Positions 1 through 50,459 of a stretch of DNA of 50,459 nt are shown in pieces. Origin of the DNA: Methanosaeta sp. PtaB.Bin039 (GTDB lineage Archaea > Halobacteriota > Methanosarcinia > Methanotrichales > Methanotrichaceae); contig MVQI01000058.1 in assembly GCA_002067795.1 (NCBI GenBank), forward strand, positions 1-50,459, in the 5' to 3' direction. The translations under genes and the position numbers were made by a program. Below the pieces are notes generated by a model. It was not told the DNA's origin and did no database searches. It saw nothing but the letters and a program-made list of their open reading frames with translations. Positions within the stretch are counted from its first letter, which is position 1. Every line of letters begins with the position of its first letter.

Positions 1-93
1 GATCTCAACGCTGCTAAGAACATCCTTCGACTTGGATTACAGTCCTTGGTTGGGATACAACCTAGATGCCCACGACTTCAGTCGGGGGAGTAG
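1..93 (+). CDS. tnpB: TnpB-family RNA-guided nuclease, C-terminal end (partial)
   Basis: Frame 1 is open from the first base to a TAG at 91-93 and encodes 30 residues starting DLNAAKNILRLGLQSL. The D-x-N-A-A-x-N-I-L block is the last RuvC catalytic motif of IS200/IS605-type TnpB, so the window begins inside a tnpB whose body lies upstream. The stop codon overlaps the right-end hairpin at 69-87, as usual in this family, where the omega RNA covers the tnpB 3' end. The C-terminal motif looks intact; whether the whole gene is intact cannot be seen. Family assignment is firm for such a short piece. Confidence 0.8.
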   Translation, partial: DLNAAKNILRLGLQSLVGIQPRCPRLQSGE

Positions 94-100
94 TCACCGA
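66..100 (+). ncRNA. IS200/IS605 right end / 3' end of omega RNA
   Basis: A hairpin CCC-A-CGAC / TTCA / GTCG-GGG (69-87) is followed by GGAGTAGTCAC. This is the typical right-end structure of tnpB elements, which in studied systems forms the 3' scaffold of the guide RNA. If so, the guide would begin near position 98 and read into the 3' flank of feoA. The structure is visible; expression and guide use are inferred. Confidence 0.55.
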
Positions 101-101
101 T

Positions 102-347
102 CTAAGGCACTTTGGCCGTATGCACCACCTCAACCGCGATCTTGGAGGCGATACCCCGGCCCATTGATATGCGGGACCCGCCGACTTCGATCACAATAGG
201 TCCGCCAAAAGGCTGGCAGACTATCTTTCTGACCCTCTGCCCCTTTCGAATACCAACTGCCTCCAGACGATGCCTCCAGCCCGTCCCGTCGGAGAGCGAC
301 TTGATCTCCAGGATCTTGTTGCATGGAGCGTTGTTGAGGTCGATCAT
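102..347 (-). CDS. feoA: FeoA-domain protein
   Basis: An 81-residue protein with the SH3-like FeoA fold pattern: an N-terminal LNNAPCNKILEI strand, then HRLEAVGIRKGQRVRKI, a glycine-rich turn and a final IASKIAVEVV strand. FeoA proteins assist the FeoB ferrous iron transporter or act as small metal-linked regulators. The ATG at 347 is preferred over a TTG at 377 because GGGGGA lies about nine bases upstream and the length then matches the family. No feoB is adjacent, so this is a stand-alone copy. Its stop lies within a few bases of the tnpB right end, so the insertion sits just downstream of the gene. Confidence 0.85.
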   Translation of the reverse strand: MIDLNNAPCNKILEIKSLSDGTGWRHRLEAVGIRKGQRVRKIVCQPFGGPIVIEVGGSRISMGRGIASKIAVEVVHTAKVP

Positions 348-581
348 AACTGGCAGTCCCCCGGCCTCTCCATCCAATCAAAGACTATAAATCTGCCGGT
401 TTTTTGGCGAGTCATTACAGTTGCCGAGAGATGGCGGATACCTGGCAGGACAGCCACGACAAGGGGTCCGGTGCTCGGCCCAGGGGAAAAAAAGTTGAGG
501 CGACGCCTCCGTCAAGGCCGTATGAGCTGCTCGCTTGATCGTATGGAGTCTGAAATTGCAGCCGCCTCTCATGGCCGACCA

Positions 582-1403
582 CTATATCCTGACTGCAATA
601 TTCCTCTCTGCCAGATAGCTCTTGCACCCTTCCACTGTCCACTCGTTGAAGTGGAATATGCTTGCTGCCAGAGCTGCAGAGGCGCCTGTATGCCTGAACA
701 CCTGATACATGTGATCCGGGTGGGCGCAGCCGCCTGACGCGATAACCGGGATCTGAAGCGACCTTGAGACTGCGTCGGTAAGCGGAATGTCAAAGCCGTC
801 ATATGTGCCGTCCCGGTCCATGCTGGTCAGGAGGATCTCTCCTGCGCCCAGCTCCTCCGCCCGCCTCGCCCAGGCGAGGGCGTCGATGCCGGTGAACTTC
901 CGCCCGCCGTAAATGGAGCACTCGAACCAGCACTCTCCTTCTAAAAGCTGGATGACGGTTTTGCCCTCCTCATGACCGCAGCGCCTCTTGGCGTCGATGG
1001 CCACTACAACAGCCTGATTTCCGTATGCTTGAGATATCTCGCTGATCAGCTCCGGGCGCAGAAGGGCTGCTGTATTCAGGGTGATCTTGTCAGCCCCGGC
1101 ATTGAAAGCCGTACGGGCAGCATCGAGGCTGGATATGCCCCCGCCAACGGTCAGCGGCACGAAGACCTCCTCCGAGGTCTTCCTGATGACATCGGTCATT
1201 GTTGTGCGCCTCTCATGCGACGCGGTTATGTCCAGGAATACGATCTCATCGGCACCCTGCTCATAATAGCGGGCGGCCAGCTCCCAGGGTATGCCTGCAT
1301 ACCTGATCTGCTTGAACTCAATGCCTTTGACTACCCTTCCCTGGGGGACCCCCAGATCGCAGTCGAGACATGGGATTATTCGGCGAGCTAGCATCTGACG
1401 CAC
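582..1403 (-). CDS. hisF: Imidazole glycerol phosphate synthase subunit HisF
   Basis: A 273-residue (beta/alpha)8 cyclase subunit that uses ammonia from HisH to turn PRFAR into imidazole glycerol phosphate and AICAR in histidine synthesis. The two catalytic aspartates are in place (Asp14 in IIPCLDCD and Asp137 in VVAIDAKRR), as are the phosphate loops LTVGGGI and VIASGGC. The loop after the first strand ([12 protein letters not shown]) is a few residues longer than in most HisF proteins. The start overlaps the 3' end of hisH by 16 bases, which suggests translational coupling. Assignment is secure. Confidence 0.97.
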
Positions 1404-1987
1404 CTCACGAAGTTCTCCAGGATTCGCAGGCCTCTTGGTCCTGATTTCTCCGGATGGAACTGTGTGGCTGCCAAATTGTCGTTCTCAACAACTGCTACCA
1501 CCTCGGTGCCGTACTCGACAGTGGCGGCCAGCACTGATCGGTCATCTGGTCTGCAGTGATAGGAATGGACAAAATAGAAGCGATCGCCGCTGGATATGCC
1601 ATCAAGCAGCGGGATCTCCCTGGTGATTCGAAGGTCGTTCCAACCCATCTGGGGGACCATCATCCCGGATGGAAGGCGGACAACCTTGCCTGGCATCCAG
1701 GCAAGACCCTGTGCTCCAGGGCTTTCAGCGCTCTCATCGAAGAGCACCTGCATCCCTATGCATATTCCAAGCACAGGTTTTCCCTCATCAAGCTCCTGGC
1801 GCAGCGCCTCACCAAAGCGGGCCAGCTGCTCCATGCATCGCCCAAATGAGCCCACACCTGGAACAACTATTCCGTCCGCTTCCGAGAAGTCTGGCTCGGT
1901 AACAATCATGGGCTCTCCGCTGACCCTGACCAGGGCATTATAGATGCTGAAGAGGTTCCCCATGCCGTAATCGACTATGGCGATCAT
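1388..1987 (-). CDS. hisH: Imidazole glycerol phosphate synthase glutaminase subunit HisH
   Basis: A 199-residue class I glutamine amidotransferase that supplies ammonia to HisF. The nucleophile Cys76 lies in VLGICIGMQ and the other triad members are His178 and Glu180 in [10 protein letters not shown]. The start [12 protein letters not shown] is the normal family N-terminus, with an AGGA Shine-Dalgarno upstream. It is the first gene of a two-gene operon with hisF and is divergent from the glutamate-synthase-like gene, sharing a roughly 230-bp promoter region. Histidine synthesis consumes glutamine, so shared nitrogen control is conceivable but not shown. Confidence 0.97.
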
Positions 1988-2080
1988 CTTAGAGTCCTTC
2001 TGCTGCTAAATTCATCCAGGCCAAATCCATTTAGCCACCCGGCTTTAAGCTAAAAGCCTTTTCCTTGGGAGGATTTTGCA

Positions 2081-2150
2081 GGAATTTAACTTCCTACTTT
2101 ATTAGCATATATATGTATTGGAAATCTATTTATATGAAAAAGTAGGAAGT
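2081..2150. promoter_or_regulatory. NrpR-like operator and TATA region upstream of the glutamate-synthase-like gene
   Basis: 2081-2094 reads GGAA-TTTAAC-TTCC, an exact match to the GGAA-N6-TTCC operator of the nitrogen repressor NrpR in Methanococcus, directly followed by TACTTT. The 12-base segment at 2089-2100 is repeated inverted at 2139-2150 with no mismatch. The 38 bases between are AT-rich and hold TATA-like stretches at about 2105-2114 and 2126-2135. Flanking inverted sites around a TATA box suggest a controlled promoter. The base pattern is seen; the regulator is inferred. Confidence 0.65.
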
Positions 2151-2219
2151 CATTAGTCGGCCAGGTCATCAGGCGATAGCAGCTGCCGGGACACAAGAGA
2201 AGCCATTTCCGGCAAAGCA

Positions 2220-3875
2220 GTGGCCTGCAAGACAAGATGGCTGATGTTTTCCCAAAAGGACAATTCAGAGGTGTCACAGGTGAATCTGAGAAGGCCCAAC
2301 GCCAATGAGGCGACAGGAACGTTCAACAGGTCCAGGGACGTGGTCCCCATGTCAGGGATCTGCACAAGATGCATGGATGGATGCAAAGGCGGCTGCGAGA
2401 CCTGGTTGGCCTCCTTCCGCGGCCGGGAGGTCCTTTACCCAGGTCCCTTCGGTGAAATGACTGCCGGAGCTGACAAGAATTATCCTGTGGATTATTCTCA
2501 CCTTAACATCCAGGGCTATGCTGTAGGCGCCTTCGGACTCCCTGAGGGAATAGACGCCGGACCCGACACCGCCCTGTTTCCCAATGTGGACCTGGAGACC
2601 GAATATGGATGGGATAAAAAGGTCAGGATGAAGCTGCCCATATTCACAGGGGCTCTGGGATCAACCGACATCGCCCAAAGAAACTGGGAGCATATTGCAA
2701 TAGGAGCGGCCATATCCGGAATAACTCTGGTCTGTGGCGAGAACGTCAGCGGCGTCGATCCGGAACTCGAGCTGGGAGCAGATGGAAAAGTAAAGAAGTC
2801 CCCGGAGATGGATCGCCGGATCGATACTTACAAGCGCTTCCACCAGGGTTTCGGCGAGATCCTTGTTCAGATGAACGTAGAGGACACCAGGCTAGGTGTT
2901 GCTGAGTACGTATCATCGAAGCACAACCTGGACACCATAGAGCTGAAGTGGGGCCAAGGCGCCAAGTGCATAGGCGGGGAGATAAAGGTCAACACTCTCG
3001 AGAGAGCAATTGAGCTCAAGAAGCGCGGGTATGTCGTTCAGCCTGACCCGACCAATCCAGAAGTGCAGATGGCTTACAAGGTTGGAGGCATAAAGGAATT
3101 CGAACGTCACTCCAGGCTCGGTTTCGTGACCAAGGAGAGCTTCCTGACGGAGGTTGACAGGCTGCGAGAGCTTGGATTCAAGAGGGTGACCTTGAAGACC
3201 GGAGCTTACTCCATGGCAGAGCTTGCCATGGCCCTGCGTTACGGAGCAGAAGCCCATATCGATCTCTTGACCATCGACGGCGCACCAGGCGGGACTGGCA
3301 TGAGTCCATGGCCCATGATGAACGAGTGGGGAATCCCAACGATCTATCTGCAGGCCCTGGCTTACGAGTTCTGCGAGACGCTGGCACGCCGCCATATGAG
3401 GATTCCTGACATCGCCATGGCCGGCGGATTCTCAACTGAGGACGGCGTCTTCAAGGCAATTGCCATGGGGGCCCCGTTTGTAAAGGCAGTGTGCATGGGC
3501 AGGGCACTTATGATTCCAGGCATGGTTGGAAAGAACATCGGTCGCTGGCTGGAGCAGGGCGATCTGCCGAAGAACGTTGCTAAGTACGGGCAGAAAGCCG
3601 AGGAGATATTCCTTCATTATGAGGAGATCAAATCAATATACGGCGATGAGTGCAAAGATTTACCTCTCGGCGCTATCGGCATGTATAGCTACTGCCAGAA
3701 GTTCAAGACCGGGCTTCAGCAGCTGATGGCCGGGTCGCGGAACTTCAAGCTATCCACGATCTCGAGGAAGGATCTGATGGCTCTGACCGAGGAGGCGGCC
3801 ATGGTATCCGGCATCCCATACGTGATGGACGCTTACCGGGAGGAGGCCCAGGAGATACTGGACGCCTTCGATTGA
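2220..3875 (+). CDS. Glutamate-synthase-like FMN-dependent protein (GltB domain 2 type)
   Basis: About 550 residues of the FMN-binding (beta/alpha)8 central domain of glutamate synthase, with the motifs VEDTRLGVAEYV, IELKWGQGAKCIGGE, IDGAPGGTGMSP and IAMAGGFSTEDG. There is no glutaminase domain, and the usual three-cysteine 3Fe-4S motif after the barrel is missing. Instead there is an N-terminal CTRCMDGCKGGC cluster near residues 48-59. Related stand-alone archaeal proteins are annotated as glutamate synthase or methylamine-glutamate methyltransferase-like. The GTG at 2220 is uncertain: ATG at 2244 or a GTG near 2271 also fit, since the conserved sequence starts about residue 18. The NrpR-like site upstream and gdhA downstream support a nitrogen role. 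Confidence 0.85.
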   Translation: MACKTRWLMFSQKDNSEVSQVNLRRPNANEATGTFNRSRDVVPMSGICTRCMDGCKGGCETWLASFRGREVLYPGPFGEMTAGADKNYPVDYSHLNIQGYAVGAFGLPEGIDAGPDTALFPNVDLETEYGWDKKVRMKLPIFTGALGSTDIAQRNWEHIAIGAAISGITLVCGENVSGVDPELELGADGKVKKSPEMDRRIDTYKRFHQGFGEILVQMNVEDTRLGVAEYVSSKHNLDTIELKWGQGAKCIGGEIKVNTLERAIELKKRGYVVQPDPTNPEVQMAYKVGGIKEFERHSRLGFVTKESFLTEVDRLRELGFKRVTLKTGAYSMAELAMALRYGAEAHIDLLTIDGAPGGTGMSPWPMMNEWGIPTIYLQALAYEFCETLARRHMRIPDIAMAGGFSTEDGVFKAIAMGAPFVKAVCMGRALMIPGMVGKNIGRWLEQGDLPKNVAKYGQKAEEIFLHYEEIKSIYGDECKDLPLGAIGMYSYCQKFKTGLQQLMAGSRNFKLSTISRKDLMALTEEAAMVSGIPYVMDAYREEAQEILDAFD

Positions 3876-4062
3876 TCCTGCAAAATGATCGTGAAGGGAT
3901 CGACGATGCGTAGGCCTGGCTGAGGCGGGTGGCCTGACGACCGCATCGAGATGTCTGTGTTCTGCCCGGGCGACACTTGCGATCCCAGCCGCCTGGATAG
4001 GCCGAAGACGCGGCAGAACATGGGTCCCTTTTTCTGCCTGCTGAAAAGGCAGTCAAGGGCAC

Positions 4063-4070
4063 TTTTTTTT
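4063..4070 (+). terminator. T8 tract downstream of the glutamate-synthase-like gene
   Basis: A run of eight T, preceded by another T run at about 4029-4033, lies 190 bp past the stop codon and before the next promoter. Oligo-T tracts are the usual archaeal termination signal. No strong hairpin is needed or seen. Confidence 0.5.
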
Positions 4071-4095
4071 GGCGAATAGATTTCCCATCCTCGCC

Positions 4096-4115
4096 GGAAA
4101 CGAATTTCCTACTTT
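4096..4115 (+). promoter_or_regulatory. Second NrpR-like operator, upstream of gdhA
   Basis: GGAA-ACGAAT-TTCC at 4096-4109 followed by TACTTT at 4110-4115 repeats the composite site at 2081-2100, while the six central bases differ. It lies about 220 bp before the gdhA start and upstream of the AT-rich promoter. Conservation of the outer bases with a variable centre is what a protein-binding site would show. Its distance from the TATA box is larger than usual for a repressor site. Confidence 0.55.
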
Positions 4116-4239
4116 GGCGATCAATGAATCCTAGAGCTAACCAGCTCATTTGCAATATGTATCAGTAGGCTCTATCTGCATTTGTAGCTTCTGATAAACT
4201 ATTTATACTATAAATTGACATTCAAAACCTATTTAATTA

Positions 4240-4325
4240 TTTATAAACTTTTTCAAAAAAGGCTATATACTTCCTTGCGACCGACCATGCCACTGGTTAC
4301 GAATAAATCGCTGGTACAGCGGTGA
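4240..4325 (+). promoter_or_regulatory. gdhA promoter and ribosome binding site
   Basis: AT-rich DNA from about 4190 contains TTTATAAA (4240-4247) and CTATATAC (4263-4270), two possible TATA boxes. A GGTGAT Shine-Dalgarno at 4320-4325 lies seven bases before the ATG at 4333. Confidence 0.5.
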
Positions 4326-4332
4326 TAGATAA

Positions 4333-5580
4333 ATGGCCGATGTAAACCCCTTTAAGGTCGCCCAGAAGCAGCTGGATGACTGCGCAGAGATCCTGAAGCT
4401 CGATTCGTCAGTCCATCAGTTATTGAGACAGCCCATGCGTGAACTCCATGTCACCATACCGGTCAGGATGGACGACGGTTCCGTCAAGGTGTTCCAAGGA
4501 TTTAGAGTTCAGTACAACAACGCGCTGGGCCCCACAAAGGGCGGAATACGCTTCCACCCAGAGGAGACAGTAGACACGGTAAGGGCTCTTGCCGCATGGA
4601 TGACCTGGAAGTGCTCTTTATTGGGACTTCCCCTCGGCGGTGGAAAGGGCGGAGTTATCTGCAATCCCAAGGAGCTGTCGCAGGGGGAGCTCGAGAGGCT
4701 GAGCAGAGGATATGTGGATGCCATCTGGCAGTTCATGGGACCTGAAAAGGACGTTCCTGCCCCTGACGTCTATACCACCCCCCAGATAATGGCCTGGATG
4801 ATGGATGAGTTCTCCAAGCTTACCGGCAGCAACTCGTTCGGCTGTATAACCGGCAAGCCCCTCTGCGTGGGAGGCTCATGCGGCAGAAACGATGCCACTG
4901 CGCGTGGCGGCATGTTCACCCTGAGGGAAGCGGCCAAGGAGCTGGGGATCAACCTCAAGAATGCTACCGTGGCCATTCAGGGTTACGGAAACGCCGGCTG
5001 CTACGCGGCTTTCCTTGCCAGGGACCTCTTCGGCTGCAAGGTCGTTGCAATCAGCGACTCCAAGGGCGGGATCTATAATGAGAACGGCCTGGACATAGAG
5101 GCTGCCTGCACCATAAAGACGGAGACCTCCACCGTGGCCAACGTCACCGGGGTCAAGAGGATCAGCAATCCAGAGCTTTTGGAGCTGCCAGTGGACATCC
5201 TGATCGTTGCGGCCCTGGAAAACGTGATCACCAATGAGAACGCAGCCCGCATCAAGGCCAAGGTCATACTGGAGCTGGCCAACGGTCCAACGACTCCTGA
5301 GGCCGACGAGATCCTTTTCAAGAACGGCGTCCACCTGATACCGGACTTCCTCTGCAACGCCGGAGGCGTGACTGTCTCCTACTTCGAGATGGTCCAGAAC
5401 ATCACCCGCTACGCCTGGACGACTGAAGAGGTATACCAGAAGCTGGATGAGAGGATGACCTCTGCGTACCACAGCGTTCTTGGCGCCTCCAAGCAGTACA
5501 ACGTCAACATGAGGAAGGCCGCCTACACGGTGGCAGTCTCCAGGGTGGTGGAGGCCGTCAAGCTCAGAGGCTGGGCTTAA
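4333..5580 (+). CDS. gdhA: Glutamate dehydrogenase (Glu/Leu/Phe/Val family)
   Basis: A 415-residue hexameric-type glutamate dehydrogenase that interconverts glutamate with 2-oxoglutarate and ammonium using NAD(P). Substrate-binding and catalytic elements are present: GPTKGGIRFHP, PLGGGKGGVICNP with Lys105, and PAPDVYT. The Rossmann dinucleotide motif GYGNAG is at 217-222. Length is normal for archaea. It sits next to the glutamate-synthase-like gene and upstream of the GltA/NfnB flavoprotein gene, with an NrpR-like site upstream, which fits control by nitrogen supply. Cofactor preference cannot be told from sequence alone. Confidence 0.95.
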   Translation: MADVNPFKVAQKQLDDCAEILKLDSSVHQLLRQPMRELHVTIPVRMDDGSVKVFQGFRVQYNNALGPTKGGIRFHPEETVDTVRALAAWMTWKCSLLGLPLGGGKGGVICNPKELSQGELERLSRGYVDAIWQFMGPEKDVPAPDVYTTPQIMAWMMDEFSKLTGSNSFGCITGKPLCVGGSCGRNDATARGGMFTLREAAKELGINLKNATVAIQGYGNAGCYAAFLARDLFGCKVVAISDSKGGIYNENGLDIEAACTIKTETSTVANVTGVKRISNPELLELPVDILIVAALENVITNENAARIKAKVILELANGPTTPEADEILFKNGVHLIPDFLCNAGGVTVSYFEMVQNITRYAWTTEEVYQKLDERMTSAYHSVLGASKQYNVNMRKAAYTVAVSRVVEAVKLRGWA

Positions 5581-5933
5581 GAAATTCTATTTGGTAAGCA
5601 GGGATGATGGGGCCTGCCTTTATTGGCATACTGTTGCAGGTCTCTTCAAGCCCTGAACTATTTTTCCCCCAGGGGCATAAGATCGACCTCAATACAGGGG
5701 ATTTTGGATAGCCATCAGATGTCGAGAGCCCAGCGACCTCTTGCCTGGAAAATCTCAGGCACCTAAAGAAATCGTCGTGCCCTAAGAGGTGTCAGGCCCA
5801 ATTCTGCTATCTCGCCAAGATGGCGGCCCGCTGTGGCACAATTGGATAACCGGGGCTGCTCAGTGGCCAAGGGAAATTGGGCCGAAAATCAGGAACTATA
5901 TTCGGCGGCAGTCTGCCGGAGATGGCGGAAAGG
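5581..5933. other. Intergenic, converging 3' ends
   Basis: The 353 bp between gdhA and the convergent GltA/NfnB gene contain only short overlapping reading frames without family features, and a T5 tract near 5660. I see no gene here. Confidence 0.5.
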
Positions 5934-7373
5934 TCAGCTCCATACTCCGCCATCCCTCAGCCAGCGGTCCATATCAGCGGCAGCGGTCTTGCCGGCCCCC
6001 ATCGCGCTGATAACGGTGGCTCCGCCGGTGGTTATATCCCCTCCAGCCCATACGCCCTGCATAGTGGTCCGGCACCGGTCGTCCGCAACTATGGTGCCCC
6101 ACCTGGTTGTCTTTATCTCAGGCGTGCTGGCAGGGATCAGGGGGTTGGGAACGGTTCCGACCGCGATCACCACGGTGTCCACTGCCACCTTGTGCTCGGA
6201 GCCCTTCTTCACCCGCGGGCTTCTCCTGCCGCTCGAGTCGGGCTCGCCCAGCTCCATATCCACAACTTCCATAGCCACGACGTTGCCCCTCCTGTCACCG
6301 ATGAAGTTGGTTGGATTGGTCAGGAAGTCGAATATCACACCCTCCTCCTTGGCATTCTCGACCTCCTCAAGCCTTGCCGGCATCTCCTCCTCGGATCGCC
6401 GGTAAACCACATGCACCTCATCCGCCCCGAGACGCACGGCCGAGCGTGCCGCATCCATGGCGACGTTTCCGCCTCCAACCACTGCGACCACCTTGCCCCG
6501 CTTGACCGGCGTGTCGTACTCCGGAAAGCGGAAAGCTTTCATCAGGTTGACCCGCGTCAGGTACTCATTTGCGGAGTAGACACCACTGAGGTTTTCTCCT
6601 GGCACATTCAGGAACCTGGGGGCTCCAGCACCTATGCCCAGGAAGACCGCGTCGAAGCCCTGGTTGAACAGCTCCTTGACCTGAACCAGTCTGCCAACCA
6701 CGGAATCCAGCTCCAGACTGGCCCCAAGAGTGGTCACGAACTCCACCTCTGAACGAACAATCCCCTTGGGCAGACGAAACTCTGGAATTCCGTAGACCAA
6801 AACTCCGCCGCCCTCATGCAGCGCCTCGAATATAACCACCTGATGCCCCAGGCGGGCCAGGTCTGCGGCGCAGGTGAGACCTGCAGGGCCAGATCCCACT
6901 ACAGCCACCCTCTTTTTGCTGGAAATTGCCTTTTTTGCCGCCGGCTTCTCCTTTAGCTTGAGCTCCCAGTCTGCCACATAACGTTCGAGGCGGCCGATGG
7001 CGATAGGAGCGCCCTTCTTAGCCAATACGCAGCGGCTCTCACACTGGACCTCCTGGGGGCACACGCGCCCGCAGATGCCTGGAAGCGCGTTTTTCCTCTT
7101 CAGGATCTTCACCGCTTCCGGCATATCACAGTCACGCAGGGCCCGGATGAACTGGGGGATCTCCACACCAACCGGACATCCCTCAACGCATTTAGGCTTC
7201 TTGCACTGGATGCACCTGGCAGCCTCTGCAGCCGCCATCTTATCGTCATAACCCAGGGCAACCTCCAGGAAGTTTTTGCGCCTCACCTCCGGCGACTGCT
7301 TGGGCATATCTACCCGATTCAAGTTCATCTTGGCTGACATCTTATCCCGCTTTGATCCTAAAGGTGGCACCAT
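5934..7373 (-). CDS. GltA/NfnB-type NADPH flavoprotein (glutamate synthase small-subunit family)
   Basis: About 479 residues. The N-terminal Fe-S domain has CIQCKKPKCVEGCP and GICGRVCPQEVQCESRCV, followed by an FAD site VAVVGSGPAGLTCAADLARLGH, an NADP site VVAVVGGGNVAMDAAR and a final FAD contact VWAGGDITTGGATVISAMGAG. The family covers the NADPH-oxidising subunit of glutamate synthase and NfnB/SudA, the NADP-binding half of the electron-bifurcating transhydrogenase Nfn. An NfnA-type partner is encoded on the other side of fdhA at 10414-11346, so the NfnB role is a good possibility. Pairing with the glutamate-synthase-like protein at 2220-3875 is the alternative. The start at 7340 (MSAKMNLN) is as likely as 7373. 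Divergent from fdhA. Confidence 0.9.
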   Translation of the reverse strand: MVPPLGSKRDKMSAKMNLNRVDMPKQSPEVRRKNFLEVALGYDDKMAAAEAARCIQCKKPKCVEGCPVGVEIPQFIRALRDCDMPEAVKILKRKNALPGICGRVCPQEVQCESRCVLAKKGAPIAIGRLERYVADWELKLKEKPAAKKAISSKKRVAVVGSGPAGLTCAADLARLGHQVVIFEALHEGGGVLVYGIPEFRLPKGIVRSEVEFVTTLGASLELDSVVGRLVQVKELFNQGFDAVFLGIGAGAPRFLNVPGENLSGVYSANEYLTRVNLMKAFRFPEYDTPVKRGKVVAVVGGGNVAMDAARSAVRLGADEVHVVYRRSEEEMPARLEEVENAKEEGVIFDFLTNPTNFIGDRRGNVVAMEVVDMELGEPDSSGRRSPRVKKGSEHKVAVDTVVIAVGTVPNPLIPASTPEIKTTRWGTIVADDRCRTTMQGVWAGGDITTGGATVISAMGAGKTAAADMDRWLRDGGVWS

Positions 7374-7666
7374 ATGCTATCGACAGTTTATACAGGGAGA
7401 CCGCTTCTCCCGCAAGTACCTTCGATACGCAGTGCCATATCGATATAAAAATCTTATCTCCAGAAAGCTGACTTGAGTTGATCGATTTGGTCCTGCCCTC
7501 CTTTTTCCGCAGGACGGATTTCGGATGACGCTATGCCAGGGGCTTGCAGCCCCGGCCATCTCCCGACAGTAAGTGGCTGACCTGCGATCCTTTCTCGGGC
7601 CGCCAGACTTGGATGATGGGAGTAACCTTCTAATACAATTAATCCTCATCAAAAGGCAGCGCGGTA
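7374..7666. promoter_or_regulatory. Divergent promoter region between the GltA/NfnB gene and fdhA
   Basis: A TATA-like stretch (TTTTTATATCG on the minus strand, about 7440-7452) is placed to serve the GltA/NfnB gene. On the plus strand the AT-rich patch TAATACAATTAATCC at about 7631-7645 precedes fdhA closely. No GGAA-N6-TTCC site was seen here. Confidence 0.35.
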
Positions 7667-10417
7667 GTGAATATGGATGAGATTTGCCTAACCATTGACG
7701 GACGGGAGATTAGGGCCCCGCCAGGTACCACCATTCTGGAGGCGGCCAGAATGGAGGGGATTTACGTTCCTGCCCTGTGCCACCACCCAGACTTAAAACC
7801 CATCGGATCCTGCAAGCTCTGCATAGTCAGCATCGAAGGTTGGTCTACCTACCCAACCTCCTGCACCACCCCAGTGGAGGATGGAATGGTGGTCCAGACC
7901 ATTACAGATGAACTGCAGGAGATGCGGAAGCATACCCTGGAGATGCTCATCTCGCTGACCAACCACCCAGCAGGTTGCCTATTCTGCGAGCGCAACGAGG
8001 AGTGCTCGGATCTAAGGGAATGCATGAGAAAGTTCCCCATAACCGTCGGCTGCAAGTACTGCCCAAAAAACGAGGAATGTGAGCTGCAACGGGCAGTCAG
8101 TTACGTGGGATTGACCCACGTCCGCTATCCCATAGCCTACCGCAACATGCCGGTCCTGAGGGAGCCGTTCTTCGACCGCGATTACAACCTCTGCATCCTG
8201 TGCGGCCGATGCGTCCGGATCTGCCAGGACGTGCGGGGAGAGGGGGTCTTGAAGAGCAATCCCGACTTTCACCGCATGCACTGGATCGGTCCGGAGTCCC
8301 TGCAGGAGTCGGACTGCAAGTTCTGCGGGGCCTGCGTTGACGCCTGCCCTACCGGCGCACTCTATGCCCGTTTCGAGCGCTGGCAGCGCCCAGAGCAGAC
8401 ATCAGTCACCACCTGCCCATACTGCGGCGTGGGCTGCCAGATGGAGGTGGGAACGCTGGATAACCGCATTGTGCGGGTGCGCGGAGAACGTGGCGACACT
8501 CCCAATAACGGCCAACTCTGCGTCAAGGGCCGATTTGGCCTGGAGTTCGTCGGCAGCCCCGAACGGCTTCAATACCCATTGATCAGAAAGAACGGCCAGC
8601 TCGTACCTGCATCGTGGGAGGAGGCCTTAAGCCTCATCGTCGAACGTCTCTCAGATAATAAGGGAGACTCATTCGCTTTCCTATCATCTGCCAAATGCAG
8701 CAACGAGGAGAATTACCTGGCCCAAAAGTTCGCACGCCTGGTGATGAATACCAACAATGTTGACCATTGTGCGCGGCTCTGCCATGCCTCGACCGTCTCA
8801 GCCCTGGCCCAGGCCTTTGGCAGCGGAGCCATGACCAACTCGATCGAGGAGCTGAGAGGAGCTGGCTGCATATTCATCATTGGCTCAAACACTTCTGAGC
8901 AGCACCCGGTCATTGCGCTTCAGATCAAGGAGGCGAAGAAGAGGGGCGCAAAGATCATAGTGGCCAATCCCCGCTGGATCGACCTGTGCAAGATCGCCGA
9001 TATATGGCTGCGCCAGGTGCCGGGCACCGATGTGCCACTGGTCCTCGAGATGTGCCGGACCGTCCAGGAGGAGGGCCTGATAGATCGGGCCTTTGTGGCA
9101 GAACGAACTGAAGGGTACGAGGCATTCCAGCGATCGCTTCAGGAAATGGGCGAGGTCCACCTTGTAACGGGCGTCCCCAATGACAAGATCAGAGAAGCGG
9201 CCCGCATGTATGCCAAATGCGGTCCTTCCTCGATAATCTACTCGATGGGGATAACCCAACATACTCACGGCGTGGACAACATCCTTGCCCTTGCATCCCT
9301 GGCAATGATGACCGGCAATCTCGGCAAGCCGTCCTGCGGCATCAATCCCCTGCGAGGTCAGAACAACGTGCAGGGCTCGTGCGATATGGGAGCCCTACCC
9401 AATTTGCTGCCCGGATACCAGGCGGTCATCAACCCGGACCTGCGCCACAAGTTCGAGGATCTGTGGGGATGCAGTCTGCCTGATAAGCCAGGCCTGACCG
9501 TCGTTGAGATGATGAACGCTGCGCTTGAGGGACGCATCAAGGCCATGTTCATAATGGGCGAAAATCCCTGCTTAAGCGATCCGGATATCCAGCATGTCGT
9601 GCAGGCGCTTGAGGCACTCGACTTCCTTGTTGTACAGGACATCTTTCTGACCGAGACTGCCGCGCTGGCTGATGTGGTGCTGCCGGCATCAAGCAGCCTG
9701 GAGAAGGATGGCACTTTCACCAATACTGAGCGGCGGGTTCAGCGCATACGCAAGGCTGTGAATCCTCCAGGACTTGCGCGCCCGGATTGGTCGATCCTGG
9801 CCGAGCTTGGGTGTCGCATGGGATACGCCGGACAGTTCGCCTATTCCGATCCCTCTGCAGTGATGGAAGAAGCTTCCAGAGTCACTCCGATTTACGGAGG
9901 GATCAGCTACGACCGCCTGGATGATGGCGGTCTGCGGTGGCCATGCCCCACGCGCGAGCATCCGGGGACCGTATTTCTTCATAAGGGGCAGTTCACAAGG
10001 GGAAAGGGACTGTTCATCCCGGTCACTTACAGGCCATCAGCAGAACTTCCAGATCTGGAATACCCGTTCATCCTCACCACTGGGCGCATCCTCTGCCATT
10101 ATCATACCGGAACCATGACCCGTCGTGTTGCCGACCTGAATGTGCTGCGGGGAGAGGAACTTGTGGAGATCAATCCCGCGGACGGATCTGCCCTGGGAAT
10201 CCAGGACGGCGAGCTTGTTGAGGTTGCATCCCGTCGCGGCCGAGTGCGGGCAAGGGCCAGGACAACGGAGCGATCTCCACCCGGCGTGGTATTCATGACG
10301 TTTCATTTTTCCGAGACACCGACAAACCTTCTGACAAATCCGGCTCTGGACCCGGTGGCCAAGATCCCGGAGCTGAAGGTCTGTGCAGTCAAGTTAAGCC
10401 GAGTAGAAGGAGCATGA
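7667..10417 (+). CDS. fdhA: Formate dehydrogenase-type molybdopterin oxidoreductase, NuoG-like N-terminus
   Basis: A 916-residue catalytic subunit. A [2Fe-2S] ferredoxin domain comes first (Cys38, 49, 52, 66), then a His-ligated cluster site (His100, Cys104, 107, 113) and an added CKYCPKNEEC segment. Next are two [4Fe-4S] motifs (CILCGRCVRIC, CKFCGACVDAC), the Mo-domain cluster (Cys250, 253, 257, 285) and the Mo/W-bis-MGD domains. The motif HCARLCHAS places Cys372-His373 where formate dehydrogenases carry catalytic Sec/Cys-His, favouring formate/CO2 chemistry over NuoG or nitrate reductase. No F420-reducing FdhB follows; the next gene, overlapping by four bases, is NfnA-like, and a formate/nitrite transporter comes after it. 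GTG at 7667 or ATG at 7673 is the start. Confidence 0.9.
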   Translation: MNMDEICLTIDGREIRAPPGTTILEAARMEGIYVPALCHHPDLKPIGSCKLCIVSIEGWSTYPTSCTTPVEDGMVVQTITDELQEMRKHTLEMLISLTNHPAGCLFCERNEECSDLRECMRKFPITVGCKYCPKNEECELQRAVSYVGLTHVRYPIAYRNMPVLREPFFDRDYNLCILCGRCVRICQDVRGEGVLKSNPDFHRMHWIGPESLQESDCKFCGACVDACPTGALYARFERWQRPEQTSVTTCPYCGVGCQMEVGTLDNRIVRVRGERGDTPNNGQLCVKGRFGLEFVGSPERLQYPLIRKNGQLVPASWEEALSLIVERLSDNKGDSFAFLSSAKCSNEENYLAQKFARLVMNTNNVDHCARLCHASTVSALAQAFGSGAMTNSIEELRGAGCIFIIGSNTSEQHPVIALQIKEAKKRGAKIIVANPRWIDLCKIADIWLRQVPGTDVPLVLEMCRTVQEEGLIDRAFVAERTEGYEAFQRSLQEMGEVHLVTGVPNDKIREAARMYAKCGPSSIIYSMGITQHTHGVDNILALASLAMMTGNLGKPSCGINPLRGQNNVQGSCDMGALPNLLPGYQAVINPDLRHKFEDLWGCSLPDKPGLTVVEMMNAALEGRIKAMFIMGENPCLSDPDIQHVVQALEALDFLVVQDIFLTETAALADVVLPASSSLEKDGTFTNTERRVQRIRKAVNPPGLARPDWSILAELGCRMGYAGQFAYSDPSAVMEEASRVTPIYGGISYDRLDDGGLRWPCPTREHPGTVFLHKGQFTRGKGLFIPVTYRPSAELPDLEYPFILTTGRILCHYHTGTMTRRVADLNVLRGEELVEINPADGSALGIQDGELVEVASRRGRVRARARTTERSPPGVVFMTFHFSETPTNLLTNPALDPVAKIPELKVCAVKLSRVEGA

Positions 10418-11346
10418 AGATGTACGAGATTCTCAAGAAAGAGACACTAGCGCCCAACCTCCTTCACATGAGGTTCATGGCGCCAGGTGTGGCGAGGGTA
10501 GCCCGGCCCGGCCAGTTCATCATAATCAGGGTAGATGAGAAGGGAGAGAGGATTCCCATGGGGCTGGCCGGATGGGACGCCCAGGAGGGCTGGGTGGACA
10601 TAGTGTTCTACTGTCTGGGGACCAGCACCATGAAGCTGGGCACTATGGAAGTAGGGGAGAAGGTCCTCAATGTTGCCGGCCCTCTTGGGCTCCCCACCGA
10701 GATAGAGAATTTCGGAAGAGTCATATGCGCCTGCGGGTGCTTCGGCATAGGTCCATCGTTGCCTCTTATAAAGGCACTCAAAGAGAAGGGCAATGAGGTC
10801 ATCACTGTCGTGGAGGGACGGGGAGAGGGCTTCGTCTTCTGGGAAGACGAACTCAAGAGGTATAGCGATGAGGTGGTGGTCTCAATGGGAGACCGTTCAT
10901 GCGGCTCAAAGGGCTGGGCAAACGACTACATAACCGAGCAGCTGAAGCAAGGCGGAAAGATCGACCTGGTGATAGTTCACGGCTGCCCTGTGATGATGAG
11001 GTCGGTATCCGAGGCCACCCGTCCATACGGCGTTCGTACCCTGGTCAGCCTCACTCCGATCATGGTGGACGGAACCGGCATGTGCGGTGCCTGCCGTGTG
11101 GAGATCGGGGATAAAACCAGGTTTGCCTGTGTCGAGGGTCCGGACTTCGAGGGTCACTCCGTTAATTGGGGAGGCATGACGCTGCGGCTGCGCCAGCTTC
11201 TCTCGGAAGAGGATTGGTCCATGAACCTGTGGGAGCGGGAGAACTGGCATAAGCTGCTCGACAGGCCTCGCCGGCCTGGGGCCAAGACCATCGCCCGCCC
11301 GGCCCCGATAGAGCCTGAGCACTCTGGGGGCTGCTGCTCCCTATAG
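10414..11346 (+). CDS. nfnA: NfnA/SudB-type FAD and [2Fe-2S] NAD-binding flavoprotein
   Basis: A 310-residue ferredoxin-reductase-like protein of the sulfide/dihydroorotate dehydrogenase type. It has an FAD site (ARPGQFIIIRVDEKGERIPM), an NAD(P)-binding region (ACGCFGIGPSLPLIKALKEKG) and a C-terminal cluster motif DGTGMCGACRVEIGD...FACVEGP. NfnA proteins carry the NADH site and [2Fe-2S] cluster of bifurcating NfnAB. The tail after residue ~255 is longer than I expect for NfnA and ends in CCSL. The ATG overlaps the fdhA stop (ATGA), so the two are translationally coupled and the product probably serves as an electron-transfer partner of FdhA. I know of no characterised complex of exactly this make-up. 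Confidence 0.88.
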   Translation: MKMYEILKKETLAPNLLHMRFMAPGVARVARPGQFIIIRVDEKGERIPMGLAGWDAQEGWVDIVFYCLGTSTMKLGTMEVGEKVLNVAGPLGLPTEIENFGRVICACGCFGIGPSLPLIKALKEKGNEVITVVEGRGEGFVFWEDELKRYSDEVVVSMGDRSCGSKGWANDYITEQLKQGGKIDLVIVHGCPVMMRSVSEATRPYGVRTLVSLTPIMVDGTGMCGACRVEIGDKTRFACVEGPDFEGHSVNWGGMTLRLRQLLSEEDWSMNLWERENWHKLLDRPRRPGAKTIARPAPIEPEHSGGCCSL

Positions 11347-11445
11347 AGATCAAGAAATCGATAGGCTCTGAAAGATCGCAGAAAAAGAGAAGCACAATTC
11401 CCGCCTGCCTGATGTGGGCAGCAGGCCACAATCTGGCCGATCGTT

Positions 11446-11489
11446 TTTTATAAAGCATTAAGGAATTGCGGTTCCGGTGGTACCGCAAT
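11446..11489 (+). promoter_or_regulatory. TATA box and inverted repeat upstream of the formate/nitrite transporter
   Basis: TTTTTTATAAAG at about 11446-11457 is a clear TATA box. An inverted repeat, ATTGCGGT (11465-11472) and ACCGCAAT (11482-11489), lies where transcription should start. It may be an operator, a 5' leader hairpin or the terminator of the fdhA-nfnA unit. Confidence 0.5.
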
Positions 11490-11620
11490 CCTTTTAACAC
11501 GAAGGATCGCCTAAAGCATAGGCCCGTCACAGCCTCTTGAAAACCAATGCCTGGGAACTCCAGCTCTGGCTGTGGAGATGCGTGGCTTCGGGCCGACCAT
11601 TCCATCCCGGAGGGAGAAGA

Positions 11621-12523
11621 CTGGCGTTCAAACCCCCTGCTGATATCGCCAAGGCCGCCATAGCGGCTGGCTGCACGAAATGCAACATCACCTGGCAAAA
11701 GCTGCTGGTCCTGGGATTTCTGGCTGGCGCCTATATAGCGTTCGGGGCTCTGCTCAGCGAGATAGTCGCCGGCGGATTGTCCAATGGGACCATCACCGCC
11801 CCGGACGGATCGGTATGGAAGCTGGCCCTGCCTGCAGGGCTTGTCAAGTTCGCTGCTGGGGCGGTCTTCCCGGTAGGCCTGATGCTGGTTGTGATAGCCG
11901 GCTCCGAGCTTTTCACAGGCAACTGCATGTTCGCGCCCTTAAGCGTCCTGAACAGGGAGGCCACCTTGAGAGGCCTGATCAAGAACTGGTCTCTTGTCTA
12001 TGCAGGGAACTTCCTGGGGTCAATATTCGTTGCCTTCTTCCTCGCCTACCAGTGCGGCTTCTTCGATAACCTCCCTTGGGCTGCCTGGGCGGCGACTGTC
12101 GCGAATACCAAATGCGGTCTGGACTTCTGGACTGCGTTTCTGCGTGGGATCGGCTGCAACTGGCTTGTCTGCCTGGCTGTCTGGCTGGCCATAAGCTCGG
12201 AGGACGTGATCAGCAAGATATTCTCATGCTGGTTTCCGATAATGGCCTTCGTGACCATAGGTTTTGAGCACAGCGTTGCCAATATGTTCTTTATTCCGCT
12301 TGGAATATTCGTGGCGAACAATCCGGAGATCGCTTCCAAGCTGGCAGAGGCAAATGTGGGATCTGCAAACCTGCTTGGCGGTACCGGATGGTACAACTTC
12401 CTTGTAACCAACCTAATACCGGTAACGCTGGGCAACATCGTTGGAGCTGCCCTATTCGTAGCTGCACTGTACTGGTATGTCTATTTGAGAAGCCCGCTAT
12501 GCGTGCCATCTCAGAAGAAGTGA
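11621..12523 (+). CDS. Formate/nitrite transporter family protein (FdhC/FocA type)
   Basis: About 300 residues with six hydrophobic segments and family signatures: FKPPADIAKAAIAAG at the N-terminus, GAYIAFGALL, AGSELFTGNCMF and the GFEHSVANMFFIP pore helix. FNT channels move formate or related small anions; the fdhA neighbourhood argues for formate. Start choice is unusual. The conserved N-terminus begins at CTG 11621, seven bases after GGAGGGAG (11609-11616). In-frame GTG 11582 and TTG 11537 would add 13 or 28 residues unlike the family. A CTG start is my best reading but not certain. It has its own TATA box. Confidence 0.9.
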   Translation: MAFKPPADIAKAAIAAGCTKCNITWQKLLVLGFLAGAYIAFGALLSEIVAGGLSNGTITAPDGSVWKLALPAGLVKFAAGAVFPVGLMLVVIAGSELFTGNCMFAPLSVLNREATLRGLIKNWSLVYAGNFLGSIFVAFFLAYQCGFFDNLPWAAWAATVANTKCGLDFWTAFLRGIGCNWLVCLAVWLAISSEDVISKIFSCWFPIMAFVTIGFEHSVANMFFIPLGIFVANNPEIASKLAEANVGSANLLGGTGWYNFLVTNLIPVTLGNIVGAALFVAALYWYVYLRSPLCVPSQKK

Positions 12524-12988
12524 AGGAGTACGGCTCTATGAGCAGGATCGCACCATCTCACGAATACGCCACCAGAGTCGTCTGCCTTCGCCCCGCCCTG
12601 GACTCCGCCTTGCCCATGGCCTTTGGCGGTGCTCTCTCCTCCTCATAGAAGCAGAACACCAGGGTCCGCCAGCTCAGCATCTTCTGCAGGTAGCGGGTAC
12701 CATCGCAGGCGAGTACAGCAGTATAGTGGCTTCTCTGGACGTCTGCTGCAGGCGCTGGGCCATTTACTCGATCAGGACGAGTAGTGGGATGGTCATGAGC
12801 TGAAACGCCTGGATGACATCGATCGCCTGTGCAGATAGCCGAGGATCCGAGAGAAGTTGTGTTTATCGCCTCGCTCAGCATCTCAGGCGGGGGGCGATCA
12901 GGACGGGTAAGGTCCTTCTGTCGTCAAATGTATATAATAGGCTTCATTCGAAAGAGATAAATACGATAATTGACGTGGTCGGGCTGTT
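12524..12988. other. Intergenic with a promoter near its right end
   Basis: I recognise no gene in these 465 bp. A minus-strand frame of about 107 codons (12558-12881) has no family features, signal peptide or ribosome binding site. TGTATATAATAGG at about 12928-12940 is a good TATA box for the repeat-protein gene that follows. Confidence 0.45.
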
Positions 12989-12994
12989 GTGATA

Positions 12995-13519
12995 ATGATG
13001 AGATTCATCAGAACTGTGTCAGTATTGGGCGCCCTCTGCTTGCTCATGATGTCTGCGTTAGCAGCTGGAAATGGCGGAGGCAATAACCAGCCAAATGCCG
13101 CTTTGCAGATGAGCCAAGATCGCTCCCAGACTCAAACCATGAATCAAGATCAGATCCAAACTCAAACCATGAATCAGGATCAGATCCAAACTCAGACCAT
13201 GAATCAAGATCAGATCCAAACTCAAACTATGAATCAGGATCAGATCCAAACTCAAACTATGAATCAGGATCAGATCCAAACCAGAACAATGGATCAGAAT
13301 CTGGAATTGCTGATGGTTCAAACAAAGACCATGAATCAGAAAATAGAGCAGTTGAAGGCGGAAATCCAAACGATGGACCAGACTCAGGCTCAAACAATAA
13401 CAATGAATCAGGAACTGGAAAAGCTAATGGCTCAGGTACAAACTATGAATCAGGAAATCGAAACGCTGATCTCTCAGATCCAGATGATAATCCAAAGAGT
13501 TGAGCTACTTATAGGATAG
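12995..13519 (+). CDS. Secreted Gln/Thr/Asn-rich protein of 10- and 14-residue repeats
   Basis: About 174 residues: a signal peptide ending near ALAAG, a glycine/asparagine linker, then repeats that all begin Met-Asn/Asp/Ser-Gln. Counted from an upstream GTG at 12989, residues 41-100 are six 10-residue units (consensus MNQDQIQTQT, the first degenerate). From residue 101 the unit lengths are 14, 14, 10, 14 and 14, and the longer ones have alternating hydrophobic residues like a coiled coil (for example KIEQLKAEIQ). No enzyme or known domain is recognised. A surface or pseudo-periplasmic structural role is a guess. The start may be ATG 12995 or 12998. It stands alone between a transporter gene and a decayed gene. 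Confidence 0.8.
   Translation: MMRFIRTVSVLGALCLLMMSALAAGNGGGNNQPNAALQMSQDRSQTQTMNQDQIQTQTMNQDQIQTQTMNQDQIQTQTMNQDQIQTQTMNQDQIQTRTMDQNLELLMVQTKTMNQKIEQLKAEIQTMDQTQAQTITMNQELEKLMAQVQTMNQEIETLISQIQMIIQRVELLIG
13109..13288 (+). repeat. 30-bp in-frame tandem repeat, six units
   Basis: Six head-to-tail 30-bp units encode MNQDQIQTQT-type decapeptides. The five units from 13139 differ only at a few, mostly synonymous, bases (CAA/CAG, ACC/ACT), which implies recent expansion by slippage or recombination and likely length variation between strains. Confidence 0.9.
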
Positions 13520-13650
13520 AGCTGTATAAGTCACCTCAAGAGTAATGCGTGTTTGGTTTCAAACTATAAATCCAATCGAGAACCAAACACCCGGTTTCTC
13601 TTTGATCATCAAAAATTTTTATTACATTATATATTTAATAGATTTAAATA

Positions 13651-13996
13651 TGAACTCTTTGGAAGTCGTTAATGCTCATCTGCAAGAGAGTATAAAGACA
13701 TTTTCAAATGCATATGACATTAGATCGAAACCATGCGCTGGGGATCGATCGAACGGCAACGATGCGCCCGCCGCTGTGGGGTGCGTTGTCGCCAGTTTTA
13801 CTATGGGCGCTGCGAGGATTCGGGGCTTATCTCGCTCGATCCAAGGCAGGCAGCCGGAGATTTAGCCTTGATAAAAAGGCCACTGATTATCGATCAGCTC
13901 CAAGAACTCCATTACCGCCTACTGGAGCAATATCTCGGCAGAAGATGCGCATCTATGATTTCGAAGCGCCTGCATAACGTATTTAGCGATGGATGA
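13651..13996 (+). pseudogene. Small gene apparently broken by a GC-rich repeat
   Basis: After a good AT-rich promoter (about 13612-13650) an ATG opens a frame with coding character for about 27 residues (MNSLEVVNAHLQESIKTFSN and a few more). It then runs into the GC-rich repeat at 13740-13860 and loses sense. Beyond the repeat, in another frame, IIDQLQELHYRLLEQYL and on to FSDG again looks like protein and ends at 13996, just before the next gene. I infer one short helical protein disrupted by the repeat. The parent family is not recognised. Confidence 0.35.
13740..13860. repeat. GC-rich dispersed repeat, copy A
   Basis: Contains the family core GGCAACGATGCGCCCGCCGC and an inverted repeat with GCGCCC at 13764-13769 facing GGGGTGC. 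GATCG words flank it. It is clearly related to copies near 14.6, 15.4 and 16.6 kb, but edges are blurred by divergence. Confidence 0.55.
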
Positions 13997-14022
13997 CCAC
14001 ATTATCTAATTGGAGACTTTTT

Positions 14023-14535
14023 ATGTCTAATATATCCGACATTCCTGGAGAGGTTCGCTGGGAGATTGCCACCAGGGCTGCAAATTATCAATCTGTGGCA
14101 TATGACATGCTCGTCAGGCAGATTATCGGCGATAAGATAGATGAGATATGGAAAGCGATCATGACAGAGGGCGGGAAGGAATCCAGGGCGATGGCAGAGT
14201 CGCTAGGCCTTCCATCAGTCAATGCTATAGAAGTCGATAGCGCCCTGGGCTCAATATCCACCATACTCTTGGGGCCTGAGCTTATTAGCGAACTTGTCGA
14301 GGAAGATAAGGAACGAGTACTGGGCAGGATAACCAGCTGCCCCATGCTTAATGCCCACCGGAGATTCGAGCCTGGGACAATGGAGGGAACCCCTGCTCAC
14401 TGCCAGGCTTTTTGTCAAAGCGCGGTTGAAAGCTTGAATCCGAGGTTTACTATCAGGTATTTGAAAAGGATGTGCACTGGCGATCCCAGCTGCGAGTATA
14501 TCATTTTACCAAGAGAGCAAAGCGGAAGGGAATGA
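14023..14535 (+). CDS. ATC-hydrolase-like (L-2-amino-thiazoline-4-carboxylate hydrolase family) protein
   Basis: A 170-residue soluble protein. The helical N-terminal part (EVRWEIATRAANYQSVAYD) is followed by a C-terminal domain with conserved Cys and metal-type residues: SCPMLNAHRRFEPG, HCQAFCQSAVESLNPRF and MCTGDPSCEYII. This pattern resembles the ATC hydrolase-like family, whose members in archaea are mostly uncharacterised and often predicted to be small-molecule-binding. ATG 14023 is chosen over ATG 13993 because GGAG lies seven bases upstream. The substrate is unknown. It follows a decayed gene and is followed by a repeat copy. Confidence 0.65.
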   Translation: MSNISDIPGEVRWEIATRAANYQSVAYDMLVRQIIGDKIDEIWKAIMTEGGKESRAMAESLGLPSVNAIEVDSALGSISTILLGPELISELVEEDKERVLGRITSCPMLNAHRRFEPGTMEGTPAHCQAFCQSAVESLNPRFTIRYLKRMCTGDPSCEYIILPREQSGRE

Positions 14536-14561
14536 TGATGGGGACCGGAGTCCAGATAGTA

Positions 14562-14700
14562 GCCTACCGGTCGGAATCGGTCGATCGACGGCGACGATGG
14601 GGAGCGCTGATGGCGGTTGACTCACCAAGAGCTGCGGAGGCGGGCATTTTTCCCAGCCCAAGTTGGGCACTTTGGACCGCTGGTGATGAGGACAAATAAG
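14562..14700. repeat. GC-rich dispersed repeat, copy B
   Basis: Matches the family in GATCGACGGCGACGATG and GGCGGTTGACT. It adds a tail shared with copy D: a GGCGGGCATTTTT stretch followed by the palindrome GCCCAAGTTGGGC and CACTTT. The GCGCCC/GGGCGC hairpin is eroded in this copy. It fills most of the gap between 14535 and 14822. Confidence 0.5.
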
Positions 14701-14821
14701 AGAGATTTGGGTCAAGAGAATATGAAAAGCGCTCTTCATGAATGCAAACTCCTGAAACGAATTAATATGGATCCTCTCGAAATCCTCATATATAATCTAT
14801 GGAAATGATGGAGGAGACGGA

Positions 14822-15244
14822 GTGATTCCGATGCTAAGAGAACCTAGCCAAGCATTGATAGCTTTGGTTGCACCGTTGCTAATATTTGGATTACTAATTT
14901 CCGCCATCTTGCCTGCTGCAGCTCAGCCACCATGCGATATAGCATACATGGTAATCTCTACACAAGATCAGGTTATTCCCGGTCCCCTGGTGGCTCCAGG
15001 CTCTTATTATGTCTGGTGGGGGTGGTCTTCATACCCATCTCAATGGTATACCTATGGTCCATTCAATCTGAATGGTGGTCAAAAGTACCTGATCAATGCC
15101 CCCCTATCCGATGGAGGGCCTGGTATATGGGAAGACCATCAGTCTTTATCGACGTATCCTTACCCAACCAGTGATGTAGCTGCGGTATACTACATGAACT
15201 TTGATGATGAATCGTACAGTGTAACTGTCTGCCCATATGTGTAG
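14822..15244 (+). CDS. Small secreted Trp/Tyr-rich hypothetical protein
   Basis: About 140 residues with a long N-terminal hydrophobic segment (ALIALVAPLLIFGLLISAIL) ending in PAAAQPP, a likely signal peptide. The roughly 100-residue mature part is rich in Tyr, Trp, Ser and Pro, with two cysteines (CDIAY near its start, VCPYV at the end) that could pair. The alternating pattern suggests a beta-sandwich. GTG 14822 follows GGAGGAG (14810-14816); ATG 14831 is the alternative. No family recognised; flanked on both sides by repeat copies. Confidence 0.65.
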   Translation: MIPMLREPSQALIALVAPLLIFGLLISAILPAAAQPPCDIAYMVISTQDQVIPGPLVAPGSYYVWWGWSSYPSQWYTYGPFNLNGGQKYLINAPLSDGGPGIWEDHQSLSTYPYPTSDVAAVYYMNFDDESYSVTVCPYV

Positions 15245-15329
15245 TCCCGAAAGCTTAGGCCTTATATTCACGCGGCTCTGCTATGATGTGAGCTGTCAAT
15301 GGACGCCTTCGGGCATTGCGAGATTTACG

Positions 15330-15475
15330 GATATAGATCGAGAATAGGCGGTGGGCATTGATCGGCAACGACGTGCCCGCCGCTGTGGGCGCGATGTCGG
15401 CGGTTGACTTCGGGCATAGCGGGGTTCGGGATCCCGATCGAAGACCGGCGGCAGGTGTAAATCGTTGCCAGCCTA
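15330..15475. repeat. GC-rich dispersed repeat, copy C
   Basis: The fullest core match: GGCAACGACGTGCCCGCCGC, then GGGCGCGATGTCGGCGGTTG. The hairpin is GTGCCC 15373-15378 / GGGCGC 15387-15392. A partial duplication surrounds it: TTCGGGCATTGCGAG near 15308 and TTCGGGCATAGCGGG near 15411, each followed by a GATCGA block. The rest of 15245-15605 shows no gene. Confidence 0.6.
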
Positions 15476-15605
15476 CCGTTCATGTCTCCTCCAGAGGTTA
15501 AAAAAGGATTTCGGTTGTCTGGCATCTCACATGCTTCCGGACGCACGGACCCATCTCGCCCCATCGAGCTAGCTGGCGGGTCGAGATCACGGAGCAAGAC
15601 TCAAT

Positions 15606-16349
15606 TCAGAGTTTTCGAGGGGACAAGAGATCCTCGTTGTCATAGCGAACCGCATCCCAGTAGTCGCTGATGCCGAGACCATCCAAACCTACTTCGCCGA
15701 CATAAACACAGTTGCCACCCGAATCCACAGAAGAGGTGCGGGCATATTTTCGCTCGACCAATCGCTCACCAGTTTTTAAGAAGTAACCGATAGCCGTGTA
15801 TACCATCACCTGAGCCGTGGGCACTTCATCGTTCTTGCCAAAGAGTGCCAGTTGCTCTTGCCAGTTATTTGAAGTTAGGCCGTCTGCTTGTGTCTTGCGA
15901 ACGAGATGCCAACTGACCTCTCCACGCGCCTTGGCAAAGGCCTGTTCATTATACCAGGCCCCTTCGTGGTTGTAGAAAAGTCTGTTATCAACCCTGTCAC
16001 GGATTTCGAGGATCGATAATGGGAAAACTGCCACTAGAATATGGGAGTCCTTCGACTTATCGAGGATATCCTGCGAAAATGGAATATCGGAAAGAGTGCT
16101 TAGTTGCTGGCGGGTTGGATTGAATCCGAAAAATTTAATACCATCCTCTATACCGAAGAAGTTCTTGCCCATTATCTCTTGGGCTCGCTTCTGGCTGGTC
16201 CTGTTTGTCTCTCCGGTTGGAAGATCAACCTCCCTGATTGCGATTGTTATTATTGATCCCTTTCTTAGATTAAGGGCCTTGCGGATCACTGGGGGAATGG
16301 TCACTCTACCCTGAGAGTCAACCTCAACGATAGCCGCGAACTCCTGCAT
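15606..16349 (-). CDS. AbrB/MazE-type DNA-binding domain fused to a conserved hypothetical domain
   Basis: A 247-residue protein. Residues 3-39 (AAIVEVDSQGRVTIPPVIRKAL) form a swapped-hairpin AbrB domain as in archaeal regulators and antitoxins. The rest, from MGKNFFGIEDGIKFFG near residue 60, is a separate globular domain with LVAVFPLSILEIRDRV, FYNHEGAWYNEQAFA, VSWHLVRKT and PTAQVMVYTAIGYFL. From memory, this second domain occurs alone in bacterial proteins of unknown function; that needs a search. The fusion suggests a one-component sensor-regulator or an antitoxin-like protein. It is the only minus-strand gene among plus-strand neighbours and sits between two repeat copies, consistent with acquisition. 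Confidence 0.75.
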   Translation of the reverse strand: MQEFAAIVEVDSQGRVTIPPVIRKALNLRKGSIITIAIREVDLPTGETNRTSQKRAQEIMGKNFFGIEDGIKFFGFNPTRQQLSTLSDIPFSQDILDKSKDSHILVAVFPLSILEIRDRVDNRLFYNHEGAWYNEQAFAKARGEVSWHLVRKTQADGLTSNNWQEQLALFGKNDEVPTAQVMVYTAIGYFLKTGERLVERKYARTSSVDSGGNCVYVGEVGLDGLGISDYWDAVRYDNEDLLSPRKL

Positions 16350-16514
16350 AAATTATGCTTCTATAGTGCAGATAGTTAATTTTTATCATTTAATTTCTTG
16401 AAAACATCTAAATTAGGCAAATGCATCATAGCCTACTGAGTGGAACGGTAACTTGCTTCTATGTCCAATATCACATAAGCGATGCCTGTTGCCTATCTCA
16501 GTAAGCTTTCCTGC

Positions 16515-16680
16515 CTTTTGGGTGCAGCGGGATTCGGGGCGCGGATCGAAGCCGGGCGTCGATCGTCTGCGATGCGCCCGCGTCTATGGGCGCGATGCAA
16601 TCGGTTAATCAGAAACCAAAACCGTTGAGGTGGGTATTTTTATCCAGCTCAAATTGAGCAATTTTTAGACAACCATTGGC
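16515..16680. repeat. GC-rich dispersed repeat, copy D
   Basis: Has GCGCCC (16574-16579) and GGGCGC (16588-16593) around an 8-base loop, preceded by GATTCGGGG and GATCGAAG blocks. The tail GGTGGGTATTTTT, palindrome GCTCAAATTGAGC and CAATTT matches copy B. One base pair of the palindrome arms differs from copy B in both arms at once. The remainder of 16350-16783 is AT-rich promoter DNA for the flanking genes. Confidence 0.55.
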
Positions 16681-16783
16681 AAAGCCAAGACTTTCAGGAC
16701 TATGCTCCCGATTATCAACATTCATAAAGCTTATTTCCTGCCAGATACATCGTAATTATAATTAATAATGGAGATGAAGTTAT

Positions 16784-17755
16784 ATGTATTTCAATCGCAG
16801 TATTTTGTCATTGGCGCTTCTCGTCTTAGTTGGCATATCGGCGCCCTCAGTATTGGCCACAGGATCTTCTGCTGATTCGTCTGAGAACTCAAAATCGTTT
16901 CAGATCGATATTTTGCTTCGAAGTCAGGTCTATCTTCCGACTCCCAGGCCGATTCAGGATGTTTTCATAGTTCTGGATGATAAAAAAACTGATCAAGTAT
17001 ATCGAATTGAACGCAATCAGACAGATAATCTTGCAAATTTAAAAAGAGAGACATATGCTGCCTCAACAGCGATAACTCACGATCCCTACAAAGTATTGGC
17101 GAAGCCTCTGGGACCATTTCCCAAAGGCTCAGATCTTGGCTTTACATTGGGCCAGTGGTTAGCAGGGACAGGTACGGGAACGTATATTGAAGAAGACGGC
17201 AATGCTACAATGAACTTCACATTCAGAGATTTGGTGCCAAATGGCGTTTACACAGTTCATTATACTCGAATCACCATGCCACCAAATTATAGTGAAGACC
17301 TCTTCCCCGTGGGCGCTGCTGATGGTTCGCAGAATTCTTTTAAGGCGGATTCTAATGGAAATGCCACATTTTATCTGAATCTTAAAGCATTGCCTGAAAG
17401 CAGCAATATTTCATTCAAGGATTACGCTGCTATGTATGTTACAAAAACAGTCCCCATTACCGAGGATGTTACTTGGACGCTAATCAGTGTGGCATATCAT
17501 AGCGACGGCCAGACCCATGGATCTGACATTGGAGAACTCGGCAAGGACTCTCATGTTCAGATGCTTCATCTGTTGTTCCCAAAACCATATCGGACGTATT
17601 CGGAGTGGAGAAATGCCACAGTTCAAGTTCCCGCAACTACTCAGTGGCCCGTTGCCTCCAAATCGAAGGAGAGACAGCCCGGTTTCGAAAGCATATTCGC
17701 GTTGGCCAGCCCAATTGCCGTGGCCTGGCTCATGCTTGGAAGGAAATTGCTATAA
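16784..17755 (+). CDS. Secreted surface protein with PGF-CTERM-like archaeosortase signal
   Basis: A 323-residue exported protein: a signal peptide (ILSLALLVLVGISAPSVLA), an ectodomain with about ten N-x-S/T sites, then a C-terminal tripartite tail QPGFESIFALASPIAVAWLM with closing LGRKLL. This is the layout of PGF-CTERM proteins, which archaeosortase processes and anchors to the membrane by a lipid. The ectodomain has no recognised enzyme motif and looks beta-rich. GGAG lies about ten bases before the ATG. The sorting enzyme gene is not in the window. Confidence 0.75.
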   Translation: MYFNRSILSLALLVLVGISAPSVLATGSSADSSENSKSFQIDILLRSQVYLPTPRPIQDVFIVLDDKKTDQVYRIERNQTDNLANLKRETYAASTAITHDPYKVLAKPLGPFPKGSDLGFTLGQWLAGTGTGTYIEEDGNATMNFTFRDLVPNGVYTVHYTRITMPPNYSEDLFPVGAADGSQNSFKADSNGNATFYLNLKALPESSNISFKDYAAMYVTKTVPITEDVTWTLISVAYHSDGQTHGSDIGELGKDSHVQMLHLLFPKPYRTYSEWRNATVQVPATTQWPVASKSKERQPGFESIFALASPIAVAWLMLGRKLL

Positions 17756-18333
17756 GCCAATGATGCAGGTTGTCAATGGCGGCCAAGCTTGCCGCAGCTA
17801 TCATCCCAATATCCTTCTGGCTGAGCGAATGATCGGCATCCTCGACGGCTCCAGAATGGATCGCAGCGACGATGCCGACTACGACGACCTTCGAGATGCG
17901 GCTGAAAGGATATTCTGGCCTATATCGGGACGTGATCGCCCACAGGTCCCTTTAGATTCGCGTGTGAATGAGTGGCACAAAAGCTCAATGGTTTGCGGTG
18001 GGGTAAGCCCCTCAGCTTCACGTTTTTCCATGGACGGTGCGCCGCGGTCCGCGCCTGAATCGCTGCGCAGGGCAATTGATACAATAGAGCGGTATGTCGA
18101 TGCTCCGCTCGAGATGGAGTTCGCTATCGTCCCCGGACAGTTCCTGTCAAACAAACCGAAAGTCCAGCCAGACGAAGTGAAAGGGCAGAGGAGTTTTTTT
18201 GCCCCTTTAGGTTCGACAAAATATTAATCAAAATTTGAAAAATATTGGGCTTAAATATTATGCTTAAAAGTGAGAATTTATCTAATTTGAGAGACACGGT
18301 GCTTCTAACTAGAATCCTCCAGGGGGAGAGAAG
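17756..18333. other. Intergenic, no convincing gene
   Basis: A plus-strand frame continues out of register from inside the previous gene to 18227, but its start is internal to that gene and nothing is recognised in it. A T7 tract lies at about 18193-18199. AT-rich DNA from about 18215 to 18300 is the likely promoter of the Cys-rich gene at 18334. Confidence 0.4.
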
Positions 18334-19077
18334 ATGAGATCTAAATTTTTGGCGATCACATGTATAATCTGGATAGCACTGATTTGTGAGCCGATATGTC
18401 TTGCGGAAATAGGGAAAACAACCGACAACGGCACCTACACTGATATACCTCAGGATATCGTCGTGTGTACTGGATGGCACGCCCTTTGTACTGCATCCCC
18501 CGACTGCATAATGCATGGCGACAAAGCTGACTGCAACTGTATGAGGGTAAATGAAACCCATATTGTTGTAACAAGTGAGATCCAGGACCCTGTGGTCAAA
18601 AACCAGACGCAGGCCAAATGCACTAATAAACATCCTTGCGATGTAGATCAAGCTCCTGTCTGCAGCGCCATCAAATACGGACAGTATGAAGTGAGTGGGG
18701 TGAAGTATGATTGGGTATCAACTTATTCTTATCGTGGATGGTGCAGCCTTTTGATGCTAAGGCCAGTAGCTTGTGATCAAAACGCAACAGGATATAGCGG
18801 GGATATGTATTCGGCTATCTGCGACGGCGCTCCATGCACGGAAAACCAGAACGCATCCAATCCAGATAAGCCCTTAACCTGTGAGTGTCGGGTAAAGGAT
18901 ACACCGTTTGTGGGGATGAATGGCAGTTGCACCGGTGAGAATGGTGGGATAATGTCAAGCATGCCGCTTTGGGCATGGGATTTCCGAAACAACACATACC
19001 CGTTTCCAATGCCTGGTTATGAATACGTACAGGGTGCATGTGAACCGTTGAAATCTGATCTATGGCCGCCGCGATGA
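18334..19077 (+). CDS. Secreted cysteine-rich protein with an internal duplication
   Basis: A 247-residue protein with a signal peptide (FLAITCIIWIALICEPICLA) and 16 cysteines in the mature part, an even number that suits disulfides. Two segments look duplicated: VCTGWHALC...CNCMRVNETHIV (about residues 44-80) and ICDGAPC...CECRVKDTPFV (about 168-193), each C-x-G-...-C-...-C-x-C-x-V. Several N-x-S/T sites suggest glycosylation. GGGGGAGAGAAG lies just before the ATG. No known family; a surface role is inferred from the signal peptide. Confidence 0.72.
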   Translation: MRSKFLAITCIIWIALICEPICLAEIGKTTDNGTYTDIPQDIVVCTGWHALCTASPDCIMHGDKADCNCMRVNETHIVVTSEIQDPVVKNQTQAKCTNKHPCDVDQAPVCSAIKYGQYEVSGVKYDWVSTYSYRGWCSLLMLRPVACDQNATGYSGDMYSAICDGAPCTENQNASNPDKPLTCECRVKDTPFVGMNGSCTGENGGIMSSMPLWAWDFRNNTYPFPMPGYEYVQGACEPLKSDLWPPR

Positions 19078-19698
19078 TCCAATTTCATTGGAGGAAAGCG
19101 AACCAGAGTCCGATCTAGAGTGGCGAACATCTTTTTGCCATTCTGCGATTGACTCAACAGCTATTGAATGAGCAGAGCTGAAAACTCCCAAAACCCATCT
19201 CTCTTTTTTCCCCAGCGGCCTAGTGTACCCGCAACACAAATTCGAAGTTTAATATGTGCATGTGATATGAAGTGGCAATGAAGTATATCTCTGCCGAAGT
19301 GAAGCTCAGCTTTTCGAAAATGCATATAGCCCAACAGCTGGGAGTACTTACCATGGCTGGGGTAGAGGCCCAGGCGGTCGTTCAGCCCGCGAATGAGGCC
19401 ATGCTTCAGGAGTTCAAAGCCGGCTTGAGGCAGAGTATAAAGCAAGCTGATACTGGTTGGGCTAAAGAGCAGGATCGCACCACCCCCAGGAGGGCAAACC
19501 CGTGCTCCTCTTAGCAGGCTCTCCCGGGTCAGGATCTGGAATTTTTGCGACCGCTCAGCTTGGGCCATTTCATTCGTATCCGCCCAGGGATGGAGCGGCC
19601 GCCATGACCTGGGCTCTTCTGCATAAAATCCAATTCCTGCTGCCCAATCACATCCCTATTGGAGAATTTCGCCTCCGATGCCCCATCGATGCAGCGGA
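19078..19698. other. Intergenic with one doubtful short ORF
   Basis: Within 19278-19514 on the plus strand a 78-codon frame (MKYISAEVKLSFSKMHIAQQ...) has some protein-like character over its first 60 residues, but its ribosome site is weak and no family is recognised. It may be a small real gene or a remnant. Nothing else is supported. Confidence 0.3.
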
Positions 19699-21108
19699 TC
19701 ACGACTGCATTGCAGCTGAGCCCCCAGTTTTTGCCGCTGCCTCCTGCGACGCGAGGTGAGATGCAAAGTGACGATCAGGGATTCCAGCCAGCCTGCCTTG
19801 GCCGAGAATTATCGGCGGATAGACGAATACTCCGTGTTCGTCAAGGTCGAGGTCAAGCCCCAGGAAATCCTCCAGATACTGGCGGTGCAGGGCTTCTGGA
19901 TCCAGATCGAGTTCCGGGTATAGTATCCTGGCCAGGTAGGCTGCACCAAGCAGCCCCTTGGTGGCGTCGTTTCTGAGGCTGCCGCTGACTATGTGGACCC
20001 GGCCTCCCTTGACAGCGTTCAGCTGCGAAAACTCCGTTCGATTGCAGAACTGATCCAAGGCGTCCTTCATTCCGTCAGGGCTGTCGATCCCATACCCGCT
20101 CTGGGGCTCTAAGACCAGACCGCTATAGGTTATTGGCACGGTCAGCAGTATTATGTAATCCGGGTCCTGCTCCATCACCCATTCCGGGTCCACTTGGAAC
20201 CTGTAGGACGACTGCGGGTACTCGGGAAGCGATCGGGCGGCGGACCTGCCGCCAGCCAGGGCCACCATCTGGCTTAGCGTATCTACCTTGGCATATGTGA
20301 AGATCGCCTTCTCAGAAGTGTCCGGAAGGGCGGCGACCAAGACTGTGGGTTTAGCCTCATCCGGCAGCGAGGCTGCCCTGCTGATCAGCTTCTCAATCGT
20401 CCCTGCATGCCAGTCCACGTATCCCCTTGCACTCTCCTCACGATCCAGGACGTACCCAAGCTTCATCACACCATCGGTGAACGCCGATTTCCAGGGATCG
20501 AGGAGGTCGGGATAATACAGGCCGGCGAATAGCACGGTCACTTCTGGAAGGTTTTTCTGCTTCTCAGCAGTCTGGTTTGAGAACGTGAGAAGCATATCCG
20601 GATTGAGGCTTAGGATCTTCTCGTAATCCGGCTCACGATACATCGCTCCCACGTTTTCCTTCTTGCATAGATCGGGAAACTCGGCCGGCGCCTTTGAGAC
20701 GGCCAGGTCCACCCCCACTACCAGGTCATCGGCTCCCAGTATCTCCATCATCTCGGCATTGTCCAGATACTCCACTACGATCCTGCTGACAGGCTTCTTG
20801 ATGGTCAGAGGCTGGCCGTTTCCATCTCGAATGGAGATCTGATCCTCAGAATCGTTGATAACCATCTTCACCTGCTTCAGATCCTCCCCGTCAACGGTCC
20901 CGTCCAAGTTAGCATCTGAAAGCTCGGTGGGCTGTGCTTGACCGGCTATGATCTCCTCCAGAAGCTTCAGGTCAAGGTCGTCGATCGTGTGGTCGAGGTT
21001 AGCGTTTCCATATACCCCCAGCACGTACTCAGTCTGAGAACCTGCAGCTGCAGCTATGAGGGTCATCAGAAACAGAACCAGGCTCAAAGCTTGTCGTGTT
21101 GCGCTCAT
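19699..21108 (-). CDS. ABC transporter substrate-binding protein (Fe-siderophore/cobalamin type) with dockerin-like module
   Basis: A 469-residue exported protein: a signal peptide, then residues about 30-85 with two Ca-loop/helix units (NANLDHTIDDLDL and DANLDGTVDGEDL), a type I dockerin-like pattern. The rest is a class III periplasmic binding protein of the FepB/BtuF kind (RIVVEYLDNAEMMEILGADDLVVGV, NPDMLLTFSNQ, VDPEWVMEQDPDYIILL). These capture iron chelates or corrinoids outside the membrane. AGGTGAT precedes the ATG. The chain runs about 35 residues beyond the usual VYP end. No permease or ATPase gene is nearby. Divergent from a second, shorter homologue at 21483-22592. Confidence 0.88.
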   Translation of the reverse strand: MSATRQALSLVLFLMTLIAAAAGSQTEYVLGVYGNANLDHTIDDLDLKLLEEIIAGQAQPTELSDANLDGTVDGEDLKQVKMVINDSEDQISIRDGNGQPLTIKKPVSRIVVEYLDNAEMMEILGADDLVVGVDLAVSKAPAEFPDLCKKENVGAMYREPDYEKILSLNPDMLLTFSNQTAEKQKNLPEVTVLFAGLYYPDLLDPWKSAFTDGVMKLGYVLDREESARGYVDWHAGTIEKLISRAASLPDEAKPTVLVAALPDTSEKAIFTYAKVDTLSQMVALAGGRSAARSLPEYPQSSYRFQVDPEWVMEQDPDYIILLTVPITYSGLVLEPQSGYGIDSPDGMKDALDQFCNRTEFSQLNAVKGGRVHIVSGSLRNDATKGLLGAAYLARILYPELDLDPEALHRQYLEDFLGLDLDLDEHGVFVYPPIILGQGRLAGIPDRHFASHLASQEAAAKTGGSAAMQS

Positions 21109-21482
21109 GAATCATATCACCTGCCCTGAGATGCCGGAACGAGGTAAGTTCAGGTTCCAGGGGCATCTCAATCAGACATTTTATTACTTGTACTTTTTCA
21201 TTTCTTATTTTGTGTGAATTTATTGTAGTTATAAAATTATATTTTAGGACCTTGCCGCAACTGATGCTGATAGGTCTTGAGGTGAGATCCGTCAATCCGC
21301 CAGATCATGATACGTCTGTCGAATATTATTAACATTAATCAATATCAGACTGGTTAAATGCCCATTAATTTCAGATATAATCAGAAATTCTTATTAACAA
21401 AGAGGACAATATCCTACTGGTATTTCGCTCCTAATGCTATCCATGTGCTGTGGGCGAGGATGAATTTGCTGTGAGGGATCTG
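21109..21482. promoter_or_regulatory. Divergent AT-rich promoter region of two binding-protein genes
   Basis: Strongly AT-rich from about 21180 to 21410, with several TATA-like stretches, for example TTATAAAATTATA near 21231-21243. The two homologous genes start outward from it, so a shared metal- or cofactor-responsive control is plausible. No operator could be defined. Confidence 0.4.
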
Positions 21483-22592
21483 ATGATTGAGCGCTTGAAT
21501 ATAGGGATATCGAGAGGTATCATCATCTTGATGATGCTTTGCTGCATCGTGCTGCCGGCAGCAAGTACCGGGGAGGACCAGGCCTATCCGCGCACTGTGA
21601 CCGACTCTGCCGGAAGAGAGATTTCCCTGCAGATGCCGGTTGAAAGGATAATAGTCCTGAACTCCGATGCTGCAGAAGCGGTGGCGATCCTCGGAGCGGC
21701 GGATAAGGTGATAGGGATCTCCGACTCCATAAAGAATAAGCCGAACATGTTCCCGGAGCTTGCAGAAAAACAGAGCATAGGCAAATGGAACGATCCTGAC
21801 TATGAGCTGATAGGAGAGATCGCCAGAGAGGGAGACGCGATAGTGCCCGATCTGATTGTAATCGGCTATACATATCCCGACAAGGAGTATGGAATTGCCG
21901 GCGTCCAGAAAGGGCTCTCCGCCTTCGAAGGGATACGTGCAGTTGGCCTCGACTTCTACAGGCCGGAGAACATGACCAGAGAGATCAGGCTGCTCGGGGA
22001 TATCCTTGGCCGGGAAGAGGAGGCAGTCGATTTCGTCTCCTGGTACGACCGCAATGTTGACGCAGTCAAGAAGGCAGTAGCAGAAAAGCCCATGCCCCGC
22101 GTATACGTTGAGTGGTCGTCCAAAGGAGGGGATCTGACCACCATGGGCAAAGGATCTGGACTTCACGACATGTTGAGGCTTGCCGGCGGTTACAATATCG
22201 CCAGCTCGCTCGCCGATTCCTATCCCAAGGTTGACTGGGAGTGGGTTGTCTCTGAGAATCCAGAGATAATAATCCGAAGGTCGGTCCAGTCCTCTGCCGA
22301 CGGGGAGATGGGCTGGGCAGCCGGGCCTTCCCAGGACGGCTTAAAGGCGGCAGAGATGCTCAACGGCGTCACCAGTCGAGCTGCTGCCCAGACCGTGGAT
22401 GCCGTAGCCAAATACCGTGTCTATGTGGTTAACTGGGAGGTGATGGCAGGTCTGGACGATGCGGTAGGACTGACATACCTGGCCAAGATCTTGCACCCCG
22501 AGATCGATCTCGATCCGTTGCAGGTCCATCGTGAATATCTGGCCTACCTGGGACTGGAACTGCCTCAAAACCGAATGCTGGTCTATCCGTAA
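21483..22592 (+). CDS. ABC transporter substrate-binding protein (Fe-siderophore/cobalamin type)
   Basis: A 369-residue binding protein: a signal peptide (IIILMMLCCIVLPAAS), a start of domain typical of the family (YPRTVTDSAGREISLQMPVERIIVLNS), then GAADKVIGISDSI, VPDLIVIGY, WEWVVSENPEIIIR and an end at MLVYP. The cysteines in the signal region could form a lipobox-like site, though the match is loose. ATG 21483 follows a GAGGG and is preferred to the GTG at 21450. It lacks the dockerin-like part of its divergent neighbour. Substrate cannot be decided; iron chelate, heme or corrinoid are possible. Confidence 0.88.
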   Translation: MIERLNIGISRGIIILMMLCCIVLPAASTGEDQAYPRTVTDSAGREISLQMPVERIIVLNSDAAEAVAILGAADKVIGISDSIKNKPNMFPELAEKQSIGKWNDPDYELIGEIAREGDAIVPDLIVIGYTYPDKEYGIAGVQKGLSAFEGIRAVGLDFYRPENMTREIRLLGDILGREEEAVDFVSWYDRNVDAVKKAVAEKPMPRVYVEWSSKGGDLTTMGKGSGLHDMLRLAGGYNIASSLADSYPKVDWEWVVSENPEIIIRRSVQSSADGEMGWAAGPSQDGLKAAEMLNGVTSRAAAQTVDAVAKYRVYVVNWEVMAGLDDAVGLTYLAKILHPEIDLDPLQVHREYLAYLGLELPQNRMLVYP

Positions 22593-22954
22593 GGAAGGGT
22601 TTTCTCCTCTGCCAATTGACCAGATAGAGAGCCAGTGGGGCTCGCGCTGGGGGCGTCGTGGACCGTGGGGACGCCCCTAAAAAAACCCATAAGGGCATCA
22701 TGCCTCATGTATTCATTCGGTTTTCTGCAATTGACCTTGGCCACCATGGAGTCCCGGAATACACGAGGCATCCCGACCATAACCCAGGCTTCGCCTTGAA
22801 GATGGAAGATTCGCAGAATAACACGAGTTACACGAAAAGACCATCTATTCCGCACTTCCTGAGGCCTTGGATCAGATCCTGCCAGCTGCGGGATTGCTGC
22901 CCAACCGCCCAGGATCGATCTGCCGCCCTGAGATATGTACCATATCTGACCATA
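22593..22954. other. Intergenic, nothing recognised
   Basis: The 362 bp between convergent genes hold only short frames without family character. An A-rich/T-poor stretch near 22680 may mark the end of the plus-strand transcript. Confidence 0.4.
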
Positions 22955-23554
22955 CTATTCCCTTTGATGATCTCTTGGAGCTCTTAAGGTCCCTTCCCGC
23001 CCTCTTGGCAAAGGCTGTATCATCTGATCCGGCCCAAATTGACAGGCCCTGCCGACTGGCCGGGGCGGCATACCGCAGGCAAGCTCAACCGCCTCGCGCG
23101 GAGTGGATGCCAGTATCACCCCGGGGATGTCCCAGCTTCCAAGACATATCACAGGCCTGTCCATCTTGAGAGCCAGCGCAATCTCAGAGAGCGTGCCTGC
23201 CTCACCTGGAAGCGCTATCACTGAGTCGGCGCTTCTGACCAGGATAACGTTTCTGGCATGGCCCATATCGGTCTCTATCAGCAGGTCCAAGAAGGGATTG
23301 GCTTCTTCCCTGCCTCGCGGCAAGATCCCCGCCACGAGACCACCAGCCTCCTTTGCTCCCTGACATGCAGCCTCCATCACGCCGCCCAGCCCTCCGCAAA
23401 GGAGGATGCTCCCAGACCTGGCTACGCCTCGGCCGACCTCTCCCGCCATTCTTCTGACATGATCGAAAGCCACACCTCCGCCCACCACGGCGATCTGCCT
23501 TCGGCGCTTGAGTCTCTGCTTGGTTCCATTATCATCAGGCATGGATCGAATCAC
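22955..23554 (-). CDS. LOG-like Rossmann protein (TIGR00725-type)
   Basis: About 199 residues with the SLOG/LOG fold: IAVVGGG at the first strand, LLCGGLGGVMEAACQGAKEAGG for phosphate binding and LPGEAGTLSEIALAL near the active site. LOG proteins such as cytokinin riboside 5'-monophosphate phosphoribohydrolase hydrolyse nucleotide N-glycosidic bonds. The archaeal TIGR00725 branch is uncharacterised and lacks the exact PGGxGTxxE form, reading PGEAGTLSE here. The last 25 residues past VGRACQF are low in conservation. A stand-alone gene; function by fold only. Confidence 0.8.
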   Translation of the reverse strand: MIRSMPDDNGTKQRLKRRRQIAVVGGGVAFDHVRRMAGEVGRGVARSGSILLCGGLGGVMEAACQGAKEAGGLVAGILPRGREEANPFLDLLIETDMGHARNVILVRSADSVIALPGEAGTLSEIALALKMDRPVICLGSWDIPGVILASTPREAVELACGMPPRPVGRACQFGPDQMIQPLPRGREGTLRAPRDHQRE

Positions 23555-23691
23555 CTCCCTTATTTGGAAGAGGTGGATTTATTCAAGTTGCCCTCTGTTG
23601 TCTTCAGGTTTTCTCATCCAATTTCCCTCGAACGGAGTACAGCGAAAAAGCGTACCCTACTTTAAAGTGTACTGATCCGCAGCCTCGCAGG

Positions 23692-24231
23692 ATGGTTGCA
23701 TCTCATACCGCCTCCTTTTTGAACCGGTCTTGCCATACGTTGCGAACCATGACAGAGGTCCCGGAGCTGCCGCTGGACCAGGTTCACCAGCGGGTTGTTG
23801 GATGGTGGATAGGAAACTATTACGGAAGCATTGGCTACGTGGCCAAGAAGCTGGGCAAGAAGGGGGTCCGGGAGTTTCAGGATCTGGGAGCAAGGCAGGT
23901 TGCTGCCACCTTCAAGCAGATGGGCCTGGTCGAGCCTGAAGAGGTGGCGGTCGCAGTTGCCACCAACGAGAAGAACCTGTTCGGATCTGAGGTGAGCGTC
24001 AGAGAGTGCGAAGGAAAGGTGGAGCTGATCCGGGAGAGGTGTGCCCTTCTGCAGGGGGCCAGGGCCTTCTCTCGTCTGGGAGCATCCCTTCTGGCCAAGG
24101 AGCATTGCAGGAACTGCTCGGAAACACACTGGAGGAAGGTTTTTTCGGAGATGGGGATGGAGCTGCAGACAGAGAACACGGAAAGCGGCTGCATAATGAG
24201 CATCGTCAGGGCCGGAGGTAGTTTTAAATAA
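23692..24231 (+). CDS. Conserved hypothetical protein, Cys-containing
   Basis: Up to 179 residues, mostly helical by appearance, with DQVHQRVVGWWIGNYYG at the front and KEHCRNCSETHWRKVFSEMG plus ESGCIMSIV at the back. The general shape (N-terminal helices, late cysteines) recalls the ATC-hydrolase-like protein at 14023-14535, but that link is weak. Start is uncertain: ATG 23692 lies about 25 bases after a TATA-like CTTTAAAG and could be leaderless, while ATG 23749 begins nearer the conserved part. A secreted-protein gene follows 29 bases downstream, likely in one operon. Confidence 0.6.
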   Translation: MVASHTASFLNRSCHTLRTMTEVPELPLDQVHQRVVGWWIGNYYGSIGYVAKKLGKKGVREFQDLGARQVAATFKQMGLVEPEEVAVAVATNEKNLFGSEVSVRECEGKVELIRERCALLQGARAFSRLGASLLAKEHCRNCSETHWRKVFSEMGMELQTENTESGCIMSIVRAGGSFK

Positions 24232-24260
24232 TGTCGGCCCCATCGTCAAGGTCGACTTAA

Positions 24261-24710
24261 ATGAAGCCTATTAGCATCCCCGTGGCGATCGTCCTGATGC
24301 TGGCAGCATCAACCGGCATCGTCAGTGCAGATTGGATCGTCAGTCCATCCACCCACCAAGATGTGGGCAACTACTTTGCCCAGCCCTACTACTTCATCAA
24401 CTTCTCAGGTTACCAGCTCTCCGACGGCTATCATCCCCTGCTCGGCCAGACATTCATAGCCAAACCGATGCCCCTGGGCAAGAGCAGCCTTTCTGCTCCG
24501 GTCAGAACCGGACTGCAACCGGTTGCACTGGGAATGGTGGCAAAGTCCTCCGCAATACCCTACGGTCAGACCTTCTCGCAGAATTGGGAGAACAACCTCC
24601 AGTATGCGCAGACCAGGTCATCACTTCGGATCGGCCAGGGGAGCAACTGGTCCACCATTTCAACTCCCTGGCTCATCATGGAGAGGGGCTGGTTCGGACC
24701 GTCGGTCTGA
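24261..24710 (+). CDS. Secreted hypothetical protein
   Basis: A 149-residue protein with a signal peptide (IPVAIVLMLAASTGIVSADW) and a mature part rich in Ser, Gly, Tyr and Trp without cysteines or known motifs (HPLLGQTFIAKPMPLGKSSL). The ATG follows a weak AAGGT. It lies 29 bases behind the Cys-containing hypothetical gene and before a T9 terminator. Function unknown. Confidence 0.6.
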   Translation: MKPISIPVAIVLMLAASTGIVSADWIVSPSTHQDVGNYFAQPYYFINFSGYQLSDGYHPLLGQTFIAKPMPLGKSSLSAPVRTGLQPVALGMVAKSSAIPYGQTFSQNWENNLQYAQTRSSLRIGQGSNWSTISTPWLIMERGWFGPSV

Positions 24711-24730
24711 AGACAGCATCCTTGCACCTC

Positions 24731-24739
24731 TTTTTTTTT
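24731..24739 (+). terminator. T9 terminator
   Basis: Nine T in a row about 20 bp after the stop of the secreted protein gene, the typical archaeal transcription stop. Confidence 0.65.
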
Positions 24740-24923
24740 CCTCGGATCAAGTCAGATTGCAGCGGAGCACCTCGCTTGCAAGCTGTGGGGAATTCGATCC
24801 AAATTATAGTCGGAAACCTAATTAATTAAATAGATACAATTGACCAAAGTAGCCGACGCATTGTCGTGATAAGTTCAAATCTTCGGGTTATCGACCATAA
24901 AGCACCTTGATGGCCCTGTGGGT

Positions 24924-25187
24924 TCATATCAACGATCCGGCTCTTTCTTGGGATTTATCAGGGGCAGCAAATAGGTCCAAAGCTCCGCCCTTTTTAATAA
25001 CCAGGTCAGCCTCTACAGGGAATGCAATCTTCAACTTTTCGAAGAGCGTCCTCAATTTCTTTGAGATCTCAGTCAGCCTCCATTTTCCGCTCACTTTGAC
25101 CGCCCACAGCTTTGCTAATACCACGAGGACCTCTTCGATAGAGTTCTTATCAAGCATCTTTGCCTCTCTCGCCCTCCGAAGCAACAA
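24924..25187 (-). pseudogene. Transposase C-terminal remnant (IS1634/IS4-like)
   Basis: 87 residues containing LLRRAREAKMLDKNSIEEVL, then LVVLAKLWAVKVSGKWRLTE and ISKKLRTLFEKLKIAFP. To my recollection this matches the C-terminal tail of DDE transposases common in methanogens, where the helix after the last catalytic residue is followed by such a segment. The upstream body is not found, so it is a remnant. A 52-codon frame at 25245-25401 on the same strand could be more debris. Confidence 0.4.
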
Positions 25188-25546
25188 AGCCCTTGAGCCT
25201 ATCCGTTCGGAATTTCCTCAGATATGAACCTGCCGGATATACCTATTGATGTTTACCCTGATGCCAAATAATTGGGATACAACTCAAGCCTGGCATTGCC
25301 CTGGTCTGGGCGAGTGGCTTGTTTATCATGGCCCTGGCAGCGATATTGTAGGCAAAGATGAGCAGCAAAAATTCGTCAAGAGTTCCTTTTGAGATCTTCA
25401 TACACGGCGCCTCATGCAACAGTCAGAAGATCATTGCCTGTCTATGTCATCCATGATATCAATTATATACAAATTGTTATTATATATTATTATAAAAAAT
25501 TAAAAATAAGTATTTAATAAGATCTCGCGACGCACTTAGATGACGA
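25188..25546. other. Intergenic, very AT-rich at its right end
   Basis: From about 25445 to 25520 the sequence is almost only A and T. It lies 3' of the gene at 25547-26092 and 5' of the transposase remnant. No further gene is supported. Confidence 0.4.
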
Positions 25547-26092
25547 TCACCTCTTCTTTCCGATCCCGATTACCCTGGTCCTCAGATGCATATCCTCCAA
25601 TGTCTTCGCCCTTCCTCTGGTGAAGAAGGACAACCATCCTGGATTGGTCTGCATCCGGCGGTTGTAGAGCTGAAGGAAGGGATCGACCTTGAACTGGGTC
25701 ACCCACTCATCGAAGGTCCAGAACTGGCGCCCGCTTGGGGAGCTCTTGGACGCGGCATGCTTGAATAGCCACATCCTTGGGGACATCTCGTTGCCGGGGC
25801 CCACGTATACTCCAGCCACCAGATCCCACTCAGGCGTCTCCGGATCCAGGCAGGGCAACCAGTTGGTCTCGCCGTCGTAGGCCAGCTGCTCAGACCAATC
25901 TTCCACCTCCAGCGTCCCGCACTCCGGTATCTCGCCCAGATCCAGAGGGCTGGCACGTCCACAGATACAGCATGATGCCAATGCTTTTTTATTATGTTTC
26001 TTTGCATTATAAAGTTCGGTCGCACTGACGTTGCTCTCAACCCAGCAATCATCGAAGGGGCAAAGGAAAACTGTCTTGTCTCCGCCTGCCAT
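25547..26092 (-). CDS. Zinc-ribbon-like hypothetical protein
   Basis: 181 residues starting MAGGDKTVFLCPFDDCWVE at ATG 26092, which follows a GGTGAT three bases upstream. Cysteine pairs CPFDDC and CCICG (about residues 12-17 and 42-46) suggest a treble-clef or ribbon zinc site. The rest has a Trp-rich region (WLPCLDPETPEWDLV, RQFWTFDEWVTQF) and a basic C-terminus (RTRVIGIGKKR). No family recognised. Nucleic acid or protein binding is a guess from the ribbon. Confidence 0.6.
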   Translation of the reverse strand: MAGGDKTVFLCPFDDCWVESNVSATELYNAKKHNKKALASCCICGRASPLDLGEIPECGTLEVEDWSEQLAYDGETNWLPCLDPETPEWDLVAGVYVGPGNEMSPRMWLFKHAASKSSPSGRQFWTFDEWVTQFKVDPFLQLYNRRMQTNPGWLSFFTRGRAKTLEDMHLRTRVIGIGKKR

Positions 26093-26652
26093 TTTATCAC
26101 CACTACAATCCAATGTAAGTTGAATCAGTTATGCATGCTCATATATTAAGAATTTTGGCCTACAGTTCCCATCGACCAGAGTCGATAATACTCTGAAAGT
26201 TCATCCCATGTTCGATAAAAATGCTGGCGGTCAGCCTCAAAGCTGCAGGAGATGCCATTTGAAATGAAATGTTTGGATTTGGAATTCAGCATATTGATCA
26301 CCAAACCTAGGATATCTAATCGAAATGTGACCAGCATGAATCAGTCAGCACGACCTTCAGGTATACTTATCCGATATTTCATAGACATTCGGTCGTTAGT
26401 ATTTCAGGATAAACAAAATTAATTATATGAGTCTCAGGATTTACATATTCACGAAAACAAAGACAGTCTGCGAATAGCAGAAGATTGTGGATCTGGCGGA
26501 CGTCCACGCACAGGGAAAATGCATCGAAAAGTGGCTGCCCCGCTAAAGACGTGATCTGAACCAGCATCCACCACATGACTCATGCACGCTAAACACGGTC
26601 TGAAAGCCGGGGAAATCCTGTTGGGCCTTGGGCGCGGGATCTCAGGCGCCTA
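26093..26652. other. Intergenic with a doubtful short ORF
   Basis: A minus-strand frame at 26146-26337 (63 codons, ending in FYRTWDELSEYYRLWSMG) has some protein-like character but no visible ribosome site. Otherwise I see AT-rich non-coding DNA. Confidence 0.3.
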
Positions 26653-26970
26653 TCAGCAGCAGAGGTACGGGCCGTACACCACCGGATTGCATGGATAGGA
26701 CCAGCTGCAAGATCCCAGGGGATCACAGCCTTGATAATTGCATGGATTGTAGCATTGCTGGGGGCAGTAGATCGGCCAGCAATTCTGGTAGCTCGGGTAG
26801 CACTGGCAGTCACAGGTATAATAACCCTGATAGCCCGAATAACCAGGATACCCTGGATGATATTGATGGTAGGGGTAGTAGGATTGTGGACCATAATTGC
26901 CTGAGGCTGCCACTGTTGCCACCATCAAGCCCAGGACCAGCAGAACCAGACGCGCAGACTTGGAGTTCAT
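26653..26970 (-). CDS. Small secreted Cys/Tyr-rich protein
   Basis: 105 residues: a signal peptide (ARLVLLVLGLMVATVAASG), a Tyr/Gly/Pro/His stretch (YYPYHQYHPGYPGYSGYQGY), then about 55 residues with 12 cysteines in CxC, CYNPC and final CC patterns. GAGGGTG precedes the ATG by five bases. Cys spacing does not fit a known metal-binding family; disulfide cross-linked surface or sheath material is one idea. It is a single gene with about 260 bp of empty DNA upstream. Confidence 0.62.
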   Translation of the reverse strand: MNSKSARLVLLVLGLMVATVAASGNYGPQSYYPYHQYHPGYPGYSGYQGYYTCDCQCYPSYQNCWPIYCPQQCYNPCNYQGCDPLGSCSWSYPCNPVVYGPYLCC

Positions 26971-27230
26971 GAAACACCCTCAACCAGTTTAATATGACAC
27001 GAATGGGATAAAAGGATTTCCTCCAGAACACGAAAGTGGGCATCGATGGACCATCCAAACTGAAAGATGCCTGATGCTGCCCATTCGTCATGGATGGCAG
27101 GCATTTGCCCATCTGCACGTGGCGGTTCTTGCAGCCCTGAATCGTTCATTTGAAAGGAAGAGGGCGGCTCGTATCGTTCAAAATCAATGATTTCCTCCTC
27201 AGCGATGCCGGAATTCAGCTCTTGCTCAAG

Positions 27231-30200
27231 TCACATGAAGTCGGCCAGCCCGGCCTGGCGGACCTTGTCAGAGTGGAATATCGAATCGATTTCCATCTCC
27301 AGCATCTTCAGGCGCTGCTTGGTATACGCGGAGACCCCGTACTCCTCCGCCACCTTCAGCGAAACCTCCAGATACTTGCGGACGCTTCCCTCATGCACGG
27401 TCAATATGATCCGGCCGCCACAGCGCGGGCAGACCTCAGAGAGGGGAGGGCGGCGGAACTTCGACCCGCACTTGACGCAGCGCACGCTCTGCCGTGAAAA
27501 CGCCCTCAGATTGCCGATCAAATCTGGCAGAAAATGGGAATTTATCACCCGCTCGGCCACATCGGTGGCATCCACCGCCCGGATCAGCCTGGCAAGCTCA
27601 AGCTGGGCGTCCATCTTATCGATCATGGTCTCGAGCGTCTTGTACGAGCTGTTGAGCGGCCCTGCCGCTATATCGGCCGTATCATGAGTGAACCAGAACC
27701 CCTGATACTGGCCAGGTGTGCCCAACCGACGGGATACGAGGTCTATCCTGGATTCCAGATCCTTGGGGCTGGCCCTCCTCTGGGCAGCCTCGTAGAGCTC
27801 CAGGGGATAGGAACGGGAAAGATCGAGGTTATGGGCCTCCTTGTCAACCTCGTAGGGATTCAGCCTGGTGGTCATAACCAGTGGGGCATCCATCTTGCCG
27901 CCCCGCCGCTGCGGCAGGTAAGACATGGAGAAGTTGAGCAGGGCATCCAACAGAAGCATGACGCAATCCTCATCCCCGTCGCAGTTGCGCCTCTTTGCAG
28001 CATGGAAGAACGGATGGCCGTACCCGGCGCTGGCCTGGGTGAAGCCGATCAGACGGCAGAGCACTCCTGCCGATGTATGTGGTGCCAGAGCCACCAGCAA
28101 CGAACCTATCAGGTCCTGCTGCGAGCCAGCCGTGTAGAACGGAGAGAGACCATAGAACCTGACAAGAAGGTCGTCGATAAAGGCGGCGACTTTGAGCATC
28201 CAGTTGGCGGCGTCCTTGCATAGCACCACATCCTGCACCCGCAGCTCCAGTATCTGGTCATCACTGGTAAGCTCCTCGCCGAATACGTCGTGAGTGTATC
28301 CCAGCTCCAGCAGCTTCTGGACATCGGTCCCTATCTCCCTGGGTCTAAAGTGGGTCAGCGGCAGGTCGGTCAGATCGTATCGAGATGTCCCGTCCTTGAA
28401 TATGAGCACACCATGCTTGGCACGAAGTATGCCCTTCTCAAGTGGCTCAGGCGTGCTGTCCCGGGAGGTCAGACCCTGGACCCCCCGAACCGCCTCAGGC
28501 TCGCGCTCACCCAGCGCCTCCGCGGCTGCCGAGAGCAACTTCTTCACATTTACCTTCATCTTGGATGAGGCGCTGGTCAGCTCACCGCAACGTGGACACT
28601 TCTCCGGCGCCGGTATATGGCAGCGCGGGCAGATCCTGCGGCGCTCAGTCGGGCGGCCGCACTGACATCTGTTGGCGAATGTCTCCTTCTTACATGTCCT
28701 GCAGATTCGCTGCTCCATCTCCACCTCGATTATGCCTGTCTCCTGGCCGCCACGGAACCGGGCAGCTTCTGTCACCAGGCGGCTCCTGCCTCCGGCAGGA
28801 CCTGTGGGGAACAGGACGTTGGGCGGGGGTCGCATCTCCCGCCGGTCTGACTTCTCCGGCCGGCCCATACGGCAACCGATCCTTGTGGGTGCCCTGGGGC
28901 GCAATGGCAGCCCAGAAAGGCGGGCGGCCGCCTCCTGCGGGTCGAGATCGAGATCGTCCCATGTCAGCCCCAATCGGCTGTCGAGACCAAGACAGAGGAT
29001 GAGCGGTTCCGGACACGCCACCACCATCGTATCATCGCGTATCCGGTGATGTACCAGCAATGTCTCCATGATGTCCTTGATGGCCAGGTCCAGAGGCAGG
29101 ATAAGGCATCCTTCCTCAAGCACCCCTCTCCGAGAGACGAACTCGGCAAGATCTCGAAACTGCTCTTTGGTAAGGTCATGCCAGAGATATGTGTGATCCG
29201 GATGAAGCGGGACACCGTGCTTCTGCGAGATCTCAATGGCCGACCTGCCATCGATATGCTCGAGGCCGGTCGGATCGCCCCCGGCCAGTGAGAGCTCCTG
29301 TTCCCACCACTCGAAGCAGTACGATGATGGAGCCAGAGGGCGGTTGTTCTCCAGAAAATCGCCGAAGCTGATCAGGATCTCGCCGAGGTCGATGATGCGG
29401 GAGACATGCTCAGAGAGGCCACGTGGGGACTTCATCCACTCCGCCACTATCGCAGGATCGTCGATTCGCAGGACATCGCCATTAAGCAGGCGGACCGTAG
29501 GACCTTCGATGCTGCTGACCGGAGAGACTGCAGCCGCCTTTCCCGGCTGTTCGATCTTGATCTGAGTCCCGGCTGCCAGGAACTCGTCCACCAAAATCAT
29601 CGTTGCAGGATTTATTCCGGCAGCTGCCAGTCCCGTGTTCCTGGACCGTCCATAGCGGAGCCGAAAGCCTCCCGGCCTGGACGGATGGGAGAAGACCGGC
29701 CGGCCTGCTATCAGGTCCCGCAGGAACTTCTCGCTGGAGTCTCCCTTATCTTTCTTGCCGCTCGCCAGGGCATCCAGCCACTCCCATCCCTCGATCCCCA
29801 GTTTGGAGACGTGCTTCTTCAGCTTGGGTCGCTTAAGAGCGATGCCTTCAGCCGAGACCAGAGCAATGCCCCCTCTCACCCGGTTGGTCTCGATGCGGGA
29901 CAGGTCCCGAAATCCGGAGACCTCTTCTTCCTCGGTGGGCTCACCGTCTATGCAGATCGGGCAGTTCCGCACTATCGTTCTGATCTCCTCGTCAGAGGGG
30001 GAATATTGGAGATTCTGCAGACGCTTGTAAAGCCCGATCTCCTCCACATACCGCTCGACCTCCTCGGGCCGGGCCCGGTAAGGAGCTATGCCGACATTGC
30101 GCCGGACGTAATCGGCTACCAGTACGGATAATGCCTGAGCCGTTCCTCCGGCACTGCGAATCGGGCCGGCATAATAGATCTTGAGGTACTCGGTCCCGTC

Positions 30201-30584
30201 GTCGTTCTTGCCAAGGCCCACTCTGGCGATTCCCTCTATGGGAGCTGCCACGACGCCCTCGGTTAGAAGGGCCACCGATGTGCGGATGGCCATCTCGACC
30301 TGCTCGATCTTGCCAGCTCCTCCTCCAAGGCGCCCCTGGGCGAAGTCCACTCCGATGGCAAGGGCCGACTCCTCCCGGCTGAGACCCTGGGACTCCAGCT
30401 CGCGTATGCGCTCTGCTACGCCTGGTATCCCCACGAGCTTCTCCACTCTCTCTGCCAGGTCCACCGCCAGTGGCACCTCCACCTCGGTGCTGGGATCAAG
30501 CCCCTGGCTTCGTGCTTCACCGGCTAAATTCAGTGCACGGGAGAGGCCAGCCTCAAGTGATGCGAAGTATTCGTCCATGGCCAA
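27231..30584 (-). CDS. polC: DNA polymerase II (PolD) large subunit DP2
   Basis: A 1117-residue catalytic subunit of the euryarchaeal replicative polymerase D. The N-terminal region has [19 protein letters not shown]. Zinc ribbons lie near residues 625-675 ([33 protein letters not shown]) and near the C-terminus (CVKCGSKF...CPRCGG). The catalytic aspartate motif NCDGDED is near residues 863-869. Length is normal and there is no intein, unlike several archaeal polC genes. TTG 30584 with GGTGA eight bases upstream, or ATG 30578, is the start. The small exonuclease subunit gene is not in the window. Confidence 0.97.
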
Positions 30585-30694
30585 GACTCAAGTCACCCTG
30601 CCGCCCAATCAACCTTCCCCCTGAAAGCCGATCTTCAGACGACCCGCCAATCCAGGACTGAAAAGGGCAGGAAAGCCCTCGTCATTGATCGATC

Positions 30695-31126
30695 CTATGG
30701 CTCATCAGCCCACAGGTGAAGCCCTGTCGCAAAATCCGGCATTCTGACAAGATGGGCCTTCCCGAGGTCCCGTAGATGCACTTCAGCTGCGAAGACAGAA
30801 CCTCTGACCAGGTGGCCCCCATATACCCTGTAATCTCGACCAGCCAGGGAGACGTGAGCGTGGACGAAGGGCTTTTCGCCTCTCGACGAGATATTTCCCT
30901 GGCAGGATATGAGCTCGACCGGCTCTTCCATCAGCCGGTTGCGGTAGATATGGGCCGATTGGTCGTAGAAGGCTATCTCGGCGAATGACAACGCGCCGAT
31001 GGCTGAGAATACCCCGCAGGTTATCCCGAAACTTGCTGCCACAGAGCTCACCCCCTCCAGGAGATCAGAACCTTGATCCAGACTGGCCATGAAGCTTCGT
31101 CCCGATCCACAATCCCTGATAAGCAT
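30695..31126 (-). CDS. PPC/DUF296-domain protein
   Basis: 143 residues covering one PPC domain: FMASLDQGSDLLEGVSSVAA at the first strand and helix, GVFSAIGALSFAEIAFYD, ISSRGEKPFVHAHVSLAGRD with the conserved His pair, and GGHLVRGSVFAAEVHL. PPC proteins are trimeric; some bind DNA in plants, while archaeal and bacterial ones are of unknown role, possibly metal-binding. ATG 31126 gives the family-like start; ATG 31189 would add 21 basic residues. It lies downstream of tnpB debris and upstream of polC on the same strand. Confidence 0.85.
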   Translation of the reverse strand: MLIRDCGSGRSFMASLDQGSDLLEGVSSVAASFGITCGVFSAIGALSFAEIAFYDQSAHIYRNRLMEEPVELISCQGNISSRGEKPFVHAHVSLAGRDYRVYGGHLVRGSVFAAEVHLRDLGKAHLVRMPDFATGLHLWADEP

Positions 31127-31194
31127 TGAACAATCATCCCTTACTCGCAGAAAACGTCCCTTAATCGCAAAAACCCGACCTGAGCACATGAGTT

Positions 31195-31290
31195 ACCAAC
31201 GGACATGAACTACCGCGTCCTGAAAGGGCGCAGCTTCCCACTTCATCGCCAAAACTTGCATCACTGAGATGTGATGTAGAGGTTTTGGTT
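31195..31290 (-). ncRNA. Right end / omega RNA scaffold of the decayed tnpB element
   Basis: On the minus strand GAAGTGGGAAGCTGCGCCC leads into an imperfect hairpin (arms 31225-31233 and 31213-31221, loop TTC, one mismatch) followed by GTAGTTCATG. This is the same design as the right end at 66-100. It closes the decayed tnpB on its 3' side. Confidence 0.5.
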
Positions 31291-31309
31291 CTATGGGCGC
31301 AACGGGCTG

Positions 31310-31892
31310 TTCCATCCCCCTGCGAAGAGTATCAGACCGACATCCAGACCTATTGCTTCTCCAGTTTCCTGTAACGGTTGTGGTTCCTGATCGGCCTGGA
31401 CTATGGCGAACTATCTATCGCCTTCTCTCTTGATTATGATAGCTTTGATACAACCTTCGATCTTTCGATAGATCTTGATCCACATTTCTCCGATCTTGGA
31501 GAGATGCAATAGGCCATGATCTTGATCGATCTTGAACCCTGATTGGTTGTAATTCAGGGTGTTGTACCAACCATATCCCTTGAAGAGGATATGACCAATC
31601 TTTCCGACCGTTCTTCTTTGGTGCCGAGAGTCCTTTGATGTTAGACCAAAGAGCATAATTCACCATCTGAAGAACCTTGGAATAGACCCAGGTTCAGTTT
31701 CGGATTCTCAAGCTTCAGGGATGGGATCATGTTCTGAGTTTCATAGGTCCTGAGCTTGATATCTTTTTCTTTTGCTTCATTCAGGTCTTGGAGAAGCCGA
31801 TTATAGAGCCATCTGCAAGCATCCAAATTCTCCGCTAACTTCCATTGAGTGATCTTGTTTGGGAAAATAGGATACTTGCAGCTTATAATCAT
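31310..31892 (-). pseudogene. tnpB: Decayed tnpB (IS200/IS605 type)
   Basis: TnpB-like segments follow each other in changing frames. The N-terminus (LDACRWLYNRLLQDLNEAKE, 31641-31892) comes first, then KVLQMVNYALWSNIKGLS, then FKGYGWYNTLNYNQSGFKI and KIEGCIKAIIIKRE (to about 31415). After another shift comes EAIGLDVGLILF with the first RuvC aspartate (about 31310-31345). The two later RuvC motifs are missing before the right end. At least three frameshifts and a large deletion make the nuclease inactive. No tnpA is present. Confidence 0.8.
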
Positions 31893-31924
31893 ACGTTCTC
31901 CATCTGAGACTCAACATACCGCAT

Positions 31925-31997
31925 GTTGCGACTTCGTCGCAACTCCCCCAAGACTCGCAGTCCGGAAGACCACCCTGAAGGATGGGGACTTCCCGCT
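31925..31997 (-). repeat. Solo IS200/IS605-like right end next to the decayed tnpB
   Basis: On the minus strand GAAGCGGGAAGTCCCCATCC, TTCA and GGGTGG (31970-31985) copy the layout of the right end at 31195-31290 in the same orientation. They are followed by GGGGGAGT and a perfect 8-bp hairpin GTTGCGAC/GTCGCAAC (31925-31943, TTC/GAA loop). This end has no tnpB body of its own, implying a second, deleted element or a tandem insertion. Confidence 0.4.
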
Positions 31998-32040
31998 TCG
32001 TCCTTCGCGATCCTACGAGTTAAAGCCGATCGATGGATGA

Positions 32041-32490
32041 GAAAGGGGTCAATTTTCCATTGCCGAAGACCGATCAACAGTGGCCCCGATGAGGCGGAGA
32101 TTTATGTATTCGCCGACTTTCTATGGCATCGACCGTAATGGCAACAGACCTCCACCGCAAAAGCCGCTGGCCATCCCGGCCGGATTTGCCGTGCTTGCCT
32201 ATATTTCCCACACAATGCTTCCAGATAGATCGGCAGGCTAGCCAGATCCCTGACAAGTCATCCTGACTGCGACTTTGTCCTTAACCGGTATTGGCAACCG
32301 GATTGGCAGGCAGTCAGACGCGATGATTCAGAATTCTGTATGATCGAACCATTGCGAGATGTGCCGCCAGGCTATCCGGCGATCGGCCCTGGCTGGCCAT
32401 ACGCCGATATAATCATGATGAATGCACGATCGCAGCGGATCCTGCAAAGCCGGCACGAGGACGGGATAAGACGCTTATGTCTCATATTTA
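32041..32490. other. Intergenic, no gene seen
   Basis: About 450 bp upstream of the transposon debris and downstream of the ychF-type gene. Frames are short, and neither family motif nor RNA structure stood out. Confidence 0.4.
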
Positions 32491-33666
32491 TCACTTTGTG
32501 GAGACTATCTTGATGACATCGCTGTCCTTCAGCTCGTACTTATCCCCAAGCCTCATCTTGGTCCTGGCATCCACAGCGAACAGGAAGCTATCTCCGATCT
32601 CGGAATGGACCTTGTATGCCAGATCCCTTGCAGAGGATCCCCTCTTCATCAGGAAAGCGTCCGGCAAGATGACGCCTTTGCGGTCGGTGAATTTGTTTTC
32701 GTCCTCGACGGGGTAGACGGTTATGTAATCCAGCAGATCGAAAACCGCCCTGTTAATGCATTCCTGAACCCCTGTGGACCCGTACATCCGAAGAACGCCC
32801 CGGATCTTCTCAAGGCCAGCAGCCTGGGCGCTGCTCAGCTTTCCAACCACCTGGAAGTCGGGATCGCCTGGCAGATAGCGGATCATACCAGCTTTGTCAG
32901 CCATGCGAAGAGCTATCTCGGCAGCGCCGGTCACCGGGATCACCACCTCGTCCCGCAGTGACATCAGCTTTTTGATATTCTCCGGGGGTGCGAGATCAGC
33001 CTTGTTTGCAGCGATGATCATGGGCTTGCTGGCCTGGCGGAGCAACCCCGAAAACCGCCTCAGATCGTCCGCAGACCACTTGGCAGGATCGGTGCCCATC
33101 TGAGATAGTGCCCAGCGGACCTGGACATCGGTCACACCCGCCCCACCCAGCTGCTCGTAGATGAGCTGGTCTATCTTCATCTTCTCAGCGGTATAATGGC
33201 GCATCAGCTTGGACCAGTTCTTGTCCAGGATGCCGAATAGCCACATGCCTATCTCGTACTTGAGAAACTCCACATCCTGCATCGGGTCGTGGTTTCCCAG
33301 GCCCACCGGATTTCCCTCTGCATCGGTGGAACCGGAGGAGTCCAGCACATGGATGACCGCCTCGCTGAGCCGCAGGCTGTCGAGGAACTCGTTGCCCAGA
33401 CCCTTGCCCAGGTGGGCATCAGGGACCAGACCGGCCACATCGATCAGCTCCACCGGGACGAACCTCTGGCCGTCACGGCAGCGGCCGCAGCCACCCTCCA
33501 CTCCGAGAGAGCGACATGGACAGTTCACCCGGACGTGAGAGACGCCGTGATTGGCATCGATTGTTGTGAAGGGATAGTTCGCGATCTCCACCTCGGCGAG
33601 AGTGGCCCCCTTGAAGAAGGTGGACTTCCCCGCATTTGGTTTGCCGGCCAGGCCAACGGATAACAT
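32491..33666 (-). CDS. YchF/Obg-family GTPase (archaeal)
   Basis: 391 residues of the TRAFAC Obg-HflX class: P-loop GLAGKPNAGKST (5-16), switch regions TTIDANHG and LIDVAGLVPDAHLGKGLGNEFLDSL, base motif NKAD and a C-terminal TGS domain (PDAFLMKRGSSARDLAYKVHSEIGDSF). The Cys-rich insert NCPCRSLGVEGGCGRCRDG is usual in archaeal members. These proteins bind ribosomes; YchF prefers ATP to GTP. Its start lies 29 bp after the FrhB-family gene stop, so the two are probably co-transcribed. Confidence 0.93.
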   Translation of the reverse strand: MLSVGLAGKPNAGKSTFFKGATLAEVEIANYPFTTIDANHGVSHVRVNCPCRSLGVEGGCGRCRDGQRFVPVELIDVAGLVPDAHLGKGLGNEFLDSLRLSEAVIHVLDSSGSTDAEGNPVGLGNHDPMQDVEFLKYEIGMWLFGILDKNWSKLMRHYTAEKMKIDQLIYEQLGGAGVTDVQVRWALSQMGTDPAKWSADDLRRFSGLLRQASKPMIIAANKADLAPPENIKKLMSLRDEVVIPVTGAAEIALRMADKAGMIRYLPGDPDFQVVGKLSSAQAAGLEKIRGVLRMYGSTGVQECINRAVFDLLDYITVYPVEDENKFTDRKGVILPDAFLMKRGSSARDLAYKVHSEIGDSFLFAVDARTKMRLGDKYELKDSDVIKIVSTK

Positions 33667-33695
33667 AGGGTTTTCGCTCGCTTCTTAAATTGCCA

Positions 33696-34799
33696 TCAGA
33701 TCCTGACCACGTCGAACTTGACGCCACTGGACCTCAGCCGCTCGGCATTGCTCTCGAACCTGGCCACCTTGTTGCCTGCCAGCTTTCTCACCAGGGCAAG
33801 TGCCTTCTCGGTCACCGGCTGAGACTCGATCTTGCCGGATGAGATAGCTGAGCTGTACAGGGCCTCGCCTTCCTTGGTGCGCACGAGGACTGTCGACCAG
33901 CCGGCTGGAGAGCCGACGCTGCCCACCGATACATCCGCCAGCTCGGCAGAGAAGTCGAAACATGGACCGCAACCAGGCCAGGTGAACGGATCGGTCTCAT
34001 CCAGTGGCACCTCCTTTACGCCGCCCGGCGTCACCGCCCGGAACATGCCCTTCTGGATCTCGAACCTGGTCACATCATTGGGCTGCAGGCCGAACTTTTC
34101 CTTGACCAGGCCGGACATCAGCTTCTGATAGTCGAAGTTCTCCATGCAGAACAGGCCGATAAGCAGCGCTATCTTCTCCTGCCCGAACCTGTATGGCTCC
34201 TCGAGAAGCTGGGCTTTTCGCAGCGCCTGGATCTGACATGGGGTCCCGGTGAAGCCGATCTTTGTGAAACCCTGGTCCATGGCCATCTGTATCCCGGCAA
34301 TGCTTGGGGTTATGGTGTACTTGGTTCCGGCTGCTGCCACGATCTCTTCGGGCGTTGTGGCGACTTTGGGGGAGGTCTGCCACCGGGAGTTCCTATCGGT
34401 GACCACAGCGCAATCTATCTGGCCGCTCTCGAGGGCATGTATTAGAAGGGCTGTCACCACGCCTCCATCCTGGACCTGCCCCCTGATCGGGGTGGCCCTG
34501 GCCGCGCTGACCGTTCGGTATATGCCAAGCGCCTCGTCCGCAGTCCTGGAACGGCCGAAGATCTTCTCCTCGAACTTGGGCATATCGAAGAAGGTGCGGG
34601 GACAGTAGGCGTAACACAGGCCGCAGAGAGGATCGTACTCCAGCAGCGTCGGCTTATGATTTCTGACACCTATGCGGGGACAGAAAGTCAGGCAGTTTCC
34701 GCACAGGCAGCAGGTGCCCTGCCCGATGACTTTGTGCTCCAGCTCTCCAAATCCGCATTCCAGAAAGGTGGGCTCGGCAAACATCTCTTTGGCAGCCAT
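33696..34799 (-). CDS. Coenzyme F420-binding FrhB/FdhB/FpoF-family iron-sulfur flavoprotein
   Basis: 367 residues. The N-terminus holds two cluster motifs (CCLCGNCLTFCP, CGLCYAYCP), then the FAD/F420 domain with GQVQDGGVVTALLIHALE, GTKYTITPSIAGIQMAM, KIGFTGTPCQIQALRKAQ and LFCMENFDYQKLM, and a late GCGPCFDF pair. The family includes the F420-reducing subunits of hydrogenase (FrhB), formate dehydrogenase (FdhB) and F420H2 dehydrogenase (FpoF). No hydrogenase or fpo genes are near. It could be a free F420:ferredoxin oxidoreductase or, speculatively, serve the FdhA 23 kb away. ATG 34799 with GGAG nine bases upstream is chosen over TTG 34814. Confidence 0.88.
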   Translation of the reverse strand: MAAKEMFAEPTFLECGFGELEHKVIGQGTCCLCGNCLTFCPRIGVRNHKPTLLEYDPLCGLCYAYCPRTFFDMPKFEEKIFGRSRTADEALGIYRTVSAARATPIRGQVQDGGVVTALLIHALESGQIDCAVVTDRNSRWQTSPKVATTPEEIVAAAGTKYTITPSIAGIQMAMDQGFTKIGFTGTPCQIQALRKAQLLEEPYRFGQEKIALLIGLFCMENFDYQKLMSGLVKEKFGLQPNDVTRFEIQKGMFRAVTPGGVKEVPLDETDPFTWPGCGPCFDFSAELADVSVGSVGSPAGWSTVLVRTKEGEALYSSAISSGKIESQPVTEKALALVRKLAGNKVARFESNAERLRSSGVKFDVVRI

Positions 34800-34878
34800 G
34801 ATCCGTATCTCCAACTGACGGAGGGGATCGGTCTTCTGACCTAAAGCTTTTATGGTTCAGAGTTCCCGGGAGAGATTT

Positions 34879-35841
34879 ATGATCCTGGGCCTCGACATAG
34901 GCGGCGCCAATACCAAGGCTGCCAGCGCAGATGGATCGCTGGCCGAGAGCACCTACCTCCCACTGTGGAAGAACGCCGCTCTCTCCAGCCTGCTGGAAAG
35001 CCTGTCCAACCGACTTCGCCCAGAGGCGGTGGCAGTGGTGATGACCGGCGAGCTGGCAGATTGCTACTCCAGCCGGCATAGCGGGGTCTCGGACATCAAG
35101 ATCAAGGCGGAAAGGGCATTCCACTGCCCGGTATATTTCTGGGGAGTGGGGGGGTTTAGCTCATCCCTATCCGAGCTTGCCGCAGCAAACTGGTCAGCCT
35201 CCGCCGCGCTTGTGGGAATGGAGTCTGGCAGTTGCCTGTTTGCCGATATGGGGTCCACCACCACCGACCTTATCCCGATAAAGGAACAGTACACTGCCGA
35301 ATCCACCGATTTTCTGCGTCTGGCGCAAGGAGAGCTGATCTACACCGGCATGATACGTACCAACCTGGCTGCCCTGATGCAACGTGTCACCGTGCTGGGC
35401 CGCCGCCTGCCACTATCCTCTGAGCTGTTTGCAGTCACAGGTGATGCCTATCTGTCCCTGGGCCAGATCGGGCCGCAGGATTACAGCGGTGAGACGCCGG
35501 ACGGCGGGCCAAAAACCCGGGAGGGCGCTCTGCGCCGCCTGGCCCGCACAGTCTGCTCCGATCTGTCCGAGATAGGCGAAGAGGGCGCGCTACAGGTGGC
35601 GGAGTGTGCCAGGCGCAGGCAGGCCAGGCTGATACGCCTGGGAATCGAGAGGCAGATGCGCCGGCACGACCTGAAGATGGCAGTGGTTGCCGGCGCCGGT
35701 GAGAACCTGCTTGCATCCGCTTGCGAAGCGGCCTGCCTGCAGTACTCGCGCCTATCTGACATCTATGGATCCGGCATATCTCAGGTCTTCCCTGCCTACG
35801 CCGTCGCCCGCCTGCTCCAGGATCACCTGCGATCCAACTGA
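34879..35841 (+). CDS. mfnF: Methanofuran biosynthesis protein, MfnF-type (hydantoinase/ASKHA fold)
   Basis: 320 residues with an ASKHA-type nucleotide fold: LGLDIGGANTKAASADG at the start, then ESGSCLFADMGSTTTDLIPI and YTGMIRTNLAALM. These match the family long named 'H4MPT-linked C1 transfer pathway protein'. Its Methanocaldococcus member MfnF joins glutamyl-tyramine to the aminomethylfuran phosphate-derived unit in methanofuran synthesis. ATG 34879 (GGGAG six bases upstream) begins right at the conserved strand and is preferred over ATG 34852. Divergent from the FrhB-family gene with under 80 bp between. Confidence 0.88.
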   Translation: MILGLDIGGANTKAASADGSLAESTYLPLWKNAALSSLLESLSNRLRPEAVAVVMTGELADCYSSRHSGVSDIKIKAERAFHCPVYFWGVGGFSSSLSELAAANWSASAALVGMESGSCLFADMGSTTTDLIPIKEQYTAESTDFLRLAQGELIYTGMIRTNLAALMQRVTVLGRRLPLSSELFAVTGDAYLSLGQIGPQDYSGETPDGGPKTREGALRRLARTVCSDLSEIGEEGALQVAECARRRQARLIRLGIERQMRRHDLKMAVVAGAGENLLASACEAACLQYSRLSDIYGSGISQVFPAYAVARLLQDHLRSN

Positions 35842-35926
35842 TTCAGAGCCGATGCGAGCCCGCGACCACGTCAGATACCCGGACCAAAAGAATTTGGCGC
35901 GGGAAAAAGGATGAGCTTGCCCTGCA

Positions 35927-37537
35927 TCAAGAGGGAAGGCCATGGGCCAGATACGGGCCGATCACGGTGAAGAGCAGGGAGAATATTATCAATCCCGAAA
36001 GCAGCATCACTGCAGCCCCGGTTAGCCTCTCAGACCGCCTCTCATCCCTGACCAGCGGATCCAGCAACAGCCTCACAAGATCCCGGAATACGTGCCCTCC
36101 GTCGAGTGGGACAGCCGGCAGACAGTTGAAAAGGCCAGCGTACAGGTTGATCCACCCAACCCATAAGAGCAGGTTGGCCAGCCAGAATATCCTGCCGCCC
36201 AGCGGCTCTGCCCAGCCCACAGGCTGGAAAAAGTGCAGCATATTGCCGCTAAATCCTTGAAATCCGTCCTCGGTAAACCCCGAAACCCCCCGGAAAGGGA
36301 GGCTCATCAGGGTATTGAATCCGATAAGGCCGGAGGATGGAATAGACCTGAGAACGTCAAGAAAAGGACGTGCCGGGAATATCTGAAATACGGCTCCACC
36401 TATATCGACGGCGCTTCCGGAGAGTCCCACTCCTATCATGCCTGTGCCGTCACCCCGGTCGTCCAGGTTTATCTGAAAGCTACCCCGGTCGGTATCCACG
36501 CTCAGGGGCTGACCAGGAATCGTTGCAGCCATAAGGGACCGGAAGCTCTCAAGGTCGGCGGCTGGCGTCCCGTTGAGCCCTGTTATCAAGAACCGCTCCG
36601 GCATTTTGGCCAGTCTCGCTGGGGAGCCGTCGAAGGTGGATATCACCATGACACCCCTGGCAGGAGATCCGCTGATGTTCAGCTCAAGGGCGGTCTCATC
36701 TCCCTCGCGAATCACCCGAACCGCAGAGGAGCCGGATCGGACCAGGCTGCTGTAGAACTCATCCAGGCTGCCAAAGCCGGAGACTATCATCCCCTTCTCA
36801 AAGCCTTCAGCCTGTGCTTGGCTGCCTTCCTCCACATCTGCAACAACAACGCTATCCACAGGGGCGATTGCAGAGAGGACCGGGCCGAAGAACAGGAAGA
36901 GGGCAAGCGCAGCGATTGCGAAGTTGGCTATCACCCCAGCCGAGAGTATGCGGATGCGTGCAGCTCTGCTCGCCACTGCTGGCTTATTCTTGCTGCCGAA
37001 CAGCTCCTCATCATCAGGCTCAACAAAGGCGCCCAGAGGAAATAGCAGGAATATCGCCCCCATGGATCTGACCCGCACCCCCTCCACCCTACACAGCACC
37101 CCGTGGGCGAATTCGTGCACAACAATGGTCACAGCCAGCGCGATCCATCCCCATACCAGTGGGATGTACTGGTTGACACCAGGTATCAGCAGTATGTTAC
37201 GGGGGGCGTTGTAATCTCCAGGCTCAGGCGGCATGAGGATCATCATGTAATTAATGAGGAGCAACAATGCCAGGAAATAGAACATACCGGCAACGACTAG
37301 AGGCACGCCTGCCGTTGCCAGCGGCCTCCAGAGACGGCCGAAGCGGGCCAGCCGATTCAGCATGGCCAGGCCCCTGGTTGTCCTGACGAATATGACCGGG
37401 CCCCAGGAGGTGATGCCCCTCTTGCCCAGATATTCGCTGCCATCCACCATTATGCCTATCATCAGAAGGATCGCCAAGAGGCCACCTAAGAAGATGAACC
37501 AGTCCTCTGCAACCCACATCAGTTCCAAGAACAACAA
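35927..37537 (-). CDS. Site-2 protease family zinc metalloprotease (M50)
   Basis: 536 residues with several membrane segments. The zinc motif HEFAH is at 141-145 and the second ligand motif PLDGGH is near 477-482. Between them are two PDZ-like regions (SQAQAEGFEKGMIVSGFGSLDEFY and LITGLNGTPAADLESFRSLM). S2P enzymes cut membrane-bound regulators within the bilayer. It has the layout of archaeal S2P proteins similar to the MJ0392 group but with added PDZ domains. It follows the KH-protein gene on the same strand by 70 bp. Substrate unknown. Confidence 0.93.
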   Translation of the reverse strand: MLFLELMWVAEDWFIFLGGLLAILLMIGIMVDGSEYLGKRGITSWGPVIFVRTTRGLAMLNRLARFGRLWRPLATAGVPLVVAGMFYFLALLLLINYMMILMPPEPGDYNAPRNILLIPGVNQYIPLVWGWIALAVTIVVHEFAHGVLCRVEGVRVRSMGAIFLLFPLGAFVEPDDEELFGSKNKPAVASRAARIRILSAGVIANFAIAALALFLFFGPVLSAIAPVDSVVVADVEEGSQAQAEGFEKGMIVSGFGSLDEFYSSLVRSGSSAVRVIREGDETALELNISGSPARGVMVISTFDGSPARLAKMPERFLITGLNGTPAADLESFRSLMAATIPGQPLSVDTDRGSFQINLDDRGDGTGMIGVGLSGSAVDIGGAVFQIFPARPFLDVLRSIPSSGLIGFNTLMSLPFRGVSGFTEDGFQGFSGNMLHFFQPVGWAEPLGGRIFWLANLLLWVGWINLYAGLFNCLPAVPLDGGHVFRDLVRLLLDPLVRDERRSERLTGAAVMLLSGLIIFSLLFTVIGPYLAHGLPS

Positions 37538-37606
37538 CCTCTGAAATACCAGATCAAAACAGACGGCAGTGCTGCGTCATATGCCCGGATCCTCTAGAAC
37601 ATGATC

Positions 37607-38152
37607 CTACAGCACGTCGGGCTTTCCTTCCAGCTCCGCTATGGCCATCTCGCGGTGCTTCTTTTCCAGGAAGCTGTATACGTTTCCGTGGGGTGCTCCG
37701 TCAAGCAGCATCTCGATTGCCGCCCGCACTACCCTGATCTGTTCCGGCTGGCCGATGATGGCCACTGTTTTTCCATAGACAGAAATGCGCGAGCCGCTCA
37801 GCTCCTCCATGAGCTCCCTGGTCTTCCCGTCCTTTCCTATGATGCGGCCTTTGACGCGTGCCATATCGTTCTTGGTAGCCACCAGCTTGGATAGGTCCAG
37901 CAGATCGAGCATCAGCATCTCATCCTCCAGCAGAGGAAGTGCCCTTTCCGGAGAGAAACCCCTTCCAACGGCCTTTACGAACTCCATGGCCTTCATGGCA
38001 GCCAGGGCGTCGCCCTGGGGATCGACGGTCACTGAGCCGCTCTCGCTATCCACATCAAGAGCTATGCCGCAGCGCTCCTCCAGCATATTCTTGGTCTCTC
38101 CGTCAGGTCCGATAAGTGCTCCGATTCTGTCGCTGGGAATCTTTATGTGCAT
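37607..38152 (-). CDS. Two-KH-domain RNA-binding protein (Pno1/Dim2-like)
   Basis: 181 residues: KH1 with IPSDRIGALIGPDGETKNML and KH2 with VKGRIIGKDGKTRELMEELSG, both carrying the GxxG RNA-binding loop, plus a C-terminal helix (YSFLEKKHREMAIAELEG). Archaeal Dim2/Pno1 homologues take part in small ribosomal subunit maturation. It lies in the conserved archaeal order aIF1A, rio1, KH protein on one strand, supporting a ribosome assembly role. Confidence 0.93.
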   Translation of the reverse strand: MHIKIPSDRIGALIGPDGETKNMLEERCGIALDVDSESGSVTVDPQGDALAAMKAMEFVKAVGRGFSPERALPLLEDEMLMLDLLDLSKLVATKNDMARVKGRIIGKDGKTRELMEELSGSRISVYGKTVAIIGQPEQIRVVRAAIEMLLDGAPHGNVYSFLEKKHREMAIAELEGKPDVL

Positions 38153-38273
38153 AATCTATTGCCTTCCTCGATTCACGATTGGATTATTGGTTCTTCTCTC
38201 TTTTGCCCAAAATTGCGGCACGGATCTCATCAAGATCAAAAAGACTGCCCACCAGTTTTCGGCGCAGTGCATC

Positions 38274-39086
38274 TTAGCCCTGCCCGTTCGCTGGAGCTTC
38301 CTCGTCTTTCGCCTGCGGCTTCAGCCTGGCCATGACCTCTTCAATGCTGCCTATACCGTAGCGGCTCTGGAAGAACCGGACGAGATTGGACACATCTCGG
38401 CGCAGAAAGCTCCTGGCCATTGGATGGTCAAGGGTAACTGATTGAGCCATATCTATTATAACAGGATGGCCAGGGTAAAGGACATTGAACTCGCTCAGAT
38501 CGGCATGGACCAGTGCGGCTCGCCTGTAAAGCGTCGCAATCGCGTCGGCCAGCCATTCAAAAGCACGCCTGGCTTCTTCGGAATCCAACTGGACGTCACG
38601 AAGCAGGGGTGCCGGCTGGTCTTCCTGGCCGATGAACTCAAGGACTATTATGTTCTCTCGAACCACAAACGGATGCGGTACCCGAATCCCTGCCTCCTCC
38701 GCTCGAAGCAGGTTTCTATACTCCTTCCTGGTCCAGGCGTTGATGAGGCTGCGGCGGTCGCCTTTGGTATTGCCGAAGCGGGGGTCTCCCCTAAGGTAAT
38801 CCTGCATGGACCGGAATTCAGTGGTGGCCACGCGGTATATCTTCAAGGCCACCAGATCCCCGCCCTTGCCCAGGGCTGAGAAGATGTTTGCCTCTTTGCC
38901 GGTACTCACCGGGCCGCCCAGGGCTTGGAGATAGCCCTTCTTGGCCAGGTAATACAGGTTCATCAAGGTGCGGGTATCAAAAACGTCGTCTTTGACCTTG
39001 AGATCGTCGGAGTCCTTCAACCGCTTTCGGAAGAGGTCGATCCGCGAATCAAGTTCCTGCTCCCGCTTATCCGATCTTCGCATCAC
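38274..39086 (-). CDS. rio1: RIO1-family serine protein kinase
   Basis: 270 residues: the RIO signature STGKEANIF at 61-69 replaces the glycine loop, Lys82 in VALKIYR binds ATP, the catalytic loop is HADLSEFNVL (Asp196, Asn201) and metal-binding Asp212 is in IIDMAQSV. Rio1 acts in late 40S/30S maturation. The C-terminus is charged (KPQAKDEEAPANGQG). Its start lies nine bases after the aIF1A stop, so both are in one transcript. Confidence 0.95.
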   Translation of the reverse strand: MMRRSDKREQELDSRIDLFRKRLKDSDDLKVKDDVFDTRTLMNLYYLAKKGYLQALGGPVSTGKEANIFSALGKGGDLVALKIYRVATTEFRSMQDYLRGDPRFGNTKGDRRSLINAWTRKEYRNLLRAEEAGIRVPHPFVVRENIIVLEFIGQEDQPAPLLRDVQLDSEEARRAFEWLADAIATLYRRAALVHADLSEFNVLYPGHPVIIDMAQSVTLDHPMARSFLRRDVSNLVRFFQSRYGIGSIEEVMARLKPQAKDEEAPANGQG

Positions 39087-39095
39087 TGGTCAGCT

Positions 39096-39419
39096 TTAAG
39101 GAGATGCCTTTAGGAATCCCTTCCGCTGCAACCAGTCCACCTGAGGACCAGTATACCGCCAGATAACGTCGGCCTTGTCATTCTGGAAGTCCCAGGGGAC
39201 CACTATGACCACATCACCCTCACGAATCCAGATACGCTTCTTCATCTTGCCGGGAATTCTGGCCATTCTGGTCTGGCCGTCCAGACAGCGAACCCTGATG
39301 CGGTTGGAGCCCAGCAGGCTCTCCACGTAGCCGAAAAGCTCGCGGTCCTGCTTGCGGGGTACACGTACCCTGGTTATGACCTCTTCTGTTCCGGCCCTGT
39401 TGCCACCTCTATTATACAG
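39096..39419 (-). CDS. Translation initiation factor aIF1A, apparent CTG start
   Basis: 107 residues of the OB-fold factor that binds the A site of the small subunit and helps start selection: [57 protein letters not shown] and [15 protein letters not shown]. The first in-frame ATG (39326) would cut off 31 residues including the first OB strand. Upstream of it the frame holds no ATG, GTG or TTG before the in-frame stop TAA. The chain begins Met/[12 protein letters not shown] at CTG 39419, three bases after a perfect GAGGTGAT. First gene of the aIF1A-rio1 unit. Confidence 0.93.
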
Positions 39420-39436
39420 TATATCACCTCGATCAT
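39374..39436 (-). promoter_or_regulatory. aIF1A leader: perfect Shine-Dalgarno and overlapping ATG upstream ORF
   Basis: GAGGTGAT at 39423-39430 is fully complementary to the 16S rRNA tail. An ATG at 39436, just upstream, opens a 20-codon frame that is out of register with aIF1A and ends at 39374, inside it. A TATA-like TTTAAATAAG lies at about 39541-39550. An ATG frame competing with a CTG start is a plausible control device. Confidence 0.5.
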
Positions 39437-39674
39437 CGAGAGATCGTTATTCGAGAGTTCGATAATTGAGAACTCCATCATAGGGAAAGGATCGACGCAA
39501 AAGTCGATGCCACTTCAACCTATGGAATAACCTCCACCTCTTATTTAAACTCGCCTGTAAAACCCAGGAGTATGGGAGATCGGGTATCTGCGTCCTCTCT
39601 AAAGGCAAAGGGAATCTTTCGAAGAATTGGCATGACTCCCTCAGGAGAGGCAGCCAGGCAGGTGATGAGACTGA

Positions 39675-39748
39675 TGGGCCCGACGCGATTCGAACGCGTG
39701 ATCCCCGCCGTGTGAAGGCGATGTCATAACCAACTAGACCACAGGCCC
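39675..39748 (-). tRNA. tRNA-Val (anticodon CAC)
   Basis: A full cloverleaf on the minus strand: acceptor GGGCCTG/CGGGCCC with discriminator A, a D arm with GGTTATGAC, an anticodon stem TCGCC/GGCGG around TTCACAC (anticodon CAC) and a T arm ACGCG-TTCGAAT-CGCGT. No intron. The CCA end is not encoded. Confidence 0.95.
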
Positions 39749-40277
39749 TCAGCCCATCCCGTATTACGATCAATTATTAGTATCTTGCCCTCAGATTTAG
39801 GGAAGCCTTCGTGACAGTGGCGCAATCCTTGTGATAGTATGAAGTTCCACGCTTAGTCAACCTCTCGAATCAATCCATGGCAAAAGTCCATTGACTAAGA
39901 GATCCAGCACCGTTCATTCGCGATTCTGGCGATCCCCGGATCTTTTGGAAAGACAGACTTTCCCCCTTAAAAGGTACTCGGCAACTGGAGCTTAACCGAT
40001 GGATAGAAAGGCCTGGCACGATATGGGCGGAGGGCCCGGATCTCACGCTCTGGACTTTGGATGTGGACCAGACCCACTCAGTTCAACAGAGATTTCTGAT
40101 GCATCCTTTTCGCAAGGCCCGCTCATCACACAAGCCGCGAGTCGCACTCATTGCAGCGGCGATCAGACGAACGCTCATTCTCAAAAATGCATAGAGGCGA
40201 TCTTGCCCGGGTGAATATCTTTTATATACCAATCTTTAAGTACCGATCTGCGAAGTACCCAGAGAGGTTCTCAAGAC
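39749..40277. other. Intergenic with the promoter of the cis-prenyltransferase gene
   Basis: No gene is recognised in about 530 bp. CTTTTATATACC at about 40219-40230 is a strong TATA box, placed some 50 bp before the TTG start at 40278. A GAGAGGTT ribosome site is at 40262-40269. Confidence 0.5.
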
Positions 40278-41072
40278 TTGATCCCCCGACCGGCGATCCA
40301 GGCAGCGTATCTGCTATATGAGAGACTGCTGCAGCGACATGTATCCGGCAATCTGCTCGTCAGCCATGTGGCAGTCATCCAGGATGGAAATCGCCGCTTT
40401 GCACGCCATCAGGGGCTGCCGGTCAGGGACGGCCACCGCCAGGGGGCCCGAATAACTGAGAAGATATCGGACTGGTGCCTGGAGCTGGGAATCAAGCACC
40501 TGACAGTGTATGCATTTTCAACCGAGAACTTCGCCCGCCAGGATGACGAGAAGGAGTACCTATTCGACCTGATCTCCGAGAAGTTGAGGGAGATGGCCGT
40601 ATCAGAGAAGACCCATCGCAATCGAGTAAGGGTGAGGGCCATCGGCCGGATAGAGATGCTGCCAGAGAAGGTTCAAGCAGCAATACGGGAGGCTGAGGAT
40701 GCTACATTGGGCTATGATGGGCTGTATTTCAACCTCGCCCTGGCCTATGGAGGACAGTGCGAGCTTGCCGATGCCGCCCGCAATCTGGCCAGGCTGGTCC
40801 AGACCGGGAAGATCCGGGCAGACCAGGTGGAAGAGGAGACCATCGGCCGCTATCTGTATCCCCATGGAGATGCTCCGGTGCCCAAAGTTGACCTGATCAT
40901 CCGTACGGGAGGCGAGGCCAGGACATCCAACTTCCTGCCATGGCAGGCCAACGGAAATGAATGTGCCGCCTACTTCTGCGCGCCACTTTGGCCGGAGTTC
41001 CGCAAGATAGACTTCCTGCGGGCTCTGCGGACATCCCAGTCCCGCATGGCATCCAAATCAACAGGCTTATAA
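40278..41072 (+). CDS. uppS: cis-Prenyltransferase (tritrans,polycis-undecaprenyl diphosphate synthase type)
   Basis: 264 residues: the catalytic strand VIQDGNRRFARHQG (Asp36), GHRQGARITEKISDWCLELG, LTVYAFSTENFAR and the C-terminal IRTGGEARTSNFLPWQ with a late WPEF, all signatures of Z-type isoprenyl diphosphate synthases. In archaea the product is the polyprenyl carrier used for glycosylation, made from GGPP. TTG 40278 has GAGAGGTT eight bases upstream. A tRNA-Arg gene follows 27 bp later. Confidence 0.93.
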   Translation: MIPRPAIQAAYLLYERLLQRHVSGNLLVSHVAVIQDGNRRFARHQGLPVRDGHRQGARITEKISDWCLELGIKHLTVYAFSTENFARQDDEKEYLFDLISEKLREMAVSEKTHRNRVRVRAIGRIEMLPEKVQAAIREAEDATLGYDGLYFNLALAYGGQCELADAARNLARLVQTGKIRADQVEEETIGRYLYPHGDAPVPKVDLIIRTGGEARTSNFLPWQANGNECAAYFCAPLWPEFRKIDFLRALRTSQSRMASKSTGL

Positions 41073-41099
41073 CTAAGAAGGAATTCATGAGTGCTCGTT

Positions 41100-41187
41100 G
41101 TCCCGATGGGGTAGTGGACATCCCGGAGGCCTGCGGAGATCAATGCGCAGATAGCCTTCAACCCGGGTTCGAATCCCGGTCGGGACG
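41100..41187 (+). tRNA. tRNA-Arg (anticodon GCG) with a 16-nt intron
   Basis: Acceptor GTCCCGA/TCGGGAC with discriminator G, T arm CCGGG-TTCGAAT-CCCGG, anticodon stem GAGGC/GCCTT. The loop is too long by 16 bases, and an intron at 41137-41152 after position 37 restores CTGCGGA with anticodon GCG (41133-41135). The four-base helix CTGC:GCAG with bulges GG|A and AT|A forms the splicing motif. The inner stem is very short (relaxed BHB). No encoded CCA. Confidence 0.9.
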
Positions 41188-41493
41188 TTGATTTACGGGT
41201 GACGATCGCCAAAGGGCGATATCGCCCAATAGGCAGCGTTCGGTCGTCTCCTTATATCGCAAAGGTGACCTTGGGAGCCCTGGCGAAAGAAAGCGCTCAA
41301 AAGGCATTTCATGCTTTTTTGCCCCCCCTCATGCTATCCTGGACTCTTCCTTTGAAAATGCGCCTTGCCCATGGCCACGTAGCCAACGAAACCCGATCGT
41401 TTCTCCAGCCACTGGCCGCCGGTCGGGATTCATGAGATAAATCAATCATGTTTATATGTTGTAGTTTCCCATGTCTCTGCCGGAGAGAAATAC
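41188..41493. other. Intergenic with a 14-bp palindrome
   Basis: GGGCGAT/ATCGCCC at 41214-41227 is a perfect palindrome 27 bp after tRNA-Arg. It may help end the tRNA transcript or bind a protein. Nothing else stands out apart from GGAGAG at 41482-41487, the ribosome site of the next gene. Confidence 0.4.
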
Positions 41494-42351
41494 ATGAGAG
41501 GGATCGACAGAGCCCACATCAGCTGTCTCGTCGTCCTGATCCTGGCATGTGTCGGCGGCTCGTTGAGCCAATCGGACAGGATTGTGGGGCCGTGGGGATT
41601 GAGGGGAGATCTGCCAATAGCAGGCGATTTCGATAGGGATTCGATAAAGGATGACGTGGGGGTTTTCAGGCCTTCGGAAAGGACCTGGTACTTTGATTAC
41701 GACGCAGATGGAACCACAGATAGAAGCGTGGGACCATGGGGCATCCTGGAAGATCACCCTCTTGCTGGTGATTTCAATAGCGATGGTTATTCTGATGATA
41801 TAGCGGTATTCAGGCATTCGGATAGGATCTGGTACTTCGACTACAGCGCAGATGGAACTACAGATAGAAGAATCGGGCCGTGGGGTGTCGTGGATGATCT
41901 TCCGCTAGCTGGTGATCTTGACCAAGATCGATATTATGACGATATAGGCGTCTTCAGGCCATCCCAGACACGATGGTTCTTTGATTTTAATGCGAACGGC
42001 AATACCGATGAAGAGATTGCCCATTGGGGATGGTCAGGAGACATCCCGATACCAAGTGCAGCCGATTTCGAAGGTGATTACGCAGGATATGAGGACGGCA
42101 TAGGCGTATTTCGGCCCTCAGTGAAGCGATGGTTCTTTGATTTCGATTCAAACGGGAATACCGATCACGATATTACCTGGGGCTGGTCAGGAGATCTGCC
42201 AATAGCAGGCGACTTCGACCAGGATGGATGGAACAACGATATCGGGGTGTTCAGGCCATCGGAACGGAAATGGTACTACAAGTACTTCCACCTGGGAAAA
42301 GGGCTGCCCGGAATGACTGGAGGAGGGCCTACCGGATCGGTGAATGCTTGA
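41494..42351 (+). CDS. Secreted protein of five FG-GAP/VCBS-like Ca-binding repeats
   Basis: 285 residues: a signal peptide (ISCLVVLILACVGGSLSQS) and five repeats of about 48-52 residues. Each has GPWG or WGWSGD, then DLPIAGDFDxD, a DD-G-VFRPS strand and a W-x-F-D-x-x-x-x-G-x-T-D end. The D-x-D-x-D...D loops suit calcium, and the strand pattern suggests a beta-propeller or similar toroid with five blades. A short Gly-rich tail follows. Cell-surface binding is likely in general terms; no enzyme motif. GGAGAG lies six bases before the ATG. Stand-alone gene after tRNA-Arg. Confidence 0.8.
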   Translation: MRGIDRAHISCLVVLILACVGGSLSQSDRIVGPWGLRGDLPIAGDFDRDSIKDDVGVFRPSERTWYFDYDADGTTDRSVGPWGILEDHPLAGDFNSDGYSDDIAVFRHSDRIWYFDYSADGTTDRRIGPWGVVDDLPLAGDLDQDRYYDDIGVFRPSQTRWFFDFNANGNTDEEIAHWGWSGDIPIPSAADFEGDYAGYEDGIGVFRPSVKRWFFDFDSNGNTDHDITWGWSGDLPIAGDFDQDGWNNDIGVFRPSERKWYYKYFHLGKGLPGMTGGGPTGSVNA

Positions 42352-42543
42352 ATGCAGCAAATCAAAGGATATCACTACATATGAGATCCAGGTCTCCAAA
42401 TCGATCCGCCCGATAACAAGGATCTGTCTGCGTGGCTTTCACCGCAGCCCAAGCTCCCGCGCATTCTGGGAGTCTCTTTGGAGGACGGAAAAGGATTCAG
42501 CATTCAAATTGGCAAAATCCCGTACCCATCGATAGAACAAGAT

Positions 42544-43203
42544 CTACAGCTCGAATCCCGGCTCTTCAGAGACCAACCTCAATAACTCCTCTGCGGCGTC
42601 CTCCTCCCTATTGCTGCCCTGCAGGGCCAGCCAGATGCTTCCCTCCGCCCCGCGGACGCCGCCTGCTGCGATAAGATTAGCATCGGCGCCTGTCAGGAGT
42701 CTAATAGCATCGACCTTTCTGAAGACCTGACCTGGGATTGGCAGAAAACGCGGGCCTTCGGCTCCAGGCGCATTCAGCTTCATTGCCAATTGGTTCAGAT
42801 CTCCCGTGATCCACTTCTCCAATCCGACGGGCAGTATCAGACGCACCCGCCGACCCGCCACAGCTTGCAGAATCGCGCTGGTCGTCCCACCTCTAGGGTG
42901 GCCAACGAGAATCGCGGCCTGACCTCTGCGCAGGTCAAGGGCGTTTGCTCCTTTCAGAATTACATCGCCTTCCTTCAGGTCGTCGACCACGTCGAATATT
43001 GTCTTACCCCTCTGCCATACGCCGTTGGATATTATCACGTCGCCCGGAAATCCGCACTGGTCGGCCAGGCGGCCGTCATCCGTAGTCTTATGCCAGGCCG
43101 GGAGGATTATTCCTCGGAAGAATCGCTTGCGAGAAAAGCCGCCCGCCTGGCCGATTTCTCTTAGGATCTCTTCCGCCACATAGCCGTTGGTGGTTCCGGC
43201 CAC
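42544..43203 (-). CDS. Conserved hypothetical protein
   Basis: 219 residues, soluble by appearance: AGTTNGYVAEEILREIGQ at the start, FFRGIILPAWHK, GDVILKGANALDLRRGQAAILVGHPRGGTTSAI with a small glycine-rich turn, and LIAAGGVRGAEGSIWLALQG near the end. It looks like a well-conserved archaeal metabolic protein, but I cannot name its family. GTG 43203 is the only usual start near the conserved N-terminus and lacks a good Shine-Dalgarno, so the true start may lie upstream. Confidence 0.75.
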   Translation of the reverse strand: MAGTTNGYVAEEILREIGQAGGFSRKRFFRGIILPAWHKTTDDGRLADQCGFPGDVIISNGVWQRGKTIFDVVDDLKEGDVILKGANALDLRRGQAAILVGHPRGGTTSAILQAVAGRRVRLILPVGLEKWITGDLNQLAMKLNAPGAEGPRFLPIPGQVFRKVDAIRLLTGADANLIAAGGVRGAEGSIWLALQGSNREEDAAEELLRLVSEEPGFEL

Positions 43204-43706
43204 GATTGCCAGGCATGATGGTTGGTTGGTAGCTACCGGCTCACTGGTGGAAATGGAGATTATCCAGGTCTTCGTCTCTCCATCTATGCAGGGCTGCGGC
43301 CTGGACCGGGCAGTTGTGCAGGCTTTTTAGAGGAATTGGCCCTGGATCGAGGATTTGAGGCGGTGGAGCTGAGCCTATCTCTCCTTTACAGAGGATCTCA
43401 TGAGTTGTTGGGCTACTGAATCCCCCGCGACTGCGCAATTTATGCAGGACTGTTTCGAGGGCAAATAAGCCGTTTGTCCGGAAAGTCCTGAAAAGCCATA
43501 GTCGATAGGCATTGTACCCGACCTGATGCGTCTTCGATGGGGATATAATCCCCAATATTGATCCAGCGATATTGAACAATCATCCTATCCCAAAAGGCTG
43601 GGTATCATGATCCCCATGCTGGGTGGCGACTGCAGGACAGTCCGCCGCATGTATATATATGGGCTTGAGCAGATGTCAGGATCGATTTTGTGCGTTGTGA
43701 GTAAAT
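43204..43706. other. Intergenic with srp54 promoter
   Basis: No gene is recognised in 500 bp. CATGTATATATATGGG at about 43649-43664 is a strong TATA box about 45 bp before the srp54 ATG, giving a very short leader. Confidence 0.5.
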
Positions 43707-45041
43707 ATGGTGCTCGATAGCTTGGGAGGGTCCCTTCGGGACGCGTTGAAGAAGATCGCCTCGGCCAGCCGGCTGGATAAGACCCTGGTGGACGAGACGG
43801 TCCGGGAGATCCAGAGGGCGCTTCTCTCGGCAGACGTTAACGTAAAGCTGGTCATGAACATCTCCAATCGCATCAGGGATAGGGCCTTGAGCGAGAAGCC
43901 GCCAGCAGGGATGAACCCGCGAGAACACGTCATCAACATCGTCTACCAGGAGCTGATTAACCTGGTGGGCAGAAGCTCCGATGTCGCCTTAAAAAAGCAG
44001 ACAATAATGCTCATTGGGCTGCAGGGCAGCGGCAAGACCACCACAGCTGCCAAGCTGGCCACATTTTTCCAGCGAAAAGGCCTGCGCACTGCGGTCATAT
44101 GCGCCGACACCTTCCGGGCTGGGGCTTACGACCAGCTTAAAGCCCTATGCGAGAGGCAGGGCATTTTCTTCTACGGGGATAAGGGCAATCCCGACGCACC
44201 GTCCGTGGCCAGGATCGGGCTTGAGGCTGCCAAGCGCTACGACGTGAAGATCGTGGACACGGCAGGAAGGCACGCCCTGGAGTCCGACCTTATACAGGAG
44301 ATGAAGGACATCCATGCGGTTGTCAATGCCGATCACAAGCTGCTTGTGATGGACGCAGCCTTAGGACAGCAGGCCAGCGAGCAGGCCCGGGCTTTCAACG
44401 AGGCTGTCGGCATAACCGGGGTGATTATAACCAAGCTTGACGGCACTGCTAAAGGCGGCGGCGCCATGTCGGCAGTGGCAGAGACCAAGTCCTCGGTTGC
44501 CTTCATCGGGGTAGGGGAGACGCCCAACGACCTGGAACGCTTCGAGGCCGATCGCTTCATCTCCCGCCTGCTGGGCATGGGAGACGTCAAGACCCTGATA
44601 GAGCGGGCTCAGGAGGTCAAGATCGAGGAAGAGGTGGACCTCGAGTCCATGATGAGGGGCAAGTTCACCCTCAAAGATATGTATCATCAGATGGAGGCGA
44701 TGAACAAGATGGGGCCCTTGAAGCAGATCATGCAGATGTTGCCCATGGGCGGCCTCGGCCTGGAGCTGTCGGACAAAGAGTATCAGGTGACGAAGGACAG
44801 GCTGGATAAGTACAAGGTCATCATGGACTCGATGACCGATCAGGAGCTTGAGAACCCAAAGATAATCACTGCCGCCCGGATCAAGAGGATATCGCTTGGA
44901 AGTGGAACAAAACCGGAGCTCGTAAAAGAGCTTCTCAAGTCCCACCAGGCCATGCAAAAAGCCATCAAAGGTATGAGAGGGGGCATGGGCAAGATGAATA
45001 TGAAGCGCCTAATGAAGAAGTTCGGCCAGCCGAAAGCCTGA
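43707..45041 (+). CDS. srp54: Signal recognition particle protein SRP54
   Basis: 444 residues: the N domain, the G domain with P-loop [15 protein letters not shown] (104-118), [34 protein letters not shown], and a methionine-rich M domain ([42 protein letters not shown]) that binds signal sequences and 7S RNA. Length and domain order are normal. It is a single gene with its own promoter; ftsY and 7S RNA are not in the window. Confidence 0.97.
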
Positions 45042-45234
45042 AAGCAAGAGCCCGAAAGGCAGTTTTTCGCAAATTGCGGCCTCTCTTGAAAAAGCCTGAT
45101 GGGAGGATCGGGCCGGTCTCTGGCGCTCCTTTCGATCCGCTATCCGCACGGCATCGCACGTTCCTTGAAAGGAGCGCAGATCCAACAGTCGCTATCGATC
45201 CGATCAGGCCATCGAAAAAAGTATCGAGGAGGGA

Positions 45235-45834
45235 TCAGGCCGGCATGACAGCCCCGGCCCAGGAATCCCCAAATTGGCTGTAAGCTGTATAGCTTCCGGC
45301 AACCGGCTCTTTTAGCCCGAGATCCAGGGAGTAAAGGCTGTCTGAGGAGACCAGACGCAGCGTCAAGACCTCCCCGCTGACTTCCCCAACTGCTGAAACG
45401 GGATCGACCACCTCTCCGGTCTTGAGCGAGCCGTGGCCAAAGACCGTCCCGCCGCTCTGGTACAGCTCCAGATCCAGGCTGCGTGTGGATGGCCCTGTCA
45501 TCTGCAGCGCCCAGCTGCCGGAGACTGCCCGCAAGGACGGGGCCGACACTGGCTGCTCTGATGGTGGGGGACTTGTGACGGATTCCCCGGCATCAGCCGA
45601 GCCGTTCCCAGTTGCATTCGCATCCTCGTCCTCATCTGTACCCAGATTCCAGGCCTTTCTGGAGCTCCTTGGGTCAGGAGCGAAGCGGGCATCGTAGACA
45701 GGGGAGACCTCCCCCCGGGAAGTGGAGATGTACTTGTCCACATCGCTCTGGGCAGAGACGTGGAGGCTGACGGCGAAACATGCAAGTATTGCCAGGGAGA
45801 TGAGGGGGATTGCGACTCGAAGATCGATTTTCAT
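45235..45834 (-). CDS. Secreted beta-rich protein, tandem paralogue 1
   Basis: About 199 residues: a signal peptide (VAIPLISLAILACFAVSLHVSA), an Asp/Ser/Pro-rich linker (DEDEDANATGNGSADAGE) and a C-terminal domain of about 95 residues: GSWALQM...LDLELYQSGGTVFGHGSL...GEVSGEVLTLRLV...LYSLDLGL...GSYTAYSQFG. The same domain ends the next two minus-strand genes. The alternating strands suggest a calycin-like barrel. ATG 45834 (MKIDLRVA) is preferred over GTG 45846. Function unknown. Confidence 0.7.
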   Translation of the reverse strand: MKIDLRVAIPLISLAILACFAVSLHVSAQSDVDKYISTSRGEVSPVYDARFAPDPRSSRKAWNLGTDEDEDANATGNGSADAGESVTSPPPSEQPVSAPSLRAVSGSWALQMTGPSTRSLDLELYQSGGTVFGHGSLKTGEVVDPVSAVGEVSGEVLTLRLVSSDSLYSLDLGLKEPVAGSYTAYSQFGDSWAGAVMPA

Positions 45835-45936
45835 ATTTTCAACCACCGCTATGTTATGCGAGATTCTGATTGGCCGATAAGCTTTATCGACGGAAAAGGA
45901 TTATGGGACCTATAAAAAATCCCCAATCGTCGATAT

Positions 45937-46572
45937 CTAGTAGCCAAAACCGCTGATCTCGTCACGGACTATGACACCGGACTGGCCGTACAGGGTGAAA
46001 TCCCCGCTGGCCTCCTGGTCCTCCACGGTCAGATTGAGCAGGTAAAGGCTGGCTCCGGTCAGGTCCATCAGGTAAAGTGTGGCGTTTTGCCCTTGTACCG
46101 AACCAGAAGCAACCAGCTCCTGAGTGTAGTTTACCTGGGTCAGAGAACCCGTCCCAAACACAACCGAATCAACCTGGAATAAGGAAAGATCCAACGTCAC
46201 CTCATCCGGCAGAAGCACAGACCAGTTCCCAGCCAGGCTGGCCATCTCGCCCGTCCCTTTGGCCAAGGACGCTTCCTGAGAAGATGTGGCGTTCTTCACC
46301 TCTTTGACAGTGCTCTTTACTACCGGCTCTTCGGCAGAATCGTTGGCCTGAAACGATGCCACAACCGGAACACCAGTGCCAAGCGGCATGGGAGTCGCTG
46401 GCGTGGATGTCTGAGCACCGACACCCACTCCAGGGGTCATGCCGGTCTTGCCTACGGTGAATATGGAAGCATCATCGAGGTTCGAAGCCATCGATCCTTC
46501 ATCTTCAGATGCTACAAGAGGCAGGCCTGCAAAGGCAAGCGCTGTGATCATAACGAGAAACATAAGTCTCAT
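45937..46572 (-). CDS. Secreted beta-rich protein, tandem paralogue 2
   Basis: 211 residues: a signal peptide (MRLMFLVMITALAFAGLPLVAS), a low-complexity linker and the shared C-terminal domain (GNWSVLL...LDLSLFQVDSVVFGTGSL...ASGSVQGQNATLYLM...LYLLNLTV...ASGDFTLYGQSG). Several N-x-T sites. ATG 46572 follows AGGTGA seven bases upstream. About 100 bp separate it from paralogue 1. Confidence 0.7.
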   Translation of the reverse strand: MRLMFLVMITALAFAGLPLVASEDEGSMASNLDDASIFTVGKTGMTPGVGVGAQTSTPATPMPLGTGVPVVASFQANDSAEEPVVKSTVKEVKNATSSQEASLAKGTGEMASLAGNWSVLLPDEVTLDLSLFQVDSVVFGTGSLTQVNYTQELVASGSVQGQNATLYLMDLTGASLYLLNLTVEDQEASGDFTLYGQSGVIVRDEISGFGY

Positions 46573-46739
46573 GAATCGTTCACCTGAAGGTGAAGATGGA
46601 CCCACGGATATAAAGGCCTTGGCCTGGCAGACCTCCTCGCTCGATAATCGAACCTGCAGGGCGATGAGCGCAATTGGACATGTGTCCTGAGGATTGAATG
46701 GAAAATTAAAAAAATAAGGGAAAGACGCGTCCAGCTCTT

Positions 46740-47294
46740 TTAGCTCAGGGTCCTGGCAACGTCCTTCTCGCCTATCACACGTCCCTGCAGAGGTACTCCG
46801 CCGGCGCTGCTATAGGCATCGAAATTTCCGTCGGTGCGGTTGTCGCTAATCGGAAGACGCATCTGGAAGAGCGTCAGTTGGGGATAGCTCACCACGGCCA
46901 GGCTCATGGTGCCCTCGGTGATCGCTCCGTTGGCGGTTATCAGCTGGTTTGATCCTTCTACCGGCATTGTGCCGGCTCCAAAGACTATTGTGCCGATCTG
47001 TGTCAGGGTGAGCCGCATGCTGCCCACGATCTTATCATTGAGGTTTCGCAGCTCCATAGACCAGTTGCCTCGCACGTCGTACATGCTATAGGCGGTTGCG
47101 CTGCCGGTAGCGCCACCGGTCTTGGCAAGGTACTCCCCTGTATGCTCGGTGCTTGATATATCCATCCAGCCCAGGTTCTCACCAAGGACATCCCCTGGCT
47201 TGGTTATGGTTGTAGCGGTCTTCTGGGCCAGGCCAGAGCTGACCAGGAAAGCAACCAATATCAGGGTAAACAGTGTTAGCTTAAGTCTCATCAT
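46740..47294 (-). CDS. Secreted beta-rich protein, tandem paralogue 3
   Basis: 184 residues: a signal peptide (MRLKLTLFTLILVAFLVSSGLA), a short linker and the shared domain (GNWSMELRNL...MRLTLTQIGTIVFGAGTM...ANGAITEGTMSLAVV...LFQMRLPI...DGNFDAYSSAG). ATG 47294 follows GGAGGTT. It is the first gene of the three in transcription order, with the shortest linker. The three are probably products of local duplication. Confidence 0.7.
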   Translation of the reverse strand: MMRLKLTLFTLILVAFLVSSGLAQKTATTITKPGDVLGENLGWMDISSTEHTGEYLAKTGGATGSATAYSMYDVRGNWSMELRNLNDKIVGSMRLTLTQIGTIVFGAGTMPVEGSNQLITANGAITEGTMSLAVVSYPQLTLFQMRLPISDNRTDGNFDAYSSAGGVPLQGRVIGEKDVARTLS

Positions 47295-47412
47295 CTGAAC
47301 CTCCGTTTGTCGCCAATTCAAATAGGGGGCAATGCCACCCATGAAGCATCTCCGGAAGGCAGCTTAAATCTTTTGGCAGGGATCGGACTTTGCCCGCCCG
47401 CAAAAAAATGAT

Positions 47413-48570
47413 CTATTCCCGCTCATCATGCATCCCAGCCAGGATGCTGGAGTGATCCTGCCGGAAGGCCTGATCCTTCATCAGGCAGGCGCACTTTCCT
47501 GAGAACCATCGATAGCGGCTCATCTTCCTCCAGATATCGGCCAGGCTCTGCTTCCGGACGTTTCCGAAGCTCAAAGGAAGGTAGGCACAGGGCAGAGCCT
47601 CTCCGGATGCATCAACATGAATCCATCGCCTGCCGGCGAAGCATCCGAACATCTCCGGAGACAACAAATAGGGAAGCGCAGTCACCCTTGGACCCTCGAC
47701 GTTGGCGTTCTTGCTGCGATGAAACGCCTTCAACCGGGATATATCGCCTTTGGAGAGGGTCTCGTCCAGATGGTCGCACCAACGTCCTACTGCCACGATC
47801 TCATAGAATGAGAGCTCGTGAACACCCATCCTGCAGGCCAGGGAGTAAGCCTCCTCCAGCTGGTCGATGTTGTGAGGGGAGACCACCATGAACAGGTCGG
47901 TCAAAATCCCGGCCTTCAATGCAGACTCTGCCCCTGCCAGGGCATCGGCGAATGCGCCTTCTCGTCCGCGGAATTTGTCATGCTGCTGGGCCAGCGGGCT
48001 ATCGATGCTGATCCTAACCGCGTATATCCCGGCAGCCTTCAGGCAGCGTGCACGATCGGGAGTAAGGCCGTATCCGCTGGAGAAACTCGTGGCAACCGCA
48101 CGGCTGTCAACCGAGGCCACCAGATCCGGCAGATCGTGCCGCAGCATGGGCTCGCCACCGTCGAAGGTTATCAGATAGCTGCCCAGCTGCAGAGCCTCGT
48201 TCACCACACGGCGCACCGTCTCGGATGGAAGAACTTCGCCGCCGCGGGATGGCGCAGCGCAATGAAGGCAGCGGTTGGGGCAAGCCCTGACCACGGCTAT
48301 GGAGAACTGATCCGGAACGCGCCGACGCAATATCGCCCCGATCTGCGAGGAGATCATGCGGTCGAAGGCAGGGCTGGGCGCGGGAGGGATCCAGGTCGAG
48401 AAGATGGTCTGCTGGCCTGAGGATATGGGCTTTTCGTCGGCAAACACCCTGTTGATGAGATCGATCACCGGCGATGCCAGGACCGCCAATGGACCGCTTG
48501 GGACCAGTCGTATTCGTCCCCCATCGCTGCGAAGGTCCACGCTCAGCACAGAGGTCTCTGCAATGGGCAT
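47413..48570 (-). CDS. Radical SAM protein with SPASM-like C-terminus
   Basis: 385 residues. About 90 leading residues precede the radical SAM cluster CPNRCLHC (Cys97, 101, 104). Then come ITFDGGEPMLRHDL for SAM binding and strands through VRISIDSPL and ELSFYEIVAVGRW. Further cysteines in GCFAGRRWIHVDASGEALPCAY and the KCACLM tail suggest auxiliary clusters as in SPASM/Twitch proteins, where such enzymes modify peptides or cofactors. The ATG with GGTGA upstream lies inside the 3' end of the polyprenyl synthase gene, overlapping by 28 bases, so the two are coupled. Substrate unknown. Confidence 0.88.
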   Translation of the reverse strand: MPIAETSVLSVDLRSDGGRIRLVPSGPLAVLASPVIDLINRVFADEKPISSGQQTIFSTWIPPAPSPAFDRMISSQIGAILRRRVPDQFSIAVVRACPNRCLHCAAPSRGGEVLPSETVRRVVNEALQLGSYLITFDGGEPMLRHDLPDLVASVDSRAVATSFSSGYGLTPDRARCLKAAGIYAVRISIDSPLAQQHDKFRGREGAFADALAGAESALKAGILTDLFMVVSPHNIDQLEEAYSLACRMGVHELSFYEIVAVGRWCDHLDETLSKGDISRLKAFHRSKNANVEGPRVTALPYLLSPEMFGCFAGRRWIHVDASGEALPCAYLPLSFGNVRKQSLADIWRKMSRYRWFSGKCACLMKDQAFRQDHSSILAGMHDERE

Positions 48571-49412
48571 TTATTCACCGGGCGCCTTGTCATCACATCG
48601 AGAATCAACATCAATCGGTCCTTCATAGCCTGATCGCCCCCGGACTCCGACAGAGCTTTGCCGGCAGCGGTTGAATGCTCCTGTACCAGCCTGGAGCAGA
48701 CATCCCATGCATCCTGGGCGGACCCTTTCTCCATATGCAGGCGTGGAAGCGTGACCGAACTCTTTACCGACCTCTTCTTCTGGTCCACTCCAAAGACCTC
48801 CCCCAAATCATCCATTATCTGATAGGCCAGACCCAGGTTGCGGCCGTAGCTCTCTAATAGAGCCTGATCTCGAGATGACGCTCCACCAATCATACATCCC
48901 AGGCGGGCGGAGCTGGCGAAGAGGGATGCGGTCTTGCCAAAGACGCATTGATAATACTCCTCGACCGAGGATATGCGGGAGAGGTCCAGCATCTCGCCTT
49001 CTGCCATGTTCATGCAGGCACGGGCAAATCCCTGAATTACGGGGCGACCGTAAGCGGAGATGAGATCGATAGACCGGGAGATCAGATAATCGCCACCCAG
49101 TAGGGCAGCATCAATGCCGTACCTTCTAACAGCGCTGGGAGCTCCTCGCCTCTCCACACCTCCGTCCAGGATGTCGTCATGGACGAGGGAGGCTGCATGG
49201 ACCAGCTCAATGGCCAGCGCGGCATCAAGGGCTCTGCCTGGCGGGCAGCCAAATGCCCTGGCTGATACGAGGAGTATGAGAGGTCGAACTCTCTTGCCTG
49301 GAGAGGAGAGAACGTAATCCACCATCTCCCCCATGTCGGGACGCAGACACTCTCCGCCAAGAGACTTCAGGCCGTCCTCTATCAGCTTGAGCTCTTCCCA
49401 GTCTGAGAACAT
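48543..49412 (-). CDS. trans-Isoprenyl diphosphate synthase (GGPP/polyprenyl type), variant second motif
   Basis: 289 residues of the all-helical prenyl synthase family: GKRVRPLILLVSA, first Asp-rich motif DDILD at 79-83 in LVHDDILDGGVERRG, KTASLFASSARLG, and GLAYQIMDDLGEVFG. The second Asp-rich motif reads DDLGE (201-205) rather than DDxxD, and the usual downstream GK-G-D stretch is changed to DQKKRSVKSS. This may mean altered chain length or a modified role. It is co-transcribed and overlapping with a radical SAM gene, so a joint isoprenoid-linked pathway is possible; no product can be named. Confidence 0.9.
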   Translation of the reverse strand: MFSDWEELKLIEDGLKSLGGECLRPDMGEMVDYVLSSPGKRVRPLILLVSARAFGCPPGRALDAALAIELVHAASLVHDDILDGGVERRGAPSAVRRYGIDAALLGGDYLISRSIDLISAYGRPVIQGFARACMNMAEGEMLDLSRISSVEEYYQCVFGKTASLFASSARLGCMIGGASSRDQALLESYGRNLGLAYQIMDDLGEVFGVDQKKRSVKSSVTLPRLHMEKGSAQDAWDVCSRLVQEHSTAAGKALSESGGDQAMKDRLMLILDVMTRRPVNKCPLQRPLC

Positions 49413-49792
49413 CAGCTGTGGGTTATGCAGGAGGCATTAAAGCTTTTGCTTTGGATCAAGTGCTGCAGCTGTTCTTTATATTATATTTTAGCTGGCCAGC
49501 TATGCAGGACGAAAATGCAGAAAAGTCGAGCCGCACCGGTAGATCAGGCCGTCTTGGCTGCAGTCCGTCGTGACGGAGAGGCAGCAAGGAGATCTGCCAC
49601 GCCTGACCATACGCGACAAGCGAGAGTTGCTTTATCAGGAGGCACCATGGAACCCGTAATGGCCTCATTGAGAAGGCGGATCGCGCAGAGGCGCTTTGAT
49701 CCGACAGATGAAGTGGCGCCTGAAAGCAGCCGGCAGCTATTGCTGGGATGGGGCAAGACACCCCAGCCGCAGCAATCCAAAGAAGGCCGATA
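49413..49792. other. Intergenic, nothing recognised
   Basis: About 380 bp with only overlapping short frames. An AT-rich patch at about 49475-49490 may be the promoter of the prenyl synthase gene on the minus strand. Confidence 0.4.
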
Positions 49793-50323
49793 TCACACTA
49801 ACATGGCCTCTATGATGGCCTGGCAAAAGGCAGGCAGATCTGCAGGAGAGCGGGATGTGATGATATTGCCGTCAACCACCACCTCTGCATCTACCCATTC
49901 CGCTCCTGCATTCACCAGGTCGTCTTTTATGGAGAAGAACGAGGTCAGCCTCCTCCCCTTGACAACGTCGGCTGATATCAGAACCCAGCCAGCATGGCAT
50001 ATCGCGGCTACCACACGCCCGTCCATCGCCATTCCTCTCACGAACTCCAGCGTGGTCGAACAACGGCGCAACAGATCCGGCGCATAGCCGCCGGGTATGA
50101 CGACTGCATCGAAACCGGACGATTGGGCCTTTTTGGCCCTCATATCAAGAATGGCAGGATAGCCGTGTTTGCTCTTCACCTCGTTTGCCCCAAAGCCCGG
50201 CCCTACCAGAAACACCTCGGCTCCAGCCTCCTTGAGCCGGTAGTAAGGATACCATAGCTCCATATCCTCATACATATCTGCGGCCAGGACCGCCACCCTC
50301 TTTCCCTTGAGATCCATCGACAT
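49793..50323 (-). CDS. DJ-1/PfpI-family protein
   Basis: 176 residues of the flavodoxin-like DJ-1/PfpI fold: VAVLAADMYEDMELWYP with conserved Glu19, VVIPGGYAPDLLRR and the nucleophile elbow AAICHAGWVLISA (Cys109-His110), ending TSRSPADLPAFCQAI. Members act as proteases, glyoxalases or deglycases; the archaeal PfpI branch is mostly protease- or stress-linked. ATG 50323 directly follows GGAGGATC and is preferred over the ATG at 50368. Upstream lies a 22-bp tandem repeat. Confidence 0.92.
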   Translation of the reverse strand: MSMDLKGKRVAVLAADMYEDMELWYPYYRLKEAGAEVFLVGPGFGANEVKSKHGYPAILDMRAKKAQSSGFDAVVIPGGYAPDLLRRCSTTLEFVRGMAMDGRVVAAICHAGWVLISADVVKGRRLTSFFSIKDDLVNAGAEWVDAEVVVDGNIITSRSPADLPAFCQAIIEAMLV

Positions 50324-50403
50324 TGATCCTCCAAAAAGACCGGATTTTCGCAGGTCCGCTTTGACCATATCCAGCGTCTCCCTTAATGAACCATCTCCTT
50401 TAG

Positions 50404-50459
50404 AGACGTCATCTCAAAAGACTAAAGACGTCATCTCAAAAGACTAAAGACGTCATCTC
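50404..50459. repeat. 22-bp tandem repeat at the right edge
   Basis: Two full identical units (50404-50425, 50426-50447) and a 12-base start of a third run to the end of the window; the unit begins AGACGTCATCTC. It contains the palindrome GACGTC. The array continues outside the window, so its size is unknown. It lies about 80 bp upstream of the DJ-1/PfpI gene start. Confidence 0.85.

Follow-up and report, generated by a model that had tools for sequence, protein, structure and literature searches.

A radical SAM gene overlapping a prenyl diphosphate synthase gene in Methanosaeta: candidates for a methanophenazine biosynthesis pathway

Two overlapping minus-strand genes in the window (the whole 50,459-nucleotide stretch of DNA analysed here) encode a prenyl diphosphate synthase and a radical SAM protein, hereafter protein A, and both open reading frames were confirmed at the coordinates given in Table 1. 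The start of the downstream gene reads GGTGA-ATAA-ATG on the minus strand, and the GGTGA element lies within the 3' end of the synthase gene, as the original prediction had described. This gene order suggests that the synthase and protein A are produced jointly. A tRNA-Asp called by ARAGORN within the radical SAM gene (47456-47544) is probably false. Adjoining the pair are three consecutive minus-strand open reading frames with signal-like starts (203, 222 and 200 amino acids; 45235-47342), relatives of which were found in loci L076 and L077. Elsewhere in the window, an open reading frame with a 30-bp tandem repeat encodes MNQDQIQTQT-like units after a signal-like start (12989-13519), and a 22-bp unit is present in 2.5 copies with a 100% match at the extreme contig end (50404-50459).

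Table 1. Features of the synthase and radical SAM gene pair, in window positions
Feature	Position	Strand	Observation
Prenyl diphosphate synthase, geranylfarnesyl diphosphate synthase-like, 289 amino acids	48543..49412	-	PF00348, 165.8 bits
First Asp-rich motif DDILD, residues 79-83	49164..49178	-	DDxxD in all 66 distinct aligned synthases
Second motif DDLGE, residues 201-205, without following GK..G.D	48798..48812	-	DDxxE in 63/66 distinct synthases
Gene overlap	48543..48570	-	28 nucleotides, two different frames
GGTGA, ribosome-binding-site-like	48575..48579	-	4 nucleotides ahead of the radical SAM ATG; read from the sequence, function putative
Radical SAM/SPASM-like protein A, 385 amino acids	47413..48570	-	PF04055, 62 bits (cut-off 29.5); PF13186, 42.4 bits (cut-off 21.5)
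CX3CX2C cluster motif, residues 97-104	48259..48282	-	Invariant in 23/23 aligned members
SPASM-like region with C310, C328 and C362	47485..47643	-	All three cysteines invariant in 23/23 aligned members

The synthase carries a PF00348 domain, a DDxxD first motif and a DDxxE second motif, the same combination as in the type described by NCBIfam model NF040627 (Methanosarcina geranylfarnesyl diphosphate synthase, GFPS). This model is also its best NCBIfam match, but the score of 222.1 bits misses the equivalog cut-off of 600, and the protein is therefore described as GFPS-like rather than filed as a member. Among solved chains, its best match is 3ipi (E 6.1e-60; entry name geranyltranstransferase), which we take to be a Methanosarcina protein and in which the second motif is likewise DDxxE without GK..G.D. 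According to the chain-length rule, small residues ahead of the first motif go with a long chain, and the residues A-S just before this motif in the window's synthase would be compatible with a long-chain product. In excerpts from three papers (PMC3017947, PMC8546582, PMC9478090), the Methanosarcina synthase MM_0789 is credited with the C25 tail of methanophenazine.

The original prediction placed emphasis on the second motif of the synthase, where DDLGE replaces DDxxD and the GK..G.D stretch is absent. Both features are indeed present, but the emphasis is not borne out, as DDxxE without GK..G.D is the norm for this family. All but three of the 66 distinct aligned synthases have this form, including those of f7, f12, f18 and f32 (L118-L130; f numbers denote families), which lack the radical SAM gene except in one f18 genome, G130. 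Because the motif is shared by the synthase family as a whole, it is no sign of the gene pair, and we rejected it as a marker of new function. The motif change is nevertheless not the common form in ordinary geranylgeranyl diphosphate synthases, an outcome that had been named as evidence against the prediction: the three canonical proteins (L002, L127 and L131), of which L002 is a second synthase of the window's genome, keep both DDxxD and GK..G.D. Several of the families f7, f12, f18 and f32 also carry PF02621, a marker of menaquinone biosynthesis, and their GFPS-like synthases are perhaps chain makers for menaquinone.

Protein A can be placed in the radical SAM superfamily on the basis of its PF04055 score and its CX3CX2C motif. 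SPASM proteins have a seven-cysteine pattern with two auxiliary clusters. Protein A departs from this pattern in that just C310, C328 and C362 are invariant, and we use the label 'SPASM-like' because there are three such cysteines instead of seven. Since these three further cysteines are kept in all aligned members, protein A likely holds one auxiliary Fe-S cluster with three cysteine ligands. A structure search with its predicted structure (pLDDT 88.8) returned SkfB, SuiB, PqqE, BlsE, viperin and MoaA as the closest folds (Z 21.5 to 25.9), and the radical SAM lipid enzyme GDGT-MAS (7tol) was also among the matches (Z 19.4). These matches indicate the general fold of protein A, not its reaction.

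The best NCBIfam model for protein A is that of the heme b synthase AhbD (TIGR04545). However, an identity as AhbD was ruled out by a score of 131 bits where the cut-off is 500, and an identity as PqqE was ruled out in the same manner (TIGR02109, 95.3 bits against 381.35). The AhbD match is consistent with an alternative explanation, namely that protein A performs an AhbD/NirJ-like step in heme or cytochrome biosynthesis and that its link to the synthase reflects clustering of respiratory genes. Loci of f3 contain a true AhbD (566.7 bits) with a CcmE-like gene close by, and heme genes near this synthase are noted in an excerpt from PMC3017947. Yet the score of protein A is far below the AhbD cut-off, and the f3 loci already possess a separate, true AhbD. 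The distribution data described below also speak against this explanation.

To assess conservation of the gene pair, we examined 91 A-type radical SAM loci, which belong to 75 genomes, each counted once. Three genomes of f1, the family of the window, lie outside this count (G002, G003 and G012), and G003 has no match of A strength. In 63 of the 75 genomes, the two genes share a strand and the synthase gene immediately precedes the radical SAM gene; these comprise 34/34 in f1, 28/28 in f3 and 1/1 in genus g127 of f37. This arrangement is absent in f2 (0/2), f4 (0/5) and f36 (0/5), where one f36 locus reaches no further than 111 bp upstream of the radical SAM gene. Gaps between the two genes, which are approximate as they were taken from alignment ends, are mostly -25 in f1 and +32 to +224 in f3. 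Thus, the pair is kept in close relatives, and the lack of conservation that had been named as counting against the original prediction was not seen.

The extent of this adjacency shows that the pairing is more than chance. Gene order alone is no proof of function, and the missing adjacency in all 12 genomes of f2, f4 and f36 would be expected if the two genes were neighbours without a common pathway. We consider this very improbable, given that an overlap or short gap is maintained in two families plus genome G393 of f37 (63 genomes), and that a paralogue of protein A adjoins another prenyl-lipid enzyme. The synthase family is also present in f7, f12 and f32, all of which are without the radical SAM family. 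Conversely, at a threshold of 1e-33, no GFPS-like synthase is among the matches listed for f4 (2/2 genomes) or for f9, f13, f15 and f19 (13/13 genomes).

The radical SAM gene is present in three copies in the majority of genomes, and a tree splits these into A (the copy beside the synthase), B and C. Copy B follows genes for a UbiA prenyltransferase and a flavoprotein of the geranylgeranyl reductase family in loci L060-L063 and in L253 of G393, while a detailed reading of one C locus (L068) revealed neighbours that look unrelated. The genome of the window carries copies A and B as well as genes for the UbiA enzyme (C81:188-1051) and for the flavoprotein (C29:26245-27360). Copy C was not found in this assembly (G000, 96% complete) at E<=1e-30. 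Almost every relative has three copies, and the missing one could be due to an assembly gap or a loss. A small conserved open reading frame that might serve as a peptide precursor was not recognized among 2992 small open reading frames near 215 loci, where the clusters, judged from few members, were taken as alternative frames of neighbouring genes.

The overlap of the radical SAM gene with the gene of a chain-making enzyme, along with the presence of GDGT-MAS among the fold matches, could also mean that the target modified by protein A is the isoprenoid chain or some other membrane lipid, and not an aromatic head group. We view this as unlikely. SkfB, SuiB, PqqE, BlsE, viperin and MoaA are closer in fold (Z 21.5 to 25.9 versus 19.4), although fold gives no function, and all three paralogues share their profile with an aromatic-prenyltransferase-like gene.

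Members of the radical SAM family are present in 197 of 237 genomes of the class at E<=1e-60 and in 68 of 294 genomes of the phylum at E<=1e-40. Twenty of the 40 class genomes without the family were listed, and these comprise six from f35, 13 from genus g125 of f37 and one from f4 (57% completeness). To compare gene content, we used a panel of 80 genomes covering these groups; the radical SAM family is present in 46 of them and absent from 34. The panel was chosen after the distribution of this family had been seen, and its genomes are related to each other, so that the counts below are not independent events. The menaquinone marker PF02621 is found in 1/46 panel genomes with the radical SAM family versus 21/34 without it, and the two are thus nearly mutually exclusive. 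An orthologue of the UbiA enzyme (E<=1e-30) occurs in 33/33 radical SAM-positive Methanosarcinia and in none of the 47 other panel genomes. Similarly, the flavoprotein (E<1e-60) is present in 43/46 positive genomes, with G344, G130 and G184 as the exceptions, versus 0/34 negative genomes.

The most telling contrast is within f37. Genome G393 (67% complete), which corresponds in contig numbers and places to G482 (record UBA10536, Methanoperedenaceae), contains genes for the synthase, the radical SAM protein, the UbiA enzyme and the flavoprotein (L249 and L253) and lacks PF02621. In genus g125, which we presume to be Methanoperedens, PF02621 is found in 9/9 panel genomes and the module in none. 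A swap of the respiratory lipid within one family is therefore a possible reading of this contrast. An excerpt from PMC5244752 describes a Methanoperedens enrichment without methanophenazines, whose genomes encode the futalosine pathway.

This distribution also bears on the proposal of a role in heme or cytochrome biosynthesis. The radical SAM family is absent from g125 and f7, presumably cytochrome-bearing Methanoperedens and Archaeoglobaceae, and the three paralogues co-occur with the UbiA enzyme and the reductase-like flavoprotein. We therefore judge a heme-related role for protein A to be improbable. Among the other families, we assume that f8 corresponds to ANME-1 and f12 to Methanocella. 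Genome G130 (f18; L112, 7707) has PF02621 along with just one radical SAM gene, of type B, and its sister genome G081 has no such gene. This B-type copy represents either contamination or transfer.

A module related to that of Methanosarcinia was also found in f9, f13, f15 and f19. In these families, the radical SAM copies are grouped in a single cluster or in two, together with genes for the flavoprotein, for a further radical SAM protein resembling MoaA, for an NMT1-like protein and for a membrane protein. Several of the genomes concerned correspond to named metagenome-assembled genomes (MAGs), which are mostly labelled Methanocellales (for example, JASEEV010000006), and CP061209 (Met33H) is labelled Methanosarcinales. 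Within the panel, the UbiA orthologue was not found outside Methanosarcinia. Its substitute in these clusters would be the membrane protein, which matches UbiA in profile comparison alone (probability 95.2, E 2.8e-8) and whose structure model (pLDDT 44.9) is unusable. We rejected the NMT1-like protein as a core part of the module, with matches in 17/80 panel genomes, 10 of them strong (all in f9, f13, f15 and f19) and seven weak. In two MAG contigs labelled Cloacimonadota and WOR-3 (L215, 7069-10252; L216, 5107-8232), genes for a ThiC-like enzyme, a UbiA protein, a radical SAM protein and a second UbiA protein stand in a row, which would reflect either a form of the module in bacteria or incorrect binning of the contigs. 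Although these two loci suggested a ThiC-like enzyme as a module part, this candidate was ruled out because ThiC-family matches occur in 77/80 panel genomes regardless of the module and so do not discriminate.

These additional carriers raise the question of whether the product is the same throughout. Judging from the order name, the Methanocellales-labelled MAGs are probably akin to Met12, which is reported in an excerpt from PMC11176372 to be without known methanophenazine enzymes (Hdr, Fpo and VhtC); the product in those MAGs therefore need not be methanophenazine. Together with the reduced module in the two bacteria-labelled MAGs, this would fit a module that makes some other prenylated redox lipid, at least in some carriers. 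In Methanosarcinia, however, the distribution fits organisms with methanophenazine rather than menaquinone (with lineage names that are mostly assumed), and we regard a different redox lipid as quite unlikely, even though the Methanocellales-labelled MAGs also carry the module.

We hypothesize that the synthase and protein A both belong to an oxygen-independent pathway for methanophenazine biosynthesis, to which we assign a probability of about 0.6. The original prediction of a joint pathway on an isoprenoid, possibly methanophenazine, gains from the adjacency in 63 of 75 genomes, the family of the synthase, the co-occurrence of the UbiA enzyme and the flavoprotein, and the near-absence of PF02621; its emphasis on the altered motif contributes nothing to this outcome. 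In the proposed pathway, the synthase would provide the C25 polyprenyl diphosphate tail, and the UbiA-family enzyme would couple the head to this tail. The first isoprene unit of methanophenazine is saturated, and the geranylgeranyl-reductase-like flavoenzyme may be responsible for saturation of the chain next to the head. Once the genes for making the tail, for prenyl transfer and for a reductase-like enzyme are accounted for, the radical SAM enzymes are left for the head. Protein A and its paralogues B and C might carry out oxygen-independent radical steps that build or functionalize the aromatic head group. Methanophenazine is thus the presumed product, and the step of each radical SAM enzyme is likewise putative. 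The least certain part is that protein A acts on the head group and not on the tail, for which we see somewhat less than an even chance.

Several observations weigh against methanophenazine biosynthesis as the shared function. The radical SAM gene occurs without an adjacent synthase gene in f4 and f36, and f4, f9, f13, f15 and f19 have no GFPS-like synthase among their listed matches. The synthase family, in turn, exists without the radical SAM family in f7, f12 and f32, and G130 combines a B-type copy with PF02621. Moreover, the module is present in Methanocellales MAGs that are probably related to Met12, and the UbiA orthologue is limited to Methanosarcinia.

A broader proposal, which we offer tentatively and would not favour over its negation, is that these genes represent an undescribed oxygen-independent route to a phenazine or phenazine-like redox lipid that is unrelated to the bacterial phz genes. 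Three radical SAM/SPASM-like enzymes would make the head, the UbiA enzyme would prenylate it and the flavoenzyme would finish the tail. The module might replace menaquinone biosynthesis as a unit, even within Methanoperedenaceae. Its genes might form a single cluster in MAGs labelled Methanocellales, and two bacteria-labelled MAGs might hold a reduced version.

In the membranes of Methanosarcinales, which are a major biogenic source of methane, methanophenazine ferries electrons from one energy-conserving complex to another. Apart from the tail synthase, its biosynthesis is called unidentified, undeciphered or hidden in excerpts from papers of 2018, 2021 and 2024, and earlier guesses at the pathway, likewise from excerpts, involve UbiE, UbiA, UbiD, UbiB, UbiX or AcoX (PMC6315138, PMC5852551). 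In the open-access literature, which includes no preprints and few subscription journals, we found no link between methanophenazine biosynthesis and a radical SAM enzyme, although both terms co-occur in PMC9385802, PMC7399021 and PMC3087415. With a short list of candidate genes (those for the UbiA enzyme, the flavoenzyme and the three paralogous radical SAM proteins), the pathway question can be addressed directly in a relative amenable to genetics. These findings also suggest that respiratory lipids are exchangeable as gene modules.

The components of the proposed pathway can be compared with several known systems. The Methanosarcina GFPS (MM_0789, NF040627; 3ipi) shares with the window's synthase its fold family and the DDxxE motif without GK..G.D, and f3 has the same radical SAM neighbour. 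In contrast, the window's synthase reaches just 222 bits against the cut-off of 600 and has ~40% identity to the f3 proteins. For protein A, AhbD provides the nearest curated model and is of the same radical SAM/SPASM type, but protein A has an N-terminal part of its own of ~85 residues. PqqE, MoaA, BlsE and SkfB are alike in overall fold (Z 21.5 to 25.9) at 15 to 22% identity, a level of similarity from which function is not inferable. MoaA has an auxiliary cluster with three cysteine ligands, as is likely for protein A, and the open site of this cluster is where its small substrate binds. Finally, the futalosine menaquinone pathway differs from the module in its PF02621 protein, which is absent from 45/46 panel genomes with the radical SAM family, but is like the module in that it combines radical SAM steps with a UbiA-type prenyltransferase to produce a respiratory lipid without oxygen.
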